This document shows positions 1 to 33,252 of a DNA stretch of 33,252 nucleotides, in pieces. The notes under the pieces are model-generated. The model had not been told where the DNA came from. It saw only the letters and a program-made list of their open reading frames with translations, and ran no database searches. The position numbers were made by a program, and so were the translations under genes. Origin of the DNA: Microtetraspora glauca (GTDB lineage: Bacteria; Actinomycetota; Actinomycetes; Streptomycetales; Streptomycetaceae); NCBI GenBank assembly GCA_000721275.1, contig JOFO01000078.1, positions 1 to 33,252 of the forward strand, given 5' to 3'. Position 1 is the first letter of the stretch, and each line of letters starts with the position of its first letter.

Positions 1-395
1 CCACCAACCTGCCCGCCCTCACCGTCGGAGCCCGCCCCCGCCGGCCCCTGTTCGTTACCGACACCGGCAACCGGGTCCACGCCCGCAACCTCCGCGACGT
101 CCTCCAGCGCCTCGCCCGCACCGCCGGCATCCCCGAAACGACCGTCAAGCGGTTCGGGCCGCACGTTCTCCGCGCCACCTTCGTCACCCTCAACCTCGCC
201 GCCGGCAAAGACCTCCGCGTCGTCCAGTACGCCGTCGGCCACGCCAACCCGACCACCACCGAGGGATACGACCGATCCCACCTCAGCCCCGACCAGCACC
301 CCGCCTACGCCCTCATGGGCGTCCTGGCGGCGGCCAGGGCCCGGACGGCGACCGCCCGCCACCTGGACCGCACCGACGACCCCGCGCCGCGCTGA
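1..395 (+). CDS. int: Tyrosine recombinase (integrase), C-terminal part, cut by window edge
   Basis: Reading frame 3 is open from the left edge to a TGA at 393-395, giving 130 residues of the catalytic domain of a phage or AICE-type integrase. Visible catalytic residues are the box-II HxxR (PHVLRA, residues 54-57 of the fragment), the later histidine in VGH (80) and the tyrosine nucleophile in TTEGYD (89). The usual RHT is RAT here, so the residue after the box-II arginine is Ala. Integrases of this family cut and join attP and attB for integration and, with an excisionase, for excision. The tail after the tyrosine (SPDQHPAYAL) resembles actinomycete element integrases. The N-terminal DNA-binding part lies outside the window. 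It is followed by a run of small co-directional genes, so this is probably one end of the element. Confidence 0.9.
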   Translation, partial: TNLPALTVGARPRRPLFVTDTGNRVHARNLRDVLQRLARTAGIPETTVKRFGPHVLRATFVTLNLAAGKDLRVVQYAVGHANPTTTEGYDRSHLSPDQHPAYALMGVLAAARARTATARHLDRTDDPAPR

Positions 396-421
396 GCGGC
401 CCAACCCGGAAGGACCCCACC

Positions 422-694
422 ATGGCCACCGACGCACCCCGCGGCCGGGACGTCACCCGCGCCCTCACCCAGATCCGCACCGTTCTGTCTCGCGCCGAAA
501 CCGCCCGCATCACGCTGGACCAGCCGACCGAATACCACCGCCTCGACCCGCCGCTCAGCGGCCGGGACATCGACTTCGACAAGCCCAAGTACGAGGACCC
601 GGACGCCGCCGAGATGCGGGCCGCGCTCGACGACGTGATTGACCGGTTGGCCCGGTGGCGGAAGAGCGGCCGGACCGAGCGGCGTACCCCCTGA
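422..694 (+). CDS. Small hypothetical protein
   Basis: A 90-residue protein I do not recognise. ATG at 422 is preceded by GGAAGGA (408-414) at workable spacing, 26 bases after the integrase stop. The product is charged, with an N-terminal helix-like stretch rich in Arg and Ala, a middle segment rich in Asp and Pro, and a C-terminal amphipathic stretch. There is no signal peptide or membrane segment. The position directly after an integrase and before zinc-finger and HTH genes suggests an accessory early phage protein, but nothing in the sequence gives a function. An inverted repeat follows ten bases after the stop. Confidence 0.6.
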   Translation: MATDAPRGRDVTRALTQIRTVLSRAETARITLDQPTEYHRLDPPLSGRDIDFDKPKYEDPDAAEMRAALDDVIDRLARWRKSGRTERRTP

Positions 695-703
695 AACGCC
701 GAT

Positions 704-731
704 GGCCTCCCGACCGCGAAACCGGGAGGCC
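704..731 (+). terminator. Hairpin after the small hypothetical gene
   Basis: A perfect 9-bp stem (GGCCTCCCG at 704-712 pairs with CGGGAGGCC at 723-731) with a 10-base loop lies in the gap between two genes. There is no T tract after it, so it may be a weak terminator or an mRNA-stability hairpin. Confidence 0.5.
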
Positions 732-793
732 ACCAACAGCACCCGTAGGCGCCGCGCTCACACCGGCCAGCCTACCGAGGGGGACCCGCCACC

Positions 794-1489
794 ATGACCG
801 GCCACACCGCCACACCCCGCCACCCATCCGTCCTGCACGCGCTCTCCACCGCCTGGTCCTACCAGCAGGCCCGAGCCGCCCTCGCCGTCCTCGCCGCCCG
901 CGAGACCGCCAAGAACGTCGCCGAGCAGCTCCCCGCCGCCAACGTCCTCCGCTCCCCGGTCTGGGGCAGCCTGCGAACTGTCGGAGGGCACGGCGACCCG
1001 ACCGGTACCGTCGGCAGCTACGACAGCTACGAGCCCGGGCCGACCCGAGCCACCTGGTGGACCGACCGGCAGGCGCAGGCCGAGAAGCGCATCACCTGGC
1101 TCGCCGACCAGCTCGCCCCCGGCGCCGGTGACCCGCTCCGCCGGCTCGTCGACCGCATCCCCGCCCTGCAGCCCGGCACCGCCCGGGTACTCACCCAGCA
1201 TCTCGCCGACGAAGACCGCTGGATTCGGGAGACCGTTCGCCTATCGGCCGACGAGCAGCTCCTGCCCGGCGTCGAATGCCCCGCGTGCGGCATCCGCCCC
1301 CTCGCCGCCCGCACCGCCGCCCCCGACCCGGCCGACTGGACCGTCGTCTGCCAGTCCTGCCTCTGCTCGGGCGACGGCTGTGGCTGCGGGATGCCGATCC
1401 GGGTGGAGGGCGTGACCCACATCTGGGACCAGGCAACACCGGCCGTGGCGCGGTGGCTGGCCCGGTTGGACGTACGGAGGGCAGCGTGA
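794..1489 (+). CDS. Phage zinc-ribbon-like protein of unknown function
   Basis: 231 residues. ATG at 794 follows GAGGGGG (777-783) at a slightly long distance. The first two thirds look helical and contain a WWTDRQAQAEKR-type segment. The last third holds a cysteine cluster: CPAC, then CQSC, then a CSGDGCGCG run, consistent with one or two bound zinc ions. Proteins of this layout are common in the small-gene block between integrase and terminase of actinophages, where they are usually unannotated. A role in binding DNA or RNA is plausible but inferred. It is translationally coupled to the next gene by a GTGA overlap. Confidence 0.7.
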   Translation: MTGHTATPRHPSVLHALSTAWSYQQARAALAVLAARETAKNVAEQLPAANVLRSPVWGSLRTVGGHGDPTGTVGSYDSYEPGPTRATWWTDRQAQAEKRITWLADQLAPGAGDPLRRLVDRIPALQPGTARVLTQHLADEDRWIRETVRLSADEQLLPGVECPACGIRPLAARTAAPDPADWTVVCQSCLCSGDGCGCGMPIRVEGVTHIWDQATPAVARWLARLDVRRAA

Positions 1490-1695
1490 GTACCCCCACC
1501 TGTTGGCAGTGCGGTGTCGAGCCGGTCGAGATGTACGACATCACGACGTTCAGCGACCCCGAACCGGTCTACCTCCCGCAGTGGCCGCCGCCTACCGGCC
1601 ACGAGCACGCCACCGTGCCACCCACCCCGACCGCCCTGCTTGCCGCCGCCGATGCGGCCCGGGACCGGATGCTGCGCAACTGGGACGACCGGTGA
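1486..1695 (+). CDS. Small Cys-pair protein
   Basis: 69 residues, GTG start at 1486 overlapping the previous stop as GTGA, and itself overlapped by the next GTG in the same way. An N-terminal CWQC pair may be half of a zinc site. The middle is rich in proline, and the C-terminus is an Ala/Arg helix ending in NWDDR. Function unknown. The tight coupling to the genes on both sides supports it as a real member of a three-gene set that ends at 1925. Confidence 0.65.
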   Translation: MSTPTCWQCGVEPVEMYDITTFSDPEPVYLPQWPPPTGHEHATVPPTPTALLAAADAARDRMLRNWDDR

Positions 1696-1925
1696 TCGTC
1701 CACGGGGGGCGACGTTGGGGCACCGCCACCGAACTCGGCCAAGCCCTCGGCGTTGCGCCCGCCGTCATCCGCAACTACGCCCGCCGCGACGGCCTCGAAT
1801 CCGTGCGGATGTACGACGACGCCGGCCGGCCCGAGGTTCGGTACCCGCTCGACCAGGCCCAGACGATCGAGCGGGCCAAGCGACGCTCGGGACGCGGCCG
1901 ACCCAGAGTTGACGCCACCGTCTGA
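1692..1925 (+). CDS. Small helix-turn-helix DNA-binding protein
   Basis: 77 residues, GTG at 1692 within a GTGA overlap. The segment WGTATELGQALGVAPAVIRN reads as a helix-turn-helix: a helix entering at TATELGQAL, a turn, and a recognition helix at APAVIRNYARR. A wing-like stretch follows (RMYDDAGRPEVRYPL) and then a basic tail (RRSGRGRPR). This matches the small MerR- or homeodomain-like proteins often found just before the HNH/terminase block of actinophages. It probably binds phage DNA, perhaps as a regulator or packaging helper. The exact role is inference. A hairpin lies downstream. Confidence 0.75.
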   Translation: MIVHGGRRWGTATELGQALGVAPAVIRNYARRDGLESVRMYDDAGRPEVRYPLDQAQTIERAKRRSGRGRPRVDATV

Positions 1926-2209
1926 TACGCTTTGATCACACCAACCCAGTAGGCGAGGTGTCTGCACAGCCCGGTTGAGCCAACGCTCCCGGGCTGTCGT
2001 CGTCTCCACGGTTGCGGGACCCGGAGGCGGTGCGCGGGTGGTCAGGGTGGCCGGATCTGGGCGAGGTCCGGCCGCCCCACCAGCACAAACCCGAGATGAC
2101 CAAGCCGTGACCTGCGGTTACTCGCCTAGCGGCAAATCTGAGCCAAGATCTTAGGGCGAGGGTTACTCGGGTATGGACCTACGGTAGTTCGGCCCGCAGC
2201 GGAGACCAC
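1926..2209. promoter_or_regulatory. 284-base intergenic region before HNH and terminase genes
   Basis: No gene is visible here. From left to right it holds a GC-rich hairpin (1967-1996), a second inverted repeat with arms GGCCGGA 2049-2055 and TCCGGCC 2067-2073, and a direct repeat GGTTACTCG at 2116-2124 and again at 2161-2169, 45 bases apart. The layout of terminator-like hairpin followed by repeated short boxes suggests the end of the early set and the control region for the late operon. No convincing -35/-10 pair was found. Confidence 0.5.
1967..1996 (+). terminator. Hairpin, probable terminator after the early gene set
   Basis: CAGCCCGG (1967-1974) pairs with CCGGGCTG (1989-1996), an 8-bp stem with a 14-base loop, followed by TCGTCGTCTCC. 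It lies 41 bases after the stop of the HTH gene. Confidence 0.5.
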
Positions 2210-2551
2210 ATGCCAAGAGCATTACGCGTCTGCCCGCAACCCGGATGTCCGACGCTCACCACCGGCGGACGATGCGACGAACACCGTCGCGCCGCCGACG
2301 CCGCGCGCGGCACACGGCAGGCTCGCGGGTACGACGCCGAACACGACCGGCTCCGCCGCGACTGGGTGTCCAGAGTCCAGCGGGGCGAGGTTGAATGCCA
2401 CGCCCGGACCTGCGTCGAGGCCAGCCGGACCATCAAGCCCGACCAACGGTGGGACCTCGGCCACACCGACGACCGACGAGGCTGGACCGGACCCGAACAC
2501 GAACGCTGCAACCGAGGATGGCGACGGCACCAACCCACCCACCCTCACTAA
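2210..2551 (+). CDS. HNH endonuclease
   Basis: 113 residues, ATG at 2210 with GGAG five bases upstream. The N-terminus has a cysteine/histidine set (CPQPGCP then CDEH). The HNH core is seen in WDLGHTDD, which supplies the first histidine, and GPEHERCNRG, which supplies His and Asn of the beta-beta-alpha metal fold. In HK97-like and many actinophages an HNH protein encoded beside the terminase helps the large terminase cut at DNA packaging. The position one gene upstream of the small terminase fits that role. It is small but of usual length for this group, with no sign of truncation. Confidence 0.88.
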   Translation: MPRALRVCPQPGCPTLTTGGRCDEHRRAADAARGTRQARGYDAEHDRLRRDWVSRVQRGEVECHARTCVEASRTIKPDQRWDLGHTDDRRGWTGPEHERCNRGWRRHQPTHPH

Positions 2552-2560
2552 GAGTGATGA

Positions 2561-2589
2561 GGGGTGGGGAGGGAGCCCCTCCTACCCCC
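2561..2589 (+). terminator. Imperfect hairpin between HNH and terminase genes
   Basis: A G-rich run beginning GGGGTGGGGAGG faces a C-rich run CCTCCTACCCC across a very short loop. The pairing has a bulge. It could attenuate read-through from the HNH gene into the terminase genes. Weak evidence. Confidence 0.3.
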
Positions 2590-2717
2590 TCCGGCCAGGA
2601 CCGCTGGGGAGGGCGCTCGCCACCTGTACGGGTCTGGGAAGACCTGATCATGCGAATCGTCACGCGATGTGACGACGGACCGGACCGCGGTGCGACGCCG
2701 CGAGAGGTGTGATGACC

Positions 2718-3305
2718 ATGCCCGGAATGGGCCCACCGCCGAAGCCAGACGACCAGCGTCGTCGGCGGAACGCTACGGTCGCGACGACCAAGCTGCCCGC
2801 CGAGGGACGTCAGGGTCCGCCGCCGAAGTGGCCGTTGATCCCCGACGTGGTGATGGCCGCCCGCAGGGACTTGGCCGCAGCCAAGGTGGAGCAACTTGAG
2901 TACGAGCTGTCCGAGGGGAAGCCGGTCGAGCGGCGGCTCGACACGATGCGGGAGCGCCTGGAGATTTTGAACCGGCAGCTCGCGGAGCAGAAGGCGTTGG
3001 AAGCCTCACTGTGGCGAGACCTCTGGCTGCTGCCGCAGGCCGCCCAGTGGGAGCGGCTTGGCTGGACCAGGGATGTCGCCCAGTATGTGCGGCACAAGGT
3101 GCTCGCCGAGCTGGGAGACCTCGACTCGGCGAAGGAAGCCCGGCAGTGGTCTGACCGGCTCGGTCTGTCGCCGATGGCGATGCTCCGGCTCCGGTGGGAG
3201 GTCGTCGCGAACGAGGTGGCGGAAAAGCGGGAAGAGAAGACGGCCGCGACTGCACCGCGACGCCGGCTGAGGGTGGTTGACCCAGGTGCCGTGGCGGGCG
3301 CCTGA
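2718..3305 (+). CDS. terS: Terminase small subunit
   Basis: 195 residues from ATG 2718. ATG 2712 and GTG 2709 are in-frame alternatives, and the GAGAGG at 2702-2707 could serve any of them. I prefer 2718 because the product then begins MPGMGPPPK, like many actinophage small terminases. A basic QRRRRNA segment and a LPAEGRQGPPPKWPL linker follow, then a long helical region with heptad-like pattern (about residues 50-110) suited to ring assembly. The protein recognises phage DNA and loads the large terminase at the portal. It overlaps the large-subunit gene by 29 bases. Confidence 0.85.
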   Translation: MPGMGPPPKPDDQRRRRNATVATTKLPAEGRQGPPPKWPLIPDVVMAARRDLAAAKVEQLEYELSEGKPVERRLDTMRERLEILNRQLAEQKALEASLWRDLWLLPQAAQWERLGWTRDVAQYVRHKVLAELGDLDSAKEARQWSDRLGLSPMAMLRLRWEVVANEVAEKREEKTAATAPRRRLRVVDPGAVAGA

Positions 3306-4890
3306 CTACCCCGGCGAGTTCCCGTCTCTCGGTTGGTTGGTCGGCGAGTGGATCGAAGAGCACTGTGTCATTCCCGACAACGACCACGTCGGCGAGCCGT
3401 ACCTGCTTACGGATGAGATGTGGACCTTCCTGGTCTGGCACTACCGACTCAAGCCGGACGCCAGCAAGGACCGGTGGCAGTCCGCGTGGGCGTTCCGTCG
3501 GTCACAGCTCGTCAGGCCGCAGAAGTGGGGTAAGGGCCCACTGTCCGCCGCGATGATCTGCGCCGAGGCTGTCGGTCCGACCCGGTTCGCCGGTTGGGAC
3601 GCTGCCGGGGAGCCCGTCGGTCGCGAGTGGGCAACGCCGTGGATCCAGGTCACCGCGACGTCAGAGGATCAAACGGACAACGTGTGGCGCGTACTCAAAC
3701 CGATGATCGAAGAAGGTCCGCTCGCTGATTTGATCCCGGATACCGGCGACACGCGGATCAACGTCGGCCGCAACGGGGTCATCGAGCCGGTGACATCGTC
3801 CGGTCGGGCGCGGCTTGGTCAGCGGATCACCTTCTCCGTTCAAGATGAGACGCACTGCTGGTTGGAAGCCAACGGCGGCTGGACCCTGGCCAGCAACCAG
3901 CGACGAAACCTCTCGGGCACTGGCGGCCGGCCGGTGGAGACGACGAACGCGTGGGATCCGTCGGAGCAGTCGGTGGCACAGCGGACCTCTGAGGCTCAGG
4001 CCCGAGACATCTACCGTGACCACCGCATCCCACCCCGCCCGTCGCTGGCGAACAAGGCCGAACGACGCAAGGCGCTCCGCATCGCCTACGGCGACTCGAT
4101 GGGTCGCGGCAAGTGGGTCGACCTGGACCGGATCGACGGCGAGGCTGTCGAGATCGCCGAGAAGGACCCCGGCCAGGCGATCCGCTACTACTGGAACATC
4201 CCCGACGCCGGATCTGGATCCTGGCTGGACGGGGAGAAGTGGGACGCCCGAGCCAGGCCTCGGGAGGTACCCGACGGGACCGCCATTGTGATGGCGCTCG
4301 ACGGGTCCGACGTCGATGACTGGACGGCGATCCGCTGCGAGACCGAGGACGGCTACCAGTTCACCCCCACGTACGGAGACGACAAGCTGCCGTGCGTGTG
4401 GAACCCGGCCGACCACGACGGCCAAGTGCCAAGGCTGGAGGTCCGGGCAGCGTTCGACGAGGTCATGACCCGGTTCACGGTGATCCGGGCGTACCTCGAT
4501 CCGCCGTACTGGGAGACCGAGGCCGACGAGTTCTCGGCGCAGTACGGGGAGAAGCGGGTCATCCGCTGGGAGACCTACCGGGCGACGCAGATGCACGCCG
4601 CCGCTGAACGGCTCGTTACCGACGTCGTGAAGACCGACTCCGGTTTCACCCACGACGGGTGCCGCATCACGGCCGTGCACATCCGGAACACCCGGAAGGC
4701 GGCCCGGCCAGGCCGGCGGTACGTGATGAAGAAGGCCAGCCCGACCCAGAAGATCGACTGTTCAGTCACGTCGGTGATCTGCCACGAGGCCGCTGGCGAC
4801 GTCACCGCCGCCGGGCTGTGGCCGCAGCCTGAGGTCAGCTCGAAGATGGTCGTTTTCCGGGGGCGGAACCGAGGTGGGAGGAGGTCGTAG
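3277..4890 (+). CDS. terL: Terminase large subunit
   Basis: 537 residues if TTG 3277 is the start; GTG 3286 is an alternative that gives MPWRAPDYPGEF, a common beginning in this family. The protein is the ATPase motor that drives DNA into the capsid, plus the nuclease that cuts concatemers. A Walker-A-like segment VRPQKWGKGPLSA lies at about 79-91 and a Walker-B-like FSVQDE at about 186-191. The RNase H-like nuclease half starts near 337, with acidic residues in MALDGSDVDD (about 339-348) and AYLDPP (about 405-410). Length is normal. It is followed two bases later by the portal gene with a strong GGGAGGAGG site inside its 3' end. Confidence 0.93.
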   Translation: MTQVPWRAPDYPGEFPSLGWLVGEWIEEHCVIPDNDHVGEPYLLTDEMWTFLVWHYRLKPDASKDRWQSAWAFRRSQLVRPQKWGKGPLSAAMICAEAVGPTRFAGWDAAGEPVGREWATPWIQVTATSEDQTDNVWRVLKPMIEEGPLADLIPDTGDTRINVGRNGVIEPVTSSGRARLGQRITFSVQDETHCWLEANGGWTLASNQRRNLSGTGGRPVETTNAWDPSEQSVAQRTSEAQARDIYRDHRIPPRPSLANKAERRKALRIAYGDSMGRGKWVDLDRIDGEAVEIAEKDPGQAIRYYWNIPDAGSGSWLDGEKWDARARPREVPDGTAIVMALDGSDVDDWTAIRCETEDGYQFTPTYGDDKLPCVWNPADHDGQVPRLEVRAAFDEVMTRFTVIRAYLDPPYWETEADEFSAQYGEKRVIRWETYRATQMHAAAERLVTDVVKTDSGFTHDGCRITAVHIRNTRKAARPGRRYVMKKASPTQKIDCSVTSVICHEAAGDVTAAGLWPQPEVSSKMVVFRGRNRGGRRS

Positions 4891-4892
4891 CG

Positions 4893-6329
4893 GTGCCGAT
4901 GACGCCGGAGGAGACCCTCTCGTACCTCGACGCGAAACTGCTCGGTCAGCAGCGTCATCTGCGGCACCTGGACGCCTACTACGAGGGCGAGCAGCCGCTG
5001 CGGTTCCTGGCTCTGGAGTTGAAGGAGGAGTTCGGGGAGCGGCTGTCGGAGCTGGTCATCAACTGGCCGGAGATGGTTGCTGACGCCTACGAGGCCCGTC
5101 TGGACCTGACCGGGTTTCGGTTCCCGAACTCGGTCAGCGACGGGGTCGTGGTCGACGACGCTGATGCCGGCGTGTGGCGGATCTGGCAGGACAACGACAT
5201 GGACAGCCAGGCCCCGCAGGCGCACCTCGAGTCCATCATCCTGGGCCGGTCGTACGCGATTGTCGGCGCCCGCGGCGTGCTCGAGGAAGGCCCGGCCGTT
5301 GACGTGCCGGACCCGTTCGACGAGGACACCGATTCTCCGCTGATCACGGTGGAGCATCCGACGCAGTGCATCACCGAGCAGGACCCCCGGACCCGACGCC
5401 CGGTGGCCGCGTTGAAGCGGTGGAAGGACGCCGACAGGGTGCAGCGGGCGACCCTGTACCTACCGGACGCGACCCGGCACTACGCGAAGGCTCGGCGCTG
5501 GGTGCTGCAGGACGTTGATGAGCACCGGCTCGGCGTGGTGCCGGTGGTGCCGCTGGTGAACCGGGCCCGGATGCTCAAGCACGACGGCCGCAGCGAGTTC
5601 GCGTCGGTGATTCCGCTGGCGGACGCGGCGAACAAGATGGCGACCGACATGATGGTGTCGGGCGAGTTCCACGCCATGCCTCGCCGGTGGGCGCTGGGTA
5701 TGAGCGCCTCGGATTTCGAGGACGAGAACGGCAACCCGATTTCGCCGTTTGAGCAGATCGCCGGCCGGATCTGGGCCCACCAGAAGAAGCCGGGCGAGGT
5801 GCAGGTAGGCCAGTTCCCGGAGTCGGACCTGGCGGTGTTCCACAACACGATCCGGGTGTTGGCCCAGCTTGCCGCGCAGCTCGCCGCGCTGCCGCCGCAC
5901 TACATGAGCTTCACCACCGACAACCCGGCCAGCGCGGACGCGATCCGGTCGTCCGAGGCGCAGATGGTGAAGCGGGTGGAGCGCAAGCAGGTCGGGCTCG
6001 GGTCGGACTGGCGGCGGGTGATGGCGATCGCGCTGCGGATCCGGGACGGCGAGGAGTGGGACAGCAGGGCCCGCCGGATGAAAGTCGTGTGGCGGGACGC
6101 GTCGACGCCGACGGTCGCCCAGGCGGCGGACGCGGCGGTGAAGAAGCGGCAGCAGGGCATCACCACGCTGCGGCAGGCGCGGATCGACCTCGGCTATTCG
6201 CCGGAGGAGATCCAGCGGATGGAGGAGGAAGACGCCGTCGAGGCGGCCCGGAACCCGTCCGTGGCGATCGCGAACGCGCTGTCCGGCGGACCGCCGCCGG
6301 CTGAGCCGGAGCCGGCCGGTGTCGGCTGA
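4893..6329 (+). CDS. Portal protein (SPP1 gp6-like)
   Basis: 478 residues. GTG 4893 sits eight bases after GGGAGGAGG (4876-4884), better placed than ATG 4899. The protein forms the dodecameric ring at the capsid vertex through which DNA enters and to which the tail connects. Signs are the N-terminal SYLDAKLLGQQRHLRHLDAY segment, the YEGEQPL motif, the PVVPLVNRARM strand in the centre, the NPASADAIRSSEAQMVKRV crown/stem helix near residues 345-365 and a low-complexity C-terminus rich in Pro and Glu. The position between large terminase and a MuF-like gene is standard. It overlaps the next gene by 11 bases. Confidence 0.92.
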   Translation: MPMTPEETLSYLDAKLLGQQRHLRHLDAYYEGEQPLRFLALELKEEFGERLSELVINWPEMVADAYEARLDLTGFRFPNSVSDGVVVDDADAGVWRIWQDNDMDSQAPQAHLESIILGRSYAIVGARGVLEEGPAVDVPDPFDEDTDSPLITVEHPTQCITEQDPRTRRPVAALKRWKDADRVQRATLYLPDATRHYAKARRWVLQDVDEHRLGVVPVVPLVNRARMLKHDGRSEFASVIPLADAANKMATDMMVSGEFHAMPRRWALGMSASDFEDENGNPISPFEQIAGRIWAHQKKPGEVQVGQFPESDLAVFHNTIRVLAQLAAQLAALPPHYMSFTTDNPASADAIRSSEAQMVKRVERKQVGLGSDWRRVMAIALRIRDGEEWDSRARRMKVVWRDASTPTVAQAADAAVKKRQQGITTLRQARIDLGYSPEEIQRMEEEDAVEAARNPSVAIANALSGGPPPAEPEPAGVG

Positions 6330-7260
6330 GCAGGTGGCCCGCCGGCACTACGCGGCCCGCCGCTCGCTGGTCGACGCGCTGGCCGCAGTCGCACTGAGGC
6401 TGTGGCGGGCGGTCGACCCGGCCCGGATCGCGGAGTCGTGGACGGCTCAGCTACCGGCACTGGTGACGCTGACTTCGGCGACACAGGTGGGCGTCGCGCA
6501 GGCAGCCGACAGCTACCTGAACGCGGCGCTGACCGCACAGGGTGTGGACGTGGCCCGCCGGGGCCGGGTGGTGCCATCTGCGCTGGCCGGGGTGGCATCC
6601 GACGGCCGACCGCTGGGGTCCCTGCTGTATCAGCCGGCGATCGCGGCACTGACTGCGCTTGGCGAGGGCCTGGCTGTCGACGACGCACTGGACCGCGGGT
6701 ACGACGGCCTCGACACGATCGTTCGGACCCAGGTGGCGGACGCGGGCCGCGCTGCCGACCAGGTGGCGCTGGTGGTCCGGCCGGCGGTGACCGGCTACGT
6801 GCGGATGGTCGTTGGCGAGTCATGCGCCCGGTGCCTGATCCTCGCCGGCCAGCGGTACGAGTGGAACCGCGGGTTCCTTCGCCACCCGCAATGCGACTGC
6901 ATCCACGTCCCGGCCGCCGAAGACTCCGCCGACGACATTCGGACCGACCCGAAGGCCGCGTTCAAGGCGATGCCCGCCGCCGAGCAGGACCGCGTGTTCG
7001 GCAAAGCCGGCGCAGAGGCGATCCGGGAGGGCGCCGACATCGGCCAGGTCGTCAACGCCCGCCGCAGCGTCTACACCGCCGCCGACGGTCGGAGGCTGAC
7101 CCGGGAGGGTGCCACCCGCCGAGGGTTCGCCGGGAAGCGGCTCGGCGCCCCGGGCGGTGGCCGCGCCGTTCGACTGATGCCGGAACAGATTTTCCGCGAG
7201 GCAGACGGTGACCGAGAAGAAGCGGTCAGCCTACTGCGGGAGCACGGATACATCATCTGA
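6319..7260 (+). CDS. MuF-like minor capsid / head morphogenesis protein
   Basis: 313 residues from GTG 6319, overlapping the portal stop by 11 bases. The N-terminal two thirds is helical and Ala-rich. The C-terminal part holds the usual cysteine/histidine set of this group (CARCLILAG, then HPQCDCIH), which may bind zinc, and a conserved basic tail. MuF-like proteins join the portal side of the procapsid and are sometimes injected with DNA. Some homologues carry toxin or protease domains at the C-terminus, but none is evident here. The order portal, MuF, scaffold, decoration, capsid is typical. Confidence 0.8.
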   Translation: MSAEQVARRHYAARRSLVDALAAVALRLWRAVDPARIAESWTAQLPALVTLTSATQVGVAQAADSYLNAALTAQGVDVARRGRVVPSALAGVASDGRPLGSLLYQPAIAALTALGEGLAVDDALDRGYDGLDTIVRTQVADAGRAADQVALVVRPAVTGYVRMVVGESCARCLILAGQRYEWNRGFLRHPQCDCIHVPAAEDSADDIRTDPKAAFKAMPAAEQDRVFGKAGAEAIREGADIGQVVNARRSVYTAADGRRLTREGATRRGFAGKRLGAPGGGRAVRLMPEQIFREADGDREEAVSLLREHGYII

Positions 7261-7295
7261 CCTGGCGCGACGCCGGTCCCATCTGAGAGGTCGCG

Positions 7296-7874
7296 ATGAC
7301 CCAGCCTGTTCCGACGCCGGGCGACCCGGCGCCAACCGCACCGCAGCCGACCCCGCCGGGCGACCCGGCGCCGGCACCCACCGGCCACCCGCCGGCCGAT
7401 CCGCAGGACCAGCCGTTGGGCCCACCCGGGCTCCGGGCGCTGCAGGCCGAACGTGAGGCCCGCGAGCGCCTGGAACGGGAACTGGCTCCGCTGCGGCCCC
7501 TGCTGGCCGCCCTCGGTGGGCAGTCGGACGGGGACGGCAGGACCGACCTGGAGCGGCTGAACGAGCGTCTGGCCCGGCACGAGAGCGACCTGGCGGCCGA
7601 GCGTACGGCCCGATGGCGTGCCGAAGTGGCCCACGAGAAGGGCCTCAACCCGGCGCAGGCGGCCCGGCTTCGCGGCGACACCCGCGAGGAGCTGCTCAGC
7701 GACGCCGACGACCTGCTGGCGACGTTCCCCACGCAGCCCGCCGACCCGCCGCGGACTGGGCTACGGCCCGATCCGGCGCAGGGTCCACGGCCCGGCGAGC
7801 GGACGTCATCGCTGGACGCCGGACGGTCGCTGTGGGCAGAGCGGCACGCGAAGAAGACATCAACCACGACGTAG
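7296..7874 (+). CDS. Scaffolding protein
   Basis: 192 residues from ATG 7296 with GAGAGG upstream. The first 45 residues are a Pro/Ala/Asp-rich disordered arm. Residues about 45-100 form a charged coiled coil (LQAEREARERLERELAPL and similar). The segment GLNPAQAARLRGDTREELLS followed by DADDLLATF is the conserved C-terminal element of actinophage scaffolds, ending in a basic capsid-binding tail. The protein directs capsid shell assembly and is then lost. Position directly before the decoration and capsid genes supports the call. Confidence 0.85.
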   Translation: MTQPVPTPGDPAPTAPQPTPPGDPAPAPTGHPPADPQDQPLGPPGLRALQAEREARERLERELAPLRPLLAALGGQSDGDGRTDLERLNERLARHESDLAAERTARWRAEVAHEKGLNPAQAARLRGDTREELLSDADDLLATFPTQPADPPRTGLRPDPAQGPRPGERTSSLDAGRSLWAERHAKKTSTTT

Positions 7875-7886
7875 GAGTGCGAGGGC

Positions 7887-8276
7887 ATGAACCTCAACCC
7901 CGTAACCGAAACCTTCCAGAACGAGGACCAGCGGTGGCTGGGGTCCGCCCACGGCACCAGTGCGGGCGAGTCGATCACGCTGGACACCAGCGTGTTCACC
8001 GCGGGAACCCACTACCCCAACGGCTACTTCTCGTCCGGCCTGCCCCTCGGCCGGATCACCGCGACCGGCCTGTACGGGCCGTACGACGACGCGGCGGTCG
8101 ACGGTCGGCAGACCCTGGTCGGGTTCCTGTTGTGCACCGTCGACGCACCGACCGTCAACACGCAGGACCCCCAGGGCGCCCTGCTCTGGCACGGCAAGGT
8201 CGTCGAGGCCCGCCTGCCGGTCGCGGTGGACGCCAACGGCAAGGCCGACGTGGCCGGCCGCATCCGGTTCGTGTGA
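7887..8276 (+). CDS. Head decoration protein
   Basis: 129 residues, ATG 7887, 12 bases after the scaffold stop. It has the lambda gpD-like pattern of actinophage decoration proteins: an N-terminal strand, WLGSAHGTS, SVFTAGTHYPNGYFSSGLPL, then GRQTLVGFLLCTV and an end rich in beta strands. It should bind the outside of the expanded capsid as trimers and stabilise it. It sits 16 bases upstream of the capsid gene. Confidence 0.83.
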   Translation: MNLNPVTETFQNEDQRWLGSAHGTSAGESITLDTSVFTAGTHYPNGYFSSGLPLGRITATGLYGPYDDAAVDGRQTLVGFLLCTVDAPTVNTQDPQGALLWHGKVVEARLPVAVDANGKADVAGRIRFV

Positions 8277-8292
8277 GAGGAGGTAGTCGACG

Positions 8293-9333
8293 ATGCTGCT
8301 CAACGCTGACTACATCGAGCCCGTCGAGCTGACCGGCTACGTCCGGGAAGCTCAGGCCAACCTGCCCGAGAACCAGTTCCAGCTCTCGGCTTGGCTGCCG
8401 AACCGGCCGATCGACGACCTGGAGTACCGGTTCACTCGCGGCGGTGAGGGTCTGATCGAGGCCGCGACGTTCCGGGCCTACGACGCCGAGTCCCCGATCG
8501 GGCACCGGCCGGGTCTGGTCCGCGTGTCCGGCGAACTGCCGCCGATCTCGCGGAAGATCAGGCTCGGCGAGTACGACCGGCTGCGGCTGCGGTCGGCGGG
8601 TGCCGACGCGATCCGCAGCAACATCCTCACCGACGCGGAGCGGATGACCCGCGCCGTGTCGGCCCGGATGGAGCTGGCTCGGGGTGACGCCCTGGTCAAC
8701 GGGTCCGTCACCATCAACGAGAACGGTGTCATCGCGACCGTGTCGTTCGGCCGGTCCGGCTCGCACTCGGTGTCGGCGGCCACCCCCTGGTCGACGATCG
8801 CGACCGCGACTCCGCTGGCGGACATGCTGTCGTGGCGGTCGACGTACCGGACCACGAACGGTGTCCCGCCGGGAGCGATGGTGTTCTCGGACACGGTGCT
8901 GACGTACCTGCTCCGCAACGCCGAGATCCGCAACCTGGTCGGGTCGACGCTCGGCGCCCCGTCGCGGGTGTCGCAGGCGCAGCTCCGGGGCATCCTCGAC
9001 GACCACGGCCTGCCGCCGTGGTACATCGTCGACGAGCAGATCAACGTCAACGGGTCGGCGACCCGGCCGATCCCGGTCGACAAGTTCCTGTACCTGCCGG
9101 CGCCGGTCGACCCGGACAGCTTCGACGGCACCGACCTGGGGGCGGCGCTGTGGGGCACCACCGCCGAGTCGCTGGATCCCCGCTACGGGCTGGAAGAGGG
9201 CGAGCGGCCGGGGATCGTGGCCGGCGCCTACTCGACCGAGGATCCGATCGCCATCTGGACGAAGGCGGCCGGTATTGGTCTGCCGGTCCTGGCGAACCCG
9301 GACCTCAGCTTCGTCGCGGACGTGGCGCCGTGA
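8293..9333 (+). CDS. Major capsid protein
   Basis: 346 residues, ATG 8293, with GAGAGGAGG a few bases upstream, the strongest ribosome site in the head module, as expected for the most abundant product. The sequence begins with LNADYIEPVELTGYVREAQ and contains long beta-rich and helical segments typical of the lambda gpE / HK97-fold capsid family in actinophages. Other markers are ESPIGHRPGLVRVSGELPPI, the central NGVIATVSFG strand and the C-terminal YSTEDPIAIWTKAAGIGLPV. It assembles the icosahedral shell. The stop overlaps the next GTG as GTGA. Confidence 0.92.
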   Translation: MLLNADYIEPVELTGYVREAQANLPENQFQLSAWLPNRPIDDLEYRFTRGGEGLIEAATFRAYDAESPIGHRPGLVRVSGELPPISRKIRLGEYDRLRLRSAGADAIRSNILTDAERMTRAVSARMELARGDALVNGSVTINENGVIATVSFGRSGSHSVSAATPWSTIATATPLADMLSWRSTYRTTNGVPPGAMVFSDTVLTYLLRNAEIRNLVGSTLGAPSRVSQAQLRGILDDHGLPPWYIVDEQINVNGSATRPIPVDKFLYLPAPVDPDSFDGTDLGAALWGTTAESLDPRYGLEEGERPGIVAGAYSTEDPIAIWTKAAGIGLPVLANPDLSFVADVAP

Positions 9334-9740
9334 CGGCCCCGAAGCTGGCCACGTTCGTGCACGTGGCAGACGAGCACGAGGCGACGCACGTTTTCGGCCC
9401 CGGTGATGAGGTGCCGGAGTGGGCGGCTCGCCGGATCGTCAACCCGAAGGCGTGGGAGGGCGGCAAGCCGCCGTTTCCGTACGACGAGTCTCGGGAGCGG
9501 CTCGAGGAGGCGGCTCGGCTGCGTGCCCGGCTCGCCGAACTCGAGGCCGGCACGCAGTCGGTCAGTACCGCCGAGCCCCGGGAGCCGTCCGGTGACGGTC
9601 CGCCGCCGAAGGGTGGGGCCGGGTCGGGGGCGCCGGAGTGGCGAGCGTACGCAGCCCGCCAGGGTGTCGATGTCCCGGAGGACGCGAACCGGGACCAGGT
9701 CATCGCGGCGCTGACCGCGGCGGACGTGCCGACCGAGTAG
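9330..9740 (+). CDS. Head-module protein with SAP/Rho-N-like C-terminus
   Basis: 136 residues from GTG 9330, coupled to the capsid gene. The N-terminus (TFVHVADEHEATHVFGPGDEVPEW) is a beta-strand segment often seen in small proteins after the capsid gene. The middle is a charged helix and a Pro/Gly-rich linker. The last 35 residues (EWRAYAARQGVDV then DANRDQVIAALTAADV) fit a short helix-extended-helix SAP- or Rho-N-like fold. The role is unknown. It may be a head-tail interface or accessory head protein. Confidence 0.7.
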   Translation: MTAPKLATFVHVADEHEATHVFGPGDEVPEWAARRIVNPKAWEGGKPPFPYDESRERLEEAARLRARLAELEAGTQSVSTAEPREPSGDGPPPKGGAGSGAPEWRAYAARQGVDVPEDANRDQVIAALTAADVPTE

Positions 9741-9747
9741 CAGCAAC

Positions 9748-9783
9748 CCCGGCCGGGTGTCCCTCCCCGGATACCTGGCCGGG
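9748..9783 (+). terminator. Hairpin between head and connector genes
   Basis: CCCGGCCGGGT (9748-9758) pairs with ACCTGGCCGGG (9773-9783) with one G-U pair and a 14-base loop. No T tract. It may lower transcription into the connector genes relative to capsid. Confidence 0.5.
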
Positions 9784-9809
9784 CCCACCTCGAGGTGAGG
9801 GAGGCACGG

Positions 9810-10223
9810 GTGGCGCCGCCGCTGTTTACGAAAGCCGAGTTGGAGGCGTACCCGCCGCCCGTGGTCGTGGAGACGGCGACCGCTGATCTGGTGTTGTCGC
9901 TGGTTACTGCCGAGATTCGGTCGGTGGTCGGCGGCGAACGGTACGACGCGCTGACCGATGTGTCGGCGCTCAAGGGCATTGCGTTGGCGCTGGGACGTCG
10001 GATGATTGATCATCCGGGCGGGCGTCGGTCGACGTCGCGGCAGATTGACGACTACCAGGAGACGGACACGTTCGCGGTCGAGTCGTTGGCGCCGGCCGAG
10101 TTGACCGATGGCGAGGTGGAGCGGATCCGCCGTGCCGTTGGGCTGGACCCTGCCGGGGCGTTCACGATCCGCCCGGCCGCGCCGAGGGTGCCGTGCCCGG
10201 TGCCGGCGCGGAGGTGGTGCTGA
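9810..10223 (+). CDS. Head-tail connector (adaptor) protein
   Basis: 137 residues from GTG 9810, chosen because GAGGGAGG (9797-9804) ends five bases upstream. GTG 9795 is a weaker in-frame alternative that overlaps that ribosome site. The sequence is mainly helical: LFTKAELEAYPPPVVVETAT, then AEIRSVVGGERYDAL, ALKGIALALGRRMIDHPGGRRS and a C-terminal tail. This is the pattern of the gp6/gp15-like adaptor that docks on the portal ring. The next ATG overlaps its stop by one base. Confidence 0.75.
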   Translation: MAPPLFTKAELEAYPPPVVVETATADLVLSLVTAEIRSVVGGERYDALTDVSALKGIALALGRRMIDHPGGRRSTSRQIDDYQETDTFAVESLAPAELTDGEVERIRRAVGLDPAGAFTIRPAAPRVPCPVPARRWC

Positions 10224-10612
10224 TGTCGGCCGCCGAGGTGCTGGCCCGCGGCCGGGCGTTCGCCGCCGAGCTGCTGGTCGACGAGTGCACGATCCGGCGT
10301 CGGACCGGGGAGGCGACCGGCCCGGGCGGTGTGGTGACCCCGACTCACGAGGTGCTCTACCAGGGCAAATGTCGGGTGCAGCAGGCGGCGGCGACCGCCT
10401 CGTCGTCGGATGTCGGTGAGGACATGCTGCTGATGCTGCGTCTGGAGGTGCAGCTCCCGATGTCGGTGACCGGCCTGCGGGTGGAGGACGAGGTCACGGT
10501 CGACACGTCGGCGCATGACCCGGATCTGCCGGGCCGGGTCTTCGTGGTCAAGGACCTGGCGCACAAGTCGCACGCGACGGCCCGCCGGGTCGGGGTGGTG
10601 GAGCGGACATGA
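10223..10612 (+). CDS. Head-tail stopper-like protein (DUF6093 type)
   Basis: 129 residues, ATG 10223 in a TGATG overlap, with GGAGGTGG upstream. The opening helix (EVLARGRAFAAELLVDECTI) followed by beta strands with YQGKCRVQ, LRLEVQLPMSV and VFVVKDLAHKSHATARR matches the actinophage connector family often named DUF6093. It is thought to act as the second connector or head-closure ring. Family name from memory of its pattern; function from position. It overlaps the next gene by ATGA. Confidence 0.75.
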   Translation: MSAAEVLARGRAFAAELLVDECTIRRRTGEATGPGGVVTPTHEVLYQGKCRVQQAAATASSSDVGEDMLLMLRLEVQLPMSVTGLRVEDEVTVDTSAHDPDLPGRVFVVKDLAHKSHATARRVGVVERT

Positions 10613-10998
10613 CGATCCGGATCGACGCTGACGGGGTGGACGCGCTGGCCGCCGACCTGGACCAGGTGGCGGTGGATGCCCCGGCCGAGGCGCGGAAGGT
10701 CGTGTCGAAGGGCGCCCTGAACATCAAGCGGGATGCCCAGCAGCGCGTGCAGGGCCTCAAGCACGCCCCGGCGTATTCCCGGTCGATCAGCTACGACACG
10801 ACGCTGACGGCAACCGGCGCCGAGGCCGAGGTCGGTCCGGACAAGCTTCGCCGTCAGGGAGCTTTGGGCAACCTGATCGAGTTCGGGTCGGTGCACAACC
10901 CGCCGAACCCGCACATGGCGCCGGCCGCCGACGCGGAGCTGCCGCGCTTTGAGAAAGCCATGGGCGACCTCGGCGCCAGGATGCTGGAGGGGTCGTGA
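10609..10998 (+). CDS. HK97 gp10-like tail/connector protein
   Basis: 129 residues, ATG 10609 in an ATGA overlap. The segment ALNIKRDAQQRVQG followed by SRSISYDTTLT and a VGPDKLRRQGALGNLIEFGS stretch is typical of the HK97 gp10 family, which contributes to head-tail joining or tail completion. The motif LIEFGS with the following NPPNPHMAPAADAE is characteristic. It is coupled to the next gene by GTGA. Confidence 0.78.
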   Translation: MTIRIDADGVDALAADLDQVAVDAPAEARKVVSKGALNIKRDAQQRVQGLKHAPAYSRSISYDTTLTATGAEAEVGPDKLRRQGALGNLIEFGSVHNPPNPHMAPAADAELPRFEKAMGDLGARMLEGS

Positions 10999-11405
10999 TC
11001 GCGCAGCACGCGGCGGCGATGCTGGCCCTGCTGAACGCCGACGACGGCCCGCCACCGCTGGTGGTCCACGACGGCCGCGTACCGAGCACCGGCGCCCCAC
11101 CGTACGTGCTGGTCTACTTCGCGAGCAGCGACCCGGAGGACGCCGAGAGCAGGCCGTTCACCGGTGCCAGCCAGCGGCACCTGCTCCGCGTGTATGCGCA
11201 CTGCGTCGGTGGCAACGGTGTGGCGGCCCGGATGGTCGCCGACCGGGTCCGTACCGCCTGGCTGGACGTGATTCCCGCGGTGGCGGGCCGGCAGTGCTGG
11301 CCGATCCGCCGTGAGGACGGCGTCCAGGCCGAGCGCGACGAGACCGTCGGCGCGACTGCGATCGACCTGGTCGAGGTGTACCGCCTCGAGAGCGTGCCGG
11401 CCTGA
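10995..11405 (+). CDS. Tail terminator-like protein
   Basis: 136 residues from GTG 10995. The alternating helix/strand pattern, with PYVLVYFASSDPEDAESRPF, HLLRVYAHCVG and an end in TAIDLVEVYRLES, fits the small alpha/beta tail-terminator proteins that cap the tail tube at the head end. Position after the gp10-like gene and before the tail tube gene supports this. The call is by pattern and synteny. Confidence 0.7.
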   Translation: MIAQHAAAMLALLNADDGPPPLVVHDGRVPSTGAPPYVLVYFASSDPEDAESRPFTGASQRHLLRVYAHCVGGNGVAARMVADRVRTAWLDVIPAVAGRQCWPIRREDGVQAERDETVGATAIDLVEVYRLESVPA

Positions 11406-11446
11406 GCCCGGCAACCCCCATCTACCTGATCTGAGGAGGCACGCCG

Positions 11447-11788
11447 ATGGCGGCCATGAGTCCCACTGTGCCCACGGCCGCCGGGGTGGCGTGGTCACCA
11501 GCGGCGGTGTCGTCGTCCGACACCATCTCCGCGTCGATCCTCGGCTCTCGGGGCGCGTACCTGGTCGTCATCAACGGTGGCGGGTCACCGGACAACGTCA
11601 CGATCTCCGACTCGGGTTTCACCCCGGCCGGCAACGCGGCGTCAACTTCGGCAAACGCGGTGGCGAACGGGACCACCGAGGTGATGTTCATCAGTCCGAA
11701 GCGGGTCAACCCGTCGACCGGGCTGGTGACGGTGGCGCACAGCTTCACGACCAGCGTCACCTACGTGCTGATCCCCGTGGGCGGGTGA
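11447..11788 (+). CDS. Beta-rich structural protein of unknown role
   Basis: 113 residues, ATG 11447 with GAGGAGG upstream. Rich in Ser, Thr, Val and Gly with short strands (AYLVVINGGGSPDNVTISDSG, GTTEVMFISP, FTTSVTYVLIPV), as in Ig-like or small decoration folds. No cysteine, signal peptide or membrane segment. It lies between the tail terminator and tail tube genes, so it may decorate virions or adjust the tail tube. I cannot name it. Confidence 0.65.
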   Translation: MAAMSPTVPTAAGVAWSPAAVSSSDTISASILGSRGAYLVVINGGGSPDNVTISDSGFTPAGNAASTSANAVANGTTEVMFISPKRVNPSTGLVTVAHSFTTSVTYVLIPVGG

Positions 11789-12030
11789 CCAGCGTGGAAC
11801 GTGTGTGGCTCAAACATCCGGCGACCGGCGGGTTCTTTCGCTGCCCCGAGCGGGCGGCGGAGGACTGGGAGAAGGCCGGATGGGTGCGGTCGGATCCGCC
11901 GCCGGCTCCGGTGTCGCCGGTGGTGGCGGAGCGGATCGAGTGGGAGAACCAGCGGCGTCAGTCCGCTGAGCAGCAGAAGCCGAAGACCCGGCGGTCAGCC
12001 GCCACGGACAAGGGAGAGAGTGATGGCTGA
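11785..12030 (+). CDS. Small tail-module protein
   Basis: 81 residues from GTG 11785 (GTGA overlap). GTG 11794 is a later alternative. The start (VERVWLKHPATGGFFRCPERAAEDWEK followed by GW) has the look of short actinophage proteins that sit before the tail tube gene. The rest is a Pro-rich linker and a basic, Gln-rich tail. Function unknown. It overlaps the tail tube gene by eight bases. Confidence 0.65.
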   Translation: MTSVERVWLKHPATGGFFRCPERAAEDWEKAGWVRSDPPPAPVSPVVAERIEWENQRRQSAEQQKPKTRRSAATDKGESDG

Positions 12031-12505
12031 CAGCCTCGCAGATGGCAGGACCCGCGTCGTTTTCGCGCCGTCGGTCGCCAACATCGCCGGGCCCACTGTT
12101 GCCGAGCTGACCGCCGGGATCGTGCTCCACTGGGTGATGACCCCCGACGGTCTCGTCGGTTACGAGGCCAGTACCGCGGACGTCGATACGTCGGCGCTGG
12201 CCTCCACGTTCGATACGGCGACGATCGGTCGGGACTCGTTCTCCGGCACGATGCTGCGGTTGAAGAAGCAGACGACCGCCGACACCGTGTTCACCACTCT
12301 GGTCCGTGGTACGGAGGGCTTCGTGGCTGTCCGGCGGGACATGGACGCGGATACCGCGTGGGCCGCCGGCCAGGACGTCGAGGTGTACCCGGTCATCTGC
12401 GGCCAGCGGCGGAACCTGCCGCCGGAGTCGAACTCGGTGCGGAAGTACGAGGTCCCGACGAAGATCCACGAGGATCCGGAGCTGAACGCGACGGTCGCGG
12501 CGTGA
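12023..12505 (+). CDS. Major tail (tube) protein
   Basis: 160 residues, ATG 12023 after GGGAGAGAG. The start (DGRTRVVFAP), the PTVAELTAGIVLHWVMTPDG stretch, a DVDTSALASTFDT strand and the ending with YEVPTKIHEDPELNATVAA match the tail tube proteins of long-tailed actinophages. It polymerises around the tape measure to form the tail tube. Position directly before the frameshifted chaperone pair is diagnostic. It is coupled to the chaperone gene by GTGA. Confidence 0.87.
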   Translation: MADSLADGRTRVVFAPSVANIAGPTVAELTAGIVLHWVMTPDGLVGYEASTADVDTSALASTFDTATIGRDSFSGTMLRLKKQTTADTVFTTLVRGTEGFVAVRRDMDADTAWAAGQDVEVYPVICGQRRNLPPESNSVRKYEVPTKIHEDPELNATVAA

Positions 12506-13107
12506 GCCAGGATGTCAAGGCGCTGATCAGGGCCGCGAAGCTGCCGGAGGCCACGGTGCCGCTGTGTCTGCAGGCGGACCTGGTCGCCGAGTTCGAGCAG
12601 GCCGAGCGGGAGCTGGCCGAGGCGCAGAACGCTCCTCGGGCCAGTCTGGGTGATGGTGGTCGAGTCCGGGAAATCGCCGAGCGGATCGAGGCGCTGCGGG
12701 AGCGGATGCTGACCAGCACCGTCGACTTTCGGCTGCGGGCGATGCCCCGCTGGGGGTGGCGTGCGTTTGTGGCCGAGCATCCGCCGCGCAGGGATCCGGA
12801 GTCCGGCGGGCTGGTCGAACAGGACAAGTACCTCGGCGTCAACGTCACCACGTTCTTCGACGCCCTGATCAGGGCCAGTGCGGTGGGCCTGGACGATGAC
12901 GACTGGCGCGTTCTGCTCGGCGACAGTGAGGCGGAGCGCGCCCGCCTGACAGCCGAGGGTAGGGAAGACGAGATCGAAGAAGGGAAGCTCACCGACCGCC
13001 AGTACGACCGGCTTGCCGACGCCGCGTGGGGTCTGAACCGCGAGGACCTCGATATCCCTTTCTCGCCAGACGCCTCGCGGATTCTCCGGGTCTCCGCGCC
13101 CGCGTAG
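12502..13107 (+). CDS. Tail assembly chaperone, short (G-type) product
   Basis: 201 residues from GTG 12502. Mostly helical and acidic, with AELAEAQN-type helices, PRWGWRAFVAEHPPR and WGLNREDLDIPFSP near the end, all typical of the G-type tail chaperones of actinophages. These coat the tape measure before tail tube assembly. Translation of most ribosomes stops at 13107. A fraction should shift by -1 at 13056-13062 and continue into the second frame to 13451. The stretch after the slippery site (SPDASRILRVSAPA) belongs only to this short form. Confidence 0.87.
   Translation: MSQDVKALIRAAKLPEATVPLCLQADLVAEFEQAERELAEAQNAPRASLGDGGRVREIAERIEALRERMLTSTVDFRLRAMPRWGWRAFVAEHPPRRDPESGGLVEQDKYLGVNVTTFFDALIRASAVGLDDDDWRVLLGDSEAERARLTAEGREDEIEEGKLTDRQYDRLADAAWGLNREDLDIPFSPDASRILRVSAPA
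13056..13062 (+). promoter_or_regulatory. Programmed -1 ribosomal frameshift site (slippery heptamer)
   Basis: The heptamer CCCTTTC fits X_XXY_YYZ exactly in the reading frame: the codons are ATC-CCT-TTC, and both tRNAs can re-pair after slipping to CCC and TTT. The second frame is open across the site and continues to 13451 with a family-typical sequence. Lambda G/GT and most long-tailed phages use this mechanism to set the ratio of short to long tail chaperone. Confidence 0.88.
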
Positions 13108-13451
13108 AGGCGGCGGAGCGGCTGGGCATCTCGCCGCGCCGGTTCGACGGTTGGGAGCCGACCACCATCTACGAGTACGACGACGCTGGCCGGCTGGTTC
13201 GGTCGATGCCGGAACCGGAGTGGTCGGAGCAGGACCAGGCGTGGATGCTCGCGCTGGCCGAGTACCGGGCTGGTCTGTGTCCGTCGTGCCGGCGGCCGCT
13301 GCGGGAGTGCGCGGCGCCGGAGGCGGATGGCCGGTACGTGGTACCAGATCCGACCCGCTGCCACGCGACGACGGCGCTGCTGATCGCCCAAGAGGGTTAC
13401 CGAGATGTACGTCAGTCGGGGGCCCTGCTCTGGCATGCCGAACGGAGGTGA
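13062..13451 (+). CDS. Tail assembly chaperone, T-type extension made by -1 frameshift
   Basis: 129 residues, read after the slip at 13056-13062, so the full G-T product would be 12502-13062 joined to 13062-13451, 316 residues. The extension starts LARRLADSPGLRARVEAAER and continues with LGISPRRFDGWEP, the usual opening of actinophage T domains. It then has a CPSCRRPLREC cysteine group that may bind zinc. The T domain contacts the tail tube subunits and recruits them to the tape measure. The fusion is inferred from frame and motif; no separate ribosome site is evident. Confidence 0.85.
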   Translation, partial: LARRLADSPGLRARVEAAERLGISPRRFDGWEPTTIYEYDDAGRLVRSMPEPEWSEQDQAWMLALAEYRAGLCPSCRRPLRECAAPEADGRYVVPDPTRCHATTALLIAQEGYRDVRQSGALLWHAERR

Positions 13452-13454
13452 GTG

Positions 13455-15375
13455 GTGGCACTTCGCACCGTCGGGGTTCGCTTGCAGGCGGACGTCCGCG
13501 AGTACAGCGCCAGCATCACCAAGGCCGGCAAGGACACGAAGACTCTCGGCGACAAGCTGACCGAGGCGGCCAAGTCCGGCGACAAGACCGCTGCGGCGAC
13601 CGCCGATGCTGCCCGTACGGTGGCCCAGCTCGCCGAGCAGATGAAGGCCAGCGGCCGCGCTGGGGTGACTGGCTTCAAGCTGTCCGAGGACGCTGCACGC
13701 CGGCTCGACGATCAGATCGAAGAGACCGCCCGCAGCATCCAGGCGCTGGAGGCCGAGTTCGCGAAGACCGGCGACTTCAAGCTGGTGTCGTCGCTGAACC
13801 GGCAGATGGGCCTGCTCAAGCGCCAGCTCAAGGCTAGGGACCTCTTCAACCCGGCCGAGGCGACCAAGGCCGGTACGGAGATGGCCGGGCAGGTCGCGGT
13901 CTCGTTCGGTGCCAAGCTGGGGCCGCTGATTGCCCGGGCGCCGATGGCAGGCATGAACCCGGCCGTGGCGGCGATCGCCGGGCCGCTCGCCCTTGGTGCC
14001 GCGACCCTGGTCGGTGGGGCGATCGCGGGCGCGGTCGTCGGCGGCGCCGGTATCGGCGGGGTGGCCGGCGGGCTGGTGCTGGCGGCCCGGGACGGCCGGG
14101 TACGCGACGCCGCAGCCGGGGTGGGTGACGAACGCGATCAGCGACGGGTTGGCTCAGATCGGTCGCGCGGTCGGGGACGTGTTCATGGACCTTTCCGACA
14201 ACGCCACGAGCGGCGCGGACGCGCTCCGGTATCTGTTCGCGATCATCGAGGGTGGCATCCGGGTTGTCGGCGCCGTGGTCAACGGGCTCGCCGAGCTGTG
14301 GCAGTGGAGCGCCATGTTCTCCTCCGCGACCTCCGGTGACTGGGGTCGCCTGACGTCGCTGGTCGCCGGTGAGATGGACGTCGGGAACGCCGCCGAGGAT
14401 GCCGCCGGTGACCTGCAGAATCTCGGTACCGAGGCGTTGACGCTGGAGGAGCGGCTCGCCGAGTTGAAGACTGCGTTCGACGAGCTGTTCGGCGCGCAGA
14501 TGTCGATCGACGAAGCCACGATCCGCTATCGGCAAGGCATCCGCGACCTCAACGAGGAACTGACCAAGGGCGCCCGGACCCTGTCTCTGAACAGCGAAGA
14601 GGGCCTCAAGAACCGCAGCGCGGTGCTCGAGCAGATCCAGTCGATCGCCGACCTGCGGGCGGCCCGGATCGAGCACGGCATGGCGCTCGACGAGGCCGAC
14701 GCCAAGTACGGCCGGGACATCGAGGGTTTGCGTAGGCAGATGATCCAGGCCGGGTTTACAAAGGCCGAGGTTGACCGGTTGATCGGCGCCTACCGGGACA
14801 TCCCGAAGCGGGTCGACACGAAGGTTGCCGTCGACACGACATCGGCGATGCAGCGGGCGAAAGCCCTGCGTGAGTACTTAAAGAAGATCCCCGATGAGGT
14901 CGTCAACATTGCGATGCGGGTCACCGGGCAGCGCAACGCGTCCGCTGCCGCTGCGGCGATCCGGAAGCAGTACGCAAACCGGTGGGGCAACGTTTACCAC
15001 GCCGAGGATGGCCTGCTCAGGCAGGCGAACGCGTGGGGCCCGGGGGACACCATGTACGCCTGGCGGGAGCCGGCCACCGGTGGCGAGGCGTTCGTGCCCA
15101 AGAACGGCGACGCCGGGCGGTCGCTGGGGATCCTTGACACTGCTGCCGGCTGGTACGGCCACGCGGTGGTGCCGAGGCAGCAGGCGCAGCCGATGGTGGC
15201 GATGGCCGGCGGCGGGGGCACGTTGTTGGCTGACATCACGATCCGCTGGCCGGACGGGAGTGTGGCGGGCCGGCTGGTCGCGTCCGGGCTGCGCGCTGAT
15301 CCCCGCGGCACGCTGGGTGCGCTGCAGGTGGCGGTGGAGACGACTCCCGGCGCTGCGCCGGCTCTGAGGCGGTGA
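13455..15375 (+). pseudogene. Tape measure protein gene, disrupted by a frame change
   Basis: GTG 13455 follows GGAGG (13444-13448) by six bases. The first frame gives a normal tape measure N-terminus: coiled coil, FNPAEATKAGTEMAGQ, a Gly/Ala hydrophobic segment and then LVLAARDGRVRDAAAGV near 14110. Tape-measure-like sequence then continues only in the +1 frame from about 14115 (WVTNAISDGLAQIGRAVGD) to 15375, through helical repeats and a C-terminal Gly-rich end. The first frame runs on as nonsense to 14339. Family members usually have roughly 80 more residues between these two motifs, so an out-of-frame internal deletion is likely. A sequencing error is the main alternative. If real, tails would be absent or defective. 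Confidence 0.72.
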
Positions 15376-18300
15376 GTGGTGGCGGTCGAGTTCCGGTCGG
15401 ATGCGGAGGTTATCAACGGGACTGCCGGCACCAGCGTGGTCGTGGCCCGGCCGGCAGGCATGGAGGCCGGCGACGTACTGGTCGCGGTGATCGCCGCGGT
15501 TGGTACGCCGTCGGTGTCGACGCCGGATGGGTGGACGCTGCTCGGTGTTCAGGACGCGGCCACGTCGGTCCGGGCGGTCGCCTACTACCGGGTGGCGGAC
15601 GGGTCGGAGCCTGCGTCGTGGACGTGGACGCTCGGCGCCTCCCAACGTTCCTTCGGGTGGGTCGGCGCGTACACCGGGGTTGACCTGCTCGCCCCGGTCG
15701 AGTTCAGCGCGGGTGCCGCCGACACGACTGCCGGTACGAGCTGGACGACCGCGTCAGCGTCGGTGTCTCGCCAGTCGGTCCGGGTGGTGACCGCGGTGGC
15801 CGCCGTCCGTACGGCGTCGGGTGTCGCAACCACGTGGACGGGGTTCGACACCGAGCGGGCCGACAGCAGCACCAATGCCGGCAGTGGTACGGACCTGGCC
15901 GCGTGCGTGCAGGACTATGAGGGCGTTGCGTCTTCGCAGGCCAACGTGTTCACGTCGTCGCAGTCGTGCACGGCAGGCGCCCTGTGGGCGGTCACGCTAC
16001 GGCCGGCGTTCACCGAGTACGACGGCGGCACGCTCCGGCCGATCGTGGAGATGGCGTTCGGCGCCGACCCGGACGGTGACCCAGCCGACTGGACGTGGAC
16101 GGATGTCACCGACCGGGTGACGAAAGCCGGGGTGACGATCGGCAAGGGATTGAGCCCGGACTCCCGGCAGGCGGTCGCGCCGCCGACCTCCGTCCGGTTC
16201 GCGCTGCTCAACACTGCTGCCGGCGACTTCACCCCGGACAACCCGAACGGCCGCTACTTCCCGCACGTCGTCGAGGACGTGCCGGTCCGGGTGTCCGTGC
16301 CGTACGGGTACGCATCGCCGACGCAGCGGGCCCTGGCCTGGATCGAGTCGTGGACTCCCGCCTGGGACGACACCACCGGTGAGGGCGCTGTGGTGCAGGT
16401 GCAGGCGTACGGGCGGCTGCAGGCGTTGCAGGCTGCTGACGCGCCGCTGATGAGTGTGCTCAAGCGGACCCTGCTCAACCCGACCACGAGCGTCACCCCG
16501 CATGCGTACTGGACGTGCGAGGACGACGCCGGCTCGACGTCGGCGGCGTCTGCTCTGCCGTACCAGCGTCCGCTGGTCGCGGTCGGCGATGTCACCTTCG
16601 GTTCGGCCAGCGACTGCCCGTCGTCGGCGCCGCTGCCGACCCTGTCCGACGGGCAGTCGCTGCACGGGCCGGTGATGGCTGCGGCCCCCGGGCGTTGGTC
16701 GATGGTCGCGGTGATACGGCTGCCGGACACCCCTGTGGCGTCTACGTCGCTGCTGCTGCGTGGCACGGGTACCGGGTCGGCGCACCGCTGGTGGATCGAG
16801 CTGGTACCGGGTACGCCGCACCAGTTCCACATCAGGGCTGCGGACGCCGACGGGGTGTCGCTGCTCGATGAGTGGGTCGACATCACCGACAACCGGATCT
16901 ACGGCCGGTGGGTGGCGATCAGCATGGTCTGCACCCAGAACGGGGCGAACGTCGACTACGCCGCCCAGTACTACCTCGCCGACCTCAAGGTCGGCAGCGG
17001 CAAGATCGGCACCCTGTCGTCGCGGACCTGCGGGGCTCTGACCTCGGTGTGGACGTCTGCCACGTCGAGCACGAGCGGGATGGCGGTCGGCCACATCGCG
17101 GTGTACACCAACCCGGCGCCGTTCGATGTGACGACCTGGCTGCACGCGGTTCTGCCTGGTCACGCGGGTGAGGTGCCGTACCTCCGGTTCTCCCGGTTGG
17201 GCGGCGAGGCTGGTATCGACACCCAGGTGTACGGGACCAGCACGGTCGGGCCGACGATGGGCCCACAGCCGGTGTCGACGCTGGCGCAGGCGTTGGAAGA
17301 AGCGGCTGTCACCGACCAGGGCCTCATCCACGACGGCGGCCCGGATGGCGGCTTGGTGATGGTGACCCGGGCCAGTCGGTACAACGCCGTGACGGCTGCC
17401 ACGTTCGACGTCGGCCGGCAGGAGTTGGCGCCACCGCTGGGCCCGAAGTTCGAATCGCGGACCAGAGTGGGGGATTCGACGGCGTCCCGGTCGGGCGGGT
17501 CGTCGCGGCGGGTCGTGGATCCTGATGTGCGGTCCGGCCGGTCGGATCGGGTCACCCTGTCGCTGGCCGATGACGCGTATCTGGATCAGGTGGCGTCGTG
17601 GCGGATGGCGGTACTCAACGCCCCCGGTATGCGATACCCGGGCATCAGCCTCAACCTGCGGAAGCGCCCTGGCCTGGTGCGGGCGTGGCTGGATATGCGG
17701 ATCGGCCAGCGGATGCAGGTGTCGGGCCTGTGGCCGGCGCACGGGCAGCGGACCATCGACCAGCACGCCGACGGGTACATCGAGACGATCACCGCCGACC
17801 GGTGGGATGTGACGCTGCACTGCTACCCGGCGAGCCCGTACACGGTCGCGGTCCGGGACGACGCCACCCTGGCCCGCCGGGACACCGCCGGGTCGGAGCT
17901 GTCAGCCGCGGTCACCTCCACCGCGACCAGCCTGCCGGTGCTGACGACGCTCGGCCCGCGCTGGTCGGAGGACCCGGCCGAGTACGTGACGCCGATGGCG
18001 CTGCGGGTCGGCGGCGAGCGGGTGGATGTGTCGGCGGTCGGTCCGCTGGTCACGGCCACCTTCGCCACCGTCGCGGCGACCGGGTGGGCGGCGGCCAACA
18101 CGGGTCAAACGTGGTCGCCCGCGTACGGCACCGCCACCGATTACAGCCAGCCGGACGGCACGGGGTGGATCACGCTGTCGGCGGTCGACACGCTGCGCGG
18201 CCAGGTGCTCGACGCCGGCAGCCCGTACGTGACGTACACGGTGGATCTGTCGCTGTCGGTCGGGTCGCCGACGGGTGGTGCGGTGACGCTGTGGGTGTGC

Positions 18301-18762
18301 ACCGGCTGGGTCGACACCAACAACCACAACATCGCGAGGCTGTCGGTGTCGACCGCCGGGGTGATGTCGCTGGCGCTGCTGCGCCGTAACGGCGGCACCC
18401 TGACCACGGTGGTCGGCAGCGTCAACGGGGCCAGCAACGCCGCGAGCAACTGGTGGCGCGTCGAGATCGCCGCCGAGAAGTCCGGTCGGGTCGTGGCGTC
18501 GATGCGGAACGTCTCGACCGGCTCGCCGGTTACCACCGTCGACTCCGGTGTGACGTCTGGGTGGGCGACTGGGACTGGGATCGCGATCCTGGCCCGCCGG
18601 GAGACCGGCAACTCGAACTCGCCGGTGACGGTCAAGGTCGACGCGTTGTCGGCGGTGAATCCGCAGGTCATGACCGTTACGCGAGGTGTTGCCGGGATCG
18701 TCAAGGACCATTCGGCCGGTACGGATGTCCGGCTGTGGACGCCCGCCCGCCGGGCGATGTGA
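15376..18762 (+). CDS. Large tail-tip / minor tail protein with lectin-like domains
   Basis: 1,128 residues. Two adjacent GTG codons (15376, 15379) can start it, and GAGG at 15366-15369 serves either. Residues 1-205 look like a beta-sandwich (AGDVLVAVIAAVGTPSV). The stretch near 215 (VEMAFGADPDGDPADW, then VTDRV) is the common hub-domain motif of actinophage minor tail proteins. Residues about 370-600 have a laminin-G/concanavalin-like pattern (GRWSMVAVIRLPDTP, FHIRAADADG). A second jelly-roll-like region lies at about 890-1110 (WWRVEIAAEKSGRVVASM). It probably combines tail hub and receptor- or sugar-binding functions in one chain. It is the longest intact gene in the window. Confidence 0.82.
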   Translation: MVAVEFRSDAEVINGTAGTSVVVARPAGMEAGDVLVAVIAAVGTPSVSTPDGWTLLGVQDAATSVRAVAYYRVADGSEPASWTWTLGASQRSFGWVGAYTGVDLLAPVEFSAGAADTTAGTSWTTASASVSRQSVRVVTAVAAVRTASGVATTWTGFDTERADSSTNAGSGTDLAACVQDYEGVASSQANVFTSSQSCTAGALWAVTLRPAFTEYDGGTLRPIVEMAFGADPDGDPADWTWTDVTDRVTKAGVTIGKGLSPDSRQAVAPPTSVRFALLNTAAGDFTPDNPNGRYFPHVVEDVPVRVSVPYGYASPTQRALAWIESWTPAWDDTTGEGAVVQVQAYGRLQALQAADAPLMSVLKRTLLNPTTSVTPHAYWTCEDDAGSTSAASALPYQRPLVAVGDVTFGSASDCPSSAPLPTLSDGQSLHGPVMAAAPGRWSMVAVIRLPDTPVASTSLLLRGTGTGSAHRWWIELVPGTPHQFHIRAADADGVSLLDEWVDITDNRIYGRWVAISMVCTQNGANVDYAAQYYLADLKVGSGKIGTLSSRTCGALTSVWTSATSSTSGMAVGHIAVYTNPAPFDVTTWLHAVLPGHAGEVPYLRFSRLGGEAGIDTQVYGTSTVGPTMGPQPVSTLAQALEEAAVTDQGLIHDGGPDGGLVMVTRASRYNAVTAATFDVGRQELAPPLGPKFESRTRVGDSTASRSGGSSRRVVDPDVRSGRSDRVTLSLADDAYLDQVASWRMAVLNAPGMRYPGISLNLRKRPGLVRAWLDMRIGQRMQVSGLWPAHGQRTIDQHADGYIETITADRWDVTLHCYPASPYTVAVRDDATLARRDTAGSELSAAVTSTATSLPVLTTLGPRWSEDPAEYVTPMALRVGGERVDVSAVGPLVTATFATVAATGWAAANTGQTWSPAYGTATDYSQPDGTGWITLSAVDTLRGQVLDAGSPYVTYTVDLSLSVGSPTGGAVTLWVCTGWVDTNNHNIARLSVSTAGVMSLALLRRNGGTLTTVVGSVNGASNAASNWWRVEIAAEKSGRVVASMRNVSTGSPVTTVDSGVTSGWATGTGIAILARRETGNSNSPVTVKVDALSAVNPQVMTVTRGVAGIVKDHSAGTDVRLWTPARRAM

Positions 18763-18771
18763 GGAGGAACC

Positions 18772-19227
18772 GTGCCTGACCTGTTGGCCGGCAGCATCAT
18801 TCGGGGGATGGACACCCCGCCGACGGAGTGGGACATCCAGGACGTGGCGGTGGGCGCCATCACCAGCGGCACCTACGCGGCCAGCACGGGCGGGTCGGCA
18901 GTGTGTGCAACGACGTTCGTTGCCGGCACCACCGGCCGAATACTGATCAAGCTGTCGGCGGAGTGCGACAACAACGCGTCGTCGGTGACCCTGTGCAGTT
19001 TCCGGCTGGGCGAGGGCGCGGTGGTTGGTGCCGGGACCGAGGTCATCGGCGCCACCGACAACATCGCGGTCAGCAATCTCGGCACCAACCAGGTCCGGGC
19101 CAGCATCGAACATCCACAGGGCGGGTTGACGCCGGGGCTCACCTACAACCTGCAGACGATGCATCGGGTGACTGGCGGGACCGGCATCGTCACCCGCCGG
19201 GTGCTGATCGTCACCCCGGCGACCTGA
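18772..19227 (+). CDS. Small tail / baseplate beta protein
   Basis: 151 residues, GTG 18772 with GAGGAGG a few bases upstream. All-beta pattern, Gly/Thr-rich, with TTGRILIKLSAECDNNASSV and a C-terminal GIVTRRVLIVTPAT. It resembles short fibre- or tip-associated proteins encoded after the main tail-tip gene in actinophages. No enzymatic motif. The role is inferred from position. Confidence 0.68.
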   Translation: MPDLLAGSIIRGMDTPPTEWDIQDVAVGAITSGTYAASTGGSAVCATTFVAGTTGRILIKLSAECDNNASSVTLCSFRLGEGAVVGAGTEVIGATDNIAVSNLGTNQVRASIEHPQGGLTPGLTYNLQTMHRVTGGTGIVTRRVLIVTPAT

Positions 19228-19237
19228 GGAGGTCTCG

Positions 19238-19378
19238 ATGCGTGACCTGACCAGCGACCACGACGACGACCCGGAGGCGTGCGCGGGCGAGCCGGTCGAC
19301 TACGACTGGGCCGACGACCCGGACGCGGAGGAGGTGCCCGATGGCGGTTCTGACCCCCGCCCTGGTCAAGCTGCGTGA
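19238..19378 (+). CDS. Short acidic protein
   Basis: 46 residues, ATG 19238 after GAGGAGG (19226-19232). Very rich in Asp and Glu (TSDHDDDPEAC, YDWADDPDAEE) with a Pro/Gly tail. The 3' part overlaps the endolysin start at 19341 by 38 bases in another frame. The good ribosome site and filling of the gap between two genes support it. Function unknown. Confidence 0.6.
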   Translation: MRDLTSDHDDDPEACAGEPVDYDWADDPDAEEVPDGGSDPRPGQAA

Positions 19379-20228
19379 CGGCTTCAACCGGATCGCGCCC
19401 GGCCGGGACAAGGCCAGCGACGGGTGGATCGGCAACAAGGCTCACGCTGCCAGCACCTCCGGTCACAACCCGGACGAGTCCGGGCGGGCCGAACGGCAGG
19501 ACGCCGACCGGATCGACGAGGTTCGCGCGCTCGACGTCGACAAGGACCTGCGGGTGTCCGGCCTGACGATGCAGTGGTGCGTGCAGAAGACGCTCGACAC
19601 CCCGGCGGACCGGCGGCGTCTGATCTACATCATCTGGAACGGCACCATCTGGTCGGCCTCGAACGGCTGGAAGCCCCGGACGTACACCGGGTCGAACAAG
19701 CACACCCTCCACGCCCACTACAGCGGGCATCCGGACTACGACAACGACACCGCCCCCTGGGGCATCGAGGAGCTGATCGAGATGGATAAGGCCGAGGTCA
19801 AGGCCGCGTTGGTGGAGGCGCTTCGTGAGGCCGACGTCAAAGGCGCGGTGATCGAGGCGCTCCGAGAGCGGCAGGCGTACCTCTCCGACGCGGTCCGGCG
19901 GTACGCACACGAGGATCCGCGCGGGCCGCGGTGGACGACGCCGACGAGCGACCGGAGCCTGGCCGAGTACGCCTGGCAGCAGGCGCACCTCGTGCACAAC
20001 GCCGACGTGCCGGCGTTGCGGGCGGATCTGACCCGGGTGGAGGCGTTGCTGGTGGAGGTATCGGGGCGGGATCCGGTCGACGAGCAGGCCGTCATCGACG
20101 GCGTCCTCGCTGGGCTCGGCACCCGGGATCTCGATGACGCCACCGCCGCGCTGGTGGCCGCGTTCGGGGACCGCGCGGCCGAGTTGGCGGCGAAGCTCGC
20201 CGAGGCGACCGCCACACAGCAGGGCTGA
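19341..20228 (+). CDS. Endolysin, M15-type peptidase
   Basis: 295 residues, ATG 19341 preceded by GGAGGAGG. The N-terminal half fits a LAS/M15 metallopeptidase: STSGHNPDES supplies a zinc histidine (about 42), EVRALDVDKD an aspartate (about 65), and HTLHAHYSGHPDY the last histidines (about 124-126). These enzymes cut peptide cross-links in peptidoglycan. From about 145 onward it is helical with heptad character (EVKAALVEALREADVKGAV) and may bind cell wall or multimerise. There is no signal peptide, so release needs the nearby membrane proteins. The position after tail genes is standard for lysis. Confidence 0.82.
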   Translation: MAVLTPALVKLRDGFNRIAPGRDKASDGWIGNKAHAASTSGHNPDESGRAERQDADRIDEVRALDVDKDLRVSGLTMQWCVQKTLDTPADRRRLIYIIWNGTIWSASNGWKPRTYTGSNKHTLHAHYSGHPDYDNDTAPWGIEELIEMDKAEVKAALVEALREADVKGAVIEALRERQAYLSDAVRRYAHEDPRGPRWTTPTSDRSLAEYAWQQAHLVHNADVPALRADLTRVEALLVEVSGRDPVDEQAVIDGVLAGLGTRDLDDATAALVAAFGDRAAELAAKLAEATATQQG

Positions 20229-20234
20229 CCGTGC

Positions 20235-20525
20235 GTGCCCGAAACCCAGCACCAGCGGCAGCTACCACCGATTATCAGGGACGTCGTCCTGATGTGCCTC
20301 GGAGCGGGTGGGATCGCATACCAGCAGGTCACCGGGCAGGTGTCGGAGGTGCTCCTCGCCATCTACGTGGCTCTGCTGGGCGGCCCGGCGATCGGCGGGG
20401 TGTGGTCGCTGCGACAGCAGCACGGCGACGGTACGACTGGTGGGCCGTCTCCGTCTCCGGGACCGCCGCCGTCGCCGGTCTCGCATACCTCCTCGGCCAG
20501 TGCGCCGGGCGGTGGTGACCCGTGA
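20235..20525 (+). CDS. Small membrane protein, lysis cassette (holin-like)
   Basis: 96 residues from GTG 20235, six bases after the endolysin stop. Two hydrophobic segments (DVVLMCLGAGGIAY and VLLAIYVALLGGPAIGGVW) form a hairpin-like pair, followed by a Pro/Ser-rich tail. Short two-helix membrane proteins next to an endolysin often act as holins. The alternative is an accessory membrane protein, with the later gene at 21248 as the true holin. It is GTGA-coupled to the next gene. Confidence 0.65.
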   Translation: MPETQHQRQLPPIIRDVVLMCLGAGGIAYQQVTGQVSEVLLAIYVALLGGPAIGGVWSLRQQHGDGTTGGPSPSPGPPPSPVSHTSSASAPGGGDP

Positions 20526-20767
20526 GTCCGCTACGCCGGCCGGCGGTCCCGGTCTGGTATGCGCTGGTGGCGATCCTGGTGTCGATGCTGGCGATGGCCG
20601 GCGCGGCGGTGCTGATCGCTGATCGGGCGGCTCGGGAGTCGGAGCAGCGGTGGTGTGGCCTGATCACGACGATGGACCGGGCGTACCGAGAGGAGCCGCC
20701 GGCCACTGACCTGGGACGCCAACTGGCCCGGGACATCGCCGAGCTACGCCGGGAGTTTCGGTGCTGA
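20522..20767 (+). CDS. Single-pass membrane protein, lysis cassette
   Basis: 81 residues from GTG 20522. One membrane segment (VWYALVAILVSMLAMAGAAVLIA) near the N-terminus, then a periplasm-side helical tail with two cysteines (RWCGLITTMD and the last residue). This is a recurring actinophage lysis-module protein, sometimes likened to a spanin, but its function has not been fixed. It overlaps the reversed zinc-ribbon gene by 24 bases at the 3' ends. Confidence 0.68.
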   Translation: MSPLRRPAVPVWYALVAILVSMLAMAGAAVLIADRAARESEQRWCGLITTMDRAYREEPPATDLGRQLARDIAELRREFRC

Positions 20768-20965
20768 GCACCCATGTTCGGGGTCGATCACGACGGTGGC
20801 GCAGTCGGAGCACAACCACTGGCGGCCCATCCACCCGCAGCCGGGGCAGGCACCCCATCTCGGCATCCACCGGCCACCACACGGGCACGGGCTCGGCGAC
20901 TCTTCGACCCATTCCCGTCCGCCGTCTCGCGTCTCCCGGTAGTAGCCCCTGACCACGCACGTCAC
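20744..20965 (-). CDS. Zinc-ribbon protein on the opposite strand
   Basis: 73 residues. On the reverse strand a GTG at 20965 is preceded by GGAG at four-base spacing. The product opens with TCVVRGYYRETRDGGREWVEE and then has CPCGG, CPGCG, CSDC and a last Cys after HG, giving zinc-ribbon pairs. Such an ordered set of CxxC motifs is unlikely in a shadow frame. It fills a 247-base gap in rightward coding (20768-21014) and is the only reversed gene within the late block. Function unknown. Small zinc ribbons often bind nucleic acids or proteins. Confidence 0.6.
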   Translation of the reverse strand: MTCVVRGYYRETRDGGREWVEESPSPCPCGGRWMPRWGACPGCGWMGRQWLCSDCATVVIDPEHGCSAPKLPA

Positions 20966-21014
20966 CGTACTCCGGCCCAGCCTGGGTCGGCCTGAGCCCC
21001 TGAGGAGGGCCACC

Positions 21015-21251
21015 TTGCAGAACCTCGAAGGCCGGCACCCCGGCACCGTCGGGATCGCCCGCTACTTCGCGTACGAGCACCTGAAGACGCCGCTGCGCGG
21101 AGTCAGCAAGCAGTGCCACGACCTGGCCGAGCAGATGATCGGCACACTGCCCGACGGTCCGGAACTGACCGCCGGTCTCCGCAAGCTGCTTGAGGCGAAG
21201 GACTGCTTCGTCCGGGCCGCGCTCGACACCGCCCAGGAGGGACCAAGATGA
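21015..21251 (+). CDS. Small helical-hairpin protein, Acb2/Tad1-like candidate
   Basis: 78 residues from TTG 21015 with GGAGGG five bases upstream; no other start fits. After an N-terminal GRHPGTVGIARYFAY stretch it forms two helices, LRGVSKQCHDLAEQMIGTL and ELTAGLRKLLEAKDCFVRAAL, joined by a PDGP turn. An F-x-Y before the first helix, LA in that helix, a P-[DS]-x-x-E turn and a second helix with LxEAxxxxxxA are also how I recall the Acb2/Tad1 hairpin family, which binds cyclic nucleotides and blocks CBASS and Thoeris. That link is inference from pattern. The gene is ATGA-coupled to the holin-like gene, and the family is common in actinophage lysis regions as an unnamed protein. Confidence 0.7.
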   Translation: MQNLEGRHPGTVGIARYFAYEHLKTPLRGVSKQCHDLAEQMIGTLPDGPELTAGLRKLLEAKDCFVRAALDTAQEGPR

Positions 21252-21499
21252 CCAACCACTCCACCACCCCGGCGCCGACCGTTGAGAGCAAGGTGAAGGC
21301 CGCGAGCATCGCCTCCTACCTGGGTCTGCTCGCGCTGCTCGCCATCCTCAACGGCGTATCGGACACCAACCTGGTCGCCGGGCTGCCGGACGTCGTCGAG
21401 GTGCTCGTCGCCCCGATCATCCCGGCGGCGGTCGCCCTGGTCGCCGGCTACGTGGCCCGGCACACGCCGCGTCCGGATCTGCCGCCGGCACAGCGGTAG
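21248..21499 (+). CDS. Holin-like membrane protein
   Basis: 83 residues, ATG 21248 in an ATGA overlap. Two hydrophobic segments (ASIASYLGLLALLAILNGV and VLVAPIIPAAVALVAGYVA) separated by a short loop, with a charged start and a basic, Pro-rich tail, is the usual holin layout. It ends the rightward late operon and is followed by a terminator hairpin. Confidence 0.72.
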   Translation: MTNHSTTPAPTVESKVKAASIASYLGLLALLAILNGVSDTNLVAGLPDVVEVLVAPIIPAAVALVAGYVARHTPRPDLPPAQR

Positions 21500-21521
21500 C
21501 TCCGCACGTTCAACGCAGAGC

Positions 21522-21557
21522 GCCCCCTGCTACCGGTTCCGGCCGGCGGCAGGGGGC
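21522..21557. terminator. Terminator at the end of the phage late operon
   Basis: GCCCCCTGC (21522-21530) pairs with GCAGGGGGC (21549-21557), a perfect 9-bp stem, followed by TTCTTGCTGT. It lies between the rightward late operon and a leftward gene that ends at 21575, so it may work for both strands. Confidence 0.75.
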
Positions 21558-21574
21558 TTCTTGCTGTCCGGGGG

Positions 21575-22288
21575 TCAGAGCACCTTGATGGAGGCGATGG
21601 ACAGCAACGGCACCGTCGTGTTCCCGCCGATCTGCGTGTCGTAGGAGTGCGAGCCGACCACCTTCACCGTCGCCCTGAACTCGTCGTCCTCGACCACGTT
21701 CCGCAGCTTCGACGCCTCGCCCGACAGCATCGTGTTGATGTCGTACTCGAACTCGTACTCCAGGTTCTTCGCCCCGACGTTCGCCAGGAAGGCGTTGTCG
21801 CCGGTCGCCGCGTCGAACTGGGTCACCACCCCGTAGACGATGTACGTCTTCCCGATGTACTCGTCGGGGTTCTTCGCGACCAGCTTCCACTGCCGCTCCG
21901 ACAGGCCCTTGTACGTCACCTTCGTGGGCTTCGGGGAGGGGGTTGTCTTCGTCGGGGTCGGTGCCGCGCTGGTGGCGCTGGGCTTCGGGGCGGTTGTTGC
22001 TGCCGGCGCCGAGGTGGTGGGGGTGTCGCCGGCCGCGTTGCTGGTTTCCGGCTCGTTGACCGCCGCGCCGACGATGCCGATGCCGCAGCAGAGCAGCACC
22101 ACGGCTGCGATCGACCCGACGACCCACGGCCACGCCTTCCGCTTCCGGGCCGCCGGTGGGGCCATCGGCGCGCCGAGGGTGGTGTACGGCTGCTCGGCGT
22201 AGCCCGGGGTGTACGGGACGGGGGACGGCGGTTCGTCGCCGCCGACCGGGTTGTAGGACGGGCCGGGGCTGGTGGGCGGCTGGGTCAC
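21575..22288 (-). CDS. Membrane-anchored exported protein
   Basis: 237 residues. GTG at 22288 on the reverse strand has GGAGGAG five bases upstream; longer in-frame extensions lack this. Residues 1-50 are a Pro/Gly/Tyr-rich cytoplasmic arm, 53-77 one membrane helix (VVGSIAAVVLLCCGIGIVGAA), 80-132 a Thr/Ala/Pro linker and 135-237 a folded outer domain (RQWKLVAKNPDEYIGK, then VYGVVTQFDAATGDNAF) that looks OB- or beta-barrel-like. The isolated leftward position after the late operon is typical of lysogenic-conversion or superinfection-exclusion genes. That role is inferred. It is not a lipoprotein, since no lipobox lies at the N-terminus. Confidence 0.78.
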   Translation of the reverse strand: MTQPPTSPGPSYNPVGGDEPPSPVPYTPGYAEQPYTTLGAPMAPPAARKRKAWPWVVGSIAAVVLLCCGIGIVGAAVNEPETSNAAGDTPTTSAPAATTAPKPSATSAAPTPTKTTPSPKPTKVTYKGLSERQWKLVAKNPDEYIGKTYIVYGVVTQFDAATGDNAFLANVGAKNLEYEFEYDINTMLSGEASKLRNVVEDDEFRATVKVVGSHSYDTQIGGNTTVPLLSIASIKVL

Positions 22289-22575
22289 GGGGTCTCCTCC
22301 GGGCGTGGCTGGCCCGGTCATCGTGGGTGATGGTGATCGTGTGTGCCCGTGTGCTGTCACCTGGCCGACACTGATCGTGAACGACCGGGCGGTCCCGTTG
22401 GCCGGACACGTACCGGCCCCCGCCGAGTGGACGAGGGCCGGTCGTGCGGTCGGTGCCTTCCGGGCCTGGGCCGCCCCACCTGCGCGTGGCTGTGGCCGGC
22501 GGCCGGCGGGTGACGTCGCCGACCCGGTCAGCGTGCCCGGCGGTGGCGGTCCGGACCATCCCGGTAACGGCGGTC

Positions 22576-22603
22576 TGTGGATAACCCGAGGGGCTGTGGG
22601 CAA
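22576..22603. other. DnaA-box match plus degenerate copy
   Basis: TGTGGATAA (22576-22584) is the complement of a consensus DnaA box, TTATCCACA. A related TGTGGGCAA lies at 22595-22603 on the same strand, 19 bases away. Two boxes are too few to call an origin, but they lie in a non-coding region of a mobile element. Confidence 0.4.
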
Positions 22604-22700
22604 GCGGCCGATCATGCCGATCGTGTGGTAGTGCCCGGACACAGCGCGGCGCCCCGGGCTCGATGCCACGAAGCGCCGCTCTGAACGAGGGGATTGGGTG

Positions 22701-22732
22701 GGCCCGGGTCGCCCCTTGAGATGACCCGGGCC
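22701..22732. terminator. Strong GC hairpin upstream of the GntR gene
   Basis: GGCCCGGGTC (22701-22710) pairs with GACCCGGGCC (22723-22732), a perfect 10-bp stem with a 12-base loop. No T tract. It may be a terminator or a protein-binding inverted repeat. Confidence 0.5.
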
Positions 22733-22793
22733 CTGCGGGCGCCACCTAGTTTTGCCAGCCAGGGGGCACTCCCACGCCCGACGCTAGGTCACA

Positions 22794-22816
22794 GTGTGCA
22801 CACAGTCAACTGTGTG
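22794..22816. promoter_or_regulatory. Palindromic operator candidate of the GntR gene
   Basis: GTGTGCACAC (22794-22803) is a perfect palindrome. It overlaps CACACAGT-CA-ACTGTGTG (22799-22816), also a perfect inverted repeat. Both lie about 60 bases before the GntR start, as expected of an autoregulatory site. GntR-family operators are often short GT/AC palindromes. A related sequence occurs at 25833-25847. Confidence 0.6.
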
Positions 22817-22876
22817 GTTGAGGTGACCAGGGCCTTGTGATCAAATCGGCGAGCCAGCCAGGGAGATCACTTCACC

Positions 22877-23098
22877 ATGCCCATACCCATGTCGTACGAC
22901 GACATCGCCCAAGACCTCACCAACCGGATCGACTCCGGCGAGTACCCGCCCGGAAGCCAGCTACCGACGCTCGCCACGATGGCCCGGCTGTACTCGGTCA
23001 GCGTGTCGACGATCCAGCGCGCCCTGACGATCCTCAAGGCCAGGGGTGTGGTCGTGTCGTCGCCGGGTCGGGCGATCTACGTGGCGGAGAAGGACTGA
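22877..23098 (+). CDS. Minimal GntR-family repressor (DNA-binding domain only)
   Basis: 73 residues from ATG 22877. The whole protein is a winged helix of the GntR type: YDDIAQDLTNRIDSGEYPPG, then SQLPTLATMARLYSVSVSTI, QRALTILKARG and a short wing SSPGRAIYV. There is no ligand domain, unlike most members of over 230 residues. In pSAM2 the GntR-type KorSA represses pra and itself. This small protein may play the same role for the transfer genes, but that is inferred. Palindromes lie upstream, and a 23-bp hairpin overlaps its stop. Confidence 0.85.
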   Translation: MPIPMSYDDIAQDLTNRIDSGEYPPGSQLPTLATMARLYSVSVSTIQRALTILKARGVVVSSPGRAIYVAEKD

Positions 23099-23158
23099 GA
23101 CAGCACGAAACGGCGCCGGCTTCCCGTGGTGGGAGGCCGGCGCCGTTTCGTGCTGTCT
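23098..23158. terminator. Very long bidirectional terminator hairpin
   Basis: Positions 23098-23120 pair with 23136-23158 in a perfect 23-bp stem with a 15-base loop. It overlaps the last base of the GntR stop codon and ends four bases before the stop of the convergent GIY-YIG gene, so it can stop transcription from both sides. Confidence 0.85.
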
Positions 23159-23162
23159 GGGG

Positions 23163-23732
23163 TCAAAGCGCCACGGGCAGCAGGTCGAGACGGTCCCTGC
23201 TGGTCAAGTAGGCGCGAATGCGTTCTTCGCGACCGGGTGGAGCATGGTCTACGTTGAAGACGGGCGCCTCCGCTTGGATTGCCGCCTTCTCGGCAAGAAG
23301 AGCTTCTTTGCGGGTCTGCAACCAACGCGCCTCAGAGCGATCGACGAAGGTCACCCAGATGGACGTCAGCACATGGTCGTTGTCTCTGCGGCTCTGCTCG
23401 TTCGTGACGCCGATGTACAGCAGGATCCCGCTGGAGTCGTAGTGGCGGTACAACGCACATCGACGGCTGCTCGGCCGCGTGTTGTACCTCGGCTTTTCCC
23501 AGTTGACCGTGTTGCTGAGGGCCACCTGCGCGTCCCATCGAGTGGGGTACCACACCACCTTGGTGTACCGCTCATCGACCAGCGGCCACCACTCGGCCCG
23601 TCGAAGTCGGTCCGGAGGGCGGGACCCTGGGTTGAACATCATGCCCGCATAGAGCAGGTTGCGGGCTTGGTCATAGCACCAGTACACCGCCGCCTCTTGC
23701 GAGACCCGGCCTCTCCGGCGCTCCAGTTTCAC
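23163..23732 (-). CDS. Protein with two GIY-YIG nuclease-like domains
   Basis: 189 residues from GTG at 23732, overlapping the HD gene stop as GTGA with GGGAGG nine bases upstream. The second half (about 92-165) is a good GIY-YIG domain: CALYRHYDSSGILLYIGVTN, SRRDNDH with an arginine, AEKAAIQAEAP with a glutamate and VFNV with an asparagine. The first half (about 14-86) repeats the pattern more weakly (AVYWCYDQARNLLYAGMM, then KPRYNT) and seems to lack the glutamate. GIY-YIG enzymes cut DNA with one metal ion. Here it is the last gene of an XRE/HD/GIY-YIG set. DNA cutting, regulation or defence are all possible. Confidence 0.8.
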   Translation of the reverse strand: MKLERRRGRVSQEAAVYWCYDQARNLLYAGMMFNPGSRPPDRLRRAEWWPLVDERYTKVVWYPTRWDAQVALSNTVNWEKPRYNTRPSSRRCALYRHYDSSGILLYIGVTNEQSRRDNDHVLTSIWVTFVDRSEARWLQTRKEALLAEKAAIQAEAPVFNVDHAPPGREERIRAYLTSRDRLDLLPVAL

Positions 23733-24334
23733 CGGGCAGCACCTCCCCGCTTCACCCCGTACGAGGACACGATCTCTCGCCACCACGCATCCACCGACGT
23801 CCGTACGGCGGCCTCGGCCAGCCGGCGCCCCGCGTCGGTCTTCACCGCGGCGACCATCGTGTCGATCCACGGCTGGGTCAGCGAATGGCCCTGTGCCTGA
23901 TACTCGCGGGCCTGCAGCAGGCACTCGATCTTGTCGGCGTCCTTGGCACACCGCGCCTCAGGCGTCTCCTTCGCCTCGAACTCGGCGATCAGGTCCCTGA
24001 TCGGACCGGCGATGTCGGCGGGCAGCCCGGCGGTCTGTATCTCGATGACCTCCTGGGCGGGGGTGCACTGGACGAAGGGCTTGCCGGTGCTGGGGATGTC
24101 GCCGAGTCGGGCTTCGGGTAGGTCGTGGAAGAGGGCGAGCGTGGCGGCCTTGTGCGGGTCGGCGCCCTCCATCAGTGCGAGGACGTACGCGACGACGCCG
24201 ACGCGGTAGGAATGCTCGGCCACGGACTCGGGGTCTCGAATGCCGGCGATCCACCATCCGGCGCGGCGGGTGCGCTTGAGGTGGCCCGCCTCGACCAGGA
24301 AGGCCGCCGTGGCGTCGTCGTGCTGCTCGGTCAT
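23729..24334 (-). CDS. HD-domain phosphohydrolase (YfbR/HDDC2-like)
   Basis: 201 residues, ATG at 24334 overlapping the upstream XRE gene as ATGA. The HD metal-binding signature is complete: SVAEHSYR with the first histidine (41), LFHDLPEA with the HD pair (70-71) and CAKDADKIE with the last aspartate (about 132-134). The order and spacing match the YfbR/HDDC2 group, which removes phosphate from deoxynucleoside monophosphates. Similar HD proteins lie beside XRE regulators in many actinomycete elements, where the substrate has not been shown. It is coupled on both sides, so all three products are probably made together. Confidence 0.85.
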   Translation of the reverse strand: MTEQHDDATAAFLVEAGHLKRTRRAGWWIAGIRDPESVAEHSYRVGVVAYVLALMEGADPHKAATLALFHDLPEARLGDIPSTGKPFVQCTPAQEVIEIQTAGLPADIAGPIRDLIAEFEAKETPEARCAKDADKIECLLQAREYQAQGHSLTQPWIDTMVAAVKTDAGRRLAEAAVRTSVDAWWREIVSSYGVKRGGAAR

Positions 24335-25428
24335 GGTCTACCTCTCAGGTTGGCGGCGTAGTGCAGTTGATTCAGCTCGCGGCGTGCCTGCTCACTGAGC
24401 TGTTCCGGAGCTTCGTCGAGCAGGCGGGTGACGCGGTGATGCAGGTCGCGGGTGAGTGCGTCGTCTTCGTGAAGGAGCCAGGGGCGACGGGTGACCAGGG
24501 CCCACACGCTGTGCACCGTCAGTTCGAGGTACGGCGTGGCCCGGGTCAGCCCGGCGACCAGGTGTCGCAGCAGGATGCCGCCCCGCCACGGTCCGAGGTC
24601 GCCGCTGGCCATGAAGTCGTCGCTGATGGCGGGCCGGGTTTCCTCGCCGCACCAGTACGACCAGTAGTTCAGGTTGGCCGCCTCCTGCCCGTCGGTGGCG
24701 AGCTGGGCGCGGATGAACTGGCGAAGCTGCTCCGGGTCGCCCTGACAGGCGCGGGCGACCGCCAGGGACCGCGCGGCAACCCAGGTGGGTGTCCATCCGT
24801 CGGCCGGGCGAAGTCGACGCAGTTCGAGACGTTCCTGCCGGGCGAGCCAGTCCCGCCCGTTCGCCGACGAGTCCCAGGTGGCGACGTAGTACACCTGTCG
24901 CCGAAGGAGCGTTGACGACGGGTCGCCGCCGGCCTGCTCTGCGGTAATCCGCAGGGCGTCGAACAGCCGGTCACGGTCGGGGGTGGCAAGCCGGGGATGC
25001 CCAGCGGCCCCCGGCAGGGAGCGCGGTGGGGTGCCCTGAACTGCCCATCCGAGCAGGTCGTGCCACTCACGGGTGTGAACCCAGGTTGCTAGTGGGTGGT
25101 CGTGCGGCCCGTGCTCACCGCTGAGGATCTGACCCACCACCAGGTCGACGTCGATGGCTGCGCCGAGCTGGTCGAGCAAGCCCGGGTCGGCGCCGAGGCG
25201 GTGCAGCGTGCGGGTCATGGCGCGCAGGGTGTGGACGCGGACGCGGGCCAAGGGGCGACGGCCAGTTTCCCAGCTCTTAAGCGTGTTGATGTCGACGCCC
25301 AGGGCATGTGCCGCCGCCTCCTGGCTGAGCCCAATCTGGGTCCGGATGACGCGCAGGACGGCGCCCGAGATGGCTCCCTCGGGATCAGGTGTACCGGCGG
25401 TACGCCTGTCGACGGGGATTCGCGCCAC
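24331..25428 (-). CDS. XRE-family transcriptional regulator
   Basis: 365 residues from GTG 25428, with GGGAGG seven bases upstream. An HTH at about 21-60 (AVLRVIRTQIGLSQEAAAHA, then LGVDINTLKSWETGRRPL) is a clear XRE/Cro-type domain. The remaining 300 residues are helical and Trp/Leu-rich (WVHTREWHDLLGWAV, YYVATWDSS, YWSYWCGEE), the usual long C-terminal part of actinomycete element regulators, probably for sensing or dimerisation. It is first in a leftward operon with the HD and GIY-YIG genes. It probably regulates its own operon and perhaps the element. Confidence 0.83.
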   Translation of the reverse strand: MARIPVDRRTAGTPDPEGAISGAVLRVIRTQIGLSQEAAAHALGVDINTLKSWETGRRPLARVRVHTLRAMTRTLHRLGADPGLLDQLGAAIDVDLVVGQILSGEHGPHDHPLATWVHTREWHDLLGWAVQGTPPRSLPGAAGHPRLATPDRDRLFDALRITAEQAGGDPSSTLLRRQVYYVATWDSSANGRDWLARQERLELRRLRPADGWTPTWVAARSLAVARACQGDPEQLRQFIRAQLATDGQEAANLNYWSYWCGEETRPAISDDFMASGDLGPWRGGILLRHLVAGLTRATPYLELTVHSVWALVTRRPWLLHEDDALTRDLHHRVTRLLDEAPEQLSEQARRELNQLHYAANLRGRP

Positions 25429-25543
25429 CTGCCCACCTCCCAGGTCAGAGCACGTGTACCGGCAGTGTCTCGTAGCCGCCCATCGATCTTCGTAGCGTGA
25501 TGCCTAGATGCCGAAACCCGACGAAGGGGGCATCATGATCTCG

Positions 25544-25819
25544 CTACTCGACACCCGGGCTGGCTCCTGTTTTGCCCTTCCGGCGGGTGGGAGTTTCGGC
25601 AGGGGGCTCGATGTCGCGAACGGTGTCATCGAGCCATTGGCGCGACCACACGTGGTCGATAGCCCGCAGGATGTCGGCCTTCCGCATGCCCGCTTCGTAG
25701 GCGGCGCGGACCTTCGCGGTCAGGTCTTCGCGGGGGCCCTTGATGGTCTGCTCGGCTCGCTCGCGTGCCCGCTTGTACGCGGCGCCAGCCTTCTTCAAGT
25801 CGTCGGCGTGCGGTGTCAT
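25544..25819 (-). CDS. Small helical protein of actinomycete elements
   Basis: 91 residues, ATG 25819 on the reverse strand with only a weak GAGATGAT site upstream. Helical and charged: KKAGAAYKRARERAEQTIKG, PREDLTAKVRAAYEAG, MRKADILRAIDHVWSRQW. The last of these looks like an HTH recognition region (the ADILRAIDH pattern is shared with short HTH repeats). Common beside XRE genes in actinomycete plasmids and AICEs, function unknown. It is divergent to the transfer operon, so the gap 25820-25993 holds two promoters. Confidence 0.68.
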   Translation of the reverse strand: MTPHADDLKKAGAAYKRARERAEQTIKGPREDLTAKVRAAYEAGMRKADILRAIDHVWSRQWLDDTVRDIEPPAETPTRRKGKTGASPGVE

Positions 25820-25832
25820 CAGCGGATCATCT

Positions 25833-25847
25833 CACACACTCGGTGTG
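25833..25847. promoter_or_regulatory. Operator candidate shared with the GntR gene
   Basis: CACACACTCGGTGTG is a partial inverted repeat (CACAC/GTGTG arms) that shares CACACA-N-TC and TGTG with the 22799-22816 palindrome upstream of the GntR gene. It lies in the divergent promoter region of the transfer operon. Confidence 0.5.
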
Positions 25848-25919
25848 CAAAGCCACTGTGCCAAGGTGCTTGCATCATGCCCACCAGTATGCCAACCTAT
25901 TGCTATACCCAAGCAAGAA

Positions 25920-25963
25920 CCCCCGCACCGGCAGGTCTTTGGCGAGAGAAGCCGGTACGGGGG
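25920..25963 (+). terminator. Leader hairpin of the transfer operon
   Basis: The arms at 25920-25932 and 25951-25963 pair over 13 positions with one C-A mismatch and an 18-base loop. It lies 30 bases before the first gene of the transfer operon, so it could act as an attenuator or as a barrier to read-through from outside. Confidence 0.5.
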
Positions 25964-25993
25964 CCATCGAACCGACCCACGAAGGGGCAGCTC

Positions 25994-26395
25994 ATGCGCC
26001 ATTCTGCCATGCCCAAGCGCCACCTGTACCTCGTGCCCGACTGGGTCGACGCCCCGGCCGCGCGCCAGTTCGTGCCCGCCAACGTCCCGTGCCCCGCGTG
26101 GTGCGAGGACTGCTGGAAGGGCTCGAACCACGGTGACGACCCGGATCCGGGCGTGAGCTTCCACCACAGCGCCCCGGCGACGATCCAGGTCACCGACCCG
26201 GACGAGCGGCCGGTGGCGGCGATCGGTGTCGAGCTGGAGCGGCTGGACAACGTCGACGCGGTCGGCCGCACCTCGGTGTGGCTGCGGATCCCGGACGAGA
26301 ACGCGCAGACGATGAGCGTCGACCAGGCCGAGGCGTTGGCGCTGGCGATCCTCGACAAGGTCCGTGCCGCCCGTATGCAGAAGGCGGTGGCGTGA
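25994..26395 (+). CDS. DUF6907-type protein, first gene of the transfer operon
   Basis: 133 residues, ATG 25994 with AAGGGG six bases upstream. ATG 26009 is an internal alternative. The motif set CPAWCEDCWKGSNHGDDPD and VSFHHSAP, followed by a beta-rich part with VGRTSVWLRIPDE and a C-terminal helix (SVDQAEALALAILDKV), is typical of the DUF6907 family found in actinomycete mobile elements. The Cys/His set may bind zinc. Biological role unknown. It heads a run of coupled genes that reaches the translocase gene. Confidence 0.78.
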   Translation: MRHSAMPKRHLYLVPDWVDAPAARQFVPANVPCPAWCEDCWKGSNHGDDPDPGVSFHHSAPATIQVTDPDERPVAAIGVELERLDNVDAVGRTSVWLRIPDENAQTMSVDQAEALALAILDKVRAARMQKAVA

Positions 26396-26538
26396 TGGGC
26401 GCCCTGCTGATGTTCCTCGGTCTCGTCTTCATCGGGGTCTCGTTCCCCGCCGACGGGCTGACCGGCGTCACGTTGGCGCTCGCCGGCCTCGGCCTGCTCT
26501 GGTCCGGCTTCTTCACCCGCCGGGACGGTGCCAAGTGA
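26395..26538 (+). CDS. Short membrane protein (spread-type candidate)
   Basis: 47 residues, ATG 26395 in a TGATG overlap (GTG 26392 is possible). Almost entirely hydrophobic: GALLMFLGLVFIGVSF, a short loop, VTLALAGLGLLWSGFF and a basic end. Two membrane helices. Small membrane proteins in this position are often called Spd proteins because they help spread plasmid DNA within mycelium. That assignment is by context. Confidence 0.6.
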   Translation: MGALLMFLGLVFIGVSFPADGLTGVTLALAGLGLLWSGFFTRRDGAK

Positions 26539-26660
26539 GGGCCCGCACCTCGCTGGGCCGGGCGATCGACCGCCTGGTTCTCCGCACCGTCGGTGTCGCC
26601 ACCGTGCTCGCGCTGCTCGTCGCCAACTCCCAGTTCGCCCTGATCGGAGGTGCGGCATGA
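26535..26660 (+). CDS. Very short single-helix protein
   Basis: 41 residues from GTG 26535 (GTGA overlap). A basic start (RARTSLGRAIDR) is followed by one hydrophobic helix (TVGVATVLALLVANSQFALI). It ends in an ATGA overlap with the next gene. The overlaps on both sides support it. Function unknown. Confidence 0.55.
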   Translation: MRARTSLGRAIDRLVLRTVGVATVLALLVANSQFALIGGAA

Positions 26661-26905
26661 GCGCCGCCCTGGTTCCCATCCTCACGGCCGCGATCGGCTT
26701 CCCGGCCGTCGTCGGTGGCGTGTTCGCAATCGCCCGCTGGTCGGCGAACTCGCACGCCGACAACATGTCCGCCGCGATCAAGCGCGTCGAGGCCGACCGG
26801 CTGCGGCGCGCCAGCGTCAACGCCAGCGTCAACGCCGCCCTCAAGCAGCACAGGGACGCCCGCCGTCCGGCGCAGCGCGGTCCGGGCCGGGAGTTGGTGC
26901 GCTGA
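26657..26905 (+). CDS. Small membrane-anchored helical protein
   Basis: 82 residues, ATG 26657 in an ATGA overlap. One hydrophobic N-terminal helix (LVPILTAAIGFPAVVGGVFA) followed by a charged helix with NASVNA repeats (RASVNASVNAALKQHRDARR) and a basic tail. Likely a membrane-bound transfer or spread helper. No family recognised. Confidence 0.6.
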   Translation: MSAALVPILTAAIGFPAVVGGVFAIARWSANSHADNMSAAIKRVEADRLRRASVNASVNAALKQHRDARRPAQRGPGRELVR

Positions 26906-27093
26906 TGGGCCTCTTCAACAACGACAACAGCGTCGGCAACTCGGGCACCGCTGGCGGCGGGTTCACCGTCACCGGTCGAGGCAAGTGGCGCATCAAGGCC
27001 ATCCGCAAGGAGTCCACCAGCCCGTCCAAGGGCGGCTCCGGGCGTGGGGCTAAGACGCGCCGGCCTGGTCAGAGCATGGGCGGTGACCGGTGA
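26905..27093 (+). CDS. Small Gly/Asn-rich basic protein
   Basis: 62 residues, ATG 26905 in a TGATG overlap. N-terminus rich in Asn, Gly and Ser (FNNDNSVGNSGTAGGGFTV), then a basic, Lys/Arg/Ser-rich end (KWRIKAIRKESTSPSKGG). No membrane segment. It has an Asn/Gly pattern a little like the RHIM-like protein at 29914. Function unknown. Confidence 0.58.
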   Translation: MGLFNNDNSVGNSGTAGGGFTVTGRGKWRIKAIRKESTSPSKGGSGRGAKTRRPGQSMGGDR

Positions 27094-27395
27094 TGTGCGA
27101 GAAGCCGACCGGCGGGGTCACCACCGTGCTCGCCATGACCGGGGTTGCCGTCTGGTGGACGGTGCGCCTGGCCTGGCAGATCGTGTCCGTGATCCTCGCC
27201 GCTCTGATCGTGCTGACCCGCTGGGCGGCGCCTCGGGTGTGGCGGGTGACGGTCCGGGTGACCCGGGCTGGTCACCGCCGCTGGGTGGCCCGCCGCGCCG
27301 TACGGACCGCCCCGGTGGCGCCGGTGGCCGCGATCGAACGGCCGGTCACCCTCGCCGACCTGCTCGGCAAGCACGACGCGGGGGTACGGCGATGA
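27093..27395 (+). CDS. Membrane protein with basic tail
   Basis: 100 residues, ATG 27093 in a TGATG overlap; GTG 27090 would give a GTGA overlap. A hydrophobic region at about 8-45 (TTVLAMTGVAVWWTVRLAW and IVSVILAALIVLTRWAA) suggests one or two membrane helices. It is followed by a long Arg/Trp-rich stretch and a short helix (PVTLADLLGKH). It belongs to the spread-type small genes of the transfer operon. Confidence 0.6.
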   Translation: MCEKPTGGVTTVLAMTGVAVWWTVRLAWQIVSVILAALIVLTRWAAPRVWRVTVRVTRAGHRRWVARRAVRTAPVAPVAAIERPVTLADLLGKHDAGVRR

Positions 27396-27538
27396 TCAGC
27401 CTGTTCATCATCCTGACCGCCGTACTGGTGTCCGTCCTGGTCGTCACCGTGGCGCTGGTCTGCGAAAACTACGCGCAGCAGATGCGGCACGTGGACCGCC
27501 GTCGTACCGCGATTACCCGACGGGCGGTGCGGCGATGA
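27392..27538 (+). CDS. Short single-pass membrane protein
   Basis: 48 residues, ATG 27392 in an ATGA overlap. One strong membrane helix (LFIILTAVLVSVLVVTVALV) and then a basic cytoplasmic tail (RHVDRRRTAITRRAVRR). It ends with an ATGA overlap with the next gene. Confidence 0.6.
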   Translation: MISLFIILTAVLVSVLVVTVALVCENYAQQMRHVDRRRTAITRRAVRR

Positions 27539-27822
27539 ACCTCCACCTGCGTCCGGTCCTCGACGACCTGCGTCACGCCCGCCAGGTCATGGCCGGCTAC
27601 CAGCACCTCACCCGACTCACCCGCTCCTACGTGACCGCCGACCCGGCCGTCGTGGACCTCGGCCTGCGAGCCGGCTGGATCGCCGACGAGGCAGACCTTC
27701 TGCGGTGGCACCTGGAACGGTCCCGGACCGCCCGGGCGGTACTGCCCCGCGCGGCCGCCGAGCTGCGTGCCGACGCCGCGTACTGGCGGGCCAGCGCCAC
27801 CCGAAAGGAGGCCCGGCCGTGA
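27535..27822 (+). CDS. Small helical protein
   Basis: 95 residues, ATG 27535. All-helical and basic/Leu-rich (RPVLDDLRHARQVMAGYQHL, DEADLLRWHLERSRTARAVL), without a hydrophobic segment. Likely a soluble partner of the neighbouring membrane proteins. AAAGGAGG near its 3' end serves the following gene, whose GTG overlaps this stop. Confidence 0.62.
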   Translation: MNLHLRPVLDDLRHARQVMAGYQHLTRLTRSYVTADPAVVDLGLRAGWIADEADLLRWHLERSRTARAVLPRAAAELRADAAYWRASATRKEARP

Positions 27823-29030
27823 AGACCGACAAGGCCGTCGGCGGCTTCTACTTCATCGTCCTGACCACCGCGCTGGTCGGCTCCGTCAGCGCCGCCGCGC
27901 GGTGGCTCGACGTCTCGTGGGGCTGGGCCATCGCCCCGATCGTCGCCGTCGAACTCGGCGGTGTCGTGCTGATGATGTACGCCGCCGACCGGCAGAAGCT
28001 CGGCGAGCGCGCCGGCATGGCCCGCCTGCTGTCCGGGGCGGTCGCCGGCATGGCGGTGGCGACCAACTACTTCGGTCACCTGAACAAGCCCGGTCAGGCG
28101 TACTTCTTCGCCGGCCTGTCCGCGCTCGGGTACGTCGTCTACCTGCTGATGGCGGGTGCGAAGCGCCGTGACGCGCTGCGGGCCGCTGGGCAGTTGGAGG
28201 GCACCACCCCGGTGTACGGCGTGTGGCAGTGGCTGCGGCACCCGGGGCTGACCCGGCGGGCCCGGCAGTTGGCGCAGGCGAACGCCGCCGACCGGCTGGC
28301 CGATCCGACGGTGCCGATCCTCGGTCGTACCGCGTCGCTCGCGGCCGCCGCCGAGCAGGTGCGCGCCAAGCGTCGTGAGGACGCCATCGCGTCCGCGCTC
28401 GACCGGCTGATCCGAGACGCGGCCGGGCCGGTGATGGCCGACATCGCCGTGCACACCTACGACCCTGATGAGATCGCGCAGCGGCTCGCCGCGTCGGCGG
28501 ACTACGACGGGGATGCGGCGCTGCTGGCCGCCGACCTGACACCCGCGAAACTGGCCGGCGTTGACGCGCCGGATGGCCGGCTGGACGACGACATCATGGC
28601 GGTCGCCGACGTTGTCGCCCCGACCCTGTCCGAGCAGGTAGAAGCCGCCGTCACCCGCCACCTCGCCGCCCTGCCGATGGCGACCCCAACGCCGGCCGGC
28701 AACCGGCCACCGTGGCGGGCGAGTGGCGACCAGGCGCAGGCCCGCGTACGCCGCCCCGCACCGGCCATCAACGTCACCGTGGTGGCGCCCGAGCGGCCGA
28801 CCCGACCGGCCACGACGACCGGCCACGGTGGCGAGTCGAAGCCGCCCCGGAAGGGTGCCAGCCAACCGGCCACGACGGCGGATCGGGTGGCGGGTGCTCT
28901 GCGCCGCAAGCCGGACATGACACAGGAGGACGTGGCCAAGGTGCTCGGCGTGGGAGTACGCACCGTCAGCCGCTACTGGACCACCGCGAAGGCCACCGTC
29001 AACGGACACGACCACGGGAAGGGGCAGTGA
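27819..29030 (+). CDS. SpdB-like membrane protein with C-terminal HTH
   Basis: 403 residues from GTG 27819, with AAAGGAGG upstream. Four membrane segments in the first 115 residues (about 10-28, 36-55, 68-85, 95-113) are followed by a long cytoplasmic part rich in Ala/Arg/Asp helices and a Thr/Pro linker. A helix-turn-helix sits near 370-393 (MTQEDVAKVLGVGVRTVSRY). This membrane-plus-HTH layout is typical of spread proteins of actinomycete conjugative elements. They are thought to help move DNA between mycelial compartments together with the FtsK-type translocase. The exact activity is unknown. Confidence 0.8.
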   Translation: MKTDKAVGGFYFIVLTTALVGSVSAAARWLDVSWGWAIAPIVAVELGGVVLMMYAADRQKLGERAGMARLLSGAVAGMAVATNYFGHLNKPGQAYFFAGLSALGYVVYLLMAGAKRRDALRAAGQLEGTTPVYGVWQWLRHPGLTRRARQLAQANAADRLADPTVPILGRTASLAAAAEQVRAKRREDAIASALDRLIRDAAGPVMADIAVHTYDPDEIAQRLAASADYDGDAALLAADLTPAKLAGVDAPDGRLDDDIMAVADVVAPTLSEQVEAAVTRHLAALPMATPTPAGNRPPWRASGDQAQARVRRPAPAINVTVVAPERPTRPATTTGHGGESKPPRKGASQPATTADRVAGALRRKPDMTQEDVAKVLGVGVRTVSRYWTTAKATVNGHDHGKGQ

Positions 29031-29031
29031 C

Positions 29032-29163
29032 ATGAGCCGCCGACAGATCCACCAGACCCGCCGCGACGCCGCCCGCCAGCGCCGCAACGCCGAACACACC
29101 CGACGCCAGCAGCAGGACACCGGCTACTGGACCACCTTCCTGACCACGGAGGACGCGCGATGA
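29032..29163 (+). CDS. Short basic protein between spread and Nudix genes
   Basis: 43 residues, ATG 29032, one base after the preceding stop, ending in an ATGA overlap with the Nudix gene. Very rich in Arg/Gln (RRQIHQTRRDAARQRRNAEH) with a C-terminal TGYWTTFLTTEDA. GGGAAGGGG is upstream. Possibly a nucleic-acid-binding peptide. Family unknown. Confidence 0.58.
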   Translation: MSRRQIHQTRRDAARQRRNAEHTRRQQQDTGYWTTFLTTEDAR

Positions 29164-29834
29164 CCACCACCGAGTACACCCACCCGAGCGTCCTCGCCGG
29201 CATCGCGGCCGGTGCGTCCTGGGCGGACCCGACCATGGACCCCACCAGCATCGACTGGGCCGAACGTCAGGCCGCCGCCGCGATCCCGTTCCGCGTGGTC
29301 GACGGACGACCGGTCAGCCCCGGCGCCCCGACCGGCATCCGGTACGGCCGCAACCAGCTCGGGCACTGGGGCGAGCAGCAGTGCGCCGACGCGCTCGTCA
29401 TCGCCAAGACGCCCGGCGCCCACGGCGGCTGGCCGTGGCTGCTGATGGTCGACCGCGACGACGACCACGGATGGGCCCTGCCCGGCGGGTACGTCGACCT
29501 GGGCGAGGACCCGATCGACGCCGCCGTGCGGGAGCTGCGCGAGGAAACCGGGCTGGTCATCGACCGGACCCAGGACCCGTACGTGGCACTGCCGGCCCGG
29601 GTGGTGCCGGACCCGCGCGCCAGCGACGAGGCGTGGATGGTCACCACCCCGGTCCGGTTCGACCTCGGCACGTTCGACGTGCTGCCCGACGTCGAGGGCC
29701 GCGACGACGCCCGCCGGGCGGTCTGGGTGCCGGCGGTCGACTTCGACTGCGTGGTGCGACACCTGACGGCGGTCTACGGCGGCACAGTGTTCGCCGCCCA
29801 CCGCGACCTGCTCCGCGACGTACTCGACCGCTGA
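29160..29834 (+). CDS. Nudix hydrolase, Pif-like
   Basis: 224 residues, ATG 29160. A complete Nudix box G-x5-E-x7-REUxEExGU lies at 110-132 (GYVDLGEDPIDAAV then RELREETGL), so the metal-binding glutamates are present. The 70 residues before it form an extra N-terminal part, as in Pif of pSAM2, a Nudix protein that blocks transfer into cells already carrying the element and needs its Nudix motif. The position just before the translocase gene matches that of pif-like genes in AICEs. Substrate unknown. The immunity role is inferred by analogy. Confidence 0.85.
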   Translation: MTTTEYTHPSVLAGIAAGASWADPTMDPTSIDWAERQAAAAIPFRVVDGRPVSPGAPTGIRYGRNQLGHWGEQQCADALVIAKTPGAHGGWPWLLMVDRDDDHGWALPGGYVDLGEDPIDAAVRELREETGLVIDRTQDPYVALPARVVPDPRASDEAWMVTTPVRFDLGTFDVLPDVEGRDDARRAVWVPAVDFDCVVRHLTAVYGGTVFAAHRDLLRDVLDR

Positions 29835-29913
29835 GTGCCTGCACGGCACGTCTCGTACGTGCCGGCGCAGGGACCGTCCGGTCCACCATCAACGCCCCCG
29901 AAGGGAGTTCGAC

Positions 29914-30126
29914 ATGGGCAGGAAGAACATCCAGCAGGGCCCGAACAACACCGCCAGCGGCAACGACGAGGTCGGCGTCCAGGTCGGCCAGGTCCGCGGC
30001 CGGGCCAACCCCCGGCAGGCCACCCCGCCGCCCGCCCCGGCCAACACCCAGAACGTGCGGTCCGGCAACGCGACCGTCGGCCGCCAGGAAGACGTCATCG
30101 AGGGCGGCCTCACCATCCGCTTCTGA
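29914..30126 (+). CDS. Small protein with two RHIM-like Asn/Gly repeats
   Basis: 70 residues, ATG 29914 with GAAGGGAG upstream. Two repeats are visible: NTASGNDEVGVQVGQVRG (about 12-29) and NVRSGNATVGRQEDVIEGG (about 48-66), separated by a Pro/Ala linker. The first contains VQVG, identical to the tetrad of RHIM amyloid motifs, and both fit the N-xx-SGN-xx-VG-x-Q pattern. Bacterial amyloid signalling motifs of actinomycetes have a similar N-x(3)-G...Q-x-G form. The similarity is suggestive only. It lies between the Nudix and translocase genes. A hairpin follows its stop. Confidence 0.65.
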   Translation: MGRKNIQQGPNNTASGNDEVGVQVGQVRGRANPRQATPPPAPANTQNVRSGNATVGRQEDVIEGGLTIRF

Positions 30127-30137
30127 CCAGCCGCAAC

Positions 30138-30164
30138 GGGGCCCGGCCTACACGGTCGGGCCCC
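30138..30164 (+). terminator. Hairpin before the translocase gene
   Basis: GGGGCCCG (30138-30145) pairs with CGGGCCCC (30157-30164) around an 11-base loop. Followed by GAGGAGAG and the ATG of the translocase gene, so it may limit read-through or translation rather than fully stop transcription. Confidence 0.5.
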
Positions 30165-30182
30165 CGCACTGAGGAGAGCAGC

Positions 30183-32252
30183 ATGACCGACCAGGCATAC
30201 CTCGACGACCACGACACCACCGTGCCCGGTCCGCGCCGGCCGGAGTACGACGCCGAGACACACGCCATCGAGGCGACGCAGGTCGGTGGCCCCGTCGACC
30301 CGCCCGACCGCACCACGACATTCGCCGAGGTCGTCGACCGGTCGCGGGAACTCCCGCCGATCGTCCCCGCGTGGATGCGCAACCCCGACCAGCGCCGCCA
30401 CACCGCCCGGCAAGGGCTCCGCCTGCTGCTCTACATCCTCGGCCTGCACCTGTGGAAGTCGCCGAAGTACGCCGCCAAGGTGGCGTTCTGGGCGCCGATC
30501 GGCGTGCTCCGCGGCATCGGCCGGATCATCTGGTGGGCCCGGGCCGAAGAAGGGAACTGGCATCTGCGGCAGCACGCCGCGAACCGCAACGACTCGGAAG
30601 AGTGGCGCAAGCTCGACCACATCCGGGAGCGCCAGTCTGCGTGGCGCTGGTGGGTCGTACTCGCCGGCCTGTTCGTGGTCGCTGTCCTGGTGGCGTGGGT
30701 GATGTCGCCGCTGGCCCCGTGGTGGGCGCGGTGGGTCGGGGCGGCCGTCGCGGTGCCGGTGCTGGCCCGGCTGGGACGGCCGGCGGACAGGCCGATCCTC
30801 GACCGCGTCGAGACCGGGCCGAAGTTCCTCAAGCTCACCGCCGACATGGTCCGCAAGGCGATCGTTGACCTGAGCATCGGCGTCAAGGAGCCGAAGCAGG
30901 TCACGTTCCCGCTGCCGATCCACAGCGACGGCCCCGGCTGGCTGGCCCGGTTCAACCTGCCCGGGGCGGTCACCGCGGCGAAGGTGCTGGAGAAGCGGGA
31001 GGGGATCGCAGCGTCGCTGCGGCTGCCCGTCGACCAGGTGTGGCCGGAGGTCGGCCCGGACCACCCCGGCCAGGTCGACCTGTGGGTCGGCTACCAGCCG
31101 GCCAGCAAGATGGGTCAGCCGACGTGGGCGTTGGCGGCACCGAACGCCCGGACCAGCGTGTTCGATCCGCACCCGTTCAGTACGGACGCCCGTCAGCGGC
31201 CGATCGACATCACCCTGTTCGAGAACAACGTGCTGTGCGGCGGGCAGCCCGGCTCCGGCAAGTCGTACGCGGCCCGGGCGCTGACCACCATCGGCATGCT
31301 GGACCCGACGTGCGAGTTGAAGATCGCGGAGTTCAAGGGCACCGGCGACTTCCTTGACGTGGAGAAGCTGTGCTCGACGTACATCGTCGGTGTGGACGAT
31401 GACGCCTTCGACCAGGGCCGGGCCCTGTTCGCGTGGGTGCTGGCCGAGTGTGAGCGTCGCGGGAAGCGGATCTTCGAGGCGAAGAAGCGCGGCGAAGCAC
31501 CGCAGGGCAAGGTGACTCCCGAGCTGGCGAAGCGGAAGGGATCCGGCCTGCACCCGGTACTCGTCGTGGTCGACGAGGTGCACGAGCTGTTCCTCGCCCG
31601 GCCAGAGACCGCCGACATGGCGGAGCGGGCAATCCGGCGAGGTCGGGCGCTCGGCGTCATCATCGTGCTGTCCACGCAGATCCCCGACTCGACCAGCCTG
31701 CCCCCGAACATCACCCGCTGTGTGTCGATCCGATGGTGCTTGTCCGTCGGTGGCCAGGTCGAGAACGACATGATCCTCGGCACCGGGGCGTACAAGCGGG
31801 GCCTGACGGGCACCGTGTACCGGCCGAAGATCGACGCCGGCTGGGGTGTCATGGTCGGGCTGGAGAAGCCGGGCGCGGTCCGGTCGTACTTCCCGAACCC
31901 TGAAACGGCGGCGGCGATCGTCGCCCGGGCTGCAGGACTCCGCGGCACGGTGGTCAGCAGCGACGACACGGTGAAGGTGGAGGCCCGGAACCTGCTCGCC
32001 GACGTCCGCGCGGTGATCCAGCCGGGCGAGGCCGGCATGCCGTGGGACGTTGTTGCCGAGCGGCTGCGAGAACTCGCCCCCGAGTTCTACGTCGGCTACA
32101 CCGGCGACATGGTCCGAGAGTCCCTGACCCGGTACGACATCAAGTCGCAGGACGTACCGAAGCCGGGGGAGCCTCGCGGCAAGGTCAAGGGCGTCCGGCG
32201 GACGGCGCTCGACGCCGCACAGGACCGGTTGGAGATCGAGTCTGAGTGGTAG
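30183..32252 (+). CDS. traSA: FtsK/TraB-type DNA translocase (TraSA-like)
   Basis: 689 residues, ATG 30183 after GAGGAGAG. It is the conjugative motor of actinomycete elements, moving double-stranded DNA between cells. About 75-120 is a basic, partly hydrophobic segment, and two membrane helices lie at about 154-174 and 182-197. The motor domain has Walker A GGQPGSGKS (353-361) and Walker B VLVVVDE (459-465). STQIPDSTSLPPNI and the following RCVSIRWCL are FtsK-family motor motifs. The last 70-80 residues (about 610-680) fit a winged helix like FtsK gamma, which in TraB reads short DNA repeats. Repeats of that kind begin at its own stop codon. Length is within the TraB/TraSA range. Confidence 0.92.
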   Translation: MTDQAYLDDHDTTVPGPRRPEYDAETHAIEATQVGGPVDPPDRTTTFAEVVDRSRELPPIVPAWMRNPDQRRHTARQGLRLLLYILGLHLWKSPKYAAKVAFWAPIGVLRGIGRIIWWARAEEGNWHLRQHAANRNDSEEWRKLDHIRERQSAWRWWVVLAGLFVVAVLVAWVMSPLAPWWARWVGAAVAVPVLARLGRPADRPILDRVETGPKFLKLTADMVRKAIVDLSIGVKEPKQVTFPLPIHSDGPGWLARFNLPGAVTAAKVLEKREGIAASLRLPVDQVWPEVGPDHPGQVDLWVGYQPASKMGQPTWALAAPNARTSVFDPHPFSTDARQRPIDITLFENNVLCGGQPGSGKSYAARALTTIGMLDPTCELKIAEFKGTGDFLDVEKLCSTYIVGVDDDAFDQGRALFAWVLAECERRGKRIFEAKKRGEAPQGKVTPELAKRKGSGLHPVLVVVDEVHELFLARPETADMAERAIRRGRALGVIIVLSTQIPDSTSLPPNITRCVSIRWCLSVGGQVENDMILGTGAYKRGLTGTVYRPKIDAGWGVMVGLEKPGAVRSYFPNPETAAAIVARAAGLRGTVVSSDDTVKVEARNLLADVRAVIQPGEAGMPWDVVAERLRELAPEFYVGYTGDMVRESLTRYDIKSQDVPKPGEPRGKVKGVRRTALDAAQDRLEIESEW

Positions 32253-32348
32253 CAGACCCGGTAGCGGGTCGGAGCCTGGTAGCGAAAACGCTACCGCCCC
32301 CGCTACCGGGTCTGACCTGCCGAAACACCCCGCTGGTAGCGGGTAGCG
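32248..32348. repeat. Cluster of GGTAGC(G) repeats, candidate clt
   Basis: Seven copies of GGTAGC in 101 bases, six of them GGTAGCG: direct at 32248, 32260, 32278, 32335 and 32342, inverted at 32289-32295 and 32301-32307. The copies at 32278 and 32289 form a hairpin with an AAAA loop. A perfect 13-bp inverted repeat AGACCCGGTAGCG (32254-32266 and 32301-32313) encloses it. The first copy overlaps the translocase stop codon. In pSVH1 the clt read by TraB contains GACCCGGA repeats, and here GACCCGG occurs next to GGTAGCG. Alternatively, iterons of a replication origin. Confidence 0.72.
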
Positions 32349-32392
32349 GCACCCCCTGAAAGCCCCCTCGAACCCCCGTCTGGAGGCACTTC

Positions 32393-32641
32393 GTGAGACC
32401 CCTGATCGCCGCTACCGTCGCCATCGTTCTGGCCGGCGTCTACGCCCTCTCGTGCTGGATCTGGCCCATGCGTGACTGCCTGGTCTGCGACGGCAACGGG
32501 CACCACCGACCGAAGGACGACAAGGGCCGGAAGCGAAAGGTGAGCCGGACCTGCTGGTGGTGCCGCGGTGCCGGCAAGCGGCTCCGGATCGGACGGCGAC
32601 TGTGGAACCGGGTCCGCCGGCAGGCTCACGCCGCGAAGTGA
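32393..32641 (+). CDS. Small membrane protein with DnaJ-type CxxCxGxG pair
   Basis: 82 residues from GTG 32393, six bases after GGAGG. An N-terminal membrane helix (LIAATVAIVLAGVYALSCWI) is followed by CLVCDGNG and CWWCRGAG, two CxxCxGxG units as in the DnaJ zinc finger, and by a basic tail (RIGRRLWNRVRR). Small proteins of this type commonly follow the FtsK-like gene in actinomycete elements. Function unknown. A membrane-bound helper of transfer is possible. Confidence 0.72.
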   Translation: MRPLIAATVAIVLAGVYALSCWIWPMRDCLVCDGNGHHRPKDDKGRKRKVSRTCWWCRGAGKRLRIGRRLWNRVRRQAHAAK

Positions 32642-32657
32642 CCCCCGTTCGGGGGTC
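32640..32657 (+). terminator. Terminator at the end of the transfer operon
   Basis: GACCCCC (32640-32646) pairs with GGGGGTC (32651-32657) around GTTC. The 7-bp stem starts inside the stop codon of the preceding gene. No T tract. Confidence 0.6.
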
Positions 32658-32832
32658 GGCCGGGCGCATGACGTACGACCGGCCGATCTATGACGCGGTC
32701 CGCCGAACATCTGTCCTAAGGTTGACCTACCTTCGGCCAAGAGGATCATTCCTCAATGGACCCCTGATCAGGAGATTCATCTCCGTGTAACCTCCGATCA
32801 CGTAGAACTTTCACGCCAGCCGGGGAGGGCAC
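32658..32832 (+). promoter_or_regulatory. Intergenic region with promoter and palindromes
   Basis: No gene seen. TTGACC (32722-32727), a 16-base gap and GATCAT (32744-32749) form a possible sigma70-type promoter. Downstream are CCTGATCAGG (32763-32772), a perfect palindrome, and GGAGAT-TC-ATCTCC (32771-32784). The AT-richer base content compared with its surroundings fits a regulated promoter for the gene at 32833. Confidence 0.5.
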
Positions 32833-33252
32833 GTGCAGCGTCGCACCGCCCACACCATCCGCCGCCTGACCCTGACCGCCGCGCTGTGCCTCGCCTGCTG
32901 GGTCGCCGCCGAGGCGTACGACGACTACGCCGCCCGCGCCGACGACCCGGCCGCCGAGGTGGTGGGTGTCGAGCAGCCGGGGGGTGTGCTCGACACCACC
33001 ACCCCGCCGCGCCAGGATCCGAAGCCGACCGAAGACCAGGTGCTCGTCGAGGACGACCCACCGGCACGCGCAGCCGAGGATGACGACCAGGGCGGCAGCA
33101 GCACCACCCAGACGCCGGAGCCGGACGGCGGTGACGACCCCACCCCGGGACAGGTCGACCCGCCGCCGGCTCCGGACCTCCCCGACCCGCCCGCCGAACC
33201 GGAGACGCCGGCCGCCCCGGTCGACCCGGCCACCGAACTGCCGGCCCTCGAC
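32833..33252 (+). CDS. Exported Pro/Asp-rich protein, cut by window edge
   Basis: 140 residues visible from GTG 32833 with GGGGAGGG upstream; the frame is open to the last base. The N-terminus is a likely signal peptide or membrane anchor: basic QRRTAHTIRRL, then LTLTAALCLACWVAAEA. The rest is low-complexity Pro/Asp/Glu/Thr (EDDPPARAAEDDDQGG, PPPAPDLPDPPAEPETPA), like a cell-wall spacer. The C-terminal part that would tell its function (peptidase, transglycosylase or binding domain) is missing. AICE transfer regions often carry an exported wall-associated protein. Confidence 0.65.
   Translation, partial: MQRRTAHTIRRLTLTAALCLACWVAAEAYDDYAARADDPAAEVVGVEQPGGVLDTTTPPRQDPKPTEDQVLVEDDPPARAAEDDDQGGSSTTQTPEPDGGDDPTPGQVDPPPAPDLPDPPAEPETPAAPVDPATELPALD

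Follow-up and report, generated by a model that had tools for sequence, protein, structure and literature searches.

A GGTAGC repeat array at the stop codon of an actinobacterial FtsK/TraB-type translocase gene, a candidate transfer locus

What is a short DNA word doing when it is repeated eight times across the end of a translocase gene, and which protein would read it? The question is raised by a stretch of 33,252 bp (the window), which is the whole of the IMG/VR contig IMGVR_UViG_2772190673_000001 and equals C78:1-33252 of a 7.47-Mb genome. We believe the cluster is very probably a clt, the transfer locus of a TraB/FtsK-type double-stranded-DNA conjugation module, and that it would be read by the TraB/FtsK protein of its own element; the case is built on sequence comparison. 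Arrays of this kind (clt, TRS) are already known. What is new is an array of eight slots that straddles two genes and whose word changes with its proposed reader, and that such arrays turn up next to phage genes and across several actinobacterial families. Our literature search, made in the main among open-access papers with most subscription papers outside it, found no paper on these arrays.

The array and its neighborhood

The translocase gene runs from 30183 to 32252 on the plus strand; its reading frame opens at 29835, but alignments to homologues begin only at an ATG inside it, at 30183. The product is an FtsK/SpoIIIE motor (PF01580) with a modelled C-terminal winged helix (31992-32249, plus strand), which we propose as the reader on the basis of the structure model and of the co-variation discussed below. 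The model has a mean pLDDT of 82.3, with blocks of 93-96 across most of the domain, and residue 773, an Asp encoded at 32151-32153, falls in its first wing strand. Winged-helix proteins are among the matches listed in a structure comparison of this domain, with modest scores; FtsK gamma is absent among them, which excludes nothing. Solved structures searched with a sequence profile of this domain yielded E 0.08 at best.

GGTAGC or its complement GCTACC occurs eight times within 169 bp (32248-32416), a number that 0 of 300 shuffles reach. The first copy (32248-32253, plus strand) holds the translocase stop codon, TAG at 32250-32252, so the cluster begins there just as the preliminary description of this DNA had it. 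Motif counting then gives GGTAGCG twice forward (32260-32266 and 32278-32284), twice on the minus strand (32289-32295 and 32301-32307) and twice more forward as a direct pair (32335-32341 and 32342-32348). The earlier count of seven copies in 32248-32348 is exact, but it overlooked an eighth, GGTAGCG on the minus strand at 32410-32416. Measured from the stop codon, the copies stand at -2, +10 and +28 forward, +40 and +52 reverse, +85 and +92 forward, and +161 reverse. A perfect inverted repeat, assigned to neither strand, spans 32253-32314, and nested within it is an inner hairpin, GGTAGCG-AAAA-CGCTACC, at 32278-32295. The repeat and its AAAA loop had been recognized before with arms of 13 bp; the arms in fact measure 16 bp (32253-32268 and 32299-32314). 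A second block, CTGACCTGC (32312-32320, plus strand), separates the inverted half of the array from its direct half. On the plus strand the pattern CTGA(C/T)C(A/T)G(C/G), or CTGAYCWGS, is found in 31 of 85 translocase flanks, counted without L105, L077, L079 and L071, against 1 of 85 coding controls; in 25 of these 31 it stands at +50 to +99, mostly between the array halves. It is in excess over the whole window as well (15 against 2.6 in shuffles), and the 7.47-Mb genome holds 829 occurrences, about 3.7 per 33 kb.

An enriched GGTAGCG cluster had been expected here from a count over element and host. All seven GGTAGCG of the window, both strands taken together, lie between 32260 and 32416, but as a total seven is ordinary, the shuffle mean being 4.11 and 13 of 100 shuffles reaching 7. 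It is the clustering of GGTAGC that goes beyond chance, with a maximum of seven per 101 bp against at most three in 1000 first-order Markov simulations. Across the whole 7.47-Mb genome GGTAGCGN{0,20}CGCTACC matches in a single place, the array (4 places for the reversed control pattern). A second pattern, GGTAGCGN{0,30}GGTAGCG, matches in 6 places, 3 of them at the array (reversed control: 11 per strand); the remaining three are single pairs that stand alone. By these two patterns the host has no second cluster, and we reject the idea of a host-wide repeat. The first pattern has at least one occurrence in 20 of 41 genomes, the own genome counted, and two of these (G015 and G023) have true GGTAGC arrays distant from any translocase. 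The pattern alone is therefore not diagnostic.

Directly 3' of the array is a reading frame of 82 amino acids (32393-32641, plus strand) with a weak, sub-cut-off match to the DnaJ Cys-rich domain. It contains the eighth copy, whose GCTACC forms codons 7-8 (Ala-Thr). On the 5' side of the translocase are a NUDIX-domain gene (29160-29834, plus strand) and, at 27705-29030 on the same strand, a gene for a protein with hydrophobic stretches, judged by eye, and a weak C-terminal HTH match; its upstream position is that of the DUF2637 genes of L083 and L084. An XRE regulator is encoded at 24331-25428. NUDIX, XRE and HD genes thus accompany tra in the window, as they do in the Streptomyces locus L084. 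An actinomycete integrative and conjugative element (AICE) would unite int, rep and an FtsK-type tra; no int or rep was recognized among the window proteins scanned, which were part of the reading frames; the contig ends at 33252, about 840 bp past the array. The closest translocase found (query 29835-32252) is from Plantactinospora, at 79% identity, and the translocases of several same-genus genomes resemble one of a Streptomyces plasmid. These two sequence likenesses hint at transfer between families.

One word for each element

If the array belongs with the translocase, similar arrays should be sought beside its homologues. Loci were gathered by translocase homology and not by word, from viral contigs, genomes and plasmids, and the commonest 6-mer between -12 and +200 of each translocase stop was taken blindly and compared with 300 dinucleotide shuffles. 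The first 61 loci include the window (L034), pSVH1 and some near relatives; L017/L018, L023/L025 and L038/L042 are such relatives in the set. The commonest 6-mer is over-represented in 48 of the 61 3' flanks (at most 3 of 300 shuffles reach it), and it reaches four or more copies in 54 of the 61, compared with 23 of 61 coding controls. By the same shuffle test 13 of the 61 have no significant array, among them plasmid pPaSha2 and several IMG/VR loci; 28 further loci stand outside this test. As a positive control, pSVH1 returned CCCGGA eight times, at +20 to +172 of the traB stop (0/300 shuffles). CCCGGA is the core of GACCCGGA, the TraB word given in the preliminary description and reportedly that of the pSVH1 study.

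Members of at least three actinobacterial families have a similar array 3' of the homologous translocase, with GGTNNC arrays in Micromonospora, Nocardioides, Asanoa, Catellatospora, Virgisporangium, Allorhizocola and Streptosporangium. In the Streptosporangium locus L029 and two viral contigs the parts of the array come in a changed order. The comparison of homologous 3' flanks that had been called for has therefore found the repeats present beside homologous translocases. Two narrower claims did not survive it. The word was thought specific to this element, and 15 other loci in the set are of the GGTAGC class with six to eight copies each. GACCCGG, held to be shared with pSVH1, is simply the flank of the second copy and is absent from the word flanks in the other GGTAGC arrays displayed; we take this likeness as coincidence.

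The word type differs by element (GGTAGC, GGTCGC, GGTAAC, TGTCGC or CTAG), and nearly all slots of an array change together. Counts of the first four hexamers are nearly exclusive: in that order the window has 8/0/0/0, Micromonospora L012 has 0/8/0/0, Catellatospora L022 has 0/0/8/0 and L035 has 0/0/0/8, and the most mixed loci are L018 (8/3/0/0) and L020 (6/2/1/0). L077, which is the same place as L072, and L105, which has no proper end to its reading frame, are dropped from the count and pair sets. L019 has seven GGTAAC and one GGTAGC, while L041 has six GGTCGC and one GGTAGC, the latter at the stop codon; both look like intermediates of a concerted change of word. The array of L031 is GGTCGC with one GGTAGC; because its reading frame was mis-assigned from the blind flank search onward, its translocase stands in the tree and alignment without the C-terminus, is absent from the residue-773 and pair tests and is a zero row in the hexamer counts. 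Two of the six GGTAAC loci (L009 and L011) have three copies each, individually not significant. More distant relatives have GCTAGC/GCTAACG or CTAGACC/CTAGGTC, and others CCTAAC, CCTCAC or AGGGAG. The word classes are scattered over a translocase tree of 42 rows, which takes 13 changes against a minimum possible of 6.

The copy near the start of the downstream frame is recognized in 30 of 64 classed loci (the window and 29 others), at 18 nt from the start codon in 25 of them (codons 7-8), 21 nt in 3 and 15 nt in 2; our script, whose pattern for the CTAG class is loose, found none in the other 34. Here the word alters the protein, which reads Ala-Thr for GCTACC and GCGACC, Val-Thr for GTTACC, and Ala-Ile or Ala-Ser for GCTATC and GCTAGC. 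A candidate binding word in a coding region thus seems to dictate two early codons of the downstream protein.

Which protein reads the word

The word changes with the winged helix of the translocase. All 26 loci whose motif has G at position 5 carry D, N or Q as residue 773, and all 6 GGTAAC loci carry G, T or V there; no other fully occupied column of the 633 separates the GGTAAC loci from the rest. A wing containing Trp is present in 18 of 87 loci, and all 18 have at least four (A/G)(C/T)CTAG words; the remaining 69 comprise 2 with such words but no Trp wing and 67 with neither, in a test that uses the (A/G)(C/T)CTAG count alone and whose Fisher statistic ignores ancestry. Both rules were framed after part of the data had been seen. 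For motif position 4 (A or C) no single matching translocase residue was seen in the alignment. The TGTCGC-class loci L035, L037 and L039 have in common a small wing insertion with Trp that is absent from the GGTCGC class.

Does the winged helix change faster when the word changes? Pairs were compared among 64 of 89 loci in six classes, with L040 and the loci outside the classes by word or score omitted. Where motors are at least 90% identical, the winged helices of same-class pairs average 83% (n=17), and the one different-class pair has 56-57%. For motors 80-90% identical the winged-helix means are 71% within a class (n=36) and 63% between classes (n=20). At 60-70% motor identity they are 43% and 41%, so the pair signal rests on close pairs. 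The exceptional pair is a natural exchange between the Streptomyces element L084 and L067/L124, the element of genome G005. The motors are 97% identical and the winged helices 56-57%, which given the same-class mean of 83% (n=17) is not simply the usual faster drift. In most copies the word centers differ (TCGA against GACC/GGTC), although the intervening DNA can be aligned; the copy inside the downstream gene reads GCTAGC in both elements, unchanged. Other proteins of the two elements differ too. The XRE regulators are 56% and the GntR regulators 43% identical, prim-pol, YfjI and xis of L084 are unmatched in the G005 stretch fetched, and the integrase matches at only 27% over 165 residues. 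The pair alone therefore does not name the reader. It is the residue-773 and wing rules that point to the translocase, other proteins standing outside those tests. The proposal that the array is a clt-type site of the adjacent winged helix thus holds up on sequence grounds, with arrays kept beside homologous translocases and a word that co-varies with the domain.

Three other readings have to be weighed. The array could be an iteron or replication origin bound by the Rep protein of the element, and the iterons of pWTY27 are likewise repeated words, according to the excerpts of PMC3583192. What keeps this rival alive is a second type of GGTAGC array, of 12-13 copies, found in two other genomes (L123:1926-2122 and L121:2249-2437) between a DUF3631 (RepAM-type) gene and xis/int-like genes; DUF3631 is backed by Pfam in one of the two, and xis and int were named by eye. 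In both genomes the element's own TraB-like gene lies away from the GGTAGC array and is followed on its 3' side by a separate array of CTTGTC/GACAAG; its product belongs to another type, with sub-cut-off Pfam matches. Knowing the word is thus not enough to name its reader. In the family studied here, by contrast, the array keeps its place at the stop codon of the translocase and the word tracks the translocase winged helix, and no Rep was recognized in the scanned part of the window's reading frames, on a contig ending about 840 bp beyond the array. We consider a Rep site improbable. Marginally less probable still is an operator, from which the XRE regulator (24331-25428) or the HTH protein (27705-29030) would control the transfer genes. 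Both proteins are encoded close by, and from L067/L124 to L084 the XRE and GntR regulators change along with the word. But the array is 3' of the translocase, the sole sigma-70-like site in 32000-32800 (32722-32749) is about 300 bp beyond it, and one copy is inside the next reading frame. The single-residue and wing-level agreement, moreover, is with the translocase winged helix, the protein to which the test was applied.

The inverted repeat might instead act in RNA, as a terminator, attenuator or mRNA-stabilizing hairpin between the translocase and the next gene. The strand does fold better than shuffles (z = -4.25), and complementarity flanking the hexamers is 50% against a background of 28%, partly by way of the seventh base of the word. 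Against this, 32000-32800 contains 0 terminator-like sites (a G+C-rich hairpin with a T run) and no Rfam match, the sixth and seventh copies form a direct pair outside the nested hairpin and yet have the same word, and RNA pairing would not predict that the word agrees with a winged helix. We reject a terminator or Rfam-type RNA element; a hairpin acting in RNA, which would leave the direct pair and the co-variation unexplained, is very improbable and the least credible of the three.

Transfer loci, phage genes and a possible code

We return to the reading of the array as a clt. It is known that the winged helix of an FtsK motor can read a short DNA word, as the FtsK gamma domain reads KOPS. 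KOPS are scattered over the chromosome and orient it, whereas the words here form one array on a mobile element. Among the closest known systems is that of pWTY27, whose clt comprises 16 bp within traA and 159 bp 3' of it (175 bp) and is footprinted by TraA, which protects two separate regions; deletion of the 159 bp lowers transfer about 1000-fold (excerpts of PMC3583192). By analogy with those excerpts the geometry of our array is that of the pWTY27 clt, which also starts inside the 3' end of an FtsK-type tra gene and has short direct and inverted repeats. Its words, compared by description and not by alignment, are TGACACC and CCCGCCC instead of GGTAGC, and the excerpts of PMC3583192 do not mention a repeat in a downstream reading frame such as the array here has. 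The TraB of pSVH1 also has its TRS array (excerpts of PMC3583192 and PMC4170104), but it is distant from the window translocase, with 29% identity over 40% of the query and a different word. The clt of pIJ101 and of pJV1 are described in the same excerpts of PMC3583192 as cis-acting, with direct and imperfect inverted repeats and FtsK-like Tra proteins. They differ in words and sizes, and that of pIJ101 is near korB while ours is at the tra stop.

The mechanism we propose is that the C-terminal winged helix would read the six- to seven-base word GGTAGC(G) at eight sites, made up of the inverted nest (32248-32307), the direct pair (32335-32348) and the outlier (32410-32416). By analogy with pSVH1 and pWTY27 the bound sites would bring TraB subunits together as a hexamer on the DNA of the element itself, and the hexamer would pump the double-stranded element into a neighboring cell, so that the array would be needed in cis for transfer. 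Word and reader may evolve as a lock-and-key pair, and through this self-recognition each element would move mainly itself.

The window also raises the question of phages. Its left part (phage genes 3277-21500) has terminase, portal, head maturation protease, major head protein and tape-measure-like genes, and the translocase and array are at the other end of the same contig (29835-32641). Phage genes are near the translocase and array in 4 of 6 further loci from the viral collection whose neighbor proteins were scanned. In L036 the unit is flanked by portal, terminase and integrase genes in one direction and by tail genes in the opposite one. Tail and endolysin genes accompany it in L041 and L042, and in L037 its neighbors include an integrase and a weak tape-measure match; the arrays of all four are significant. 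L039 and L005 have no structural phage gene among the few neighbor proteins scanned. These loci were drawn from a viral-contig collection, so the frequency of a phage context is biased. Plasmid pPaSha2 (L083) carries phage head genes, DUF2637 and the translocase together, and its flank has no significant array.

Could a temperate actinophage lineage carry a complete TraB-type transfer unit, translocase and matched array together? Its prophage would spread from hypha to hypha, by pumping of its double-stranded DNA, besides forming virions, address and reader would be swapped as a lock-and-key module, and the transfer code would be readable from sequence. We offer this extended proposal tentatively and regard it as somewhat doubtful. 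If the transfer code is true, the motif center would follow from the wing type and motif position 5 from residue 773. A transfer unit beside phage genes would tie phages to mycelial conjugation. Taking the commonest word in the roughly 200 bp past each translocase stop yields candidate addresses for dozens of elements in one step, and the agreement at the level of residues makes a recognition code testable, as well as whether co-resident elements can use each other's pump.
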